This document shows, one piece after another, positions 1 through 64,000 of a stretch of DNA of 64,000 nt (position 1 is the stretch's first letter; every line of letters begins with the position of its first letter). The notes under the pieces are model-generated. The model saw only the letters and a list, made by a program, of their open reading frames with translations. It was not told the origin of the DNA and did not search any database. Position numbers and translations under genes: made by a program. Source of the DNA: Arcobacter sp. (GTDB taxonomy: Bacteria > Campylobacterota > Campylobacteria > Campylobacterales > Arcobacteraceae); assembly GCA_020048055.1 (NCBI GenBank), contig JAIFNA010000004.1:1-64000 (forward strand). The letters run 5' to 3'.

Positions 1-1534
1 CAAATCCTTTTCCTGCTTCACCTGCTGTTGCTGCTTCTACTGCTGCATTAAGTGATAAGATGTTTGTTTGGAATGCAATTTGATCAATTATCGTAATAGC
101 TTCATTTATTGCGTTAACCTCTTTATTGATATCATCCATAGCCTGCGTTGTTTCTTTTGCCAATTTTTGACCATTAGTTGAAGCAAGTGTTACTGCTTCA
201 GCTAAATCAGACATTTTCACAATATTTACTGTATTACTTGATATATTAGAAGTTACTTCCTCTAATGCGGCTGCTGTTTCTTCTAAAGCTGCTGCTGCTT
301 CATTTGAATTTTTATTTAACAAATCCACTGTTTCTAATAAGACTTCACTACTTTTATCTAGCGTTAAGCCGTTTTCCTTATTTTCTACTAACATTTTTGT
401 AATAGCATTTCTTAACTCTGAAACATATGTTAAAAGTTCATCAAAAACACCATTCTTTTCAAGACCTTCAATCTTAAGTTCATCAATATAATTTAACTCT
501 ACATATTTTGATAACACGCTATTGATTGCAACAAAATTACTTTTTAATTGCACGAGTGCTGTATTAATATTGGTTTTTAAGAGTTCAAGATTTGGATTAT
601 CACTGCTTGCCTCAATATATTGCGAAAACCATGTGTTTCCTACTCTTTTCATTACAACCTGAGCATCTTGAATAAATAAATTATCTTTTTTTATTGATTG
701 CTCTATTAGTTCAATATTTTTATCTATTTCTTGTGCCATTTTTCCAAGCTCATCATTTACAGTAAGTCCGATTCTGTCTGCACTTGCTGTTTTTCTATTT
801 AAGAAATTAAAAAATGAATTTATACCATTTTGGAGTTTTGAAACAGAATCAGATATAGATTTTGTAATCATTGAGCCAAAAATAGCTAACAATATAATTG
901 ACAATAATATTACAACAGTGAGCACAGCAATTAAATTCCCAACTGAATTACTAATATGAGTTGAATGTTCTTCTACTTCATGAATTGTTGATTTAAAACT
1001 TGCATCAGCTTTTGCTATTATTTTATCTGTATTTTCAAGCAAAACTATCTCTTTTTTGCCTATTCCATTTGGCATATTTGATATAGCATATGCTCTATCA
1101 TCTTTAATATCATCTTGCAATGTTTCAATTGTTGCCAAATAAGCTTTTGATTTTTGACTGATCGATTCTGAGAGTTCTACAAGTTCTTTATCATCTTTAT
1201 TGTATTTTAACACAAAGCTATTGAGCTCTTTTGTAAGCTTAAGAACTTCCTCTTTGATTTTTCCATATTTCTCACTAGAATAAATATCTTCACCTTTAAC
1301 AATTGTTCCAAAACCAACACCTTTTGCAATAAAAATATTGACTTGTATAGCTCTAGAAAGTTCTAATAATTTAGCTGTTTGCTCTTTTAGTGTTATTGCA
1401 TTTGTTGTACTAGCTTCCGTGTCTCTTTTTATTGAATTCAAAGAAATCAAACTTACAAATCCAATAATTACTAAAGCAACAAATGAAATAGATATTAGTA
1501 AGTTTATTTTTGTTTTTACTGATAAGTTTTGCAT
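1..1534 (-). CDS. methyl-accepting chemotaxis protein (C-terminus outside window)
   Basis: This is an inner-membrane chemoreceptor that would signal to CheA/CheW. The first 511 residues are visible, read from an ATG at 1534 preceded by AAGGA. There is a membrane segment at about residues 10-30, a periplasmic sensor region of about 170 residues, a second membrane segment at about 199-223, then a long coiled signalling region. The frame runs off the window inside the signalling tip, where DQIAFQTNILSLNAAVEAA and GEAGKGF match the highly conserved hairpin of MCPs. The ligand cannot be predicted. About 100 or more residues should lie beyond base 1. The family call is secure. Confidence 0.95.
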   Translation of the reverse strand, partial: MQNLSVKTKINLLISISFVALVIIGFVSLISLNSIKRDTEASTTNAITLKEQTAKLLELSRAIQVNIFIAKGVGFGTIVKGEDIYSSEKYGKIKEEVLKLTKELNSFVLKYNKDDKELVELSESISQKSKAYLATIETLQDDIKDDRAYAISNMPNGIGKKEIVLLENTDKIIAKADASFKSTIHEVEEHSTHISNSVGNLIAVLTVVILLSIILLAIFGSMITKSISDSVSKLQNGINSFFNFLNRKTASADRIGLTVNDELGKMAQEIDKNIELIEQSIKKDNLFIQDAQVVMKRVGNTWFSQYIEASSDNPNLELLKTNINTALVQLKSNFVAINSVLSKYVELNYIDELKIEGLEKNGVFDELLTYVSELRNAITKMLVENKENGLTLDKSSEVLLETVDLLNKNSNEAAAALEETAAALEEVTSNISSNTVNIVKMSDLAEAVTLASTNGQKLAKETTQAMDDINKEVNAINEAITIIDQIAFQTNILSLNAAVEAATAGEAGKGF

Positions 1535-1566
1535 AAGAGTATCCTTTTTTATAATGTAAATTTAGT

Positions 1567-1605
1567 CTTGATGATTTTATTTACAAAGCAAATCATCAAG
1601 CTTTT
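1567..1605 (-). terminator. 11-bp hairpin between MCP and small periplasmic gene
   Basis: A perfect inverted repeat (CTTGATGATTT and AAATCATCAAG) is separated by 12 bases just downstream of the 85-residue gene. The minus-strand flank is not strongly T-rich, so it may be a weak terminator or only an RNA 3' end or processing structure. Confidence 0.45.
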
Positions 1606-1615
1606 AGGAGGAGAA

Positions 1616-1873
1616 TTATTGAACTAATTTATCAAGTTCTTGTGGTGGGAATTTCTTTTTACACTCAGCCAAACCTGCTTCATCTTTTGCTGAATTTACA
1701 CAAGCACTTTTCTTTTCAAAAAATTCTAATGCTTTAGGATTTTTTGAACCAGAAATTTTATCTTTCATTTTTGTTAACATATTCTCTTTTTTTGAAGTAA
1801 ATGCGTCTGCACTACAAACCGAAACTGATGCGCCTAATAACAAAGCAAATGCCATTAATGATAATTTTTTCAT
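1616..1873 (-). CDS. small exported protein with two mature cysteines
   Basis: This 85-residue protein is not assigned to a family. A typical signal peptide (MKKLSLMAFALLLGASVSV, then CSA) points to export with signal peptidase I cleavage near Ala22. The mature part is about 60 residues, strongly charged, with two cysteines (Cys58 and Cys71) that could form one disulfide and pin a helical hairpin. The ATG follows an AGGAG-like site. It is transcribed in the same direction as the chemoreceptor but separated by a hairpin, so it is probably a single-gene unit. Its function is unknown. Confidence 0.75.
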   Translation of the reverse strand: MKKLSLMAFALLLGASVSVCSADAFTSKKENMLTKMKDKISGSKNPKALEFFEKKSACVNSAKDEAGLAECKKKFPPQELDKLVQ

Positions 1874-2087
1874 ACGAAACTCCTGAATAATTTTTACAAT
1901 CTTTACGAATGTGTTGCAAATATATCTATATTGTTTTTAAACCTTTATTAACTTCTATATGATGTAATCAATTCAATAAACTAAGTATTTCTTAAATGTT
2001 ACCATTGGGACAAAATTCTTGCGACTGAATAGATTTGAAGATGAATTTATATTCAATCACTCTAGTTTTGTTTTAAGAAAATATAAT

Positions 2088-2093
2088 TATAAT
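2088..2093 (+). promoter_or_regulatory. -10 box of the tetR-RND operon
   Basis: A TATAAT hexamer (with an overlapping second copy at 2082-2087) lies about 20 bases upstream of the palindromic operator. It would place the transcription start near 2100. There is no good -35 box, as is usual in Campylobacterota promoters. Confidence 0.55.
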
Positions 2094-2108
2094 GTTTTAA
2101 AATTTAAT

Positions 2109-2125
2109 TGACCGATAGTCGGTCA
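2109..2125 (+). promoter_or_regulatory. TetR-type palindromic operator
   Basis: TGACCGA-TAG-TCGGTCA is a perfect 7-bp inverted repeat with a 3-bp centre, between the -10 box and the tetR ribosome site. Size and symmetry fit a TetR dimer site. Its GC content stands out from the AT-rich flanks. It most likely binds the regulator encoded just downstream, giving autorepression of the whole efflux operon. Confidence 0.75.
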
Positions 2126-2145
2126 TAATAGGCTTAGGAGGCTTG

Positions 2146-2742
2146 ATGGCAATCATAGTTGATAAAATCCAAAAAAGAAAAGATATTGCCCTTGCTTGTA
2201 AAGATATATTTATCCAAAAAGGGATCAAAAATCTAACAATTGCAGAAGTTGCAACAACGGCAAAAATTGGTAAAGGGACAATTTATGAGTATTTTAAAAA
2301 TAAAGAGGAGATTGTTTTTGAGATTGTAAATATACTAATTGAAGAACACAATATCAATAAAAAGGTAAAAATTTCACAAAAAGAAACCTCGAAAGAGAAA
2401 ATATTAGAATTTTTTAGTTTTTTTCATAACGATGAAGATACACAATTAAGGGGACTTTATAAAGAATTTATCTCAATAAATCTTTCAAACCAACATCAAG
2501 AAATGAGGGAGTTTCAAAGCAAATGTTTTGATAATTACCTTAGTTGGTTTAGAGAAATCATAGAAGATGGAATAGCAAGAAATGAGTTAATTCCACAAGC
2601 AATACATTTAGCAAATGGTTTATTTGCAATAGGTGATGGATTTTTTATAACAAATTCATCTACAAATATCAATAAAAATATCAAAGAGGAATTAAATACT
2701 TTTTGTGATACTTTATTTCAACTTATGGAGGTTAAAAAATGA
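2146..2742 (+). CDS. TetR-family transcriptional repressor
   Basis: This is a 198-residue DNA-binding regulator. The N-terminal helix-turn-helix is clear: AKIGKGTIYEYFKNKEEI matches the TetR recognition-helix consensus. The C-terminal part would be the ligand and dimer domain. A TTG at 2143 is possible, but AGGAGG at 2136-2141 sits 4 bases before the ATG at 2146, so the ATG is preferred. The stop overlaps the next start by 4 bases (ATGA), giving translational coupling with the tolC-like gene. It probably represses this operon through the palindrome at 2109-2125. The inducing ligand is unknown. Confidence 0.92.
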   Translation: MAIIVDKIQKRKDIALACKDIFIQKGIKNLTIAEVATTAKIGKGTIYEYFKNKEEIVFEIVNILIEEHNINKKVKISQKETSKEKILEFFSFFHNDEDTQLRGLYKEFISINLSNQHQEMREFQSKCFDNYLSWFREIIEDGIARNELIPQAIHLANGLFAIGDGFFITNSSTNINKNIKEELNTFCDTLFQLMEVKK

Positions 2743-3983
2743 AAAAATATATAGCTTTATTACTACCTGCTCTACTTTTTGGGGAGGATTTGAAATCAAT
2801 TTTGGAACTACTAAACAAAAATAATACACTACTCCAATCTTCAAAATTAACAAACGAAGCAAAACAACAAAATATCAAAACAAAAGAGAATGCAACATAT
2901 CCAACTATCGATGTTGGTGGATATTATCAAAACCTACAAACACCAGCTTCTGGTCAAGCGGGTGATATTTACAGTGTTTATGGAAAAATAGGTTACGACT
3001 TGTATGATGGTGATAGAAAAAAATCATTAATCGAACTTGCAAAAAATGAATACAAAATCAGTGATATAAGCACAAATGCCCTAAAAGAAAATTTAGCACT
3101 CGATGTAACAAAAGATTTTTTCACAATTAAAAATCTAAAAGCTTCACTAAATGCAAAAGAGGAAGCAAAAAAATCGATAAATGAACAACTAACAAGGGTA
3201 AAAAGATATGTTGAAGCAAAACTAGCGACAAAAAGTGACATCGATAGACTCCAATCATCATTTGATACAAATCACTATGAAGTAGAAACTATCAAATTTC
3301 AAATTGATGAAGCTTTGCAAAACTTAAGTTTGAAAATTGGAAAAAAAATTGATAGTGTTGAGGATTCAATTTTTTATGAGAACTTAGATGAAAAACTACA
3401 AGAAAACAACCATATAAAAGTCTTAAAAGCGAGAAGAGATGCTATTTTACTAAATGAACAAGTAGTAAATAGCGCAATACTTCCGCAAGTAAAAATTGAA
3501 AATACCTACTCAAGATTTGGGTACAACCGAACAAATAGCTCTCACCCAGCAGGTGCGGATGACCAAAATAATCTAACACTGAGTGCAACTATGAAACTTT
3601 ATGATTTTGGAATTAATAAAAGCGAAAAACAACTTCTTACAATTGAAGCTCAAGCTTTAGCAAAAGAGATAGATTACAAAACAAAAGAGCAAGAGGTACA
3701 AACAAAAATTTCACTTTTAAAAATCTCAACAACAAAAGAGAAGATTAAAAGTGCTTACAGCGCATTAACATCAGCTAAAAGTGCATTTATCACAATAAAT
3801 GAGAAATACAACGCTGGACTTGTAGATTATGTTACATACCTAGAAGCACTACAAACCAAAACGAATGCAAATATGAGCTATGAGATTTCAAAAAATGAAC
3901 TTCAATTTGGATATGCAACTTACTATTATTACAATGGTAAAAATTTAGAAGAGATGCTTCTTTTACAAATAAAAAAGGATTAA
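2739..3983 (+). CDS. TolC-family outer-membrane efflux protein
   Basis: This 414-residue outer-membrane channel subunit has a signal peptide of about 16 residues (MKKYIALLLPALLFG). The mature protein has the long alternating helices of TolC/OEP proteins in two halves: the region 60-220 with KYVE/KRYVEAKLATKSDID, repeated after residue 260 with EKYNAGLVDYVTYLEAL. That is the typical 'xxx YxxGlxdyxxxLxA' pattern of the family. It would form the exit duct for the adaptor and RND pump encoded next. It overlaps tetR by 4 bases and lies 1 base before the adaptor gene. Confidence 0.9.
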   Translation: MKKYIALLLPALLFGEDLKSILELLNKNNTLLQSSKLTNEAKQQNIKTKENATYPTIDVGGYYQNLQTPASGQAGDIYSVYGKIGYDLYDGDRKKSLIELAKNEYKISDISTNALKENLALDVTKDFFTIKNLKASLNAKEEAKKSINEQLTRVKRYVEAKLATKSDIDRLQSSFDTNHYEVETIKFQIDEALQNLSLKIGKKIDSVEDSIFYENLDEKLQENNHIKVLKARRDAILLNEQVVNSAILPQVKIENTYSRFGYNRTNSSHPAGADDQNNLTLSATMKLYDFGINKSEKQLLTIEAQALAKEIDYKTKEQEVQTKISLLKISTTKEKIKSAYSALTSAKSAFITINEKYNAGLVDYVTYLEALQTKTNANMSYEISKNELQFGYATYYYYNGKNLEEMLLLQIKKD

Positions 3984-3984
3984 A

Positions 3985-4731
3985 ATGAAAAAAATATTTA
4001 TACTACTTACAGCTTTGGCTGTGTTTGGAAATAGTGCTGAGATATATGCGACATTTCAAGTTGAAGCGTCAAAAAGTTCAAATTTAGCGTTTGATACAAG
4101 TGGAATTGTAAAAACAGTATATGTAAATCAAGCAAGTGTTGTAAAAAAAGGTGACCTCTTGGCAGAACTTCATAACGGTGAAATAAAGTCATCTCTTGAA
4201 GTTGCAAAAGCTTCACTAGCTAGTAGTGAAGTTGCAGTGAAGTTTGCTAAAAAAGATTATGAAAGACAATTAAAAGTAAAAGATTTAATTGACGAAGCAC
4301 AACTTGACAAATATGCCTTTGCATACGAAAATGCAGAAGCAAAACTAAAAGAAGCAAAAGCAAATCTAGCTCAAAAAAAGATTCTTTATGAAAAAACTTT
4401 TTTGTATGCGCCTTATAGTGGTGTAATTTATGAAAAAATTGTTGATCCTGGAGATGCTGTTAGTGGAGCTATGCTTAGGACGATTTTTAAAATTCAAAAT
4501 GCTAAAGGGAGAAAACTTGTGTTGGAATTTGACCAAAAATATTGGAAAGATGTAAAAGCTGGGCAAACATTTAAATTTACCCTTGATGGAGATGCACAAA
4601 TAAGAAGTGGAAAAATATCTAAAATATACCCTAGTTCAAACAGTGCAAATAGAAAAATAAAAGCTGAAGTCGCTTATGACAATCTTATCGTTGGACTTTT
4701 TGGTAATGGCTACATTACTACAAATAAATAA
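3985..4731 (+). CDS. RND efflux periplasmic adaptor (HlyD/membrane fusion protein family)
   Basis: This 248-residue periplasmic adaptor joins the pump to the TolC-like channel. It has a short N-terminal signal, then a lipoyl/barrel half (GIVKTVYVNQASVVKKGDLL), a helical hairpin at about residues 75-125, the second half-lipoyl (TFLYAPYSGVIYEKIVDPGD), and a beta-barrel domain. It is shorter than AcrA-type adaptors (about 380 residues) and lacks a long membrane-proximal domain, as is common for compact adaptors in this phylum. No lipobox is evident. The gene lies 1 base after tolC and 10 bases before the pump gene. Confidence 0.88.
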   Translation: MKKIFILLTALAVFGNSAEIYATFQVEASKSSNLAFDTSGIVKTVYVNQASVVKKGDLLAELHNGEIKSSLEVAKASLASSEVAVKFAKKDYERQLKVKDLIDEAQLDKYAFAYENAEAKLKEAKANLAQKKILYEKTFLYAPYSGVIYEKIVDPGDAVSGAMLRTIFKIQNAKGRKLVLEFDQKYWKDVKAGQTFKFTLDGDAQIRSGKISKIYPSSNSANRKIKAEVAYDNLIVGLFGNGYITTNK

Positions 4732-4741
4732 AGAGTAAGTT

Positions 4742-7700
4742 ATGTACAAATTAGCACTAAAAAGACCAATAACGACTTTGATGTATGTCTTAACGCTGAT
4801 GTTTTTTGGATATATGAGCTTCAAATCAATGCCATCAGCCCTATTTCCAAATGTTGATTTCCCGATAGTTACAATTAAAACTGCTTATCCAGGGGCTGAA
4901 TCAAGCACAATGGAATCACAAGTTACAGACAAAATCGAAGAAGCAGTATCAAGAATAGATGGAATTGATAGCATCACCTCAACAAGTAGTAATGGCGTGA
5001 GTGTTGTTATTATCAAATTTTTTCTTGAAAAAAATATCAACGAAGCAACAAATGATGTAAGGGATAAAGTTTCAGCAGTAACCCTGCCAACAAATGCAAA
5101 AACTCCACTTGTGAGTAAACTAGACATTGGTGGAGCGTCAGTTATTAATGTTTTCCTAACAGCCAAAAAAGATTCATTAGCAAATTTAATGGTTTTTGCT
5201 GATGAAAAAGTTAAGCCTAGAATTGAAAAACTAGGTGGTGTTGGAGCTATAAATATCATCGGATACAAAAACAGAGAAATTAAAATCTTCCCAAACATTG
5301 ACGCACTAAATAAATATGGCATCACAGTCACAGAACTAAATGATGCAGTAGCAAAAGAAAACATCAAAATTGGTGGCGGGAAACTTATCACAAACACAAA
5401 AGAGTTAGTTCTAAAAACAAAAGCTGATGCGCTTAGTATAGATGAGCTTAAACTTATTCAAATAAAAGACAATATCACTTTAGAGCAAATTGCTACTGTT
5501 ATTGATTCTCTAAGTGATCCTACAAGTTATGCTTCACTTGATGGTGTTGAGGGTGTTATGCTTGAGGTACAAAAAATATCAGGTGAAAATACTATCGATA
5601 TAGTTGATAAAGTAAAGGGCGTAGTTCCAGAACTAGAGAAATTAGCTGGTGAAAAATACAATGTAAAACTTCTAAATGACACCTCACCTTTTATTTTAGA
5701 ATCACTAAAAGGTGTTGAATTTGATCTTATTTATGGCGCATTTTTGGCAACTTTGATTGTTTTTGTATTTTTGCGAAATCTTACAATTACATTTGTTTCA
5801 GCACTTTCTATCCCAGCTTCAATAATGGGAACATTTGCTTTGATGGATTTTATGGGATTTGAATTAAACAAAATGACACTCATAGGGCTAACCCTTGCTA
5901 TTGGTATTATTATCGATGATGCTATTGTTGTTATTGAAAATATTTACAAAAAAATGGAAGCGGGACTTAGCAAATATGAAGCAGCTTATGAAGGTACAAA
6001 AGAGATGGCATTTACAATTCTAGCAATTTCTGCGATGCTTTTGGCTGTTTTTGTACCCGTTTCATTTATGAGTGGGATTGTTGGAAAATTCTTTGAAAGT
6101 TTTGCAATGACTGTTGGTTTTGCAATTATTATTTCATACACCATTGCTCTAAGTTTTATCCCAAGTCTTAGTGCAAGAACACTACACAAAGGGGAAAGTA
6201 AACTTTACAACTTCACTGAGCCATTTTTTAAAGCTCTTGAAAAAGGGTATGAAAAAATCTTAAAGCTGATTTTACGATTTAAAATAACTACACTTATTTT
6301 AGTGCTTCTTATGTTTGTTGGTTCACTTAGTTTATTCCCAAAAATTGGTATGGACTTTATCCCAAAAGAGGATAAAGGTGAATTTGAAATAGCCCTCAAA
6401 GCAAATGCTGACATCTCACTAAATGAGATGATAAGAAAAGCAAAAGAGGTTGAAAATATGGTAAAAAAAGATAACACAGTTGAATACACAACCTTAAGTG
6501 TTGGTAGCAATTCACTACTTGAAAAACACAAGGCTGTTATCTATGTAAAACTGGTAGAGAAAAGCAAAAGAGCTTTAAATCAAGAAAATATAGTTCAAAA
6601 CTTTAGAAAAAAACTAGAACCATTTAAAAAAGAGATGTTTATAACCGCTGCTGCTATTCCAAACATCAAAGGTGCTGGGGTTTCTGTACCTTATCAAATT
6701 GTTTTAAAATCTGATAGCTTAGAAGATTTGATGGTTGCTAAAAAAAATCTAACTGGGTACCTAGCAAAGAAAAAAGGATTTGTAGATATAGACACAAACC
6801 TTGATGACCCTAAACCGCAGATTGAACTAAAAATTTTAAGAGACCGTGCAAATTCGCTTGGAATTTCAGCTTCCAAAATTGCAGAAGCTATCTCAATTGC
6901 TTTTTCTAGCGATATGGAGATTTCATATTTTGAGGAAAATGGGAAACAATACAACATCACACTAAGGCTAAATGATGAAAACAGAGTAAGTTTGAACGAC
7001 ATAAAAAAACTACAACTTAGAACAAAAACGGGTGAGTTAGTATTTATAGATGGACTTGTAGAATTTTCAAATAATTATGCACTTGGCACTATAAATCACT
7101 ACGATAGACAAAGACAAGTTACAGTATTTGCTGATTTATTTGGACTTGATTTGGGTGGTGCAGTTGCTTACACAAAAGCGGAAATTGACAATCTTATGCC
7201 AAAAAGTGTAACTTATAGATTTACAGGATTTGCTGAAGAGATGGTGAAAACAGGAGAAGCGTTTGGTGCTGCTATTGGGCTTAGTGTTATTTTGATGTTT
7301 ATCATATTGGCAATCTTATACGAATCACTCATTCAACCAATAATAATCATGGTTGCGTTACCACTTAGTATCATTGGGGTTATGATTGCATTGTTTCTTT
7401 CAGGGCATCAATTTAGTCTATTTGTAATGATTGGATTTATGCTACTTATGGGGATGGTTGGGAAAAATGCAGTTTTACTTGTTGACTTTGCAAATAATGC
7501 TATGGCAAGTGGTAAGAGTTCTGATGAAGCGCTTATTGAAGCTGGTGAAAAAAGACTTCGTCCAATCTTGATGACAACAATTGCGATGGTTTTTGCTATG
7601 TTACCACTAGCACTTGCAACTGGACTTGGAAGCGAAAGTAAAGCACCTATGGCTATTGCTATTATTGGAGGGCTTATTAGCTCGATGATTTTAACCTTGT

Positions 7701-7786
7701 TTGTTGTACCTGCGATTTATAAACTTATAAGTCCAGCTGATAGGGCTTTACGAAAGTTTTATGAAGCACCTAAAACTTCCATTTAG
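4742..7786 (+). CDS. RND-family efflux permease (HAE1/AcrB-like)
   Basis: This 1014-residue inner-membrane proton-driven exporter has the usual layout: membrane helix 1 near residue 10, a first large periplasmic loop, a helix block at about 325-480, a second loop, and a helix block at about 840-1000. The proton relay is present: GIIIDDAIVVIEN in TM4 carries the two aspartates and GMVGKNAVLLVDFAN in TM10 carries the lysine. PKEDKGEF is a family motif at the start of loop two. With the adaptor and TolC-like protein it forms a tripartite pump. Substrates cannot be read from the sequence. A terminator follows directly. Confidence 0.94.
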   Translation: MYKLALKRPITTLMYVLTLMFFGYMSFKSMPSALFPNVDFPIVTIKTAYPGAESSTMESQVTDKIEEAVSRIDGIDSITSTSSNGVSVVIIKFFLEKNINEATNDVRDKVSAVTLPTNAKTPLVSKLDIGGASVINVFLTAKKDSLANLMVFADEKVKPRIEKLGGVGAINIIGYKNREIKIFPNIDALNKYGITVTELNDAVAKENIKIGGGKLITNTKELVLKTKADALSIDELKLIQIKDNITLEQIATVIDSLSDPTSYASLDGVEGVMLEVQKISGENTIDIVDKVKGVVPELEKLAGEKYNVKLLNDTSPFILESLKGVEFDLIYGAFLATLIVFVFLRNLTITFVSALSIPASIMGTFALMDFMGFELNKMTLIGLTLAIGIIIDDAIVVIENIYKKMEAGLSKYEAAYEGTKEMAFTILAISAMLLAVFVPVSFMSGIVGKFFESFAMTVGFAIIISYTIALSFIPSLSARTLHKGESKLYNFTEPFFKALEKGYEKILKLILRFKITTLILVLLMFVGSLSLFPKIGMDFIPKEDKGEFEIALKANADISLNEMIRKAKEVENMVKKDNTVEYTTLSVGSNSLLEKHKAVIYVKLVEKSKRALNQENIVQNFRKKLEPFKKEMFITAAAIPNIKGAGVSVPYQIVLKSDSLEDLMVAKKNLTGYLAKKKGFVDIDTNLDDPKPQIELKILRDRANSLGISASKIAEAISIAFSSDMEISYFEENGKQYNITLRLNDENRVSLNDIKKLQLRTKTGELVFIDGLVEFSNNYALGTINHYDRQRQVTVFADLFGLDLGGAVAYTKAEIDNLMPKSVTYRFTGFAEEMVKTGEAFGAAIGLSVILMFIILAILYESLIQPIIIMVALPLSIIGVMIALFLSGHQFSLFVMIGFMLLMGMVGKNAVLLVDFANNAMASGKSSDEALIEAGEKRLRPILMTTIAMVFAMLPLALATGLGSESKAPMAIAIIGGLISSMILTLFVVPAIYKLISPADRALRKFYEAPKTSI

Positions 7787-7792
7787 ATGCTA

Positions 7793-7831
7793 AAAATAAA
7801 ACAAGATAGCTTTTCTATTTTGTTTTATTTT
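7793..7831 (+). terminator. Rho-independent terminator of the RND operon
   Basis: A 17-bp stem with one G-U pair and a 5-base loop begins 6 bases after the pump stop codon. The 3' arm is itself T-rich (TTTTGTTTTATTTT), so it doubles as the U-tract. It also overlaps the end of a minus-strand gene remnant. Confidence 0.8.
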
Positions 7832-7959
7832 GTAAGAACAGTGGTTGAAGTTACAACATTAAGATACTCCCTCATAGAACCAACAACTATATTATCTCTA
7901 CTTACTGAGAACTTATAGTCTTGATTTCTAACTCTATAAATGTGATTTAATGAAAAAAC
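7825..7959 (-). pseudogene. possible 44-codon gene remnant downstream of purE
   Basis: On the minus strand, 44 codons stay open between two stops. The composition is protein-like rather than AT-junk (IYRVRNQDYKFSVSRDN, then IVVGSMREYLNVV). There is no plausible start or ribosome site, and the purE terminator lies at its 5' edge. It reads like the C-terminal tail of a lost gene. The family is not recognised. Chance openness is possible. Confidence 0.35.
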
Positions 7960-7980
7960 TTAAAGAGGCGAGTGCCTCTT
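7953..7980 (-). terminator. Rho-independent terminator of purE
   Basis: On the minus strand AAGAGGC-ACTC-GCCTCTT is followed by TAAGTTTTTT: a 7-bp GC-rich stem with a T-run, 9 bases after the purE stop. Confidence 0.85.
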
Positions 7981-7989
7981 ATTAAAAAA

Positions 7990-8484
7990 CTATAAGATAA
8001 CCTCAATCTCCCTTGAGTCATTTACAACTTTTTTCTCTTTTACGATTCTGTCCTCTTTTAGTTTTACGGCAAGTTCTTTATCTGTGATAGCTAAAATCTG
8101 CATTGCAAGATAAGCAGCATTTACCGCTCCAGCTTTACCTAAAGCAACAGTTGCAACAGGCATACCAGCAGGCATTTGAACAGTACTAAGCATAGCATCC
8201 ATACCATCCATAGCTCCACCTTTCATAGGAACTCCAATAACTGGTTTTGTAGTCCCAGCAGCTAAAGCCCCAGCTAAATGTGCAGCCATTCCAGCTGCTG
8301 CTATAAATACTTTAGCACCTTTTGCTTCAGCCTCTTTGATATATGTTTTTGTTCGCTCAGGTGATCTATGCGCTGAACTTATAATTAGTTCATACTTTAC
8401 GCTAAATTCCTCTAGCGTATCGGCACAATTTTTCATTATTTCATAATCACTTTTACTTCCCATTACAATTGAAACAAAATTCAT
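7990..8484 (-). CDS. purE: N5-carboxyaminoimidazole ribonucleotide mutase PurE
   Basis: This 164-residue cytosolic enzyme of purine biosynthesis converts N5-CAIR to 4-carboxy-5-aminoimidazole ribonucleotide (class I PurE). Diagnostic motifs are present: MGSKSDYEIM near the start, SAHRSPERT, and AAAGMAAHLAGALAAGTTKPVIGVP with the substrate-binding loop. The length is standard for the class I enzyme. No purK lies nearby. It is followed by its own terminator and preceded by 42 bases with a GGATAT-type ribosome site. Placement downstream of the accessory block rather than next to trhP may reflect insertion between them. Confidence 0.97.
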   Translation of the reverse strand: MNFVSIVMGSKSDYEIMKNCADTLEEFSVKYELIISSAHRSPERTKTYIKEAEAKGAKVFIAAAGMAAHLAGALAAGTTKPVIGVPMKGGAMDGMDAMLSTVQMPAGMPVATVALGKAGAVNAAYLAMQILAITDKELAVKLKEDRIVKEKKVVNDSREIEVIL

Positions 8485-8526
8485 TTTATATCCTTGGTTT
8501 TAAATTTTTGGTATGTTAGCAAATCT

Positions 8527-11500
8527 TTAATTAACATCAAATTCCAACCAAATCGTTTTGATACTTAAAAATCCATCACTATCAAGCTCCCCAAATAAAG
8601 TGGTTTTATACCATCTTTTTTCACCTATTAAAACAAAATTCTTATCTAATTTACTATTTTCTTTTAGCGATAAATCAAATAAATTAGCTCCACCTACTAA
8701 AATATTTCCAACAACTCCAAAAGGTAATTCAGATAAGTTTTCATCAACAATCTTCAAAGAACACCCAGCAATTGGCATCCCAACTGTATTTTTCTTAGTA
8801 CCTAACTGTATCTGCCAATAGTTTGTATCAAGATTATCAGGTATATTTACACAAAAAATTGATGTTGTTTGAGATATACCAAAGCCTTGAAAAATCTTCA
8901 CCCCAAATTTTCTATAAAACTCATCTAAAATATTTTCGCCAACAATTTTATCAGCCACAACAATCATCTTCAAACTCTCAAACATAAGTGGTGTAAGCTT
9001 TTCATTTTGAAGATACAAAGGGAGATAAACATCTAAAAAACATCCAAAAGTAACACGATGTTTGGCAATCATCTTACTAGCTCCTAGAGTATCGTTGCTA
9101 TGCGGATAACAAACAATTTTAATCCCCTCTAAAAGTGGAAGCATTGTTGTTACAACAAATCCAAAATTGTTGTAACTTGGGATACTTGAGAGGAAAGTTT
9201 CATCATCTGAGATATTTAACATCTCACTAATTTGTTTTACATTTGCGATTATGTTTCTATGAGTTAAGATAACTCCATCATAATTTAAGCTATCAAATAT
9301 CATAACCAAACTACTATCTTTACTATTTTTTGAACAAAAAAGTTTCAAAGATAAACTAAGTGGTGCAAATTTTAAAAAAGCTATTTTAGAAATATTAAAA
9401 AGCGTTGCAAAAAATGAAGTAGCCTTTTTAAAATCCTCAATATAGACAAATTTCACAATATCCTCAAATTCTAAAATATCAAAACCGCTCTCTTTTAACC
9501 TTACAACAAACCTTCTTGAAGTAAAAATATACTTAATTGATGAGTTTTTTATAGCCGATAAAAAAAGAGTTTTATCGGTGTAATTTAGGTTTATAATAGT
9601 TTTATTTGCAAAAATTGTTGCCAAATTTAAAACAGCCCCAATTGTAGTTGTCGGGAGCAAAAGGGCAATATTTTTGTTTTCTATTTTTAGAAGCTCTTTT
9701 TTAAAATATTGCGCCATTAAAAAAACTTTTCCATAAGAATATTCACCACCCTCATCAACAATAGCAATATCATTTGGTTTTTGTTTTACAGTTTTAAGAA
9801 AAATCGTATCGATATTTAAAAACCCATCAACATATCTTTCAAAACTCAAACTAGAAAGCTCAAACACACATTTTTTAACCTCACTTGCGCTTGATTTTAT
9901 ATCGATTTGTTTTCCAAATGTTACAAAAACATCATTTTTAGACCGCTTTTTACCTGTCTCTTTAAAGTTTATATTTGACCGTGACCATTTTGTCCCCCAA
10001 AGTCCACCAATATAAAAAGGGATAATCACACAATTTTGAGCTTTTAAAGTTGCCAATTCAAAACCCCTTTTAAACTCTCCAAGATGTCCACTTCTACTAA
10101 TTCCACCTTCTGGAAATATACAAACAACTTCACCATTATTTAGATATTTTGTAACATCATCAAGTGATTTTCTCCCTCCACCACTTGAAATAGGGATAAC
10201 TCCGAAAATATTTAAAAAAGGTTTTAAAAGTTTTTTTTCATAAATTCCCCTCTCCATCACAAAACGAATTTGACGCGGTGAAGCGATTTGAATAAACGCC
10301 CAATCTAGCCAACTAATATGATTTCCAAGCAACAAAACACCTTTATTTTGTGGAATATTTGAGAGTCCTTCAACAAAAAGTTTGTATCTAAATGAAAACA
10401 AAGAAGCTATAAAAAGTTGAATTAAAGATTGGGGTAGCTTTAAAATTGTGTAAATTGCACAACAAAATGCAACCAAACTCAAAATATAAAACATATCAAC
10501 ACTGCTAATATTTAACAAACTAAAACCAACAGTAAACAGTAAAAAAACAAACATAAAAATATTTTGTATAAAATTATTTCCAGACAAAATAAGTCCGAGG
10601 CGTTTGTTTGAAGAGTGGTATTGGATTAGTGAATTTAAAGGAACCAAAAACATCCCGCCAAAAACACCAAAAAAGAAAAAATTTATACCGCTAAAAATCA
10701 AAGAACTGCTAATTGGGATAAGTAAGATTGTGATAAATAATCCAATTGAAGCAACAGGAACCATCCCAAGCTCGATATAATTTTTTGATATTTTGGCGCC
10801 AAATAGTGAGCCTAAAATAATCCCAATAGCTGAAAGTGCCATCAAACCTTGAACAACTATTACATTTGAAATAGCCATATTTTCTTTTATATATGATGGA
10901 AAAACCGCTAAAACAACTTGCGAAATAGCCCAAAAAATAGATAGCCCAATGATACTTAGAAAAATGATTTTATTTGTTTTTAGAACCCTAAGATTTCGTT
11001 TTAAATATTTTCCATTTAGATATTTTTTAAATACAAACTTTTCCAAACTAAGCTCAAATGATTTATTTGGGAGCTTGTATGCCAAATAAACCTCAATTAA
11101 TGAAGCGAGTATTAAACCAAAAGCAAGTGGTGTGATTGCATTTAAAATCCCCTCTTTTGTATCTTCACCTCCAAGCAAACTTTCAAAACCAACAGAATAA
11201 GCAAAAATACCAAGCAAAATAGCAACAATAGTAACAGACTGGACAATCGCATTTCCAGAGGCAATATTTGAAACACCAAGCAACTCTTTTATATATCCAT
11301 ACTTTGCAGGGGAATATATAGCACTCTTTGAAGCTAATAAAAATGTAAGAAAAAACGCTGTCCAAAAAAATCCAAAATAGTATGCAAAAAGGATAAAAAT
11401 AGTTAAAAAAACAGATGCGAAAGCTGATATTTTCATAACTTTATGTTTTGGGTACTTGTCACTTATATATCCAGATGGAGTAAATAATAATATAAAAGGG

Positions 11501-11670
11501 AGGAGGATTAAAGCGTTTATGATGGCGGTTAAAATAATTTGTTCAGTTCCATCATAAACTTTAAAGATGGTATTTTGAATAATTATTTTATGCCCTAAGT
11601 CTGTAAAAGCGTTTAGAAAAACAATTAAAATATATGGGATAAATCCCGTAATTTTAAGAAGTTTTGACAT
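8527..11670 (-). CDS. MFS / phospholipid acyltransferase / AMP-ligase fusion with decayed ligase domain
   Basis: This 1047-residue three-part protein resembles LplT-Aas fusions for lysophospholipid recycling. Residues 1-410 are a 12-helix MFS transporter. Residues 425-600 are a PlsC-type acyltransferase with the catalytic HX4D motif (NHISWLDWAF, His451/Asp456) and FPEGG at 519-523. Residues 620-1047 align with acyl-ACP synthetases, but key motifs are lost. The phosphate loop (usually TSGSEGxPKG) reads FDSLNYDG before VILTHRNI. The GYGxTE motif reads GFGISQ. The protein stops right after the DSDGFLSI segment, without the C-terminal hinge-lysine subdomain. Transporter and acyltransferase look intact; ligase activity is doubtful. 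Confidence 0.85.
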   Translation of the reverse strand: MSKLLKITGFIPYILIVFLNAFTDLGHKIIIQNTIFKVYDGTEQIILTAIINALILLPFILLFTPSGYISDKYPKHKVMKISAFASVFLTIFILFAYYFGFFWTAFFLTFLLASKSAIYSPAKYGYIKELLGVSNIASGNAIVQSVTIVAILLGIFAYSVGFESLLGGEDTKEGILNAITPLAFGLILASLIEVYLAYKLPNKSFELSLEKFVFKKYLNGKYLKRNLRVLKTNKIIFLSIIGLSIFWAISQVVLAVFPSYIKENMAISNVIVVQGLMALSAIGIILGSLFGAKISKNYIELGMVPVASIGLFITILLIPISSSLIFSGINFFFFGVFGGMFLVPLNSLIQYHSSNKRLGLILSGNNFIQNIFMFVFLLFTVGFSLLNISSVDMFYILSLVAFCCAIYTILKLPQSLIQLFIASLFSFRYKLFVEGLSNIPQNKGVLLLGNHISWLDWAFIQIASPRQIRFVMERGIYEKKLLKPFLNIFGVIPISSGGGRKSLDDVTKYLNNGEVVCIFPEGGISRSGHLGEFKRGFELATLKAQNCVIIPFYIGGLWGTKWSRSNINFKETGKKRSKNDVFVTFGKQIDIKSSASEVKKCVFELSSLSFERYVDGFLNIDTIFLKTVKQKPNDIAIVDEGGEYSYGKVFLMAQYFKKELLKIENKNIALLLPTTTIGAVLNLATIFANKTIINLNYTDKTLFLSAIKNSSIKYIFTSRRFVVRLKESGFDILEFEDIVKFVYIEDFKKATSFFATLFNISKIAFLKFAPLSLSLKLFCSKNSKDSSLVMIFDSLNYDGVILTHRNIIANVKQISEMLNISDDETFLSSIPSYNNFGFVVTTMLPLLEGIKIVCYPHSNDTLGASKMIAKHRVTFGCFLDVYLPLYLQNEKLTPLMFESLKMIVVADKIVGENILDEFYRKFGVKIFQGFGISQTTSIFCVNIPDNLDTNYWQIQLGTKKNTVGMPIAGCSLKIVDENLSELPFGVVGNILVGGANLFDLSLKENSKLDKNFVLIGEKRWYKTTLFGELDSDGFLSIKTIWLEFDVN

Positions 11671-11710
11671 TTGTATCTCCTATTTTGGTTCTATGATTTG
11701 TGGTTTCATT

Positions 11711-12730
11711 TTATTCAATCTCTTTTTTTGCTATTACAATTATTTCTTTTTCAAGTTCTTCTTTTAGCTCCTCTACCGTTGGTAGATAGAGTTTATATTT
11801 TGAAGCAAAAATAGTTTTATTATCAATACTTGAATACTTGACAACGGTTTCATTTTTGTCGCTACAAAGAATAATCCCAACTGTTGGATTGTCATCTTGG
11901 GCTTTTTGTGTATCATCAAAAAGTTTCACATACATATCCATTTGCCCAACATCTTGATGGGTGAGCTTGCCTGTTTTCAAATCTATAAGGACAAAACATT
12001 TGAGTAAGTAATTGTAAAATACCAAATCAATATAAAAATGGTCATCCTCAACACTTATTCTTTTTTGGCGACTTACAAAGGCAAAACCACGACCAAGTTC
12101 AAGTAAAAATTTCTGAATATCCGAAATAAGGGCATTTTCTAAATCACTCTCATAAAGTCTTTCATTTTGCGAAAGATTTAAAAACTCCAACACATAAGGG
12201 TCTTTTACAAACTCTTTCGCACTGTAAACCAACTCTTTTGTTTTTTCTTTCGCTTCTTCTTCTACTGAAGTTTTCTCCTGTGAGAGTAAAATTCGCTCAA
12301 AATAGTGTGAGTTTATCTGTCGCTCCAACGCTCGTACACTCCAATTTGAAGCTTCACACTCTTTGATATACCACTCTTTAGCTTTATTATCTTCTACTTT
12401 TAGGATAAGTAAATAGTGACTCCAACTCAATTGTGCAGACAGTGTCTGCACAATTGGAAATGTTTGATAAAATTTCACCATATGATGAAGATTTCTTTTG
12501 CTAAACCCTTTGCCATACTCTTCACTTAATCGTTCACTTAGCTCTTTGATAAGCCCCTCGCCATATTTTGCTTTTCCATTCCCTTTTTGTTCTTCCTCCA
12601 CAATAAGGCGACCAATATCCCAATAAGCTTCGGTCATAATATGATTGATAGATTGTTTGGCTTTATTTCGTCCATTTTCTATAGTTGCTTTGATAGACTC
12701 AAAAATATTTGTTGTCAGTAATTCACTCAT
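11711..12730 (-). CDS. DUF1016 / YhcG-type PDDEXK nuclease-domain protein
   Basis: This 339-residue protein has an N-terminal helical DUF1016 domain (about 10-165, including AYWDIGRLIVEEEQKG and LSWSHYLLILKV) and a C-terminal PD-(D/E)XK fold. In the C-terminal fold, HFYIDLVFYN supplies the acidic residue and FVLIDLKTGK the DxK pair, followed by GQMDMYV. The family is widespread near restriction systems and on mobile DNA. A role in DNA processing or defence is suspected, not proven. The full motif set suggests an active nuclease. The coding sequence contains a perfect 29-bp palindrome at 12428-12456. It is probably its own unit at the edge of the accessory block. Confidence 0.88.
   Translation of the reverse strand: MSELLTTNIFESIKATIENGRNKAKQSINHIMTEAYWDIGRLIVEEEQKGNGKAKYGEGLIKELSERLSEEYGKGFSKRNLHHMVKFYQTFPIVQTLSAQLSWSHYLLILKVEDNKAKEWYIKECEASNWSVRALERQINSHYFERILLSQEKTSVEEEAKEKTKELVYSAKEFVKDPYVLEFLNLSQNERLYESDLENALISDIQKFLLELGRGFAFVSRQKRISVEDDHFYIDLVFYNYLLKCFVLIDLKTGKLTHQDVGQMDMYVKLFDDTQKAQDDNPTVGIILCSDKNETVVKYSSIDNKTIFASKYKLYLPTVEELKEELEKEIIVIAKKEIE
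12428..12456. repeat. perfect 29-bp palindrome inside the DUF1016 gene
   Basis: CAATTGTGCAGACA and its exact reverse complement flank one central base. It encodes VQTLSAQL, just before the conserved LSWSHY motif of DUF1016. A 14-bp perfect arm inside a coding sequence is far beyond chance. It could be a strong mRNA hairpin or a protein-binding site. Confidence 0.9.
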
Positions 12731-12771
12731 ATTTTAATTTCCTTTTTTGCCTTTTGTTGCTTTTTTGATTT

Positions 12772-13935
12772 TTATTTATCTGCATTACCACTTGGAAAGT
12801 CTAGTCCTAGGGAATATTTTTTCTTTTCCAACATAATAGATTTTACACTTTGAATACTATTTTTCCAATACTGATTGTCCTTATGTTCAGAAAAATCATT
12901 AAAAATAAAATTTTCCAAAGCACGAGATAGAATATCAACAAAAATTTCTCTTTTTACAACTCCTTCAAATAGTAACCCGTCTGCCCATTTATAATATACT
13001 ATCAAATACAAATAGTCACCAAAATAAAAAGCTTTAAAAACAGCAACTCTCCCTTCTTCATCTATATCCATTACATGATTATTAGCATCTTTTTTTATAA
13101 GTTCAAGCCATCTATAGATATTTAGAAATGGATCAAAACAAGGGGAACATTCCACCTTAATCTTTTGTGAACCAAAATTAAGCATCATATTTATAAAACC
13201 ATATTCTGAAAATTCAAATTTTGTACTTATAAGCTCAGTCACTACTACATCTTGTTTACAATTAAAATACTCTTCAAGGTGATAACGGCTTGTTTTATAA
13301 AGTTTTACATCATCCTCACACTCATGGTACGATTTAGATTTTCCTACTATATTTTCATAAATATAAACCAACTCAAAGGGAAATATATCATATTTCATAA
13401 GATTCTCTTTTGTGTAAAGTTCTTCTAAAAAATTAGCATAACTTGTGCAATAAAATTCTTTTGTTTCTAATACTTCTATTACTTGCCCTTCATCATCCAA
13501 AATTTTTGTCATATAAAAGCATTTCTGCAAAAATTCAAGATACACTTTTTCATTTATTTCAAAAACAAGATATGAAAATCGAGAAGTTTTATTTGGATTG
13601 AGTTGCAAATATCCATATCCATTTTCTTCCAAATATTCATTTACTGTTGTTATAAAATGAGGATTTTTAAGATTCTTTTTAAGAAATCGTTGAAATTTTA
13701 GGAAAAAATCTTTTTTAGATTCATCTTGAAATAAGGTTACAGGAAATATAAGCCCTCTAAATATTGCATATCGTTCACCATTTGGGTCTATTGCAATATT
13801 GAAGACCCCTTTGTTTTGTATAACTCTTTTTTTATTGCTCCAGTACACGCTTTGTTCTGTTTGTGCAAAAATAAATAAAGGGAGTGCTTTCTCAAATTTG
13901 CCATTAATATATCCAGAGGTTATTTGTTTTTTCAT
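12772..13935 (-). CDS. hypothetical protein (387 residues)
   Basis: No family recognised. The protein looks soluble, without signal peptide or membrane helices, rich in aromatic residues and mixed beta/alpha character (FEINEKVYLEFLQKCF, VFKAFYFGDYLYLIVYY). A Cys pair in VECSPCFDP near residue 260 is not part of a recognisable zinc site. It starts directly after the stop of the 72-residue membrane protein upstream, so the two are almost certainly co-translated. Location between a DUF1016 gene and a restriction system suggests accessory or defence-related cargo, which is inference only. Confidence 0.75.
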   Translation of the reverse strand: MKKQITSGYINGKFEKALPLFIFAQTEQSVYWSNKKRVIQNKGVFNIAIDPNGERYAIFRGLIFPVTLFQDESKKDFFLKFQRFLKKNLKNPHFITTVNEYLEENGYGYLQLNPNKTSRFSYLVFEINEKVYLEFLQKCFYMTKILDDEGQVIEVLETKEFYCTSYANFLEELYTKENLMKYDIFPFELVYIYENIVGKSKSYHECEDDVKLYKTSRYHLEEYFNCKQDVVVTELISTKFEFSEYGFINMMLNFGSQKIKVECSPCFDPFLNIYRWLELIKKDANNHVMDIDEEGRVAVFKAFYFGDYLYLIVYYKWADGLLFEGVVKREIFVDILSRALENFIFNDFSEHKDNQYWKNSIQSVKSIMLEKKKYSLGLDFPSGNADK

Positions 13936-14154
13936 CTATTTCCCATCTTTTGAAGTTGATTTTGAACTATTTGAGATTTCGATATTTATCTCAATATTAT
14001 ACTTTTGACCTATTATTTCATCTTTTGCACTTGAAATAGAACTTTTCTTTATTCCAAAAAACCAATCGAATAAAATAGTTGTTGTTTTAAACAGCACAAA
14101 CCAAAGCAAAAAAAATATCACTCCAGCAATTATTAAAAATTCCATCTTTATCAT
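13936..14154 (-). CDS. small single-helix membrane protein
   Basis: This 72-residue protein has one strong membrane helix at about residues 5-28 (FLIIAGVIFFLLWFVLF) followed by a polar, serine- and lysine-rich cytoplasmic tail. A second start, the Met at residue 4, is possible. It immediately precedes the 387-residue gene (stop and start adjacent), so a two-gene operon is likely, perhaps with the small protein as a membrane anchor or partner. No homology is recognised. Confidence 0.65.
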   Translation of the reverse strand: MIKMEFLIIAGVIFFLLWFVLFKTTTILFDWFFGIKKSSISSAKDEIIGQKYNIEINIEISNSSKSTSKDGK

Positions 14155-14213
14155 CTCACTTATTTAGTTCAATTTGTTAAATAGGAAAACATACAAAATT
14201 TCTAATTTTAGAA

Positions 14214-14594
14214 TCACGAAGTTTCTAACAAATACCTAGAGTATTTGTGTGTTACAATTTTTCCTATCAGTTTTTCATCACTATTCAAGATTATTTCAAC
14301 TATAAAGTCTCCAAATAAATCTTCTTCTATCCTATAAAAATGTCCTTTTAATATCGCACTTTTAAGTTGTTGATTTTCATTTTCAGTCAACAATTCATAA
14401 AAATTTTCTTTACAATATGCCACTAAAGTATTATTTCTATCTATATCAAATAGTAAAGGTATAATTTTACCACTTGTTAATTCAATTTCAACATCTACAA
14501 AATCATTGATTAAAGATATTCTTGCAAAATAAGATGAGGAAACAGAAAATTTGTGAGCAATATTATGTGCTACATTTCGAAGATGTTTTAGCAT
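14214..14594 (-). CDS. hypothetical protein (126 residues)
   Basis: Unrecognised soluble protein. The middle is beta-rich (ISLINDFVDVEIELTSGKI, FYRIEEDLFGDFIVEIIL) and could be a small barrel. The start is preceded by AAGGAT. It lies 26 bases after the 121-residue gene and probably belongs to the same operon. No catalytic motif is visible. Confidence 0.65.
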   Translation of the reverse strand: MLKHLRNVAHNIAHKFSVSSSYFARISLINDFVDVEIELTSGKIIPLLFDIDRNNTLVAYCKENFYELLTENENQQLKSAILKGHFYRIEEDLFGDFIVEIILNSDEKLIGKIVTHKYSRYLLETS

Positions 14595-14620
14595 TTATAT
14601 AATCCTTAATATATCTATTT

Positions 14621-14974
14621 TTAATTATTTATCATCTTGTGTAAAATTAAAACTTCTTCTGCTGTAAGCTTATCAAAATATTGAGACCATTCTTCATTAT
14701 CTACATTGAAACAGCCTTTCACTATTTTATAATGATAATTTAAAAATCTCTCTTGATTGTTTACAATATAAAAAAGAACTCTCAAACAATTAAAACTTTC
14801 GCCTAAAAATCCAACTTGATTAATCCACTCTTCAAAAACTAAATCTACATCAAAGTCTACTTTTTTATTTTCATAAAATATACTATAAAGTTCATTTGAA
14901 ATTGTATCAAACAGCTCTTTTCTTGCATCCAATCCCTTTGTGTTATTTGCTAAAAAACTTTCTATATGTTGCAT
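14621..14974 (-). CDS. hypothetical helical protein (about 117 residues)
   Basis: Unrecognised. The frame is open from an ATG at 14986, but GGGGGA overlaps that codon and is well spaced before the ATG at 14974 (MQHIESF), which is therefore preferred. The product is acidic and mostly helical, with no membrane segment. It starts within 20 bases of the end of the 210-residue gene and is followed by the 126-residue gene, so three unknown genes appear co-transcribed. Confidence 0.65.
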   Translation of the reverse strand: MQHIESFLANNTKGLDARKELFDTISNELYSIFYENKKVDFDVDLVFEEWINQVGFLGESFNCLRVLFYIVNNQERFLNYHYKIVKGCFNVDNEEWSQYFDKLTAEEVLILHKMINN

Positions 14975-14991
14975 AATTTCCCCCATTTCAT

Positions 14992-15624
14992 TTAAAGATA
15001 TTTTTCCTTGAACTCTTCAAAACTTTCATAATTGATATGTTTTTGCGATATATTGTTCTTTCCAATAATAGTTTTATTAATTTTAGCTTTCAAAAAATCA
15101 ACCAATTCTTCAAATCGTTCAACTGGTATATCATCCCATTTCATTTTAAATTTTTGTTTTATATTGGAATAAATAATCGAGTAGTTCATCTTCCCTTTTT
15201 CATGAGATTCTTTAAATTCATTATATCTATCAATTAAATATTTGATATATACTTTTTGTGCATGACTAGTACCAATAGTTCCTGAAAAAATAAATTTTTC
15301 TTTTTTTGGTTTGCTTATTTTATTGATATTTTGTATGGTTATATTTGTATTTTGAGACTCTGTAACTATAATAGAATTTGGAGAATTTTGTATTGTATTT
15401 ATTTTCTTTGATGTAAAAATTTTATTTAAATATTCTTTTAACTCTTCAACATTTGCAAATTCATCTTTACTTTTATCTTTAATAGCCTCATGCACTAGTT
15501 TGATTATATCATCATCAATATTTTTATTTCGAAATACTAATTTAACATTATTATAAGCTTTAGAAAATCCACTTTTAACTAAGTCATAGATTGCATTTAT
15601 TGCTAAATCTGATAATATTTCCAT
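14992..15624 (-). CDS. hypothetical protein, possibly ORF6C-like C-terminus
   Basis: This 210-residue protein has a helical N-terminal region (1-75), a low-complexity Asn/Ile/Thr-rich linker (SIIVTESQNTNITIQNINKI, about 84-105) and a C-terminal helical part. The segment YSNIKQKFKMKWDDIPVERF followed by EELVDFL is reminiscent of the 'lk..f.v..y.dip...f..a..fl' pattern of phage ORF6C/antirepressor tails; this is a tentative resemblance. Its ATG overlaps the stop of a type IIG enzyme remnant (TAATG), which suggests it was once translationally coupled to that enzyme. Phage- or defence-related cargo is plausible. Confidence 0.65.
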   Translation of the reverse strand: MEILSDLAINAIYDLVKSGFSKAYNNVKLVFRNKNIDDDIIKLVHEAIKDKSKDEFANVEELKEYLNKIFTSKKINTIQNSPNSIIVTESQNTNITIQNINKISKPKKEKFIFSGTIGTSHAQKVYIKYLIDRYNEFKESHEKGKMNYSIIYSNIKQKFKMKWDDIPVERFEELVDFLKAKINKTIIGKNNISQKHINYESFEEFKEKYL

Positions 15625-15767
15625 TAATTACTCTCTACTATTTTTATTTCATTATCGCTCAAATCATAAAGTTTATAAACCATTTCATCTATCTCTTTAT
15701 CTGTGATATTGATTTGATTTTGTAGTTCTAAAACTTCTTTTTTATCATTTTCAAAAAGGGCTAACCA
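15624..15767 (-). pseudogene. C-terminal remnant of a type IIG / Eco57I-like restriction-methylase
   Basis: Starting 8 bases after the restriction endonuclease stop, 47 codons read WLALFENDKKEVLELQNQ, then INITDKEIDEMVYKLYDL, then SDNEIKIVESN and a stop. This 'W..lFe..k.....L...I..TDkEID.mVY.LY.Ls.eEI.iVE' pattern is the usual C-terminal tail of large N6-adenine methylase/endonuclease fusions such as type IIG enzymes. There is no start codon and the rest of the roughly 1000-residue enzyme is missing. The stop overlaps the next ATG. It looks like the scar left when the Eco47II-type pair replaced an older system. Confidence 0.75.
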
Positions 15768-15774
15768 TTAATTT

Positions 15775-16524
15775 TTAAATATCAAAACTATCAACAAAAA
15801 AACCTTCATATTTGGAAAATGAAAGTAAATATAAACTTTTCAAAATATTTGGAGATATTGCTTGAAGTTCTTCAAAAACACTATTTTCCATAATCTCATC
15901 TTCGATTGAATCAATAACATCATCAATAACCAAAGGTAACTTTTCACAAAGATTTTTAAAAGCTTCTTGCTCACCAGTTACAATTTCATAAAATTTATCA
16001 ATTGAAACTCTTCTAATTCTATCATCTGATATTTGTTCACCATCAAGCGATACAATCCATTTAATATTCTGACTATTTCTTGCAATAACTTCAACTAAAA
16101 AACATTTAGCATTAGGAATTAAATTTATTTTATGTTGCATTCTCATATATGTTTTTTGAGATGATGAAGAGTTCATAGTATTGTGCTTGTTTTTCATTTC
16201 AACAAATATTTTTAAATTTTCATTGACTACATCAAACCCAGTTTCAGGTACCGACCAACCATTTCCAAAATATTTAAAAATATTTTGATGAAAATATCCT
16301 ATATGATTTGTATTTGATTTATCAATTTGTCGCATAATTTCATCATTAATTAGTGCTGGTAAATCTTTTTGATACACTTTACTATCAAAAGTTAATTTAA
16401 TTGGATCAATCAAATTTTTATTAAACTCTTTTAAATCAATTTTGAATCTATACTTCAAAACTGTCTCTTTGACATGATTAAATAAATTTTCATTAGAAAT
16501 AAAACTTAAGTTGTAATTATTCAT
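15775..16524 (-). CDS. type II restriction endonuclease, Eco47II family
   Basis: This 249-residue endonuclease partners the adjacent cytosine-5 methylase. The sequence resembles Eco47II/SinI-type enzymes: HVKETVLKYRFKIDLKEFNK, IGYFHQNIFKYFGNGW, then GFDVVNENLKIFVEMKNKHN with a PD-(D/E)XK core (Asp in FDV and E-M-K in FVEMKNK) and SSSSQKTYMRM. Known relatives cut GGWCC (some relatives GGNCC), so that specificity is inferred, not seen. It overlaps the methylase end by 8 bases, so the methylase is translated first, a common safety arrangement. Confidence 0.88.
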   Translation of the reverse strand: MNNYNLSFISNENLFNHVKETVLKYRFKIDLKEFNKNLIDPIKLTFDSKVYQKDLPALINDEIMRQIDKSNTNHIGYFHQNIFKYFGNGWSVPETGFDVVNENLKIFVEMKNKHNTMNSSSSQKTYMRMQHKINLIPNAKCFLVEVIARNSQNIKWIVSLDGEQISDDRIRRVSIDKFYEIVTGEQEAFKNLCEKLPLVIDDVIDSIEDEIMENSVFEELQAISPNILKSLYLLSFSKYEGFFVDSFDI

Positions 16525-17596
16525 TTGTGTTTTCCTTTTTCCCTTGAAGATAATTTTTGATTGATAGTCCTATGTGATAAGCTAAATTAACAGGAACAGC
16601 ATTTCCTATTTGCTTATATTGTTCTGCCATCCCTCCTACAAATTCCCAATCATCAGGAAAAGATTGAATTCTCGCATTTTCTCGCACACTAAAAGGACGA
16701 AGTTCATCAGGATGGCATCTATCTGTTTGTTTTTGAGCAGGTGTGCAAAGAACTGTAAGACCTGATTCTTCCCAAGACATTTTTCGTGCAATCCCAGTTT
16801 TTCCACCACCCAAATGATAGCTTCCACCTAAATATTCTCTAGCAATTTCATCTGGCAAATCTCTCCAACAGCCACCTTGAGAAATAAGAGCAAAAATTTC
16901 TTTTTTCTTATCGCTATAATTTGCACAGAATGAATTTGGAACATCTTGTAAAATATCTTTTAGTTTTAATTTATGTTCAAATGGTTTTGGGAATTCAAAA
17001 TCAAATCCAATTTGTTCTCTAATATCATTTCTAACTCCAATAATGACGATTCTTTCTCTTTTTTGAGCCACATTGTAATGAACAGCATTTAAGACTTTAT
17101 AATATACTTTGTAGCCAACATCAGTGAAAACATCTATCATAGTTTGAAGGGTTCTTCCTTTGTCGTGACTCACCAAACCTTTTACATTTTCAGCCAAAAA
17201 CATTTTTGGTTTTAGTTCTTTCAAAATTTCAGCATAACTATAAAATAGAGTTCCTCTTGTATCTTCAAGTCCCAGTTTTTTACCTGCATAACTAAAAGAT
17301 TGACAAGGATAACCACCAGAAAGTAAGTCAATTTCACCATCAAAATTTAAATACTTTTTAATACCAACATCTGCTATTTTTGTAACATCTGCTTCCAATA
17401 CATTCCAATTTGGTCGATTTTTTCTTAAAGTTTCACAAGCCCATTTATTGTTTTCAAGGGTGAGTTTTGTATTAAATCCTGCTTTTTCTAACCCAAGTGC
17501 TAAACCGCCTGCACCTGCAAAAAGCTCAACTACTGAAAGCTTTTTTAAAGCATTAAAATTTTCATTAGCTGTTTTTTGTCTCATTTGAATAGTCAT
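16517..17596 (-). CDS. DNA (cytosine-5-)-methyltransferase of the R-M pair
   Basis: This 359-residue enzyme transfers methyl from SAM to C5 of cytosine. Ordered motifs are I (ELFAGAGGLALGLEKAGF, 24-41), IV (SGGYPCQSFSYAG with catalytic Cys98), VI (ENVKGL), VIII (QKRERIVIIGVR) and X (QIGNAVPVNLA near the C-terminus). The target-recognition segment lies between VIII and IX. It protects host DNA from the co-encoded endonuclease. It is separated from trhP by 74 bases and is the entry point of the accessory block. Specificity is inferred as GGWCC or similar from the endonuclease family. Confidence 0.95.
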   Translation of the reverse strand: MTIQMRQKTANENFNALKKLSVVELFAGAGGLALGLEKAGFNTKLTLENNKWACETLRKNRPNWNVLEADVTKIADVGIKKYLNFDGEIDLLSGGYPCQSFSYAGKKLGLEDTRGTLFYSYAEILKELKPKMFLAENVKGLVSHDKGRTLQTMIDVFTDVGYKVYYKVLNAVHYNVAQKRERIVIIGVRNDIREQIGFDFEFPKPFEHKLKLKDILQDVPNSFCANYSDKKKEIFALISQGGCWRDLPDEIAREYLGGSYHLGGGKTGIARKMSWEESGLTVLCTPAQKQTDRCHPDELRPFSVRENARIQSFPDDWEFVGGMAEQYKQIGNAVPVNLAYHIGLSIKNYLQGKKENTNE

Positions 17597-17670
17597 CTAA
17601 AATTCCTTGTTTTAAATATAGTTTTGAAAGATATCTTTCAAAAACCATCTTGATATTTTTCCTCTTTGAC

Positions 17671-18951
17671 TTACTCTACAAAATCCTCTGTCTCAATCCT
17701 AAAAATAGTCAAATAAGGCAACTTTGTTGGAAGTTTAATTGGATTGATATTTCCACTATGAACAGACTCCAATTCTTTTCCAAGTTGAGTGATAATTTTT
17801 TTAAATTTGATGTAATATTTCCCATCCTCTTTTTTATAAATTGTCCCTATTTCATTATCAACTTCATCAATTTTAGTATTAAGTGGATGGAAAATCTCAA
17901 CCTCTTCATTTAGATAAGTTTTGTATTTGCATAAAAAATGCTCTTCATCTTTTAATACCAATCCACTAACTTCAAAAGCACCTTTACTCATCGTGTAGTC
18001 GTGGTTCTCAGTACCTTGTTTTTCAAATGGTTTATGTACAAGATAAGCATCTGTAAAACCTCTATTTTTAGTTGTTTTAAGCTCATTTTGATATTTCTCG
18101 GCATCAAATCTTCCAGCATAAAAATCATCAATCGCCATACGATAAGTGTATGCAGTAATAGCTGCATAATATGGTGATTTTGTACGACCCTCAATTTTAA
18201 CACTATCAACAGCGCCACTTGCTAAAATCTCATCGATGTGAGAAGCTAAGTTCATATCTTTTGCATTGAAGAGATAAGTGCCAATTTCTGGTTGTTCTTC
18301 AAGTCTAAAAAGTGTCCCGTGGTTTTCATTTCCAGCATATAAAGTGTATTCAAATCTACAATCATTTGCACAACTTCCCCTATTTGGAACTCGTCCCATC
18401 TGAACTGCACTCACAAGACATCTTCCACTATAAGCAAAGCACATACTCCCGTGTACAAATATCTCTATTTCAAGGTCTGGCAATCTTTTTTTTATCTCTT
18501 CGACATCTTTAAGGCTAATTTCACGAGCTGCAATAATTCTTCGCACACCCATATCATAATAAACTTTTGCATCAAGATAGTTCATAACATTTGCTTGAGT
18601 TGAAAGGTGAATTGGGATATTTGGAGCAATTTCACGACAAAGTCCAACAACCCCAGGAGTTGCAACAATAAGAGCATCTGGATTAAGCTCACTCATCGTT
18701 TTTATATGGTTTTTAAGAAGCTCAATTTGTGAGTTAAAAGGGAAGCCGTTTATTGTTACATAAACTTTTTTTCCCAAACTATGAGCATAATCAATCCCCT
18801 CTTTAAAAGTCTCAACTGTAAATTCCTTACCACTTCTTATCCTAAGACTAAAATGACTAACTCCACCATATACTGCGTCTGCTCCATAAGCAAAAGCTAT
18901 TTTTAACTTTTCTAAATTTCCAGCAGGGGATAATAATTCTACTTTTTTCAT
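17671..18951 (-). CDS. trhP: peptidase U32-family tRNA hydroxylation protein (TrhP/YegQ-like)
   Basis: This 426-residue protein of the U32 family would take part in prephenate-dependent 5-hydroxyuridine formation at tRNA position 34. Motifs are LLSPAGNLEKLKIAFAYGAD at the N-terminus, STQANVMN, EIFVHGSMCFAYSGRC and NRGSCANDCRFEY, which supply the conserved cysteines. VKIEGRTKSPYY is the signature loop. The C-terminal extension distinguishes it from TrhP-unrelated UbiU/UbiV-like members. A TATAAT box lies at 18996-19001. U32 paralogues differ in role, so the exact assignment is probable rather than certain. Confidence 0.85.
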   Translation of the reverse strand: MKKVELLSPAGNLEKLKIAFAYGADAVYGGVSHFSLRIRSGKEFTVETFKEGIDYAHSLGKKVYVTINGFPFNSQIELLKNHIKTMSELNPDALIVATPGVVGLCREIAPNIPIHLSTQANVMNYLDAKVYYDMGVRRIIAAREISLKDVEEIKKRLPDLEIEIFVHGSMCFAYSGRCLVSAVQMGRVPNRGSCANDCRFEYTLYAGNENHGTLFRLEEQPEIGTYLFNAKDMNLASHIDEILASGAVDSVKIEGRTKSPYYAAITAYTYRMAIDDFYAGRFDAEKYQNELKTTKNRGFTDAYLVHKPFEKQGTENHDYTMSKGAFEVSGLVLKDEEHFLCKYKTYLNEEVEIFHPLNTKIDEVDNEIGTIYKKEDGKYYIKFKKIITQLGKELESVHSGNINPIKLPTKLPYLTIFRIETEDFVE

Positions 18952-18995
18952 ATTACTCTTTTTTAATTTTTATATATATTCTTCTTTGAGTCGCG

Positions 18996-19001
18996 ATTAT
19001 A
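18996..19001 (-). promoter_or_regulatory. -10 box for trhP
   Basis: TATAAT on the minus strand in the divergent trhP-phoH gap, 45 bases before the trhP start. It is followed by CGCG, a spacing often seen at Campylobacterota start sites. Confidence 0.55.
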
Positions 19002-19053
19002 CTCAACCAATACTAAATTATTTATCGCTAATTTTTTGTAATCAAAAAGAGAT

Positions 19054-19059
19054 TATACT
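19054..19059 (+). promoter_or_regulatory. -10 box for the phoH-like operon
   Basis: TATACT preceded by GAT, 37 bases before the phoH ATG, in the divergent intergenic region. Confidence 0.5.
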
Positions 19060-19095
19060 TATCTAAACTATTTAAAATATAGAAAAAGGAAATTT

Positions 19096-20478
19096 ATGGA
19101 TACTAAAGAAAAAGTTTATGTTATCGATACAAATGTTGTTTTACAAAATATTCAAAATGTTTTTAATTTAAGTGATGATGGCTCAAATATTGTAGTTATC
19201 CCTGAAACAGTTTTGGTTGAATTAGAGGACAAAAAGAAGTTACACGATGAGCTTGGATATCAATCAAGACAATTTGCAAGGCTTCTGGCTCAAGCTAAGG
19301 TTGATGATATTATTTTAAAAAAAGAGTTTAAAATAGTTAAGCTCTCTTATCAAAATATCAAAATTCATATCATCTCCAAAGAGCGATATGAAAGTGAAAT
19401 ATTTGCTCACAATATCGCCGAAAGTAATGATAAAAGAATTATCGAGGTTGCAAGTGTAGCTGTTGAATACTATGAAAAAATGGATGTAACTTTTGTCTCA
19501 ATTGATATTTACGCAAGAACATTTGCATTATTTAAAAATATCAAAACCGAGACTCTAAAAGAGGATAGATCTGACATTCCAGAGTTTGAATTTATCAAAA
19601 CTATTCCACTAAATTCTATATATTTTAATGGACTAGATGGCAAATCAATTCATGAATTTGACCCAGATTACCAAAACGAAAACTTCTCTTATGAATTTAA
19701 AAGTGATGATGGAAACTCAATTTATGGAAATATTATAAATGGGAAAATATCAATTATTGATGATTCGATATTTAATCCACTAGCTCTTCGCCCTGCAAAT
19801 CTAAAACAAAAGTTTTTCTTAAGTGCAATGCTTTCAAATATGTACAATCTCCTTGTCATAGATGCAAAAGCTGGAAGTGGGAAAACACTTTTAAGTATCG
19901 CTGGCGCCATGAGACTTATTGAAAAAGGAGCTTATGAAAAAATTGTTTATGTAAGAAACTCGATTGAGTCTTTAGATAAAGGTGCGGAGGTTGGATTTTT
20001 ATCTGGAAATGATGAAAAATTTAGAATCTACAATATGGCACTTTATGATACTTTAGAATTTATTGCAAAGAAAAAACTAAAAAATGCCCAAAATATAGAC
20101 CAAATTGAATCGATAAAATCAAAAACAGCAGAGTTGATGGAGAGATACAATATCGAAACATTATGGCCAGGTGAAGCAAGGGGGCGGACACTAAGTGGAG
20201 CGATTGTGATACTTGATGAGTGGCAAAATAGTAGTGAAAATACAACTCAACTAATATTATCAAGACTTGATGAGAGTTGCATGGCGATAGTGATTGGTTC
20301 AAACAGACAAATTGACAATCTCTACTTAAATAGATTTAATAATGGGCTTACTACTCTTTTAAAACAAACAAGATTTGAACACCCTGAACTTAAAATGTTT
20401 GCAATTGAATTAACAAAAGCAGTAAGGGGTAAATTTGCAGAGTTTACTGAGCGGATTTTTGAAAACAAAAGAAAATAG
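19096..20478 (+). CDS. PIN-domain PhoH-family ATPase
   Basis: This 460-residue cytosolic protein fuses an N-terminal PIN ribonuclease-like domain (about 5-150; VYVIDTNVVLQN with the first Asp, later VSIDIYARTFA) to a C-terminal PhoH P-loop ATPase. Walker A is DAKAGSGKTLLS near residue 257 and Walker B is AIVILDEWQNSS. PIN-PhoH proteins are thought to unwind and cleave RNA; the biological target here is unknown. The C-terminal motif around SNRQIDNLYLN is typical of the family. The next gene starts on the base after its stop. Confidence 0.92.
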   Translation: MDTKEKVYVIDTNVVLQNIQNVFNLSDDGSNIVVIPETVLVELEDKKKLHDELGYQSRQFARLLAQAKVDDIILKKEFKIVKLSYQNIKIHIISKERYESEIFAHNIAESNDKRIIEVASVAVEYYEKMDVTFVSIDIYARTFALFKNIKTETLKEDRSDIPEFEFIKTIPLNSIYFNGLDGKSIHEFDPDYQNENFSYEFKSDDGNSIYGNIINGKISIIDDSIFNPLALRPANLKQKFFLSAMLSNMYNLLVIDAKAGSGKTLLSIAGAMRLIEKGAYEKIVYVRNSIESLDKGAEVGFLSGNDEKFRIYNMALYDTLEFIAKKKLKNAQNIDQIESIKSKTAELMERYNIETLWPGEARGRTLSGAIVILDEWQNSSENTTQLILSRLDESCMAIVIGSNRQIDNLYLNRFNNGLTTLLKQTRFEHPELKMFAIELTKAVRGKFAEFTERIFENKRK

Positions 20479-22116
20479 ATGAAACTAATAAACGACACAA
20501 TATACAAACATATTGAGTGTAGCGATATTGAAGATATGGTATTACAAACAAAAATCGTAAATCGTCTCCTTTTTATTACCCAAAATGCTTTAGCTTATTT
20601 TGCTTATCCATCAATAAATACAAAAAGATATATCCATAGCCTAGGAACTATGCATATGTCAGCGCACATGTACAAAAACAGTATTTTAAACGCTAAAAAT
20701 GAAGTAAAAAATAATTTTCTCAAAAACCTAAAATTATCAATCGAGGGGATTATAAGTGAAAATAAAATAAATCTTTCACTAAAAAACACAGAAATATTTG
20801 AAGATAAAGCGCTTTTTGAATTTACAATACCACTAAAATCTGACACAAGCAAAGCTATTTATCTTATCACACTTCAAGCAGTAAGATTGGCTGGATTATT
20901 GCATGATTTGGGACATTTTCCATTTTCACATCAAGTTGAATATGCGATGGAAAATATCTATAAGATGCTGAAATCACAAACAAATTTAACCCACAAACAA
21001 ACGGAATTTTTTAATTTTTATGAACAAACAACTCATAAAAGCGATGATGTTTTGCATGAATCTATTGGATACAAACTAATCAAACTACTTTTTAATTATG
21101 AATTAAATTGCACAAACAATGGTTATTTAAATCTTCTTTATTTGATTATAAAAAATATCTTAGATGAGAAAAAAGATGAATTTTTTGATTATCAAGTTTT
21201 ACACTCATTTATAAGTGGGACAATTGATGCTGATAGATTGGATTATATAAACCGTGATATGTTAGCTAGTGGATATATTGGTGGTGCTGTTGATTTTATT
21301 AGGATTGCTAAACAATCAGTTATTATTGAACATAAAAATAGATTTGTATTATCTTTTTTTGATAGCGAAATTATAGATATCGAACATATGCTTGAGATGA
21401 GATTTAATCTTTATAAAAAAATCATCTTTAACCATAAAATCACTGCAACCGACACACACCTAGAAAATGTTGTTTTATATCTTGCAAAAAGTTATTTTAG
21501 CGATGATAAAACTTCTGAACTTACAGATTCGATTTCGATGCTTTGGAAATTTTTAGATGAACAAGATTTAGAAAAAAGGCTAGATATCATCACACAACTT
21601 GATGAAAATTGGCTTATCACACTCTTTAAAAAAGAGTATTTTAAAATAAAAAATAAGCTCAATAAAAACCTCGAAGATAATAAATATCTAAAATCTTTTG
21701 AGGAGGTTTTATTTGGTAAACGATTTTACAATGCCACTTGGAAAAATTTAAATGAGTTTTATAATATATTAGACTTTAATGAAATAGAGAGATACAAATT
21801 TAGAGAAAGCTTTGGCTATGTATCGAAGAAAACCCACAATAAATTAAGCTTAGAGCTTGACAAATTTTGCTCAAAATATGAAAAAAATGATATTTTTTTT
21901 ACTTTTCAAATAGTCTCTTTAAATATTGGGATTGAAACAGATTTTTTACTATTTGATGGTGAGAAACCTATCAAAATTGATGCGATTTCAACAATTAGAA
22001 AAAGATTAAAAAAATCGATTTTAAATACAGTGCCATTTTATATCTATACAAATAAAACACATTTAACAAAAGATATGACTGAGGATATAAGAAAGATTTT
22101 GAGTGATTGTTTTTAA
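20479..22116 (+). CDS. HD-domain phosphohydrolase (dGTPase/SAMHD1-like superfamily)
   Basis: This 545-residue protein carries a full HD metal site: IHSLGTMHMS (first His), GLLHDLGHFPFSHQVE (HD pair plus following His) and SGTIDADRLDYINRD (last Asp). The DADRLDY motif and overall plan match the COG1078 group, related to dNTP triphosphohydrolases, although this family's substrates vary. Residues 90-135 form an insertion. It starts directly after phoH with no gap, so the two are co-expressed. That could mean a shared role in nucleotide or RNA turnover, which is inference. Convergent with rpoC. Confidence 0.85.
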   Translation: MKLINDTIYKHIECSDIEDMVLQTKIVNRLLFITQNALAYFAYPSINTKRYIHSLGTMHMSAHMYKNSILNAKNEVKNNFLKNLKLSIEGIISENKINLSLKNTEIFEDKALFEFTIPLKSDTSKAIYLITLQAVRLAGLLHDLGHFPFSHQVEYAMENIYKMLKSQTNLTHKQTEFFNFYEQTTHKSDDVLHESIGYKLIKLLFNYELNCTNNGYLNLLYLIIKNILDEKKDEFFDYQVLHSFISGTIDADRLDYINRDMLASGYIGGAVDFIRIAKQSVIIEHKNRFVLSFFDSEIIDIEHMLEMRFNLYKKIIFNHKITATDTHLENVVLYLAKSYFSDDKTSELTDSISMLWKFLDEQDLEKRLDIITQLDENWLITLFKKEYFKIKNKLNKNLEDNKYLKSFEEVLFGKRFYNATWKNLNEFYNILDFNEIERYKFRESFGYVSKKTHNKLSLELDKFCSKYEKNDIFFTFQIVSLNIGIETDFLLFDGEKPIKIDAISTIRKRLKKSILNTVPFYIYTNKTHLTKDMTEDIRKILSDCF

Positions 22117-22124
22117 AATAGCAA

Positions 22125-22142
22125 ATAGAGCAGAAGCCCTAT
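22125..22142. terminator. weak hairpin between convergent HD gene and rpoC
   Basis: ATAGAGC-AGAA-GCCCTAT forms a 7-bp stem with one mismatch in the 30-base gap. On the minus strand it is followed by TTGCTATTTT. It could terminate rpoC transcription, weakly supported. Confidence 0.35.
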
Positions 22143-22146
22143 CTAT

Positions 22147-30927
<8,781 letters not shown>

Positions 30928-30944
30928 AACCTTTTTAAACCACT

Positions 30945-30971
30945 AATGCTTCGCAAAAATAGCGAAGCATT
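30945..30971 (-). promoter_or_regulatory. 10-bp hairpin after rplL, no U-tract
   Basis: AATGCTTCGC and GCGAAGCATT are perfect arms around a 7-base loop, 24 bases after the rplL stop. Without a T-run it may protect the rplL 3' end or be an RNase III site, as in the equivalent E. coli spacer. Confidence 0.55.
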
Positions 30972-30994
30972 TAGAGTTTTTTAAATAATAAAAA

Positions 30995-31366
30995 TTATTT
31001 AATTATAACTTTTGCACCAGCTTCTTCTAATTGTTTTTTAGCAGCTTCAGCAACATCTTTAGGAACACCCTCTTTAACTACTGAGTTTGCTTCTTCTGAC
31101 ATTGTTTTAGCTTCTTTTAATCCAAGACCAGTTAATGCTCTGATTTCTTTAATTACATTGATTTTTTTATCTCCAGCATCTAAAATTACAACTGTAAATT
31201 CTGTTTGCTCTTCAGCAGCTTCAACAGCAGCAACTGCTCCACCAGCAACTGCAACAGGTTGTGCAGATACTCCAAATTTTTCTTCGAATTCTTTTACTAA
31301 TTCTGAAAGTTCTAATACGCTTAAGTTAGAAATAAATTCTAATACATCTTCTTTAGAAATTGCCAT
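30995..31366 (-). CDS. rplL: 50S ribosomal protein L7/L12
   Basis: This 123-residue stalk protein recruits translation factors. The N-terminal dimerisation domain ([19 protein letters not shown]) is followed by an Ala/Val-rich hinge ([16 protein letters not shown]) and the C-terminal factor-binding domain ending [30 protein letters not shown] is the conserved surface helix. Length and order after rplJ are canonical. Confidence 0.98.
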
Positions 31367-31398
31367 TTAATATCCTTTTGTTTTTCTTATCATAATTC

Positions 31399-31417
31399 TT
31401 ACAAACTTTGTTTGTAA
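31399..31417. repeat. 8-bp hairpin in the rplJ-rplL spacer
   Basis: TTACAAAC-TTT-GTTTGTAA, perfect arms, 33 bases before the rplL start. Possibly a processing or spacing element; no U-tract. Confidence 0.4.
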
Positions 31418-31447
31418 CACTCAACGCAACGAAATCGTATATATTGA

Positions 31448-31936
31448 TTACGCAGCAGTCTCTTCTTTTTGTCTTCTAAGTGCATCAAGACCAATAGTAA
31501 AGTTTCTAACAGGCCCCATCCATACAGAAGCAAGCATTCCAAGTAATTCTTCTCTACCTGGTAATTTAGCAAATGCAACAACTTTTGCAGTGTCTGCAAT
31601 TTCCCCTTCGATAATTCCGCCTTTAATTACAAATGTATCTTTATTTTCAGACGCAAATTTTTCAGATATTTTACAAGCTGTAATCTGGTCATCAGCCCAT
31701 ATAAACATACTTTCTGCTTTTAAATCAAGCGTAGGCAAATTAGCATTTTTAAGTGCAACATTCACAAGAGTGTTTTTTGCAACTCTAACTTTTACATTAG
31801 ATTCTTTAGCGCTAACTCTTAAAGTTTCAAGTTTTTTGTGTTTTGAACCTTTGTAATTAATAACAACAATTGAACCAGCAGTTTTAAACTCCTCAGTTAA
31901 ATTATTTACAATAATTTTTTTTTCTTCTCTAGTCAT
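31448..31936 (-). CDS. rplJ: 50S ribosomal protein L10
   Basis: This 162-residue protein forms the base of the ribosomal stalk and binds L7/L12 dimers through its C-terminal helix. The N-terminus MTREEKKIIVNNLTEEF and VVINYKGSKHKKLETLR are typical. The start is preceded by a strong AAAGGAGG site. An L10-type leader lies directly upstream, so L10 (or L10-L12) probably represses its own translation. Confidence 0.98.
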   Translation of the reverse strand: MTREEKKIIVNNLTEEFKTAGSIVVINYKGSKHKKLETLRVSAKESNVKVRVAKNTLVNVALKNANLPTLDLKAESMFIWADDQITACKISEKFASENKDTFVIKGGIIEGEIADTAKVVAFAKLPGREELLGMLASVWMGPVRNFTIGLDALRRQKEETAA

Positions 31937-31957
31937 AAGTTTCCTCCTTTCAAAACA

Positions 31958-32012
31958 AAAAAACTTCGGTAGGAATTAATAGATATCACTATCCAACCCA
32001 CTGTCTTTAGTT
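31958..32012 (-). ncRNA. ribosomal protein L10 leader
   Basis: The minus-strand leader before rplJ contains CTAAAGACAGTGGG, a variable hairpin, then CCTACCGAAG and a T-run. This matches the conserved 'AGACAG...CCUxCCGAGG' pattern of bacterial L10 leaders that mimic the L10 site on 23S rRNA. Recognition is by pattern only. Expected function: translational feedback on rplJ-rplL. Confidence 0.7.
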
Positions 32013-32043
32013 TTAAGATAAAGCTAAAATAAAATTTAGCTAA

Positions 32044-32739
32044 TTAGTTTTTTATATCAATCATTTCCATTGGGTTAATTTTAACACCTGGACTCATTGT
32101 AAGTGAAATAGTAGCAGTTGTTACATATTTCCCTTTTGCAGTAGCTGGTTTTGCTCTATTTACAGCTGCCATTAAAGTTCTAGCATTAGCTAATATATCC
32201 TCTTTAGAAAATGAAACTTTTCCGATTCCAGCATGGATAATACCTTTTTTGTCAACTCTATATGTGATTTGACCACCTTTTGCATCTTTAACAGCTTTAG
32301 CTACATCCATAGTTACAGTTCCAACTTTTGGATTTGGCATTAAACCTTTTGGCCCAAGAATTCTTCCGATTTTACCTACAAGTCCCATTGTATCTGGAGT
32401 TGCAATTAATACATCAAAGTTAATAATTCCAGCTTGAATTTGCTCAACTAAGTCATCATTTCCAACTAAATCAGCGCCAGCAGTAGTAGCTTCGTCCATT
32501 TTTAAACCTTTTGCAAATACTGCAACTCTTACTGTTTTACCAGTTCCAGCAGGTAATACAACCGAACCTCTAATCATTTGATCAGCATGTCTTGGATCTA
32601 CATTTAAATTTAATGCCAATTCAACTGTTTCATCAAATTTAGCAGAAACTAATGTTTTAACATTTGCAACTGCATCTTCTAAACTATATACTTGTGTTGT
32701 GTCTACTTTTTCAAGTAGAGCTTTAATTCTTTTACTCAT
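32044..32739 (-). CDS. rplA: 50S ribosomal protein L1
   Basis: This 231-residue protein is counted from the ATG at 32739 ([11 protein letters not shown]). The upstream ATG at 32754 would place the GAAGGAA ribosome site inside the coding sequence and is rejected. Signature segments are [21 protein letters not shown] and [18 protein letters not shown]1 forms the mobile E-site stalk and in many bacteria also represses its own operon. It lies 77 bases after rplK, with a small hairpin (CCACA/TGTGG) in the gap. Confidence 0.98.
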
Positions 32740-32816
32740 ATTTTTCCTTCGCATATTTTAAGTTTGCTACCACATTTATTGCCTTGTGGTCTTTACGGCA
32801 CCTAAATAATCTTAGA

Positions 32817-33242
32817 CTATTTCTCTATCTCTACACCAATACTTCTACATTGACCTTCAACAATTTTCACTGCCTGATCTACATCTTTTGTATTAAGGTC
32901 AGCAATTTTTTGTTTTACTATCTCTAATACTTTCTCTTTTGAAAGTTTTGCTACTTTATTTTTAAGTGCATTATTACTACCTTTTTTGATTCCAGCAGCT
33001 TTCATAATAAGTTCACTCATTGGTGGTTGCTTAGTTACAAATGTAAAACTTTTATCAGTATAAACAGTTATAACAACAGGTATTTTAAATCCTGCATTTG
33101 CTTTTGTTCGCTCATTAAAAGCTTTACAAAATTCCATAATATTAACACCTCTTTGACCCAATGCTGGACCAACTGGTGGTGATGGATTAGCTGCACCTGC
33201 AGGTATTTGAAGCTTGATAAGCCCTTGTATCTTTTTTGCCAT
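32817..33242 (-). CDS. rplK: 50S ribosomal protein L11
   Basis: This 141-residue protein binds the GTPase-associated region of 23S rRNA and is needed for the stringent response. The N-terminal [20 protein letters not shown] and [17 protein letters not shown] are diagnostic. The length is canonical. It is separated from nusG by 91 bases that hold a long perfect inverted repeat. Confidence 0.98.
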
Positions 33243-33263
33243 TTTAATTCCTTTTTGTTTTGA

Positions 33264-33325
33264 AATAGGTATTAGGCAATACTACTAAAAATTTAGAAGC
33301 TAGTAACTATTGCCTAATACCTATT
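33264..33325 (-). repeat. 18-bp perfect inverted repeat in the nusG-rplK spacer
   Basis: AATAGGTATTAGGCAATA and its exact complement flank 26 bases, within which TACTA/TAGTA can extend the stem. The transcript would carry a very stable hairpin between nusG and rplK. There is no T-run on either strand, so it is not a classic terminator. An RNase III site or a leader regulating the L11 operon is more likely. Confidence 0.85.
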
Positions 33326-33333
33326 AATAAAAA

Positions 33334-33861
33334 TTATCCTACTCGCTCGACTTGTGTATAAGATATCTCAACTGGTGTATTTCTTCCAAAAATTAAAACA
33401 TTAAGTGTTAATAATCCAGAAGACATATCGAACGATTCCACATTTCCATTAAAATTAGAAAATGATCCATCTTTAATTCTAACCATTTCACCTTTATCAA
33501 ATGAAATTTTTGGTTTTGCTGCTGCTCTATGGTTAACTTTTTCTAAAATTTGATTAATATCTTTTTCACTTAAAGGGGAAGGTTTTTTTGATTCACCAAT
33601 AAATCTTCCAACTTTTGGCATCGATTGAATTGCATGCCATAAAGCGGTATCAAGATCAATCTTAGCAAATACATAAGCTGAATAAAGTGGTTTTTCAATA
33701 ATTACTTTAGCACCTTTTTTAATTTCGATTAAATCTTCAGTTGGAACTAAAACTTGTTCAATTCTACCATCATTTAATTCACCACCTAGTCTCTCTAATG
33801 CTCTTTTTATTGTTAATTCACTACCTGAGTGAGTTTGTATTGCATACCAATTGTGTGCCAT
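33334..33861 (-). CDS. nusG: transcription termination/antitermination factor NusG
   Basis: This 175-residue elongation factor has an NGN domain (MAHNWYAIQTHSGSELTIKR; LYSAYVFAKIDL; VGRFIG) and a C-terminal KOW domain (FDKGEMVRIKDGSFSNFNGN). It binds the polymerase clamp and links to Rho or ribosomes. It lies 10 bases downstream of secE, the universal secE-nusG pairing. Confidence 0.98.
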   Translation of the reverse strand: MAHNWYAIQTHSGSELTIKRALERLGGELNDGRIEQVLVPTEDLIEIKKGAKVIIEKPLYSAYVFAKIDLDTALWHAIQSMPKVGRFIGESKKPSPLSEKDINQILEKVNHRAAAKPKISFDKGEMVRIKDGSFSNFNGNVESFDMSSGLLTLNVLIFGRNTPVEISYTQVERVG

Positions 33862-33871
33862 TTAAATTTCC

Positions 33872-34054
33872 TTAGTTCATTAATGAAGATAAACTTACTG
33901 ACATAATTGCATCAATAAGTGCTAAAAATAGTGAAATCACAGTCACTACAACAAAAACAGAAATATATGCACTTCTAACTTGCTCTTTTATTGGAAATAT
34001 TACTTTATTTAATTCATCTTTTGCTTGTTTATAATAAGTTTTTAGTTTGCTCAA
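33872..34054 (-). CDS. secE: preprotein translocase subunit SecE
   Basis: This 60-residue protein is the short, single-helix form of SecE: a cytoplasmic amphipathic helix (KTYYKQAKDELNKVIFP) then one membrane span (ISVFVVVTVISLFLALIDAI). It stabilises SecY in the translocon. Position between tRNA-Trp and nusG is conserved. Confidence 0.96.
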   Translation of the reverse strand: MSKLKTYYKQAKDELNKVIFPIKEQVRSAYISVFVVVTVISLFLALIDAIMSVSLSSLMN

Positions 34055-34142
34055 AATTTAACCTTTTAAAATTTAACCTAATGGTGAAAAAATAAAAATA
34101 AAAGAATATTTTACTTTTAATTTATCACGGAAATTATATTGA

Positions 34143-34218
34143 TGGCAGGTCAAGAGGGACTCGAACCCACAACACTCGGATTTGGAATCCGATGCTCTAC
34201 CATTGGAGCTATTGACCT
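34143..34218 (-). tRNA. tRNA-Trp (CCA)
   Basis: A 76-base cloverleaf with acceptor AGGTCAA/TTGACCT, the anticodon CCA in loop TTCCAAA, GGTTCGAGTCC in the T arm and an encoded 3' CCA. It sits between rpmG and secE and is probably processed from the operon transcript. Confidence 0.97.
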
Positions 34219-34260
34219 ATTAGTAACACAAATAGACAAAAGTCTATTTGTTGTTAGAAA

Positions 34261-34431
34261 TTAAGATTTTAACTTAACTTCTTTATGAATTGTGTGTTTT
34301 CGTAATCTTGGAGAATACTTATTTACTTCAAATTTTTCTGTGTGCGTTTTTGGGTTTTTCATTGTTGTGTAGTTAATGTCACCAGTTTCTACACATTTTA
34401 AACCTATTTTTATTCTAACTCCATTTGCCAT
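34261..34431 (-). CDS. rpmG: 50S ribosomal protein L33 (zinc-free type)
   Basis: This 56-residue protein starts [13 protein letters not shown] and contains [14 protein letters not shown] and [13 protein letters not shown], the L33 consensus. Only one cysteine (Cys13) is present, so the two zinc CxxC pairs of the 'C+' form are missing and this is a 'C-' L33. It lies 16 bases after tuf, the conserved tuf-rpmG-tRNA-Trp-secE order. Confidence 0.96.
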
Positions 34432-34447
34432 AATAAATACTACTTTA

Positions 34448-35656
34448 CTATTCTAAGATTTTAGAAACAACACCAGCACCAACTGTTCTTCCACCTTCTC
34501 TGATAGCGAACTTAGTTCCCTCTTCAAGAGCAATTGGAGAAACTAATTGAACTGTTAATTTCGTATTATCACCAGGCATAACCATCTCAACACCTTCGTT
34601 AAGAGTTACTGAACCTGTAACGTCTGTTGTTCTAACATAGAATTGTGGTCTATAATTAGTAAAGAATGGAGTATGTCTTCCACCCTCTTCTTTTGAAAGA
34701 ATATAAACTTCACACTCAAATTTTGTATGTGGAGTAATTGTACCTGGCTTAATAAGAACTTGTCCTCTTTCAACATCTTCTTTTTTAACACCTCTTAATA
34801 AAAGACCGCAGTTATCACCAGCAAGACCTTCAGTCATCTCTTTTCTAAACATCTCAACACCAGTTACAGTTGTTTTGATTGTATCTCTAAGACCAACGAT
34901 TTCAATAACTTCACCAATTTTAACTGTACCTTTTTCAATTCTTCCAGTTACAACTGTTCCTCTTCCTGAGATAGAGAAAACATCTTCAACAGGCATTAAG
35001 AAATCTTGATCAACATCTCTTACTGGAGTTGGGATATAAGAATCAACTGCATCCATAAGTGCAACAACTTTCTCAGCCCATGGTCCAACTTTTCCATCTT
35101 TTGCTTCATTTAAAGCTTGGAATGCAGAACCTGCTACGATTGGAGTGTCATCACCTGGGAAATCATACATAGAAAGAAGCTCTCTAACTTCCATCTCTAC
35201 AAGTTCTAACATCTCATCTTTATCATCATCATCAAGTTGATCTTCTTTATTTAAAAATACAACTAAGTATGGAACACCAACTTGTTTAGAAAGAAGGATA
35301 TGCTCTCTAGTCTGAGCCATTGGTCCATCAGTAGCAGCAATAACTAAGATAGCTCCATCCATTTGTGCAGCACCAGTAATCATATTTTTAACGTAGTCAG
35401 CATGTCCTGGACAGTCAACGTGAGCATAATGTCTTGCTTCTGTTTCATATTCGATATGAGAAGTAGCAATTGTAATACCTCTCTCTCTCTCTTCAGGAGC
35501 ATTGTCGATTTGATCATAATCTTTCATCTCTCCACCGAATTTAGTAGCAAGAACTGCTGAAATTGCAGCTGTTAATGTAGTTTTACCGTGGTCAACATGT
35601 CCGATTGTACCGATGTTTACATGCGGTTTATTTCTGTTAAATTTTTCTTTTGCCAT
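34448..35656 (-). CDS. tuf: elongation factor Tu
   Basis: This 402-residue GTPase delivers aminoacyl-tRNA to the ribosome. G motifs are GHVDHGKTT (G1), DCPGHADY (G3) and [10 protein letters not shown] (G4, with NKED in place of the usual NKxD). Domain II follows at about 205 ([18 protein letters not shown]) and domain III at about 305. It is the only tuf copy in the window and lies directly downstream of five tRNA genes, resembling the tyrU-tufB arrangement. Confidence 0.99.
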
Positions 35657-35741
35657 TTTTTTTCCTTGTTGAATATTTTAATTTTGACCCTTTGAGTAGA
35701 TAAGTCATTGGCTTATCTATTCAAAGGGCTTTTGTTACCTC

Positions 35742-35816
<75 letters not shown>

Positions 35817-35908
35817 TCATTTGTAAAAAAGTTGGGAATTGTACAATAATCAACTTTAAATGTAGCTTTAATGAGAAATTATTGATTGTGATAAAATTTG
35901 ATTTTGAT

Positions 35909-35985
35909 TGGAGCGGGAGACGAGACTCGAACTCGCGACAACCTGCTTGGAAGGCAGGAGCTCTAGCCAACTGAGCTACTCCCGC
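35909..35985 (-). tRNA. tRNA-Gly (TCC)
   Basis: A 77-base cloverleaf; acceptor GCGGGAG/CTCCCGC, anticodon TCC in loop CTTCCAA, encoded CCA. Confidence 0.97.
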
Positions 35986-35993
35986 AAAAAAAG

Positions 35994-36078
35994 TGGTGGT
36001 GAGAGAAGGATTTGAACCTTCGAAGCCGTAGGCGGCGGATTTACAGTCCGCAGGATTTGACCGCTCTCCAACCTCACC
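35994..36078 (-). tRNA. tRNA-Tyr (GTA)
   Basis: An 85-base class II tRNA with a long variable arm (CGCCTACGGC-type), anticodon GTA in loop CTGTAAA, encoded CCA, 8 bases from tRNA-Gly. Confidence 0.97.
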
Positions 36079-36108
36079 ATGAGATTTTCTTGCTTTGAAA
36101 CAATAAAA

Positions 36109-36184
36109 TGGAGCTGGATATAGGACTTGAACCTACGACCTGCTGATTACAAATCAGCTGCTCTACCAACTGAGCTAATCCAGC
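36109..36184 (-). tRNA. tRNA-Thr (TGT)
   Basis: A 76-base cloverleaf; acceptor GCTGGAT/ATCCAGC, anticodon TGT in loop TTTGTAA, encoded CCA. Confidence 0.97.
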
Positions 36185-36193
36185 TTATTTAAG

Positions 36194-36269
36194 TGGTGGC
36201 GCGGGACGGAATCGAACCGCCGACACAAGGATTTTCAATCCTTTGCTCTACCGACTGAGCTACCGAGCC
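36194..36269 (-). tRNA. tRNA-Phe (GAA)
   Basis: A 76-base cloverleaf with anticodon GAA in loop TTGAAAA and encoded CCA. The acceptor GGCTCGG/CCGCGCC has a U4-C69 mismatch where a U-G or U-A pair is usual. All other stems pair. Confidence 0.94.
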
Positions 36270-36305
36270 ATCTATTTTAAGTTGTGCTTCTTAAAATGGA
36301 GTGGA

Positions 36306-36311
36306 AGTATA
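36306..36311 (-). promoter_or_regulatory. -10 box of the tRNA-tuf operon
   Basis: TATACT on the minus strand, 36 bases upstream of the tRNA-Phe 5' end, the first gene of the cluster. No clear -35. Confidence 0.5.
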
Positions 36312-36409
36312 ACTAAAGAAACTTAATAAATACTTAATATGATTAGATTTTTATCCGTATTATTTTTTTCTATCTCAAGCGCACTCATTTGGGCTCGAGA
36401 TAATTTATT

Positions 36410-37150
36410 CTATTCATTGATTTTATTTTTTATCTCTCGTGCAATTGAAGTAATTTTAGACATTTTTTCATTGTTAGACAAACTATCATCAATTAAATAC
36501 TTTACGAATGCACTTCCAACAATAACTCCATCAACGCCTTTAACTTTATCTTTAGCTGTTGTTTCATCCACACCAAATCCAGTATATATTGGCGTATTTG
36601 TATATTCTTTAATATTGTAAATTATTTTTGACAAATCTTCACTTTGACCACTACCAGTAATACCAGCATAAGCAACTAAATATATAAATTCACGGCTATT
36701 TTGTACAAGTTTTTCGATTCTCTCTTTACTATCAGTTGGCGCAACAAAACTTACAATAGATTGGTTATAACTACCAAAGATATCATTATATTTTATAGAC
36801 TCCTCAAATGGTAAATCAGGGATAATTGAGCCTTTAATACCATATTCTAGGCCTTTTTTTAAAAAATCTTCCACACCGTAACTAAAAAATGAATTCATAT
36901 AACCCATCCAAAATGTATCCATATTTGGTGCAATTTTTGATGTAATTTCAAATAAATCATTTAATCTAAATCCATTTTGTAATGCCATTAAACTTGCTTT
37001 TTCAATAACTGGTCCATCAGCAACTGGGTCACTAAATGGTATCCCTAATTCTAAAATATCAACTCCACTCTCTTTTAAAGATAATGCTAAATCTACCGTA
37101 AAATTGTTTTGTGGGAGTGATGCTGTTATAAATCCAACTAATTTTTTCAA
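36410..37150 (-). CDS. trpA: tryptophan synthase alpha subunit
   Basis: This 246-residue enzyme cleaves indole-3-glycerol phosphate and passes indole to TrpB. ILELGIPFSDPVADGPVIE holds the catalytic-Asp loop; GIIPDLPFEE-like (GSIIPDLPFEES), YAGITGSG and GFGVDETT are signature segments. No other trp gene is in the window, so it stands apart from the usual trp operon. It has its own 63-base upstream gap, divergent from panB. Confidence 0.96.
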   Translation of the reverse strand: MKKLVGFITASLPQNNFTVDLALSLKESGVDILELGIPFSDPVADGPVIEKASLMALQNGFRLNDLFEITSKIAPNMDTFWMGYMNSFFSYGVEDFLKKGLEYGIKGSIIPDLPFEESIKYNDIFGSYNQSIVSFVAPTDSKERIEKLVQNSREFIYLVAYAGITGSGQSEDLSKIIYNIKEYTNTPIYTGFGVDETTAKDKVKGVDGVIVGSAFVKYLIDDSLSNNEKMSKITSIAREIKNKINE

Positions 37151-37213
37151 GTTAATAATCCTTTAGTAATGTTTGGCTAGGATATTAGCATTTTAAAAAT
37201 AAAGGGTTGATTT

Positions 37214-37999
37214 ATGAAACAAACTATTGGTAGCATCTTAAAAGCTAAAAACAATAGAAAACTAACGATGATAACAGCTTACGATGCACTATTCGCAAGG
37301 ATGTTTGATGGGGAAGTTGATTTTATTCTTGTTGGAGACAGCTTAAATATGAGTTTTGCTGGGAAAAAAGATACTATCAGTGCAACTTTGAAACAGATGA
37401 TTTACCATACAAATGCAGTTTGTAATGGAGCTAAAAATACTTTTATTATATGTGATATGCCATTTGGTACATACACGAACGAAGATAAAGCATTAAAAAA
37501 TGCTATCAAAGTTTTCAGGGAAACATCAGCAGATGCCATAAAAATTGAAGGTGGTAAAGAGAAGGCAAACATAGTAAAAATACTCACAAAAAATTCAATA
37601 GCAGTTGTAGGGCACATTGGTCTTTTGCCTCAAAATTTTAGAAGTGAGGGTGGATACAAAGTAAAAGGGAAAGATGAAGAGAATATTGCATCTCTTATTG
37701 AAGATGCAAAAGCAATTGAAGATGCTGGTGCTTTTTGTATTGTTTTAGAAGGAGTTAAAGAGGAAGCTGGAAAAGCAATTGCACATTCTGTAAAAGTACC
37801 AATAATAGGAATTGGTGCTGGAGCGAATGTTGATGGACAAGTTCTTGTTTGGTCTGATATGCTTGGATTTTTTGATGAGTTTAAGCCAAAGTTTGTAAGG
37901 GAATATCTAAATGGTGCAATACTAGTTAAAAGTGCAATAACGCAGTATAAAGAAGATGTAGAAAATGGAACTTTTCCAAATAAAAATGAAATTTACTAA
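37214..37999 (+). CDS. panB: 3-methyl-2-oxobutanoate hydroxymethyltransferase
   Basis: This 261-residue enzyme of pantothenate synthesis adds a hydroxymethyl group from methylene-THF to 2-oxoisovalerate. Motifs are MITAYDALFARMFD, VGDSLNMSFAGKKDT (metal and substrate loop), GHIGLLPQ and IGIGAGANVDGQVLVWSDML. The length is standard. It lies 17 bases before the MBL-fold gene. Confidence 0.96.
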   Translation: MKQTIGSILKAKNNRKLTMITAYDALFARMFDGEVDFILVGDSLNMSFAGKKDTISATLKQMIYHTNAVCNGAKNTFIICDMPFGTYTNEDKALKNAIKVFRETSADAIKIEGGKEKANIVKILTKNSIAVVGHIGLLPQNFRSEGGYKVKGKDEENIASLIEDAKAIEDAGAFCIVLEGVKEEAGKAIAHSVKVPIIGIGAGANVDGQVLVWSDMLGFFDEFKPKFVREYLNGAILVKSAITQYKEDVENGTFPNKNEIY

Positions 38000-38016
38000 A
38001 TAACAAAGGATAAAAA

Positions 38017-38925
38017 ATGTTAAAAAAAATTATTATAGTTGCTTGTATACTTGGTAGCTCTTTTGGTTATGATTTAAAACCAATTAAAATATCAAATAGT
38101 GTCTATCAATTTGTTGGCAAAACAGAAGCACCGTCAAAACTTAATGGTGGTGATATGGTAAATACATATTGGATTAAAACTGATAAACAATATATTGTTG
38201 TAGATACTGGTCCATCTTACAAATATGCAAAAGCTGCTCATGAAGCAATGAAAAGAATTGCAAATCTTCCTATTAAATATGTTATAAATACCCATATGCA
38301 CGATGACCATTGGCTTGGAAATAATTACTTTAAAGAATTAGGTGCAACTATTTATGCTACAAAAACTCAAAGTAAAAAATTTCCAGTTGGAAGCGATGCT
38401 CATATGCTCAGTGTAATCAACAAAGAGGATGCTACTGGGACAAAAGTCATTGGAATAGACAAATTTATAGATAAAAATAGTTCACTTACTATCGATGGAA
38501 CAAAAATTGATTTCATACATTTTGATTATGCAGTACATTCACCAGAAGATATTATGGTTTACTTACCAAAAGAGAAAACACTGATTGCTGGGGATATTTT
38601 ATTTTCACAAAGAATAACATCAATTAGAGACGGTAGTGTTGAGGGGGGACTAAAATCTCTTGACTTAGTTGAAAAAATGGATATTGAGAATTATGCAACA
38701 GGACATGGTAAATTTACAGATAAAACTGCACTAAAACAAATGAGAGATTATTTTATGGCACTTAAAACCACTGCAAGAAAAGCTATTGAAGATGGTGTTG
38801 ATCTTGATAAATATGTTAAAACTGCCGACTTTAGTGCTTTTAAAGATATGGCTATGATGGAAATTTTGCATAAATCAAATCTTGGTTTTGCTTATACTGA
38901 ATATGAGTTTTTTGAAGAGAAATAA
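38017..38925 (+). CDS. exported metallo-beta-lactamase-fold hydrolase
   Basis: This 302-residue protein has a signal peptide (MLKKIIIVACILGSSFG) and a complete dinuclear-metal MBL site: NTHMHDDHW (HxHxDH), His of HSPEDIMVY, Asp in LIAGDILF, and a final His in YATGHGKF. It resembles periplasmic SoxH/quinoprotein-relay type hydrolases; the sulfur cluster elsewhere in the window makes a sulfur role tempting but unproven. It probably shares the panB transcript, given the 17-base gap. Confidence 0.85.
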   Translation: MLKKIIIVACILGSSFGYDLKPIKISNSVYQFVGKTEAPSKLNGGDMVNTYWIKTDKQYIVVDTGPSYKYAKAAHEAMKRIANLPIKYVINTHMHDDHWLGNNYFKELGATIYATKTQSKKFPVGSDAHMLSVINKEDATGTKVIGIDKFIDKNSSLTIDGTKIDFIHFDYAVHSPEDIMVYLPKEKTLIAGDILFSQRITSIRDGSVEGGLKSLDLVEKMDIENYATGHGKFTDKTALKQMRDYFMALKTTARKAIEDGVDLDKYVKTADFSAFKDMAMMEILHKSNLGFAYTEYEFFEEK

Positions 38926-38940
38926 CCCATAAAATCAACT

Positions 38941-38971
38941 GGAAGTTTTTACCTATCTGTAAGCTTCCTTT
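38941..38971 (+). terminator. hairpin after the MBL-fold gene
   Basis: GGAAG...TTAC / GTAA...CTTCC with an inner bulge, followed by TTTGATAA, 16 bases after the stop. A moderate terminator candidate. Confidence 0.4.
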
Positions 38972-39022
38972 GATAAACTCCAAACTCAGACTTTTAATTA
39001 AAATTTTTCTTTTTCTTACCTT

Positions 39023-39120
39023 ATGGAAAACAAAAATGGACAACAAAACGATGGAAAACGATACAGAAATACAATTTCTGTTGGAAAACAAAGAAATGGA
39101 AAACAAAAATGGAAAACAAA
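39023..39120 (+). repeat. degenerate ATGGAAAACAAA repeat at the metK 5' end
   Basis: Six copies of a 12-base unit close to ATGGAAAACAAA begin at 39023, 39036, 39051, 39082 (TTG variant), 39096 and 39109. The last holds the metK start. Spacings of 13-15 (once 31) bases put the ATGs in different frames. A perfect hairpin, ACAGAAAT-ACA-ATTTCTGT (39063-39081), lies in the middle. Confidence 0.75.
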
Positions 39121-40347
39121 CAAAAATGTGCAGATTCTGCAAAAAAACAACATTACCTTTTTACAAGTGAAGTAGTAAGCCCAGGTCACCCTGATAAATG
39201 TGCCGATATAATTGCCGATAGCATAGTTGATAGACTAATTATTGGTGATAGCAAATCGAGAGTTGCAAGTGAAGTATTTGTAGCTGGTAAACATGTAATT
39301 ATTGGTGGGGAAGTAACTAGTAAAACTCAACTATCAATTGAAGAATATAAAAAAATCGCAATTGATGCTCTTAAAAAGATAGGTTATAATGGCAATCCTT
39401 ATTTTACAAAAGAGGAGTGCTTACACCCTGAAGATGTAGAGGTTCAAGTACTTTTAAATAGACAATCTCCTGATATCAATCAAGGTGTAGATCAAGACGA
39501 TGGTGAAACAGGAGCTGGTGATCAAGGGATAATGTTTGGATATGCTGATATAGAAACAGCATCATATATGCCAAGTGCTATCACTTATGCGAGAATGCTT
39601 ATGGAAAAAGTTTACAATTATGCACTTGAGCACCCTGCAAAACTTGGTGTTGATATCAAAACTCAAGTAACTATGGATTATGGCTGTAAAGATAATTTTG
39701 AAAGTTGCAATCCACAAAGAATTGATACGATTGTAGTTTCAGCACCTTGTGTTAGCAGTATGAGCATTACAGAGGTTAGAACACTTATTATGGAGCTTAT
39801 TTTAGATACAAATCTTCCACAAAATCTATTTGATCCAAAAAACTGTATTATCCACATAAATCCAACTGGTAAATATGTATCACACTCAAGTTTACACGAT
39901 AGTGGTTTAACTGGACGAAAACTTATTGTTGATAGCTTTGGTGGATATTCACCAATTGGCGGTGGAGCTCAAAGCAGTAAAGACTATACAAAAGTTGATC
40001 GTAGTGGACTTTATGCTGCAAGATGGATAGCAAAACATATTGTTGCAGCAGGACTCGCTAAAAAATGTGTAGTGCAAATATCGTATGCAATTGGGGTTGC
40101 CAAACCTACATCAGTTGCTGTTGATACTTATGGAACACATACCTCTAAAAATGATGATGAATTATCAGAGTTTGTGATGGAAAATTTTAGTTTAACTCCA
40201 AATTGGATAACAAAAAAATTCAATCTTGACCATCCAAGCGTAGCTACATTTTTGTATGCTGATGTAGCTGCTCGTGGGCAAGTTGGGCAAAGCGATTACC
40301 CTTGGGAGCAACTAGATTCCTTAGAGCTTTTTTTAAATTTTAAATAA
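39109..40347 (+). CDS. metK: S-adenosylmethionine synthetase
   Basis: This 412-residue enzyme makes SAM from ATP and methionine. TSEVVSPGHPDKCADIIAD carries the ATP-site His; GAGDQGIMFGYA, DSFGGYSPIGGGA and ISYAIGVAKP are canonical. Most MetK proteins begin 2-4 residues before the FTSE motif; here the frame adds about 16 residues (MENKQKCADSAKKQHY) that come from the repeat upstream. No in-frame alternative start lies closer, so this N-terminal extension is probably real. The ribosome site is weak (GGAAAA). A long hairpin follows the stop. Confidence 0.96.
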   Translation: MENKQKCADSAKKQHYLFTSEVVSPGHPDKCADIIADSIVDRLIIGDSKSRVASEVFVAGKHVIIGGEVTSKTQLSIEEYKKIAIDALKKIGYNGNPYFTKEECLHPEDVEVQVLLNRQSPDINQGVDQDDGETGAGDQGIMFGYADIETASYMPSAITYARMLMEKVYNYALEHPAKLGVDIKTQVTMDYGCKDNFESCNPQRIDTIVVSAPCVSSMSITEVRTLIMELILDTNLPQNLFDPKNCIIHINPTGKYVSHSSLHDSGLTGRKLIVDSFGGYSPIGGGAQSSKDYTKVDRSGLYAARWIAKHIVAAGLAKKCVVQISYAIGVAKPTSVAVDTYGTHTSKNDDELSEFVMENFSLTPNWITKKFNLDHPSVATFLYADVAARGQVGQSDYPWEQLDSLELFLNFK

Positions 40348-40355
40348 CGATCAAA

Positions 40356-40391
40356 CAATGGTGTAACTAAACTATTTTAGTTACACCATTG
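40356..40391 (+). terminator. 16-bp perfect hairpin terminator after metK
   Basis: CAATGGTGTAACTAAA-CTAT-TTTAGTTACACCATTG, starting 9 bases after the metK stop. The tail (GTTATTTTGG) is only partly T-rich, but stem length and position fit a terminator. Confidence 0.75.
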
Positions 40392-40629
40392 GTTATTTTG
40401 GTGCCAAAATCAATAATTAAACTTTTTGATTTTCTCTAAAATATGCTAATTTTTTTAATGAATTTTTTACATCTTTTCTAAAATAAAATTCTTTTATAAA
40501 AACTTTCAATTTTTTGTTTCTTTTTATTAGCAATAATTTAATTTATACTAAAATCTATCAATAACGATAAACATCTTACAATAGTATTTATCTTAGCATC
40601 CATCATGTCCTGAAATGATTAAGATAGCA
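40392..40629. other. non-coding AT-rich spacer, nothing recognised
   Basis: About 240 bases with stops in all frames. A GATAAA/TTTATC inverted repeat brackets a TACAAT box (40577-40582) that could be an upstream start site for the phytochrome operon. No gene or known RNA recognised. Confidence 0.5.
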
Positions 40630-40658
40630 TTACATTTTAGTTACATTTTAGCTACAAT
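40630..40658 (+). promoter_or_regulatory. three 11-bp-spaced TTACA direct repeats over the -10 box
   Basis: TTACATTTTAG occurs twice in tandem (40630-40640 and 40641-40651) and is followed by CTACAATG, so (T/C)TACA recurs every 11 bp. The third unit overlaps a TACAAT -10 box (40653-40658), 28 bases before the kinase start. Tandem half-sites one helical turn apart are typical of OmpR/PhoB-type response-regulator sites. Confidence 0.6.
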
Positions 40659-40685
40659 GTTTGCAATAAAAAAGTTGGAGAATAA

Positions 40686-41840
40686 ATGGACAAATCAATT
40701 GATAAGACTGATTCTCGTGAATCATTTTATGTTGTATATCAAAATAAAAAAATTTTATTTATTTCAAATGGTTTTTTTAGTCTATTTGATTGTTTTTCAT
40801 CTACGGATGATTTTTTAAAAACTCACCAAGATGTGCAAGAATTGTTTACATTTACAAATCAAACAAGAAAGTTTTACAAGAAACTTGATGATACAAAACT
40901 CTTGTGGTATGAGTCATTTATAGAAAATAAACAAAAAAATAATAGAATAATTTTTGGATACAAAGGAATTGAGTATTACTATAAATTTTTTATCACTCAA
41001 TCATTTTCTGCTTTAGATCAATATGTTATTTATTTTCATTCCATTGACAACGAATTGAAAAAAGAGAAAAAATTAGTACAGTTTTTTTATAAAACACAAA
41101 AAAAGATTAAAAAACTAGAAAAACTCTCCAAACACAAAGATAAGTTAACGCTTATGGGTGAAATAATGGAAAACATTACCCACCAATGGAAACAGCCACT
41201 TACGAATATCCTATTTACTGCTACTGCAATCCAATTTAAAAAATCATTAGATAGACTTAATGATGAAGAGCTTGATAAATCGGTTGAAAATATTATAGAA
41301 TCGGTAAACTATATGTCACAAACTGTTAATGATTTTAAAAGTTTTTTAAATGAAGAGAAACAAAAAAGGGTATTCGAAATAGGTGAGATTATTAACAAAA
41401 TAGAATCAATTATAAAAGGAAATATCACAAGGTTTTCGATAGATTTAGAGATAAATATAGAGAAACAGTTATATGTATTTGGATTTGAAAATGAGCTAAT
41501 TCAATCTATTGTTAATATTATCAATAATGCCACAGATGCACTCAAATCAAAAGATCCAAGAAATAGAAAAATATCAATGACAATTTCACAGACTGATTCA
41601 AAAAGTATTATTACAATAAAGGATAATGGTGGTGGAGTACAAATAGATATTATAGATAAAATCTTTGAACACTATTTTACAACAAAAGGTGAAAATGGTT
41701 CTGGTATTGGGTTACACATTACTAAAGAGATTGTAGAAAATCACTTTAGAGGTGAACTAAAAGTTTACAACACTGAAGTAGGTGCGGTATTTGAAATTAT
41801 ACTACCTTTGTATGAATTTGAAGAGATTACAGAAATATAA
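40686..41840 (+). CDS. soluble sensor histidine kinase
   Basis: This 384-residue kinase has no membrane helix. Residues 1-120 look PAS-like, 125-155 form a coiled coil, and the DHp helix carries the phospho-acceptor His166 in MENITHQWKQPLTNI, a form common in Campylobacterota kinases. The ATPase domain has the N box (NIINNATDAL), G1 (KDNGGGV), F box (IFEHYFTT) and G2 (GENGSGIGL). No response regulator is encoded in the window. It heads the operon with heme oxygenase (18-base gap) and phytochrome, so it may take input from the phytochrome or act with it. GGAG at 40677-40680 sets the start. Confidence 0.92.
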   Translation: MDKSIDKTDSRESFYVVYQNKKILFISNGFFSLFDCFSSTDDFLKTHQDVQELFTFTNQTRKFYKKLDDTKLLWYESFIENKQKNNRIIFGYKGIEYYYKFFITQSFSALDQYVIYFHSIDNELKKEKKLVQFFYKTQKKIKKLEKLSKHKDKLTLMGEIMENITHQWKQPLTNILFTATAIQFKKSLDRLNDEELDKSVENIIESVNYMSQTVNDFKSFLNEEKQKRVFEIGEIINKIESIIKGNITRFSIDLEINIEKQLYVFGFENELIQSIVNIINNATDALKSKDPRNRKISMTISQTDSKSIITIKDNGGGVQIDIIDKIFEHYFTTKGENGSGIGLHITKEIVENHFRGELKVYNTEVGAVFEIILPLYEFEEITEI

Positions 41841-41858
41841 CCAACATAAGGAAAAAAA

Positions 41859-42434
41859 ATGATAGATTTAAAAACAGAAACACAAGACTTACATAGCAAA
41901 GTTGAAGATTGTTATTATCCAAAACAACTTTTTTGTGGCAATATCACACTTGATGAATATGTTACATATTTAAAAATATTTTACAGATTGCATCATTCAA
42001 TAGAGAGTGATTTTAAAAAATTTAAAGATCAATGGATTAAATACGATTTCCCTTACGAAAAATATTATAGACTATCATTGCTACAAAAAGATTTGGCAAA
42101 TCTTTCTTATGTGACAATAGAGAAACCTTCATTGGAAAATTTTTCAATCAACTCATTCCCTGAAGCTATTGGTTTTCTTTATGTTTTAACCGGATCTACG
42201 ATGGGCGGAATGCTACTTGCTGCAAAAGTCGAAAATAATAATGAATTAAATAAATACAAAGCAATTAATAATTATTTTCTTGGTTTTAAAGAAAAAACAT
42301 ATCCAATGTGGGGAGATTTTATCAAGTTCATAAATCTCTATACACAGATAAATCCAGACATTGAGAAAAGTATTATTAAGGGGGCTAGGGATTGCTTTGA
42401 GTTGATTATTAAGGAGATTGATGATGAAAAATAA
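41859..42434 (+). CDS. biliverdin-producing heme oxygenase (BphO-type)
   Basis: This 191-residue enzyme opens heme to biliverdin, CO and iron. The proximal ligand is His12 in KTETQDLHSKVED. The distal helix is FLYVLTGSTMGGMLLAA with the flexible glycines (Gly112, Gly116-117). Length and form match bacterial phytochrome-linked BphO. The stop lies inside the phytochrome start region (TTG-ATG-ATG overlap), so the two are translationally coupled, which strongly implies that its biliverdin is the phytochrome chromophore. The electron donor is not encoded nearby. Confidence 0.93.
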   Translation: MIDLKTETQDLHSKVEDCYYPKQLFCGNITLDEYVTYLKIFYRLHHSIESDFKKFKDQWIKYDFPYEKYYRLSLLQKDLANLSYVTIEKPSLENFSINSFPEAIGFLYVLTGSTMGGMLLAAKVENNNELNKYKAINNYFLGFKEKTYPMWGDFIKFINLYTQINPDIEKSIIKGARDCFELIIKEIDDEK

Positions 42435-44964
42435 ATTTTTGCAATGTGAAGATGAGCCAATCAATATACCAAACTATATTCAACCTATTGGGTACTTCAT
42501 TGCAATTAATCTATCCGATAAAACAATTTCTCACGTAAGTCAAAATGCTCAAGAGGATTTTCCAGAGATTATCTTAGGAGAAGATATTTATGAGTTTATT
42601 GCTGAATTTGATATTTTAAGCAAAAAGTTACAATCTTCTGATGCAAATAGAATATTTTTATATAACCAAGAGATGTCGTTTGGATCAAATAAAAAACATG
42701 AATTTGACTTTATAATTTCATTTTCGACAAATGAAATTCTCCTTATAGAATTTTTAACCATTAAAACTATTGGGAGCTGTTCTAATTTCTGTATAGCAAA
42801 TCTTACAGAGAAGCTATTAAAAGAAACATCAAAAGAGAAAGTATTTGAACTTGCCACAAATTTTATCTCAAAAGAGATTGGATATGATCGGATAATGATT
42901 TACAAATTTGATAAAAACTACAATGGTCAAGTTATTTACGAAACTATACAAGATGGTATGGAATCGTACCTCAATCTTTGTTACCCAGCAAGTGATATTC
43001 CAACTCAGGCAAGAGAGTTGTATCTTAAAAATCATATTCGTGTTATTTCAAATTCAAGCTACATACCTTCTAAGATAATCAGTAAAAATACGAGTCCGAT
43101 CGATTTAACATATAGTTTTTTAAGAAATGTTTCACCTATTCATTTAGAATACATGAGGAATATGGGTGTTGTTGCGTCGATGACAATTTCACTCATTATT
43201 GATGGAAAACTTTGGGGACTCATTGCTTGTCATCATAAAAACAAAATGATACCATCTGTAAAACTGATTAATGAATGTGAATACCTTGGAAAAATTGTAA
43301 GCTCATTGGTTAATTTACATTTGCAAAATCGTCTTTCAAAAGATATAAGTAAATTTATCGGAAAAACTGATATTTTATTAGAGTTTTTTAAAAGCGATAG
43401 TCACTTTAATTTTGAAGAGATTGTCTCTGTAAATTTAGAATATATAAAAAACTTGTTTGATGCGGATGGAATTATATTATCTCATGATGGTTTTTTTAAT
43501 TCTTTTGAGATAAAACTTGATAGTCAAGAAATAGAAAAATTAATCATGACATCTATTTTACTATTAGATGACAAAGAATATTTCTATACAGACTCTCTTA
43601 CAAGATATGATTCTAACCTTCCCGAACACATATTAAAAGAATGTGCTGGTCTTTTGGTTCTAAAACCAATTCCAAATGTAAGTTTTTATATTATTTTAAC
43701 AAGAGAGGAGAAGCAAAGAGAGCTTAATTGGGGTGGTAATCCAAATGAAAAAATAGAAAATGAAACAAAAAAATATCTTTCACCTAGGAACTCATTTGAT
43801 AAATTTATTCAAATAGTGATGCTTACAGCACAAGACTGGGAAGAAAAAATTGAAGAAAAAATCAATATCTTTTTTTCAAAAATACAAAACTACAAAAGCT
43901 CATTTGATGATAAATATTCACTCAATATAAAATCTTTAGAACTTAAAGAACTTCAAGAAGAGAAAGAAAAACACAATGAACAACTTATTGATTTACTACT
44001 AAGAATAATTGAATTAAGAGATGCTTATACAGCTGGTCATACTGTCCGTGTATCACAAATATGTGAACTTATTGCTATTGAGATGGGAATATCTCAAGAG
44101 GAGATTTTATTACTCAATCAGGCTTCAAAATTGCACGATATAGGAAAAGTTATTATCCCAGATTCAGTACTACTTAAACCAGGAAGACTAAACCATAATG
44201 AATACGACATAATTAAATTGCATTTAATTGTTGGATATCAAATGTTAAGTACAATTGATTACTATAAGCCTGTTGCTGAAATTATGAAATATCATCATGA
44301 AAAATATGATGGAAGTGGTTATCCTTATGAGCTCAGTGGGGATCGAATACCACTCTTATCACATATTATGATAGTTGCTGATGCATTTGATGCTATGACT
44401 AGCAACAGAATCTATCAAAAAAGAAAAGATTTCAAACAAGCTATCAATGAACTAAATGCTCATAAAGGCATTTGGTATCATCCTATGGTTGTTGAAGCAA
44501 TTGAGAGAATCACAGATAGGTCACTAATTGAAGTATCGCAGGCAAGTCAAATTCCATTGACCAAAATGGAACATGAACGATTTTCTTATTTTTTTAAAGA
44601 TCAGATGACAGGTTTCTATAATGAACCATATTTGTGGATGATTATAAATAAACAAATTTCACACTATACTGTTACTGACTTCTTTATGATTGAACTTCAT
44701 GGGATGTCTGAATACAACAAAATTAATGGATGGCATGCAGGCAATATTTTAATTAATAATATCTCTGAAATTATTTTAAAAAGATATGATAAAGAGCTAA
44801 TATTTAGGCTCTTTGGTGATGATTTTTTGATTTGTTTCACATCAAGGGAAAATTATGTTGAAAAATCAAAACAGTGGAAAGAGATCAAAATAGGCAATGT
44901 ATATTCATCATCAAAACCTATTACGAAAGGGATGCTTATTGAAGAGTTGCAATCAATGTGGTGA
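42424..44964 (+). CDS. bacteriophytochrome with HD-GYP and degenerate GGDEF output
   Basis: This 846-residue protein is counted from the ATG 7 bases after AAGGAG (42411-42416); ATG 42421 is also possible. PAS (9-123) has the biliverdin-binding Cys8 before EPINIPNYIQP. GAF (136-303) has the PASDIP motif (188-193, Asp191), SPIH (His240) and ACHH (His270). PHY (about 308-500) has the tongue motifs WGGNP (436-440) and PRNSF (454-458). Output is HD-GYP: His571-Asp572 in KLHDIGKVIIPD, HHEKYDGSGYP (GYP 632-634), DAFDAMTSNRIY. The C-terminal GGDEF-like domain (about 725-810) has FGDDF in place of GGDEF. It should be a red/far-red-controlled c-di-GMP phosphodiesterase. Confidence 0.95.
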   Translation: MKNKFLQCEDEPINIPNYIQPIGYFIAINLSDKTISHVSQNAQEDFPEIILGEDIYEFIAEFDILSKKLQSSDANRIFLYNQEMSFGSNKKHEFDFIISFSTNEILLIEFLTIKTIGSCSNFCIANLTEKLLKETSKEKVFELATNFISKEIGYDRIMIYKFDKNYNGQVIYETIQDGMESYLNLCYPASDIPTQARELYLKNHIRVISNSSYIPSKIISKNTSPIDLTYSFLRNVSPIHLEYMRNMGVVASMTISLIIDGKLWGLIACHHKNKMIPSVKLINECEYLGKIVSSLVNLHLQNRLSKDISKFIGKTDILLEFFKSDSHFNFEEIVSVNLEYIKNLFDADGIILSHDGFFNSFEIKLDSQEIEKLIMTSILLLDDKEYFYTDSLTRYDSNLPEHILKECAGLLVLKPIPNVSFYIILTREEKQRELNWGGNPNEKIENETKKYLSPRNSFDKFIQIVMLTAQDWEEKIEEKINIFFSKIQNYKSSFDDKYSLNIKSLELKELQEEKEKHNEQLIDLLLRIIELRDAYTAGHTVRVSQICELIAIEMGISQEEILLLNQASKLHDIGKVIIPDSVLLKPGRLNHNEYDIIKLHLIVGYQMLSTIDYYKPVAEIMKYHHEKYDGSGYPYELSGDRIPLLSHIMIVADAFDAMTSNRIYQKRKDFKQAINELNAHKGIWYHPMVVEAIERITDRSLIEVSQASQIPLTKMEHERFSYFFKDQMTGFYNEPYLWMIINKQISHYTVTDFFMIELHGMSEYNKINGWHAGNILINNISEIILKRYDKELIFRLFGDDFLICFTSRENYVEKSKQWKEIKIGNVYSSSKPITKGMLIEELQSMW

Positions 44965-45021
44965 TTAAAACTATATAGTATTAATAAAAATTTCATAACT
45001 TGTCCTTATCAAATTGAAAAT

Positions 45022-45055
45022 AATTTTGATTTACATACAATGAATCAAAATTTTA
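45022..45055 (+). terminator. terminator candidate of the phytochrome operon
   Basis: AATTTTGATT and AATCAAAATT are perfect 10-bp arms around an 11-base loop, followed by TTATC, 58 bases after the phytochrome stop. The rest of the 290-base gap (44965-45256) holds no recognised gene. Confidence 0.5.
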
Positions 45056-45194
45056 TCTAGGATTCTGTGTTTAATGCAAGACAATAAGTGATCACAATAC
45101 TTGAAGCACAAAAAAATCAATAGCTGACTTAATACTGTTATCATTAGGTTTATAACTCTTAAAATGCGGGATTTTGAATTTATGTATTATTTGA

Positions 45195-45200
45195 TATAAT
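45195..45200 (+). promoter_or_regulatory. -10 box for accD
   Basis: TTGATATAATCTC: a consensus TATAAT 56 bases before the accD ATG. Confidence 0.6.
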
Positions 45201-45256
45201 CTCAAAATTTATGGAAAATATTAAAAATAAAATAGCCAATCAAAGGAATAATAAAA

Positions 45257-46159
45257 ATGGATTTGAAGAATTTTTTTAACAAAGTTAAAGATGAATTGAC
45301 ATCAAAAGAGCCGATTCATCATCTTGGTGACGAAAAGTCACAAATCAAACATGCTCCAAAAGTTGAGAGTCAAAGTCATTGGATAAAATGTCCATCTTGT
45401 GAATCTATGCTATTTTTTAAAGAAGTTGAACATCTAAATCATATTTGCCCAAAATGTAACTTTCATATGAGAATTGGTGCAAATAAACGAATTCAACTAC
45501 TAGCTGATGAAAATAGCTTTATAGAACATGATAGTGAACTTCATCCAAATGACCCACTAAACTTTGTTGATTCCAAACCATATCAAAAAAGATTAGATGA
45601 GGCGTATAATGCAACAGGAAAACAATCATCTATTATCTCTGGGAGCTGTACAATAAATGGCACTCCTGTGGAGCTCGTAATATTTGATTTTGCATTTTTA
45701 GGTGGAAGTCTTGGGAGCGTTGAAGGGGAAAAAATTGTAAGAGCTTGTAATCGTGCAATGGAAAAAAATCACGGGGTTATAATAGTAAGCGCAAGCGGGG
45801 GGGCAAGAATGCAAGAGAGTACATATTCTTTAATGCAGATGGCAAAAACAAGTGCTGCTTTAAGAAAACTTGACCAATCTGGACTACCTTTTATATCTAT
45901 CTTAACAGATCCAACTTTTGGTGGAGTTTCGGCATCTTTTGCATTTTTGGGTGATATTTTAATTGCTGAACCAGGGGCATTAATTGGTTTTGCAGGGGCA
46001 AGAGTTATAAAACAAACTATCGGTAAAGATTTACCTGAAGGTTTTCAAAAGGCTGAGTTTTTACTAGAACATGGAAGTATAGATATGGTTGTGGATAGAA
46101 GCCATATGAAAAAAACAGTAGGTGATTTACTAAAAATATTTCAAAAAGAAGTAGCTTAA
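45257..46159 (+). CDS. accD: acetyl-CoA carboxylase carboxyltransferase beta subunit
   Basis: This 300-residue subunit, with AccA, moves carboxyl from biotin to acetyl-CoA. The N-terminal zinc ribbon is CPSC...CPKC (about 50-75). The crotonase-like core has GSLGSVEGEKIVRACNRAM, VSASGGARMQE and the glycine-rich DPTFGGVSASFAFLGD. The length fits. It is followed after 7 bases by the ThiE/TenI gene, heading a likely accD-thiE-rlmH transcript. Confidence 0.97.
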   Translation: MDLKNFFNKVKDELTSKEPIHHLGDEKSQIKHAPKVESQSHWIKCPSCESMLFFKEVEHLNHICPKCNFHMRIGANKRIQLLADENSFIEHDSELHPNDPLNFVDSKPYQKRLDEAYNATGKQSSIISGSCTINGTPVELVIFDFAFLGGSLGSVEGEKIVRACNRAMEKNHGVIIVSASGGARMQESTYSLMQMAKTSAALRKLDQSGLPFISILTDPTFGGVSASFAFLGDILIAEPGALIGFAGARVIKQTIGKDLPEGFQKAEFLLEHGSIDMVVDRSHMKKTVGDLLKIFQKEVA

Positions 46160-46166
46160 AAAATTA

Positions 46167-46748
46167 ATGGTACAAATATACGCTATTTGTGATATGGAGA
46201 CATTAATTAAAAAGAGGCTTTCTCTTTTTGATTTTCTAGAAATTATTAAAAAATACAATATTAAATATCTCCAATATCGAGATAAAACCTCAGATTTAAA
46301 AACACAAAAAACAAACCTTGAATTTTTAAAATCAAATACAAATTTCCCAATAATTATAAATGACCATATAGAACTTTTAGAATTTGCTGATGGGATACAT
46401 TTTGGTCAAGAGGATTTAGAGAAAATTAAAAATGAAAAGTTAAAAATTAAAGACAATAATTTACTTTTTAAATTTTTAAGAAAAAAATACCCAAATAAAA
46501 TTTTTGGACTATCAACACATAATGAAATAGAGATTTTAAAAGCTAACAATTTACCGCTTGATTACATAGGGCTTGGAGCTTATAGAGATACAACTACAAA
46601 AAATGTACCAAATATTTTGGGTGATAAAATTTCATATTTAGCCAAAATTTCAAAACACCCAGTTGGTGCTATTGGTGGTGTGCTTACCAATGATAAAATA
46701 GAAAATATTTCATACAATGTTGTAAGTGGTAATTTATATGAAGATTAA
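46167..46748 (+). CDS. ThiE/TenI-family thiamine phosphate synthase-like protein
   Basis: This 193-residue TIM-barrel protein has family motifs LQYRDK, INDHIELLEFADGIHFGQEDL, FGLSTHNEIE, YIGLGAY followed by TTTK, and GAIGGV. Classical ThiE has a G-x-G-P-x-F-x-T-x-T-K loop; here it reads GLGAYRDTTTK, somewhat divergent. It could be ThiE (joining HMP-PP and thiazole phosphate) or the related TenI isomerase. Its end overlaps rlmH by 11 bases. No other thiamine gene is near. Confidence 0.82.
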   Translation: MVQIYAICDMETLIKKRLSLFDFLEIIKKYNIKYLQYRDKTSDLKTQKTNLEFLKSNTNFPIIINDHIELLEFADGIHFGQEDLEKIKNEKLKIKDNNLLFKFLRKKYPNKIFGLSTHNEIEILKANNLPLDYIGLGAYRDTTTKNVPNILGDKISYLAKISKHPVGAIGGVLTNDKIENISYNVVSGNLYED

Positions 46749-47196
46749 TATCTATCAAATAGCAAAAAATGATAAAGATGAATTTGAGCCAATAATAAAG
46801 AATTTTATAAAAATGTCAAGCAAATATGGAAAAATTGAAATCCATAATCTTTTCAACAGTAACATAGGGAAACAACAAACTATTGGCGAAAATGAAGCAA
46901 AAAAATCATACAGCGAAGTTTTTGTACCAAAACTTCAAAACGGATTTAATATTGCACTTGATGTCCTTGGAACAAAATTAGATAGTTTTGGATTTAGTAA
47001 ACTTTTAGATGACAAAATCACCATAAATTTTTTTATTGGTGGTGCTTTTGGATTTGAGAGGGAATTTTTAAATCGTTGTGATAAAATTATTACATTAAGT
47101 GATTTAACAATGGCACACAAAATCGCAAATATAGTCCTCCTTGAGCAGATATTTAGAGGACTTTGTATCTCGAATAACCACCCATATCATAAGTAA
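46738..47196 (+). CDS. rlmH: 23S rRNA pseudouridine-1915 N3-methyltransferase
   Basis: This 152-residue SPOUT-class enzyme is counted from the ATG at 46738 (MKINIYQIAK). The GTG at 46726 upstream would add four residues without a ribosome site. LDVLGTKLDSFGFSKLL, FFIGGAFGFE and LSDLTMAHKIANIVLLEQIF, followed by GLCISNNHPYHK, match the RlmH knot and its conserved HPYH C-terminus. It overlaps the upstream gene. Confidence 0.96.
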   Translation: MKINIYQIAKNDKDEFEPIIKNFIKMSSKYGKIEIHNLFNSNIGKQQTIGENEAKKSYSEVFVPKLQNGFNIALDVLGTKLDSFGFSKLLDDKITINFFIGGAFGFEREFLNRCDKIITLSDLTMAHKIANIVLLEQIFRGLCISNNHPYHK

Positions 47197-47212
47197 TTTA
47201 TAATTCTTTGGC

Positions 47213-47218
47213 TATAAT
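47213..47218 (+). promoter_or_regulatory. -10 box for the dksA-like gene
   Basis: TTTGGCTATAATCTCGCC: consensus TATAAT in the typical Campylobacterota context, 29 bases before the start codon. Confidence 0.65.
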
Positions 47219-47246
47219 CTCGCCAAAAGTTAAAACAGGATAGATA

Positions 47247-47606
47247 ATGGCTTCAAGAAAACAAATTGATGAATTAAAACTCATTTTAGAAGAGAAACAA
47301 CTTCAAATTGAGAGTAATATAGAAGATAGTAAAAACAATATAGCATTGTTAAAAGAGAATGAATGTAAAGACGATGTAGATTTTGCAGAATCAAGTAGTG
47401 ATAGTTTTACTTTAGAAGTTATTACTAAACAACAAATGCAAGAACTTCAAGAGATAAAAAATGCTCTAAAAGCTATAACTAATGGGACTTATGGAATTTG
47501 CGATATGTGTGATGAGCACATTGCGATTGGTAGATTAAAAGCAAAACCATTTGCAAAATATTGTACAAGCTGTAGAGAGATATACGAAGAAGAAAACAAA
47601 AAATAA
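47247..47606 (+). CDS. dksA: DksA/TraR-family zinc-finger transcription factor
   Basis: This 119-residue RNA-polymerase secondary-channel factor has an N-terminal coiled coil with the tip motif DDVDFAE (Asp42-x-x-Asp45-x-Ala47, matching the DxxDxA of DksA) and a C4 zinc finger (CDMC at 85-88 and CTSC at 106-109). With ppGpp it would modulate rRNA and stress promoters. It is shorter than E. coli DksA (151), as in other Campylobacterota. It is followed 10 bases later by a membrane-protein gene. Confidence 0.9.
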   Translation: MASRKQIDELKLILEEKQLQIESNIEDSKNNIALLKENECKDDVDFAESSSDSFTLEVITKQQMQELQEIKNALKAITNGTYGICDMCDEHIAIGRLKAKPFAKYCTSCREIYEEENKK

Positions 47607-47615
47607 GGGGATTTT

Positions 47616-48629
47616 ATGGGATTCAAAAAATATATAATTGCATCTTTAGTATTTTTAGTTGTTATTGCACTATTTTCAAATAATATAAATAGTGATACTT
47701 ACACTTTAAAGCATGATCTACTAGGTATAAATATTACTTTAGAAGTTTACGCTTGGATAGTTTTGCCAGCTTTAGTATTATTTGTTGCAACAATTTTACA
47801 TATGATATTTTACGGAACAAAAGGATATTTGCAAAGAACAGCTATAAAAAAAGATATTAGTAAATTATCTATGATTTTAAACGATAGACTACTTGATAAG
47901 AAGTCAAATCTCCCTATAAAAACACAGTCACTAAAAGATATTGCTGACATATTGAATGTTATTGAACTAAAAGTTCCAAAAAGAACATTTGAGCCATTAC
48001 CACTTATTGAAAATACTGTTAAAATAATAAGAACACTAAATGATGGAAAATATATACCAACAAAAGAACTAAAACTACCAGAAGATAATATTTGGGCACT
48101 TAAAAACACAAAAAATAGAGTATCAATGGATGATAACTTTGCAGCTGAAATATTAAAAAATGGAAACAATCACCCTGTTGAATTGGTTGAATTTGCTTTT
48201 GATATATTGTTAGAAAACAAACCCATTTCAACTATCAAAAAATTCTTAGATAATGTGACACTAACTAATTCTATGGTTGAAAAACTACTTCTAAAAGATG
48301 CTGACCAGTTATCACTTACTAATCATGAGATTTTAAATTATCTCAAAGCAAATACTTTTTCAAATAAAGAGCTTATCAAGATTGCAAAAAATTATAAACT
48401 AACAATGCAACCAGAACAACTTTTAAGTCTTTTTGAAGATATTTCAGCAAATAATGAATATTTCACCTCAAGTTATCTCTATCTATTATTTGAATACCAA
48501 ATGATAGACAAAGCAAGAGAGATTTTATTTAACTCACAAAGAGATGAATATATTGTATTTAAAGCTCTACTTGATTTGAAAGATTGTGGAAAATACAACT
48601 ACAATATAGATAACTTTATAATCGAATAA
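47616..48629 (+). CDS. membrane-anchored protein of unknown function
   Basis: This 337-residue protein has two N-terminal membrane helices (about 5-22 and 44-66) and a long, mostly helical cytoplasmic domain of about 260 residues containing repeat-like helix pairs. No enzyme motif is visible. It sits between dksA and dus with small gaps (10 and 14 bases), so co-expression is likely. A conserved family in related genomes is probable but not recognised here. Confidence 0.75.
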   Translation: MGFKKYIIASLVFLVVIALFSNNINSDTYTLKHDLLGINITLEVYAWIVLPALVLFVATILHMIFYGTKGYLQRTAIKKDISKLSMILNDRLLDKKSNLPIKTQSLKDIADILNVIELKVPKRTFEPLPLIENTVKIIRTLNDGKYIPTKELKLPEDNIWALKNTKNRVSMDDNFAAEILKNGNNHPVELVEFAFDILLENKPISTIKKFLDNVTLTNSMVEKLLLKDADQLSLTNHEILNYLKANTFSNKELIKIAKNYKLTMQPEQLLSLFEDISANNEYFTSSYLYLLFEYQMIDKAREILFNSQRDEYIVFKALLDLKDCGKYNYNIDNFIIE

Positions 48630-48642
48630 TAAACAAAGCTCA

Positions 48643-49587
48643 ATGTCAAATATCATAAACTTCTCAAAACCTCTAGTGGTTCTAGCGCCACTAGCTGGTT
48701 ACACCGATCTTCCTTTTAGAAATGTAGCAAAAAAATTTGGAGCAGATCTTACAATAAGTGAAATGATAAGCTCAAATGCCCTAGCTTATGCAAATGAAAA
48801 AACACTCAAAATGACAGAAAAATCACCAAATGAAACACCATATATTGTTCAAATCTCCGGAAGTAAAGTTGATATGATAAGGATGGCTGTTGAGAAATTA
48901 AATGAACTTGATGGGATTGATGGGATTGATCTTAATTGTGGTTGTCCTGCTCCAAAAGTATTTCATCATGGAAGTGGTTCAAATCTTCTAGGAGACCTCC
49001 CTAGGCTTCAAGCAATATTATGGACAATTAAAAAATACTCAACAAAAAGATATACAACAGTTAAAATTAGAATTGGGATAACAGATAAAATCCCTTATGA
49101 TATAGCAAGAGCCGTTGAAGATGCAGGTGCTGATATGATTAGTGTTCATGGACGAACAAAAGCAGGAGCATACAAATCAGAGGTTGATTATGATGCAATT
49201 AAAATCATAAAAGACGCCGTAAAAGTTCCAGTAATTGCAAACGGTGATATAAAAAGCTACCAAAAAGCAAAAGATGTGCTAGCTTACACTGGAGCTGATG
49301 GAGTGATGATAGGGAGAGGTGCTGTTGGTAGCCCTTGGATTTTTCACCAAATTTCAACTGGAAATGAATTTGTATCAAATCAAATAAAAAAACAAATCAT
49401 CAAAGAGCATTATGAAAGTATGATAAATCACTATGGTTACCACGGAATGGTTATGTTTAGAAAACACTTACATACTTATTCTAAAGGATATGATGGAGCT
49501 AGCGAATTTCGTCAAATGATAAACTTCACTTCAGATATAGATGAGATGAGAAAGATAATTAACTCATTTTTTCCAGAAGATGAATAA
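48643..49587 (+). CDS. dus: tRNA-dihydrouridine synthase (DusB-like)
   Basis: This 314-residue FMN enzyme reduces uridines in tRNA D-loops. APLAGYTDLPFRNVAKKFGA, DLNCGCPAPKV (catalytic Cys), KIRIGI, VHGRTKAGAY and IANGDIKSY are family signatures; DGVMIGRGAVGSPW binds FMN phosphate. The subtype is closest to DusB by motif, but assignment to a specific position is inference. The end overlaps tilS by 8 bases. Confidence 0.93.
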   Translation: MSNIINFSKPLVVLAPLAGYTDLPFRNVAKKFGADLTISEMISSNALAYANEKTLKMTEKSPNETPYIVQISGSKVDMIRMAVEKLNELDGIDGIDLNCGCPAPKVFHHGSGSNLLGDLPRLQAILWTIKKYSTKRYTTVKIRIGITDKIPYDIARAVEDAGADMISVHGRTKAGAYKSEVDYDAIKIIKDAVKVPVIANGDIKSYQKAKDVLAYTGADGVMIGRGAVGSPWIFHQISTGNEFVSNQIKKQIIKEHYESMINHYGYHGMVMFRKHLHTYSKGYDGASEFRQMINFTSDIDEMRKIINSFFPEDE

Positions 49588-50560
49588 TTTAATCACAACA
49601 AAAAAAAATCTTTTAGCATTTAGCGGTGGAGTTGATTCAACTTCACTTTTTTTTCTACTTTTGGATAAAAATATACCATTTGACATAGCTATTGTAGATT
49701 ACAATCAAAGATTACAATCAAAAGAAGAAGTAGCTTACGCAAAAGATTTAGCTCTTAATTACAATAAAAAATGTTTTACAACATCATACGATGATATTAA
49801 ATTTAGTGAGCAAAAAGCTAGAGACTTTAGATACACATTTTTTACAAAGATTATCAAAGAAAATCATTACGAAGCTCTAATCACTGCTCATCAACTCAAT
49901 GATAAACTTGAATGGTTTTTAATGCAACTTTCAAAAGGTGCTGGTTTAAACGAACTAATTGGAATTGAAAAAGTTAATCACTATAAAACTTACACAATAT
50001 TCCGTCCACTTTTAGATTTTTCAAAAGATGAACTCTTAGATTATCTAAAAGATAATCAACACAAATATTTTATAGATGAAACAAATATTGATACAAAATT
50101 CAAAAGAAATCTTTTTAGAAAGAAATTTAGTGATGAGTTTATTTCACTCTATAAAGATGGAGTAAAAAGAAGCTTTGAATATCTGCAAAATGATATAAAT
50201 AGTCTAAAATTAGGCACTTCATCATTTAAAACAGATGAGCTTTTGATTATAAAACTTGATACAACTGATTTAAATTTGATAATAAAATCGATTGATAAAG
50301 AGATGAAAAAAAGAGGTATTTTACTCTCCTCAAAAAGTAGAGAAAACATCACAAAAGAGAGATCGATAGTAATTTCACATAAATTGTCTGTAAATATTTG
50401 TGAAAATATAGTTTGGATTGCACCATTTTTGAAAGAAACTATGGAGCATAAGTTTAAAGAGTTTTGCAGGATAAATAAGATTCCAAAAAATATAAGAAGC
50501 TACATAGCTAAACTAAAAAAAGAGGAGATTGAAAAGATTATAAACTTTATAAAAAAGTGA
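49580..50560 (+). CDS. tilS: tRNA(Ile)-lysidine synthetase
   Basis: This 326-residue N-type PP-loop ATPase attaches lysine to C34 of tRNA-Ile(CAU). The loop LLAFSGGVDSTSLFFLLL is at residues 10-27; AYAKDLALNYNKKCF and TAHQLNDKLEWFLMQLSKGA are characteristic. It is short, as usual in this phylum, with a reduced C-terminal domain. It overlaps dus; convergent with def with a 5-base gap. Confidence 0.94.
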   Translation: MNNLITTKKNLLAFSGGVDSTSLFFLLLDKNIPFDIAIVDYNQRLQSKEEVAYAKDLALNYNKKCFTTSYDDIKFSEQKARDFRYTFFTKIIKENHYEALITAHQLNDKLEWFLMQLSKGAGLNELIGIEKVNHYKTYTIFRPLLDFSKDELLDYLKDNQHKYFIDETNIDTKFKRNLFRKKFSDEFISLYKDGVKRSFEYLQNDINSLKLGTSSFKTDELLIIKLDTTDLNLIIKSIDKEMKKRGILLSSKSRENITKERSIVISHKLSVNICENIVWIAPFLKETMEHKFKEFCRINKIPKNIRSYIAKLKKEEIEKIINFIKK

Positions 50561-50565
50561 TTGTT

Positions 50566-51123
50566 TTACAATCTACTTTGTTTTTTACTTTTCTCTTTTT
50601 GCTCCCTTTTCCAATCTTTTTCAAATTTTTTTCTTTTCATAAATGATAAGTTTTCAATAAAAACATGTCCAGTTAAATGCTCCATCTCGTGTTGCCAAGC
50701 AACCGCTAAGAAATCTTCAGCTTCTATGATTTTTTTCTTTCCAAATCTATCAAAATACTCAACTATTATATGTTTTGCTCGCGTAATCTCCTCGTAAACT
50801 CCAGGGATACTAAGACAACCTTCGTTAAAAACCTGCTCCCCATCTTTATGGGTGATAACTGGATTAATAGCTTCAATTAAATTTTCTTTTAATTGCAAAC
50901 CATCTTCGTTTTCTAAATTTTTCTCATCATCAACTGGTATATTAATAATAAGAACATTTAGTAAAACTCCAATTTGAACAGCAGCTAGTCCGACGCCACC
51001 TCTATATAGCATCGTTTCATTCATATCATCTAAAAGTGTATGAAGTGTTTCATTAAACACTTCAACATCTTTTGATTTTTGTCTTAAAATTGGATTTGGA
51101 TAGACTAATATTTCTTTGATCAT
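50566..51123 (-). CDS. def: peptide deformylase
   Basis: This 185-residue metalloprotease removes the formyl group from nascent proteins. All three motifs are present: GGVGLAAVQIG, EGCLSIPG and QHEMEHLTGH. An insertion (DEKNLENEDGLQLKEN) and a lysine-rich C-terminal extension of about 20 residues (KKFEKDWKREQKEKSKKQ) make it a little longer than typical. It lies 3 bases after clpP in a tig-clpP-def operon of nascent-protein handling genes. Confidence 0.97.
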   Translation of the reverse strand: MIKEILVYPNPILRQKSKDVEVFNETLHTLLDDMNETMLYRGGVGLAAVQIGVLLNVLIINIPVDDEKNLENEDGLQLKENLIEAINPVITHKDGEQVFNEGCLSIPGVYEEITRAKHIIVEYFDRFGKKKIIEAEDFLAVAWQHEMEHLTGHVFIENLSFMKRKKFEKDWKREQKEKSKKQSRL

Positions 51124-51126
51124 TTT

Positions 51127-51711
51127 TTACTCGTGGTGTTCGATTACCTTATCTACAAGTCCATAAGCACAAGCTTCTTCTGCGCTCATAAAGTTATCTC
51201 GTTCTGTATCAGCTTCTATCTTTGCTATATCTTGTCCAGTATGATTTGCTAAATGTTTGTTTAGAGAATCTTTAATTCTTTGAATCTCTTTTGCTTGAAT
51301 TTGAATATCAGTAGCTTGACCTTGCGCTCCACCTAAAGGTTGATGAATCATAATTCTACTATTTGGTAGAGAATATCGTTTCCCTTTTGCTCCAGCACTA
51401 AGTAAAAACGCCCCCATAGAAGCAGCCTGTCCAACACAAATAGTGCAAACATTTGGCTTAATATAGTTCATAGTATCAAAAATACTCATTCCACTTGTTA
51501 CGACTCCACCTGGAGAGTTGATATAAAGATAGATATCTTTTTCAGGATCTTCGGCTTCTAAAAATAAAAGCTGAGCAATAATAGTAGAAGCAACAGCATC
51601 ATTAACTTCACCACTAAGCATAACTATTCTATCTTTTAAGAGTCTAGAATAGATATCATAACTTCTCTCACCTCTTCCAGTTTGCTCAACTACGATTGGA
51701 ATATATGCCAT
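51127..51711 (-). CDS. clpP: ATP-dependent Clp protease proteolytic subunit
   Basis: This 194-residue serine protease forms tetradecameric barrels with ClpX or ClpA. The catalytic Ser is in [19 protein letters not shown] and the His in [16 protein letters not shown]; the Asp is in the ATEADTERD-like segment ([14 protein letters not shown]). It lies 2 bases after tig and 3 before def. Confidence 0.98.
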
Positions 51712-51713
51712 AA

Positions 51714-53015
51714 CTATTTTCCTAAAGCTTCATCTAAAATTTTTACCATAACTTTAGATTCAATCATAGACATTTTAATCATTGGCAAATATCCAGCTTT
51801 TTCATATTGTTCAATCAAAGTTCTTCCATCTTGTCCGCTCATCATGGCTTCATAATAAAGTGTTTGTGTTACCTCTTGATCGCTTACAGCAATACCTTCA
51901 GCTTTTGCTAATGCATCTATTATAAATGTAGCTTTTACATTTGCAACAGCGTCAGGTCTAAGCTCATCTTGCATTTTTTTAACATCATCTGGATTATTTT
52001 TCAACGTTTCAATCTCATCTTCACTCATAGCTCTTACTTTTCCATTAATTGCTTGATTTACCTCTTGTTCAAGTATAAAATTAGGAACTGCGAAATTGAT
52101 ATTATTTACTAGTGCTTCAGTATATGCAGGCTTAATCTCTTCCATAAAATATTTCTCTTTTTTTTGTGAAAGAATTTGCTCTTTAACTTTCTCTTTTAGT
52201 ATTTCAACTGTTGCATTTTCATCTTGTGGAAGTAATTTTTTTGCCAATTCATCATCAATTTGAACTTTTGATTTTGCTTTAATTTCATGTAATTTTACTT
52301 TAAAAGTTACATCAGCTCCAGCTAAATCTTTTGACCCATAATTTTCAGGAAAAGTAACATTAATATCTTTCTCATCACCATAATTCATACCAATAATTTG
52401 ATCTTCAAAACCTGGAATAAATGAGTTACTTCCGATTTCAAGTGAATAATTTGAAGCTTGTCCACCTGCAAATGCAACACCATCTTTAAAACCTTCAAAA
52501 TCAATTACAGCAAAATCGTTTGATTTTACAGCTCTTGGTTTTTCAATTGTCTCCATTGTTGCACCTTGTGATGCTATCTCATTTAGTTGTGTTTCAATTT
52601 CAGCATCACTAATTTCAGGTATACTCATAGCAGGAATATAAGATTTATAATCGCCTAAAACTACATTTGGTCTTGAGTTTAGTGTTATTTCAAATTCAAC
52701 ACTTCCATCTTCTTTTTTATCATATTTTGTAATTGCTGGCTCACCAATTAGGTCTTTATTGTCAATTTTAAGTTCACTTAAACCATTTTTTAAAGCTTCT
52801 CTTACAGACTCACCCTCAGCATCACTAGTTAATTTTTCACCAAATCTTGCTTTTACAACTGCAACAGGAACTTTTCCTTTTCTAAAACCTTGCACACTCA
52901 TAGTTTTTGAAGCTTGAAGTGCTACTTTATTTAGATTTGCTTCGATTGTTTTTGAAGAGATTATTCCGCTTATTGAAGCATTTGCTTCGTCAATTTTAGT
53001 TGTATTAAATGTCAT
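51714..53015 (-). CDS. tig: trigger factor
   Basis: This 433-residue ribosome-bound chaperone has an N-terminal ribosome-binding domain with the signature [20 protein letters not shown], an FKBP-type PPIase domain at about 145-245 ([30 protein letters not shown]-like), and a helical C-terminal chaperone arm. It heads tig-clpP-def, so folding, degradation and deformylation are co-expressed. A TAAAAT -10 box lies at 53049-53054. Confidence 0.97.
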
Positions 53016-53048
53016 ACTTATAAACTCCAGTTTGTTAAATTTTCGCAG

Positions 53049-53054
53049 ATTTTA
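53049..53054 (-). promoter_or_regulatory. -10 box of tig-clpP-def
   Basis: Minus strand TTTTTGGCTAAAATCTGCG: TAAAAT hexamer in the same context as other -10 boxes of the window, 34 bases before the tig ATG. Confidence 0.5.
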
Positions 53055-53191
53055 GCCAAAAAGAGTTTAAAATTTAGTTATCTAAAAAGTGCTTCAAATG
53101 ATAGTTGAATAGAATTAAGCGTCATTATTTAACAAAGATTTCTGGATAAAAGCGTTGTAAAACTTTTATTTGAATACATAATATTTTTTGT

Positions 53192-53197
53192 TATACA
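53192..53197 (+). promoter_or_regulatory. -10 box of the ankyrin lipoprotein gene
   Basis: TATACA after a T-run (ATTTTTTG), 35 bases before the lipoprotein ATG at 53232. Confidence 0.4.
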
Positions 53198-53231
53198 ATA
53201 AATGAATTATTTTCAGAAAAAGGAATTCCTG

Positions 53232-54710
53232 ATGGACAAAATGAAAAATTTATGCATTTTATTAATTGGAATGTTTTTACTGAGTGGATGCGGCATACCA
53301 GCTATGCATCAAGCAATAGCATCAAAAAACAATCAAGAGTTAGAAAAACTCATTAAAAGTGGTGATGACATTGAGGCGCCTTATAGCGATTATTTACATT
53401 GGACACCTTTGATGTAATCATTAGAAACTCAAAATACAGAAGCAGCAAAACTTTTAATTAATAGTGGAGCAGATACCAAGAAGAAATATCTTGGCTCAAA
53501 CTCATTATTTTTAGCAGCAAACAAAGGAAATGAGGAGATTGTAAAACTTTTACTTTCAAAAGGGATGGATATTAATTCCAAAAATGATTTTGGGGAAAAC
53601 GTATTGTTTCCAGTTGCTCTCAATGGAAACCTTAAGCTTTTGAAATACTTAGTAGAAAATGGTGCCGATATAAATGCTACAAATAATCAAAAATTTACCA
53701 TTATTTTTCCAGCAACATCCAGCGGAAATGTTGAATTGCTAGATTTTCTAGTTCAAAAAGGCTTGAGTGTAAATGAAACAGTTCTTGGTGGAATTACCCC
53801 TATTTTTAATGCGACAGCCAGTGGGCAAGCTGATGCTTTAAAATTTTTACTTAAAAAAGGTGCGAATATTAATCAAAAAACAAATAACAATATGACTCCA
53901 TTGTTTAACGTCGCAATAAAAATACAAGAGAAAGATACAATTATAAAATCATGGTCAACATACCCATATATGGCAGACTTAAGTGAAAAAGAGCGAAAAA
54001 ATATTGAAAATCTGATTGCATGCTGGAAAGTTTTAATTGACGCAAAAATAGACCCGGATGCCCTTGATAATACAAATAAAAAAGCAATAGATCATCTAGT
54101 AGGTAATCAAAACTATTATAATATTTTGGCTAAATATGCTCAAGTGGAGAAAAAAGTAGCAATTCAACCAAAAACAACAAATGAAGATATTAAAAACAAA
54201 ATAAATAGCTTGATTGCCAAAGAAGATTTTGAAGCGATAAAACTTCTAACTGAGCAAAATCCAAACTATGTAAATTATATAGTAAATGATGAGCTTAGAC
54301 TTATGTTAACAGGTCCAAAAGGGATGAAAGTTGGAGATATTAAAAAACTTCTAAAAAATGGGAAAAGCGAAACAATAGTTATTTCACTTATAAAAAGAGT
54401 CCAGATTCCATACAAAGAATTCACAATTGAGGAGATAGATTTACTTTCCAAAATGGGGCTAAGTGATAAAATAATATCTTCAATGATAGATGTAACAACT
54501 GAGCTTTCAAAAGATGATAAAAAACGAAAAGAGCAAGAAGCGTATCTAAATGAACATAAAAAAATAAGCGAACAAAAAAATGAAACAAAAGTTATTTACC
54601 AAAATAATAATACAAGCAATGAACCAAATCCAAGCAATCCAGTAACAGAAACTATTCAAAATGAGGCTGTAAAACATATTGGAAAAATGATATTTGATAA
54701 GTTATTTTAA
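53232..54710 (+). pseudogene. ankyrin-repeat lipoprotein broken by one in-frame stop
   Basis: The start at 53232 (MDKMKNLCILLIGMFLLSGC) follows AAGGAATT and gives a lipobox (LSGC). An ankyrin series begins, reads DYLHWTPLM and meets TAA at 53415-53417. The same frame continues with SLETQNTEAAKLLINSGAD and four more ankyrin repeats (for example GNLKLLKYLVENGADINA), then a helical region and a polar C-terminus, 491 sense codons in all. Since the TPLM(L)S position usually holds Leu, a TTA-to-TAA change is the simplest cause. The downstream part could be reinitiated at ATG 53565 but would lack the signal peptide. It may be a recent pseudogene or a sequence error. Confidence 0.8.
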
Positions 54711-54743
54711 CAAAACAATAACTATGCTCATTACAAAAAGAAG

Positions 54744-54781
54744 ATTAGAATAAATATAAAAATTATATTTATTCTAATTTT
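54744..54781. terminator. 16-bp perfect hairpin, bidirectional terminator
   Basis: ATTAGAATAAATATAA and its complement with an AAA loop, followed by TTT on the plus strand and preceded by A-rich sequence. It lies between the convergent ankyrin gene and the 162-residue gene. Confidence 0.75.
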
Positions 54782-54819
54782 AAAATACTGACCACTTCAT
54801 AATGAAAAGTTTGTGAGAT

Positions 54820-55308
54820 TTATTTCGATAAATTATCCAAAATATATCTCTCTAAGTCTTGTTTTTTGACATCTTCTTCGAGGGATTTAATGTATATCTC
54901 ATTGACTTCACTATTGTACTCCTCGTAATTAAAAAGTGGAAAATGTAAACTCCACATCTTTTTAATCCTAGTCCTAGCAACCTCATCAGTTAACCAATCT
55001 CTAAAGATACCAAATGAAGCAAAAATAACACCTGTTGCAAAAATTGCAATAAAAATCGATAAGTGACAATCAGCCATTTGAAATACAACATGACCACCAA
55101 GTGAAATTGGAAGCAACACAATATTTACAATCAATAAAAAAACTAAATATGCCCTACCAAGCTTCAATCTAAAGCCCAACTTATCCCCATCAAGATGTAT
55201 CCCTTCAATATGAAGTTGATTTGCGTTAAGCAACTCTTGAAGTTTAACTGGCTGATTTGAAATAATATAAATATATGAAATTATAAGTTGTTTTAGTTTA
55301 TCTATCAT
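54820..55308 (-). CDS. two-helix membrane protein of unknown function
   Basis: This 162-residue protein has two membrane helices at about 55-75 (YLVFLLIVNIVLLPISLGG) and 85-105 (FIAIFATGVIFASFGIF), flanked by charged cytoplasmic ends. No family recognised. It lies 34 bases after the helicase gene and may be its operon partner, without evident functional link. Confidence 0.7.
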   Translation of the reverse strand: MIDKLKQLIISYIYIISNQPVKLQELLNANQLHIEGIHLDGDKLGFRLKLGRAYLVFLLIVNIVLLPISLGGHVVFQMADCHLSIFIAIFATGVIFASFGIFRDWLTDEVARTRIKKMWSLHFPLFNYEEYNSEVNEIYIKSLEEDVKKQDLERYILDNLSK

Positions 55309-55342
55309 TTTTATTTTCCTTTGATTTTTTGTTTTAACCTAT

Positions 55343-57400
55343 CTATTCAGTAGCCCTATCAGCTTTTGATTCCTCTGTTTTCACCAACCCAGATTCAACT
55401 AAAAATGGACTATGTATAAAATCTTGTTTTTTGATTTTATCATACTTGGCATAACTGAGATATAAAATGTCTTTAGCTCTCGTAACTGCAACATAAAAAA
55501 GTCGTCGCTCCTCCTCTAAACTTCCACCTTTACTCATAAGGGTACGATTAGGGAACCTTCCATCCATCAAATCTATCACATAGACCTCTTTAAATTCCAA
55601 TCCTTTGCTTGCGTGAATTGAAAGTAAATTAACCCCCTCACCCTCACTAAGTTCTCCCCCACCAAGAACCATAGCGTTGATAAAATTTTTAATGCTTGTA
55701 TGCTTATGAGACAATTGTTTTAGTGTTTCAACTTTTCGATTAGCTTTAAAAATTGCCGTTGTTTTAAGTCCATCATTAATTGTTCCATCTTTTTGTTTTG
55801 CCCTTTGTGTAGCTAAATTATCAATCATACCTATAAATAATTTACTTTTTTTAATATGGTCTATAAGATTTGCAGGATTACTCATTCTTTTTAATTCCCT
55901 AAAAAGCGTATAAAACTGATACAAAAATTCCCCACCTTCTGTTGTAAGCTTTGGGTGTTTTAAAAGTGGATTGCCCAAAAAGTTTTCATTAAATCCACTA
56001 TTTTTAAATTTTGATAAACTTCCCATCTCTATAAAATCGTCAAAAAGTCCAAGTTGAATATTTGTAGTTTTTGTACTTTTATATGGTGTTTTTTCACCAT
56101 TTGGCGATATCAATCCTCTATATAGATCCCCATCTCCAAGTATAAGCAGTGCATCAAAAATATCTTTTGCTACACGTGAGCCAATATTTTTTCCATACTC
56201 AATTACATGGATAAAAGCCATCATATCATTTTGATTTACAAGCAATATCAAAATATCAAGGACAAACTTAATCTCCCTACTATCAAAAAAACTATGTCCA
56301 CCTTTTCTTTTTGATTTAATTCCCAAATCTCGCAAATTTGCTTCAATACCATCAGCACTTGAGTTATTTCTATAAATTACCGCTATGTCACTGTGGATTG
56401 TTTTTGATTTTTGTATATTTGAAGATATATATTCATATTGCCCATAAAGTTCATCAAATTGCAAAAGCATTGGGTGATGAATTGGATTTTCCCTTACAAC
56501 TTCAAGCTTTTTTTCATAAATTCTAACATTATGATTTATAACTTTTGTTGCTAATTCTAGTATTGGTTTGGTTGAGCGATAATTTTTTGTTAATGTAAAA
56601 ATCTCACTTTGCGGATATCTTGTGCTAAATGAAGAGATAATTCCAATATCACTTCCATTAAAAGCATAAATACTTTGATCATAATCACCAACACAAAAAA
56701 GATTGGTTGAATTAAAACCATCTAAAAGTTTCCCTTGTAATGGATTTGTATCTTGATATTCATCTACAAGAATCTCATAAAATCCAAAATTATGCTCACC
56801 TTGAAGTCTTAACATATTTAAAAGTAAATCGTCAAAATTTACATATCCATGCTCTTTTTTTAACACTTCAAACTCATCAAATAAATCTTGATAGATAATC
56901 GCATAAGATTTATGGGATATATTTTTATCACATATCCAGGTTTCAAAATCCTCTCCATTTGAACTATTCAAAAATAAAGAGTACAAATCGTAAAGATAGT
57001 TACTGTCATAAGGTGTTGTTTCACCATTATGTGAAAATATCCGCTTTTCATAAAGAGATTTAAAAAGTGTTTTTAGCTCATTTGGTCGCTTGAGTGCAAC
57101 TTGCATACCCAAAGATTTCATAAGCTTATAGCTTACACTATGAAAAGTACCAGACACAATTTGTGAAGCTATCGCATCACCAAAAAAATTTGCAACCCTA
57201 TTTATCATCTCTGAAGCTGCTTTATTTGTAAATGTTAAAAGTAAAATCTTATTTGGCTCTATATTATTTTGCAAAAGATAGGCAATTCGCCCAACAATAG
57301 TTGAAGTCTTACCGGTCCCTGCACTTGCAATTGTTAAGTTTTTATTTGATTTTGATGTCGCTGAATTGTATTGTTCTTGATTTAAATTTTTTAAAGGCAT
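55343..57400 (-). CDS. UvrD/Rep-family superfamily 1A DNA helicase
   Basis: This 685-residue 3'-5' helicase has motifs in order: Q-motif LNQEQYNSA, I IASAGTGKTSTI, Ia LTFTNKAASEM, II VDEYQDTN, III GDYDQSIYAF, IV LTKNYRSTK, V LLSIHASKGLEFKEVYV and VI RRLFYVAVTRAKD. It resembles Rep/PcrA/UvrD; length is typical, with no nuclease domain, so it is not AddA or RecB. A role in replication restart or repair is expected from the family. It starts with MPLKNLNQEQ. Confidence 0.94.
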   Translation of the reverse strand: MPLKNLNQEQYNSATSKSNKNLTIASAGTGKTSTIVGRIAYLLQNNIEPNKILLLTFTNKAASEMINRVANFFGDAIASQIVSGTFHSVSYKLMKSLGMQVALKRPNELKTLFKSLYEKRIFSHNGETTPYDSNYLYDLYSLFLNSSNGEDFETWICDKNISHKSYAIIYQDLFDEFEVLKKEHGYVNFDDLLLNMLRLQGEHNFGFYEILVDEYQDTNPLQGKLLDGFNSTNLFCVGDYDQSIYAFNGSDIGIISSFSTRYPQSEIFTLTKNYRSTKPILELATKVINHNVRIYEKKLEVVRENPIHHPMLLQFDELYGQYEYISSNIQKSKTIHSDIAVIYRNNSSADGIEANLRDLGIKSKRKGGHSFFDSREIKFVLDILILLVNQNDMMAFIHVIEYGKNIGSRVAKDIFDALLILGDGDLYRGLISPNGEKTPYKSTKTTNIQLGLFDDFIEMGSLSKFKNSGFNENFLGNPLLKHPKLTTEGGEFLYQFYTLFRELKRMSNPANLIDHIKKSKLFIGMIDNLATQRAKQKDGTINDGLKTTAIFKANRKVETLKQLSHKHTSIKNFINAMVLGGGELSEGEGVNLLSIHASKGLEFKEVYVIDLMDGRFPNRTLMSKGGSLEEERRLFYVAVTRAKDILYLSYAKYDKIKKQDFIHSPFLVESGLVKTEESKADRATE

Positions 57401-57447
57401 TTTGGAATTTTAACTAAAAGTTATATCGTTTCAAATAAAAAAAGAGT

Positions 57448-57453
57448 TATAAT
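57448..57453 (+). promoter_or_regulatory. -10 box for the thioredoxin-fold gene
   Basis: GAGTTATAATTCG: TATAAT 40 bases before the ATG at 57493. Confidence 0.55.
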
Positions 57454-57492
57454 TCGAAACTATTTTTAGAAAATAAAATTAAGGAAAAATTC

Positions 57493-57963
57493 ATGTTTAT
57501 TTTAAAATTTCTTCTAATTTATCTTTTTACAATAAATCTTTTTGGATTATCAATAGATTTAAACCAAATAGCAAAAGAAACATCAAATTTACACAAACCT
57601 GTAATGATTTTTTTCCACACAGAACATTGTCCATATTGTAAAAAAATGATAAATGAACAATTTAACAACAAAGAAATAGGACCAACAATTGATAAAGAAT
57701 TTTATTTTGTGGATGTTAATTTAGATGAGGGGAAAGAGATAATATACAAAGATTTCAAAGGAAATGCGTCGAAATTTGCAGATTTTTTTCAAATTAAATT
57801 TTACCCAACAATCATTTTTATGGAAAATAATGTTGTTGTTTCAAATGTAAAAGGTTATAGAAACAAAGAAAAATTTGGGATAATTATGAAATATATCGCC
57901 TCTAAATCTTATGAATCTATGGATTTAGAAACATTTATAAACGAACTTGAGATGAGAGATTAG
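57493..57963 (+). CDS. periplasmic thioredoxin-fold protein (SoxW-like)
   Basis: This 156-residue exported thioredoxin-like protein has a signal peptide or anchor at 1-20. The redox motif is HCPYC (Cys46-Cys49) in FFHTEHCPYCKKM, and the cis-proline is in IKFYPTIIFM. It resembles SoxW/DsbD-partner proteins that keep periplasmic sulfur enzymes or c-type cytochromes reduced. It is convergent with the sox/nosL block with only 7 bases between, so the sox link rests on location. Confidence 0.82.
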   Translation: MFILKFLLIYLFTINLFGLSIDLNQIAKETSNLHKPVMIFFHTEHCPYCKKMINEQFNNKEIGPTIDKEFYFVDVNLDEGKEIIYKDFKGNASKFADFFQIKFYPTIIFMENNVVVSNVKGYRNKEKFGIIMKYIASKSYESMDLETFINELEMRD

Positions 57964-57970
57964 TTTAAAA

Positions 57971-58951
57971 TTAATTTTTATCAAGTTCATATGGCAGATT
58001 TTCATTTATTTCTCTAAAATTTAAAATCTGTTTGCCTCTATGGTCTTTTGCAAAAACCTTTGCATCTTCAAGTTTATAAAATGGAATCAACTCATGTCCC
58101 ATAGGACCATAAATATCACTTCTTATTACATAAAACGCTTTAAATCCATCGATTGAAGTTTGCAAATAATAATCTGTTACTTCAAAAGATGTAATTTTAT
58201 CTTTTCCAAACCTTTCATATTTTCCCCATTTCTTTGGATTAAAATAAAATTTCATCAAGTCCTTAACACCATCAAATGCAAATTGTTTATCTCCATAATG
58301 AAGTTTTGCAACCCATTTTGGATATTTATGCGCAAACATACCACAAACTGGGCATTTTTCATCTTCGCCTACATTAATGATATTTTTATTTTCACTCAAA
58401 CCATTTTTTTTAATATCCCACAAATAAATACTAAGTGGATGGAGATAATCCTCATTAATATTTCCACATATAGATAATTTGACAAGATACCCTTTTAGTT
58501 CATTGATTTCTAAAAAATTATCAAGTTCGATTGCGCTATTTTTACATTTTTGTTTATATATTTTCTCACCCATTTTGTATAATTTTTTAGTTTTAATATT
58601 TTCAATATATTTTGTTTGATTTAAAAAATCTTCCTTCGTATAATTTATATTATCTGTATTTATTGGGGTAAAACGATTTAAATTAGTGTCAAATTTTTTT
58701 GCACTATTCTTTATTATTCCATATTCGCTAATATCAAAATAGAGTCCATAATATGAAGAGTACTGTCTTTGTGTACCATTTTGCAATTGAGCAGTGTAAT
58801 TTGTGTTTTTATTTAAAATGAGGTTTTCCCCTGTTATTGGGCACCAATATTTTGAAATTCCAGCTTGTAACAAAGGTAGATTTGAATTTTTATTTGAGCC
58901 ATATGCAAAAATACCAAATAGTAAAAAAATTAAAATTATGTATTTTTGCAC
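57971..58951 (-). CDS. NosL-domain protein with heme-less cytochrome-like segment
   Basis: This 326-residue exported protein has a signal peptide at 1-18. The N-terminal part has a diverged cysteine motif (WCPITGENL). Residues 126-180 (MGEKIYKQKCKNS ... LSICGNINEDYLHPLSIYLW) follow the cytochrome c class I pattern without CxxCH. The C-terminal NosL domain begins with CPVCGM (Cys200-Cys203), then WVAKLHYGDKQFAFDGVKDL. NosL binds Cu(I) and serves copper delivery in nitrous-oxide reductase systems. Here it lies 13 bases after a second nosL gene in the sox operon, so a copper or sulfur role is inferred. Confidence 0.82.
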   Translation of the reverse strand: MQKYIILIFLLFGIFAYGSNKNSNLPLLQAGISKYWCPITGENLILNKNTNYTAQLQNGTQRQYSSYYGLYFDISEYGIIKNSAKKFDTNLNRFTPINTDNINYTKEDFLNQTKYIENIKTKKLYKMGEKIYKQKCKNSAIELDNFLEINELKGYLVKLSICGNINEDYLHPLSIYLWDIKKNGLSENKNIINVGEDEKCPVCGMFAHKYPKWVAKLHYGDKQFAFDGVKDLMKFYFNPKKWGKYERFGKDKITSFEVTDYYLQTSIDGFKAFYVIRSDIYGPMGHELIPFYKLEDAKVFAKDHRGKQILNFREINENLPYELDKN

Positions 58952-58964
58952 TTGGGATATTTTT

Positions 58965-59672
58965 TTACTTTTTAAGAGTTAAATATATTGCAACCACTTG
59001 TAGTTTTTTATCATCAAGAGTTCCACAAATTTTTGATTCATTTAAAAACGTTTTAGCATCGCTAATCGATTTAAATTTCTCATCAGTTTTTTTACACATT
59101 TTTTCATAAATCATCTCACCATTTTTTGAAGCTTTTGATTGTCTTTGTCTTGTAGCTTCCATATCTTTTGCTTGAGTAGTTTTTAGTGTTTTATAAATCT
59201 CTTCAAAATTTTGAATATTTCCACCATTTTCCTCCATAAACTTTTTGGCACTTTCACTTGTACCAAATCCATAAATACTAACCATACTCATAGTTGCTGG
59301 TTTACTACTACCTACAACATAAAAAGCTTTTTTTGCATCAATAAATTTCATAGTATTATTATCAATAACTCTAATGTTGGTGATTTTTTTCTTATTTTCC
59401 ATCTCATCTTCAACCAAACAAACAAGTGAACAATATTGTGATTCCACGCCATTTGAAGTCGCGGCAAAATTTGTTTTATGGAACTGGTGAAGTGTCATAC
59501 CACAAACTGGGCAGAAATCTTTATTTTTCCCTTTTTGTACATTTATAGCTTGATTTTTTGGAATACTCCTAAAATCTTCTTGGGTATTTTGTGATTCACC
59601 CATACCAAAAAGTAAAGTTGTAAAAAGTGTGATAAGTAGTGAAAGACGAAGTGTTTTGAAAAGTTTTTGCAT
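58965..59672 (-). CDS. NosL-family protein with heme-less cytochrome-like tail
   Basis: This 235-residue exported protein has a signal peptide (1-24) and a NosL domain with CPVCGM (Cys54-Cys57), QYCSLVCLVEDE and the helix ESAKKFMEENGGN. The C-terminal 50 residues (NGEMIYEKMCKKTD ... ICGTLDDKKLQVVAIYL) look like a class I cytochrome c whose heme motif has been lost; the two cysteines remain. It follows soxB by 74 bases that form a hairpin over its ribosome site. The role beside sox is unknown; copper handling is expected from the family. Confidence 0.85.
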   Translation of the reverse strand: MQKLFKTLRLSLLITLFTTLLFGMGESQNTQEDFRSIPKNQAINVQKGKNKDFCPVCGMTLHQFHKTNFAATSNGVESQYCSLVCLVEDEMENKKKITNIRVIDNNTMKFIDAKKAFYVVGSSKPATMSMVSIYGFGTSESAKKFMEENGGNIQNFEEIYKTLKTTQAKDMEATRQRQSKASKNGEMIYEKMCKKTDEKFKSISDAKTFLNESKICGTLDDKKLQVVAIYLTLKK

Positions 59673-59705
59673 AGAATACCCCTTTGTTTTTAAAAGGGTA
59701 TTCTA
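59672..59705 (-). promoter_or_regulatory. hairpin covering the nosL ribosome site
   Basis: TAGAATACCC and GGGTATTCTA are perfect 10-bp arms. On the mRNA the 3' arm includes AAGGGG, the likely Shine-Dalgarno site, and ends at the A of the ATG. No T-run follows, so it is not a plain terminator. It should hold down nosL translation relative to soxB. Confidence 0.65.
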
Positions 59706-59746
59706 ACTAAGAAGTGTTAATTGTTTGTTAAATAATCAAAGTTGAA

Positions 59747-61522
59747 TTATAGAACAATCCCTGGATTACCTTTAACACCAATCATATCAGGAACATCTAC
59801 TTTAAGATTTTTCTTACTGAAATGCTTCATATCTTTCATATAAGTTTCAACAGTTTCCCAAACAGGTTCACCTGGTGATTTAGCGCCAACAGTTGACCAG
59901 CCAGCAACTTTATACATTTTAGTTGCTTCTAAAAGTTTACCATTTGACAATCTAATGTTTGTTAATCTTTGCCCGATTGGTTTTCTAGGATCAATCGTAT
60001 ATGAGATACCCCCTGTTCTTACCATATCTCCGCCAGATTGTAAGAATGGATCTTCATTAAATAGGTTATCCGCAACATCTTCAAGGATGATTTTAATCGT
60101 TTCACCACTCATGTCATTTGCATAAGTTTCAGCATAAGTCATAGCAGTTTGTGTAGCAAGATCATCAAATGTTATTTTTTGACCTGGCATCATAGTTGTA
60201 CCCCATCTAAATCCTGGACTTAATGAAATATCTGCACCTTTTACAACTCTAAGAGCATCACAAATAATTTGATCCCAAGAACCATTAAAGTTTCCTCTTC
60301 TATATAAAGTTTCATCTGTTGTAGCGATAACTCTATTTAAATCTTTTAAAAATGGTTTTCTAACATCTTCAATAAATGCTTTCATCTCTTTATTTTCTGG
60401 AACTAAATCTGAGAAAATTGGAAGAAGTGTAAATTTAAAGTCTTTTATTTTCCCTTTTTGAATATCAAGGTCAAGAACATTTAAAAATTTACCGTTAGAT
60501 CCTGCATTACAAACATAAGATACTCCACCTTTATTTTTAACAGGAACTGCTTCAGGAACACCGTCATGTGTATGACCACCCATAATAAAGTCAATTCCAG
60601 TACAAACTTCTGCCATTTTTTTATCAACATCAAAACCATTATGTGAAAGAACGATAACAGCATCTGGTTTTTCAGTTTTTCTAATATGGTCAACCATTTT
60701 TTGCATCTCATTTTCTTTGATACCAAAAGTCCAATCAGGGATAAATCTTTGAGGGTTTGCGATAGTTGTATATGGAAATGCTTGCCCAATAATTGCAACT
60801 CTTGCTTTTCCTAAAGTTTTGATTGTATATGGTTTAAATAAGTGTCCAGAATCTTCACTATAAACAGGACTTCCATTCATAATAGCTTCTTCAGTTACAT
60901 AAATATTTTGAGCTAAAAACTCTGCATTTAACTCTTTAACATTTGCCAACACTTCTTCAGCTAAATAAGTAAATTCCCAGTGTCCAACTGCCACATCAAC
61001 ACCAAGCTTATTCATAGCTTGAACCATATCTTTACCTCTTGTTTGCAAAGATGTCCAGCTCCCTTGCCAAGTATCTCCACCATCAAGTAAAAGAGTTTTT
61101 TCTTTTCCAAAATTTCCTCTTAGATAATCTACGACAGTTTTAATTTGTGCAAATCCTCCAACTTTTCCCATATGCTTAGCGTGTTTTTCAAAATTAACAC
61201 AGCTAAATGCATATTCTAATCGCTTATTTCCTTTTATACCATAGTGATTTAGTAGTTTATCACCAACTATATGTGGAACTTTTCCAAAATTAGTATGAAA
61301 TCCAAGATTTACATCTGGCTCTCTAAAATAAACTGGCAATAATTGTGCGTGAGAGTCTGTCATATGCATCAATCTAACATTTCCAAAACTATCAAGTTTG
61401 TAATAATCTTCTGGTTTTTTGCTTACAGTATTTGCAAGTCTTGTATGTGAATTTGCAAATACAGGTGCTGAACTTAGCATAGCTGTCATATAAACAAATT
61501 CTCTTCTACTTAATCTACTCAT
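59747..61522 (-). CDS. soxB: thiosulfohydrolase SoxB
   Basis: This 591-residue periplasmic dimanganese enzyme hydrolyses the terminal sulfonate from SoxY-bound thiosulfate. The N-terminal SRREFVYMTAML is a Tat-type signal. Metallophosphatase motifs are MHMTDSHAQLLP (Asp/His), LLLDGGDTWQGSW, VGHWEF, VLSHNGFDVDKK and GGHTHDGVPE. The C-terminal 5'-nucleotidase domain follows from about 385. It has its own -10 box behind a terminator, so its level can differ from soxXYZA. Confidence 0.97.
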   Translation of the reverse strand: MSRLSRREFVYMTAMLSSAPVFANSHTRLANTVSKKPEDYYKLDSFGNVRLMHMTDSHAQLLPVYFREPDVNLGFHTNFGKVPHIVGDKLLNHYGIKGNKRLEYAFSCVNFEKHAKHMGKVGGFAQIKTVVDYLRGNFGKEKTLLLDGGDTWQGSWTSLQTRGKDMVQAMNKLGVDVAVGHWEFTYLAEEVLANVKELNAEFLAQNIYVTEEAIMNGSPVYSEDSGHLFKPYTIKTLGKARVAIIGQAFPYTTIANPQRFIPDWTFGIKENEMQKMVDHIRKTEKPDAVIVLSHNGFDVDKKMAEVCTGIDFIMGGHTHDGVPEAVPVKNKGGVSYVCNAGSNGKFLNVLDLDIQKGKIKDFKFTLLPIFSDLVPENKEMKAFIEDVRKPFLKDLNRVIATTDETLYRRGNFNGSWDQIICDALRVVKGADISLSPGFRWGTTMMPGQKITFDDLATQTAMTYAETYANDMSGETIKIILEDVADNLFNEDPFLQSGGDMVRTGGISYTIDPRKPIGQRLTNIRLSNGKLLEATKMYKVAGWSTVGAKSPGEPVWETVETYMKDMKHFSKKNLKVDVPDMIGVKGNPGIVL

Positions 61523-61548
61523 TTTTTTCCTTTATTTCAAATTGATTT

Positions 61549-61554
61549 ATTATA
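61549..61554 (-). promoter_or_regulatory. -10 box of soxB
   Basis: TATAAT on the minus strand, 27 bases before the soxB ATG and just after the internal terminator. Confidence 0.5.
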
Positions 61555-61580
61555 ATATTATTTAAATTATTTTCACCCAT

Positions 61581-61609
61581 AAAAAAAGCCAAGCGAAGAC
61601 TTGGCTTTT
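61581..61609 (-). terminator. strong Rho-independent terminator inside the sox cluster
   Basis: On the minus strand AAAAGCCAAG-TCTTCG-CTTGGCTTTT is followed by more T (T7 in all). It lies 22 bases after the lipoprotein gene and before soxB. Confidence 0.92.
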
Positions 61610-61630
61610 AAAATTAGTTTTTAATACTGA

Positions 61631-62083
61631 CTAGTATTTATATCCATCACCTGGTACAGCTAATTTCCATTCTGTTGATGCTGCATGATGGTCTTTAAGT
61701 GCCATTATTGCGAACTTGCATGCTCTTTCAGCTGCATAATCAGTAGATACGCTATTTTTTGTAGCTTTTCCATCTTTATCCAAAAGAACAACTGTTGCAG
61801 ATTTTGCATCGATTGCTTTTTGAGTTTCTGTTATGTATGTTGATGTTGGCATACCATGTCTCATAAATTCAACACCACTTTTAGTAGCAATTGGATTGAA
61901 CTTTTTAGCCAAATCCAAAACTTCTTGTGCTGATGACATTTTTGGATTACAAACTTTTGTTACATCTAAAGCATAAGCATCACTTGCTTTAGCCTCAACT
62001 TTTGGTACATCTGGCGCAGAACCACATCCAGCAAGAACTAATCCTAAACCAGCTGATAATGTTATCGTATATAATTTTTTCAT
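61631..62083 (-). CDS. sox-cluster lipoprotein of unknown function
   Basis: This 150-residue protein has a lipoprotein signal (SAGLGLVLAGCGS; lipid-modified Cys20) and a mature domain with two cysteines (in VTKVCNPKMSS and ERACKFAIMAL) but no CxxCH, so it is not a cytochrome and not SoxX. A conserved-looking C-terminus (HHAASTEWKLAVPGDGYKY) has two adjacent histidines. It lies 11 bases after soxA and ends at a strong terminator, so it belongs to the soxXYZA transcript. It may anchor or assist SoxAX or SoxYZ at the membrane; this is inference. Confidence 0.8.
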   Translation of the reverse strand: MKKLYTITLSAGLGLVLAGCGSAPDVPKVEAKASDAYALDVTKVCNPKMSSAQEVLDLAKKFNPIATKSGVEFMRHGMPTSTYITETQKAIDAKSATVVLLDKDGKATKNSVSTDYAAERACKFAIMALKDHHAASTEWKLAVPGDGYKY

Positions 62084-62094
62084 AGTTTATCCCC

Positions 62095-63012
62095 TTACTT
62101 TCTTAAATCTGGACCGTCAATCTTCATTCCATTTGACATATATGCCATAAAATAAAGTAACTCTTTCATCTCTTTGCTCTCATCTTTTGGTGGTTTTTGA
62201 CCTTGGTCAGTTATACAGCCACTCATTCTTTTCTCTAAAGTTCCCAAACCAGCCCATACAAGTCTATAAACAGGAAAATGTGTAGTTGAACCTAAAAGTG
62301 GAGACATATATTCATTTCTAACTCTTTGTCCTGTACCTTGAACGTGACAAGAAGCACAAGAAACATTTATATAACCTCTTTGAGAATAATAATATTTTTT
62401 GCCTCTTTCATAAGCTGCTTGAGCTTCTTTAGAATCAATTTTAATATCTATCTCTTTACCAGCTTCAGTTGTTTTTTGCGCAATAAATGCTTGCACTTTA
62501 GCCATTTCACCATCTTTAGTTTTCCACTCTTTTTCACCATTTGCTCTTACGCAATCATTGATTAAACTTGTTAAAGAAATTACTTCTTTTTTTGTCTCAT
62601 CAAATTTTGGATATAAATGTCCTATTACAGGATCCGGAATACAACTTGCAATAGATTTACCATTTGCAAACGGTTTTTTATAAAGCTTTTCTCCATCTTC
62701 AATTTGATCTTCATAAGGTAAAATTCCATCTTTAAATACTTCATATTGTGCTCTTGATGCCTTATTAAATGCATAAGAACCTAGTGCGAATTTATGATGC
62801 TTTACATCCTTATCGAATACATTTTTTGTTTCCACATCTGTAGAGTATGGGAAAAATTTATCTTTGTTTGCTTCTGGATTCTCAAATTTAGTTTCAAAAT
62901 ACTTAATTAGAGCTATTCTATCTTTTTCTGCTTGTTCATTAAAAGCACTAGCACTAAGTGAACTAATTGCCAATCCTAAAATTACAGAAGATTTTGCGAT
63001 TTTCAATAACAT
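62095..63012 (-). CDS. soxA: SoxA, monoheme-type c cytochrome of SoxAX
   Basis: This 305-residue periplasmic cytochrome joins thiosulfate to SoxY. The signal peptide spans 1-23. One heme site is present (CASCH, 219-223, in VSCASCHVQGTGQR). The position of the first heme of diheme SoxA instead has Cys124 and Cys154, which could form a disulfide. The active-site cysteine is Cys266 in KRMSGCITDQGQKPP. FPVYRLVWAGLGTLE is a family segment. It partners SoxX, whose gene begins beyond the window edge. It sits 38 bases after soxZ. Confidence 0.95.
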   Translation of the reverse strand: MLLKIAKSSVILGLAISSLSASAFNEQAEKDRIALIKYFETKFENPEANKDKFFPYSTDVETKNVFDKDVKHHKFALGSYAFNKASRAQYEVFKDGILPYEDQIEDGEKLYKKPFANGKSIASCIPDPVIGHLYPKFDETKKEVISLTSLINDCVRANGEKEWKTKDGEMAKVQAFIAQKTTEAGKEIDIKIDSKEAQAAYERGKKYYYSQRGYINVSCASCHVQGTGQRVRNEYMSPLLGSTTHFPVYRLVWAGLGTLEKRMSGCITDQGQKPPKDESKEMKELLYFMAYMSNGMKIDGPDLRK

Positions 63013-63050
63013 ATCATCTCCTTTTTTATTATCTTTGTTTAAGTAGTTAA

Positions 63051-63350
63051 TTATTTAACTGTTACTTTGTCTTCGTCTTTATTTCCAAGTAAATCTACAC
63101 TTTTAATCACTATAACATCACCAGATGCGCCATTGTAATTAAATTTAATAAATGGATCTTTTGATACAAATTGACTAACTGACATTTCAAATACTGTATC
63201 TGAACCAACTGTAGCTATAATGTGAGTTAAAAAGTTCGTAGGAACTTTTTTTCTCTCAGCTTCTTGATAACTTAACATTTCATGTTTTAACATACCTTTA
63301 ACTTCAACTACTCCATTAGCAACTTTTGCTTTTAACTTCATTTTACTCAT
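63051..63350 (-). CDS. soxZ: SoxZ, sulfur-carrier complex subunit
   Basis: This 99-residue immunoglobulin-like partner of SoxY has the typical core MLKHEMLSYQEAERKKVPTN and FLTHIIATVGSDTVFEMSVS. It lacks a signal peptide, as usual: SoxYZ is co-exported through SoxY's Tat signal. It lies 53 bases after soxY. Confidence 0.95.
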   Translation of the reverse strand: MSKMKLKAKVANGVVEVKGMLKHEMLSYQEAERKKVPTNFLTHIIATVGSDTVFEMSVSQFVSKDPFIKFNYNGASGDVIVIKSVDLLGNKDEDKVTVK

Positions 63351-63403
63351 TATGATTCCTTTGATTTTAAATATTTATTTTATTAATTAACAAATGGGGT
63401 TTA

Positions 63404-63853
63404 TCAACCACCACATCCACCGATTGTTACTTTAACAACTTTACTTACAGAGTGTAATTTTCCATCAACATCAGCAATAACTGTAACAGTACCTGTTTTT
63501 TGCATTTTAATTCTAATTGCATAATCAGCTACACTTTTAGCACCCATAGTAAATACTGCAACTGTTGCCTCTGGATTTGCATCTTGGAATACGGCAATTG
63601 TTCTAGCTTTTAGTTTAGTATCAAAACTAATTGGTATAACAGCACCATTCTCAGCAATATCTGGAGCGCTTAAATTAATTCCACCAACAGTAGTAGCAGT
63701 CGTTCCAAACATCTCCTTTATTGCTTCATCAGCTTTTGTTGCTGTCCATACTTTTGGTTTGCTTGCTCTAAAATCTTCTGCACTTAAAGTTGAAGATATC
63801 ATAGATACCGCAGCAACACCAAAACCTAATCCTAAAAAATTTCTTCTATTCAT
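63404..63853 (-). CDS. soxY: SoxY, sulfur-carrier protein
   Basis: This 149-residue periplasmic protein bears sulfur intermediates on a C-terminal cysteine. The sequence ends VTIGGCGG, the exact GGCGG carrier motif. The N-terminus MNRRNFLGLGFGVAAVSM is a Tat signal with twin arginines. It begins 20 bases after soxX. Together with SoxZ it cycles between SoxAX and SoxB. Confidence 0.97.
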   Translation of the reverse strand: MNRRNFLGLGFGVAAVSMISSTLSAEDFRASKPKVWTATKADEAIKEMFGTTATTVGGINLSAPDIAENGAVIPISFDTKLKARTIAVFQDANPEATVAVFTMGAKSVADYAIRIKMQKTGTVTVIADVDGKLHSVSKVVKVTIGGCGG

Positions 63854-63873
63854 TATTATCTCCTTAATTTGTT

Positions 63874-64000
63874 TTATTCAATAGTTTTCAAAAAAGCAAC
63901 TACTGCTTTTATGTCTTCATCACTTAACCAACCACTTTTTCCAAATGCTGGCATAGCAGTAATTTTACTTCTACTTTCACCTGGATCATAGATTGTGTCA
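63874..64000 (-). CDS. soxX: SoxX cytochrome c, C-terminal part only
   Basis: The last 42 codons read DTIYDPGESRSKITAMPAFG followed by KSGWLSDEDIKAVVAFLKT and IE. The Met in TAMPAFG is the usual axial ligand of SoxX, and the LSDEDIKAVVAFL helix is the class I cytochrome c end. The heme CxxCH lies outside the window. It is the first visible gene of soxXYZA. Confidence 0.85.
   Translation of the reverse strand, partial: DTIYDPGESRSKITAMPAFGKSGWLSDEDIKAVVAFLKTIE

Follow-up and report, generated by a model that had tools for sequence, protein, structure and literature searches.

The locus considered here raises the question of whether a bacteriophytochrome in a non-photosynthetic, sulfur-oxidising member of the Campylobacterota might place the breakdown of c-di-GMP under the control of light. 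Its basis is a set of three genes at positions 40686-44964 of the window (the whole 64,000-nucleotide stretch of DNA that was analysed), which were assigned from open reading frames and Pfam matches to a PAS histidine kinase, a heme oxygenase, and a PAS-GAF-PHY bacteriophytochrome fused to an HD-GYP domain. That the host is a sulfur oxidiser, as first proposed, is borne out by SoxY at 63413-63718 of the same window. The features of the locus are the following:

40348..45256, + strand: 4.9-kb cassette filling the metK-accD interval (comparison with congeners)
40356..40391, + strand: terminator-like hairpin with a 16-bp stem, 3' of metK, parting the cassette from metK (sequence)
40686..41840, + strand: soluble histidine kinase with N-terminal PAS-like region, HisKA and HATPase_c (Pfam, alignment)
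41859..42434, + strand: heme oxygenase, PF01126 (Pfam, alignment)
42424..44964, + strand: bacteriophytochrome of 846 residues, with PAS-GAF-PHY, long linker helix, HD-GYP and pseudo-GGDEF
42424..43845, + strand: PAS-GAF-PHY photosensory module, residues 1-474 (motifs, alignment)
43849..44019, + strand: signalling helix from PHY to HD-GYP, residues 476-532 (unbroken helix in the structure model)
43993..44484, + strand: HD-GYP phosphodiesterase domain, residues 524-687 (Pfam, residues, fold match)
44569..44961, + strand: C-terminal pseudo-GGDEF domain, residues ~716-846 (signature, fold match)

The first-start rule of the program that listed the open reading frames places the beginning of the phytochrome at TTG 42418; ATG 42424, immediately preceded by the Shine-Dalgarno sequence AAGGAG, was judged the better start. 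With that codon the phytochrome overlaps the end of the heme oxygenase gene by 11 nucleotides (as the proposed coupling of the two genes had supposed), and the conserved cysteine becomes residue 8. An Rfam search returned tRNAs only, and a promoter scan found none in excess of shuffled sequences.

The photosensory half of the protein displays the features expected of a phytochrome: the PAS_2, GAF and PHY profiles all score above their Pfam cut-offs (PHY at 5e-19), and phytochrome structures are the top sequence matches for residues 6-474 (E 1.7e-65). The elements that contact the chromophore or form the tongue, namely Cys8, PASDIP (188-193), His240, His270 (of His270/271), WGG (436-438, within WGGNP) and PRNSF (454-458), are all present, as originally claimed. 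In an alignment of 89 phytochromes these key columns are near-invariant, with cysteine at the position of Cys8 in 87, and the chromophore residues that were checked are kept in four orthologues whose overall identity is just 39-45%. The assignment of the protein as a biliverdin-type bacteriophytochrome is thus supported by its residues.

Light-insensitive bacteriophytochromes do exist, and the protein might instead sense redox state, heme or temperature. A redox-sensing case is cited in PMC9174799, and the same genome carries a second, degenerate phytochrome that has lost the cysteine, the aspartate of the DIP motif and residues of the tongue; light sensing in the lineage may therefore be decaying. 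A sensor of something other than light is nonetheless improbable for the window protein, in which, as in all of its orthologues, the cysteine, DIP aspartate, both histidines and tongue motifs are intact, and which has a near-perfect co-occurrence with heme oxygenase.

That co-occurrence also bears upon the role of the heme oxygenase itself. The enzyme matches PF01126 at 9.5e-16, constitutes the only match to that family in its genome, and carries a histidine (His12) that aligns with the proximal heme ligand of Neisseria HemO and Pseudomonas PA-HO, its nearest solved relatives. Bacterial heme oxygenases frequently act in the use of heme iron, and both the general precedent and these two relatives would fit an enzyme for iron acquisition that lies beside a phytochrome by chance. 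Such an incidental arrangement is very unlikely, given that only 4 of the 104 family genomes contain a heme oxygenase, adjoining a phytochrome in every case, and that the two reading frames overlap in the window; among the 99 family genomes lacking a phytochrome there is none (Fisher p 1.1e-6). In M55B150, an orthologue-bearing genome that is 84% complete, no heme oxygenase was found.

A long helix in the structure model connects PHY to the output half, where an HD_5 profile match (6e-38) marks an HD-GYP domain. The original statement that its residues are intact withstood comparison with solved HD-GYPs: every ligand is present (H539, H571, D572, H600, H624, H625, the GYP motif at 632-634 and D653), the metal residues align with those of PmGH and V-cGAP3, and the H..HD..H..HH..GYP..D series is invariant in all five orthologues, the window protein included. 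The predicted fold matches DvhD with a Z score of 22.4 and PmGH (4mcw) with 20.8. Four residues ahead of the first histidine, Tyr535 stands where the PmGH-type trinuclear subgroup has a glutamate, the ligand of the third metal; this glutamate defines a subgroup of HD-GYP domains and not the family as a whole. HD-GYP domains normally break down c-di-GMP; 3'3'-cGAMP is a further possible substrate of the class, and inactive members exist.

The proposed PAS-GAF-PHY-HD-GYP-GGDEF architecture held for all but its final element. The C-terminal domain scores 22.1 bits against a Pfam cut-off of 23.8, has no RxxD I-site, and carries FGDDF (797-801) in place of the GG(D/E)EF signature. Because FGDDF is found in five of five orthologues, an active diguanylate cyclase at this end of the protein is ruled out and the domain, judged by its signature, is a conserved pseudo-domain rather than a cyclase. 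Its predicted fold is that of a GGDEF domain (Z 10.5-11.6; at best 11.6 over 125 residues, with an rmsd of 3.8, to 3mtk). Elsewhere in the family, HD-GYP/xGDDF proteins match the window's output module at 300-380 bits over nearly its full length, while carrying REC, GAF or transmembrane sensors; the photosensory module was probably joined onto an output that relatives pair with other inputs.

The adjoining kinase provides the material for a different reading, in which the phytochrome serves mainly as the light-controlled partner of a two-component system, and its HD-GYP and pseudo-GGDEF domains are a secondary or regulatory appendage. The kinase matches HisKA (7e-8) and HATPase_c (3.6e-17) and keeps the H-box histidine (ITHQWKQPL). 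In the window, as in UBA6211 and M55B150, a kinase gene lies 5' of the phytochrome or of the heme oxygenase that serves it; a CheB-CheR-kinase is encoded near the Sulfuricurvum locus, and at several loci of the order photosensory-only phytochromes stand beside CheB/CheR-type genes, so that their signalling must occur in trans. Yet the closest match of the window kinase (41%), which in UBA6211 adjoins the orthologous heme oxygenase, has an aspartate instead of the phospho-acceptor histidine, as does that of M55B150; 15 of 17 comparable H-boxes keep the histidine. Moreover, no kinase is encoded at the Sulfurimonas UBA6014 locus, that of the window apparently possesses a sensor region itself (an N-terminal segment that is PAS-like by eye, where Pfam gives no match), and the HD-GYP residues are strictly conserved. 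These substitutions and kinase-less loci weaken the case for a constant cognate kinase, and a primarily two-component output is accordingly rather unlikely. The order of kinase, heme oxygenase and phytochrome, first described as a self-contained operon, recurred only once in the search (in UBA6211, with the histidine lost), and the heme oxygenase and phytochrome therefore form the core, with the kinase as a variable addition.

The full architecture is present in four other genomes, all from Campylobacterota: UBA6211, M55B150, Sulfurimonas UBA6014 and Sulfuricurvum C5_maxbin.024. Phytochromes are as scarce in the phylum as had been suggested (5 of 104 family, 6 of 399 order and 3 of 397 sampled phylum genomes). 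Among 80 named relative loci, only those four Campylobacterota ones join PHY to HD-GYP; the pairing was found in none of 35 sampled phytochrome-bearing genomes of other phyla, and 72,556 plasmids yielded no such match over 80% of the query. The locus is missing from all seven congeners, as a contaminating or chimeric sequence would be, and there metK is directly followed by accD. The locus is nevertheless a cassette inserted between those genes: it sits within a 179-kb contig, between copies of metK (about 87-94% identical to those of congeners) and accD (75-92%), its GC3 (0.19-0.23) is near that of its neighbours (0.16-0.20), contamination of the genome is rated at 0.01%, and the closest relatives of the locus are other Campylobacterota. 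With orthologues present in further genera and in a second family, contamination, named at the outset as grounds for refutation, is itself refuted, and an assembly artefact is exceedingly improbable.

The remark that light sensing is not expected in such a chemotroph was too strong, because bacteriophytochromes are frequent in non-photosynthetic bacteria and this genome carries further LOV-type photoreceptor genes (BLUF is absent from it). A DNA-binding LOV protein accompanies the PHY-HD-GYP phytochrome in all three family genomes that have one, and within the family the full-length form of this regulator is confined to them. In the genome of the window, the LOV protein is encoded at C1:1731-2450. 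A mobile two-colour module of the Campylobacterota, uniting a phytochrome HD-GYP tuned by its pseudo-GGDEF, a blue-light DNA-binding LOV regulator, and a kinase that is a pseudokinase in some lineages, is a tentative extension of these observations.

The observations set out above, from gene content and residues to predicted folds, conservation, co-occurrence and the inserted cassette, are accompanied by a prediction, namely that light regulates c-di-GMP breakdown; the locus quite probably encodes a red/far-red light-switched c-di-GMP phosphodiesterase together with the means of making its biliverdin. In such a scheme, heme oxygenase would convert heme to biliverdin, putatively with IX-alpha regiospecificity, and the phytochrome would bind this pigment through Cys8 and be switched by light from Pr to Pfr and back. 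The PHY tongue would refold and act through the approximately 55-residue helix upon HD-GYP, so that its breakdown of c-di-GMP, or of a related cyclic dinucleotide, would change. The pseudo-GGDEF would most likely be an accessory of the HD-GYP that senses GTP or a dinucleotide, or that serves in dimerisation. The active light state, the substrate and any part played by the kinase are likewise conjectural in this scheme.

Several characterised systems share portions of this design. IsPadC and TsPadC (phytochrome-activated diguanylate cyclases) similarly couple a PAS-GAF-PHY biliverdin module through a helical linker to c-di-GMP turnover, but their output is an active GGDEF cyclase rather than an HD-GYP hydrolase with a pseudo-GGDEF. 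BphG1 of Rhodobacter sphaeroides and XooBphP also place c-di-GMP synthesis or breakdown under a phytochrome, through GGDEF/EAL outputs; their hydrolase is EAL, whereas that of the window is the unrelated HD-GYP, N-terminal of the GGDEF-like domain. Classical BphP kinases with bphO (Agp1/Agp2, DrBphP) have the same photosensory module and a heme oxygenase gene linked to it, but contain the kinase domain that is here a separate, variable gene. PmGH, PA4781 (4r8z), DvhD and V-cGAP3 have the same HD-GYP fold and metal residues, and the window protein differs in the tyrosine that replaces the PmGH glutamate and in its phytochrome sensor. A globin-coupled HD-GYP of Vibrio fluvialis (PMC10882959) likewise combines a tetrapyrrole sensor, a predicted long helix and HD-GYP, although its heme globin senses O2 and the window's predicted biliverdin module would sense light.

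In the literature searched, no description of a phytochrome-HD-GYP pairing was found, nor any paper joining phytochromes or bacteriophytochromes with Arcobacter, Sulfuricurvum or Campylobacterales; matches for Epsilonproteobacteria or Campylobacterota concerned Thiohalomonadales and PYP instead. The photoreceptor table of a 2022 review (PMC8846402) includes no HD-GYP member, and HD-GYP is absent from the phytochrome effectors named in a survey figure of PMC9587094. If the prediction is true, the locus would be a naturally occurring case in which red light switches HD-GYP, a class of c-di-GMP hydrolase, and would offer optogenetic, light-controlled removal of c-di-GMP that dispenses with an EAL domain. 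For the sulfur-oxidising Campylobacterota, where no published phytochrome was found, it would imply red-light control of biofilm formation or motility.

The 4.9-kb cassette studied here lies downstream of metK, and both its three genes and their coordinates were found to hold as originally predicted.

40356-40391: terminator-like hairpin with a 16-bp stem, 3' of metK
40686-41840 (+): kinase gene
41859-42434 (+): heme oxygenase gene
42424-44964 (+): phytochrome gene

An 18-nt gap separates the end of the kinase gene from the start of the heme oxygenase gene, and the predicted overlap of the latter with the phytochrome gene was confirmed as 11 nt, with the phytochrome ATG (preceded by a Shine-Dalgarno sequence, AAGGAG) lying within the final heme oxygenase codons. 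The hairpin after metK suggests a cassette with its own promoter; promoter-like matches there did not exceed the frequency seen after shuffling of the sequence. Six of seven congeners carry accD directly after metK, approximately 110-225 bp away (the stretch fetched from the seventh was cut short, and accD is not within it), and both PHY and heme oxygenase are absent from all seven; the cassette would represent either a clean insertion in the window lineage or a loss from all sampled congeners.

The PAS_2, GAF and PHY domains of the encoded phytochrome each exceed the Pfam cut-off, and known phytochrome structures match residues 6 to 474 by sequence comparison (E 1.7e-65). An alignment of 89 phytochromes demonstrated that Cys8, D155, R156, Y160, D191, P193, Y200, R206, R234, S237, H240, Y243, H270, W436, G438, P454, R455 and S457 are all retained; for Cys8 and the tongue positions (W436, G438, P454, R455 and S457) this agrees with the original prediction. 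All of these positions are kept in orthologues only about 38% identical in the photosensory module (39-45% over the full length).

The output half was likewise found to harbor an intact HD-GYP domain (HD_5, E 6e-38), as had been claimed: neither the GYP motif nor any of the metal residues (H539, H571, D572, H600, H624, H625 and D653) varies among orthologues, and all of them align with those of PmGH (4mcw) and V-cGAP3. PmGH differs in possessing a glutamate, which we take to be part of its third-metal site, at the position of Tyr535, a replacement that makes a bimetal center likelier here. An AlphaFold model of this half (pLDDT 80) matches HD-GYP (Z 22.4), and in a full-length model (pLDDT averaging 76, with low values in parts of the linker) a single helix, residues 476-532, joins it to PHY. 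The proposed GGDEF domain stands as a fold, matched by the last ~130 residues of the output-half model (Z up to 11.6), but not as a cyclase signature, which reads FGDDF in all five orthologues; the RxxD inhibitory site is also absent from this domain. With such a signature the domain should not synthesize c-di-GMP, and the fact that it is so strictly conserved suggests that it has kept a role other than catalysis.

When 104 family genomes were searched with profiles, a clear gap in score set proteins containing this entire HD-GYP/pseudo-GGDEF module (~300-380 bits) apart from ordinary HD-GYP domains (<180 bits, with a single partial match at 233).

L118-L130 (fetched loci, ~15 family genomes): HD-GYP proteins with a C-terminal pseudo-GGDEF and varied sensors

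By eye, those sensors are receiver, GAF, solute-binding or transmembrane domains, and most signatures are [H/Y/F/Q]GDDF or near it. Since the module recurs with other sensors, the phytochrome is one of several placed upon a ready-made output module.

The original statement that phytochromes are few in this phylum was borne out, with PHY found in 5/104 family, 6/399 order-sample and 3/397 phylum-sample genomes (the samples overlap). The HD-GYP type is carried by the window genome, UBA6211, M55B150, Sulfurimonas sp. UBA6014 and Sulfuricurvum sp. C5_maxbin.024; the first four form a clade (99% SH-aLRT), while the Sulfuricurvum protein has a long branch and uncertain placement. Among 80 named relatives the fusion occurs only in Campylobacterota members, it is absent from all 35 phytochrome-bearing genomes sampled outside the phylum, and no plasmid record spans 80% of the query. 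Judged by eye, other phytochromes in Campylobacterota end in a kinase, a hybrid kinase or no output domain at all, often with adjoining CheB/CheR-type genes.

L009:7828-9312 and L022:7118-8542 (fetched loci): photosensory-only phytochromes of 474-494 aa, beside heme oxygenase and CheB/CheR-type genes

Their neighbors and the lack of an output domain imply that these proteins would signal in trans.

Heme oxygenase (PF01126) is present in 4/104 family genomes, adjoining a phytochrome in all four, and in 0/99 family genomes without one (p 1.1e-6, if each genome is counted as an independent case); M55B150, the fifth genome with a phytochrome, has a completeness of 84%. This tracking favors chromophore supply over iron use. 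The kinase, which retains its H-box His, is best matched (41%) by the kinase adjoining the orthologous heme oxygenase in UBA6211, with generic kinases scoring almost equally well. The UBA6211 and M55B150 kinases possess Asp at the phospho-acceptor position and intact ATPase motifs.

L008:4470-5261 and L011:6110-6946 (fetched loci): kinases adjoining HD-GYP phytochromes, phospho-acceptor His replaced by Asp, ATP-binding motifs intact

The Asp-bearing proteins are possibly pseudokinases, and the kinase is treated as an optional partner.

Additional light-related genes were found on other contigs of the window genome (C1 and C5) and in its relatives.

L012:2501-5032 (-), contig C1: second phytochrome, PAS-GAF-PHY-PAS-GGDEF
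L012:1728-2450 (-), contig C1: adjoining winged-helix-LOV DNA-binding protein with NCRF
L028:1130-1867, L008:3673-4389 and L154:12-695: full-length winged-helix-LOV homologues elsewhere
L155:2526-3518 (+), contig C5: LOV histidine kinase, GKNCRFLQ

The second phytochrome lacks the Cys and WGG; its DIP Asp is replaced by Asn, and two Arg that are otherwise conserved are replaced by Leu and Lys. It is probably light-insensitive, and its GGDEF signature is GCEEF. Full-length winged-helix-LOV proteins occur within the family in exactly the three genomes with HD-GYP phytochromes (p 5e-6), and also at the Sulfuricurvum locus, with no full-length homologue in UBA6014; their LOV residues vary (Cys to Leu in UBA6211, Gln to Tyr in the window genome). 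The LOV start of the C5 kinase appears truncated or frameshifted relative to the upstream frame.

Further genes were noted elsewhere in the window.

22147-30847 (-): rpoB-rpoC
63413-63718 (-): SoxY gene, supporting the predicted sulfur oxidation

Within the open-access literature, a c-di-GMP review lists cyclases with phytochrome sensors and a single phosphodiesterase of this type, XooBphP, and no HD-GYP photoreceptor (PMC8846402), and HD-GYP is not named in the effector figure of PMC9587094. The prediction that the locus encodes an HD-GYP phosphodiesterase regulated by red and far-red light, together with a pigment supply of its own, is well supported, and, as judged from comparison of sequences, the phytochrome-HD-GYP locus is rare and mobile in Campylobacterota.
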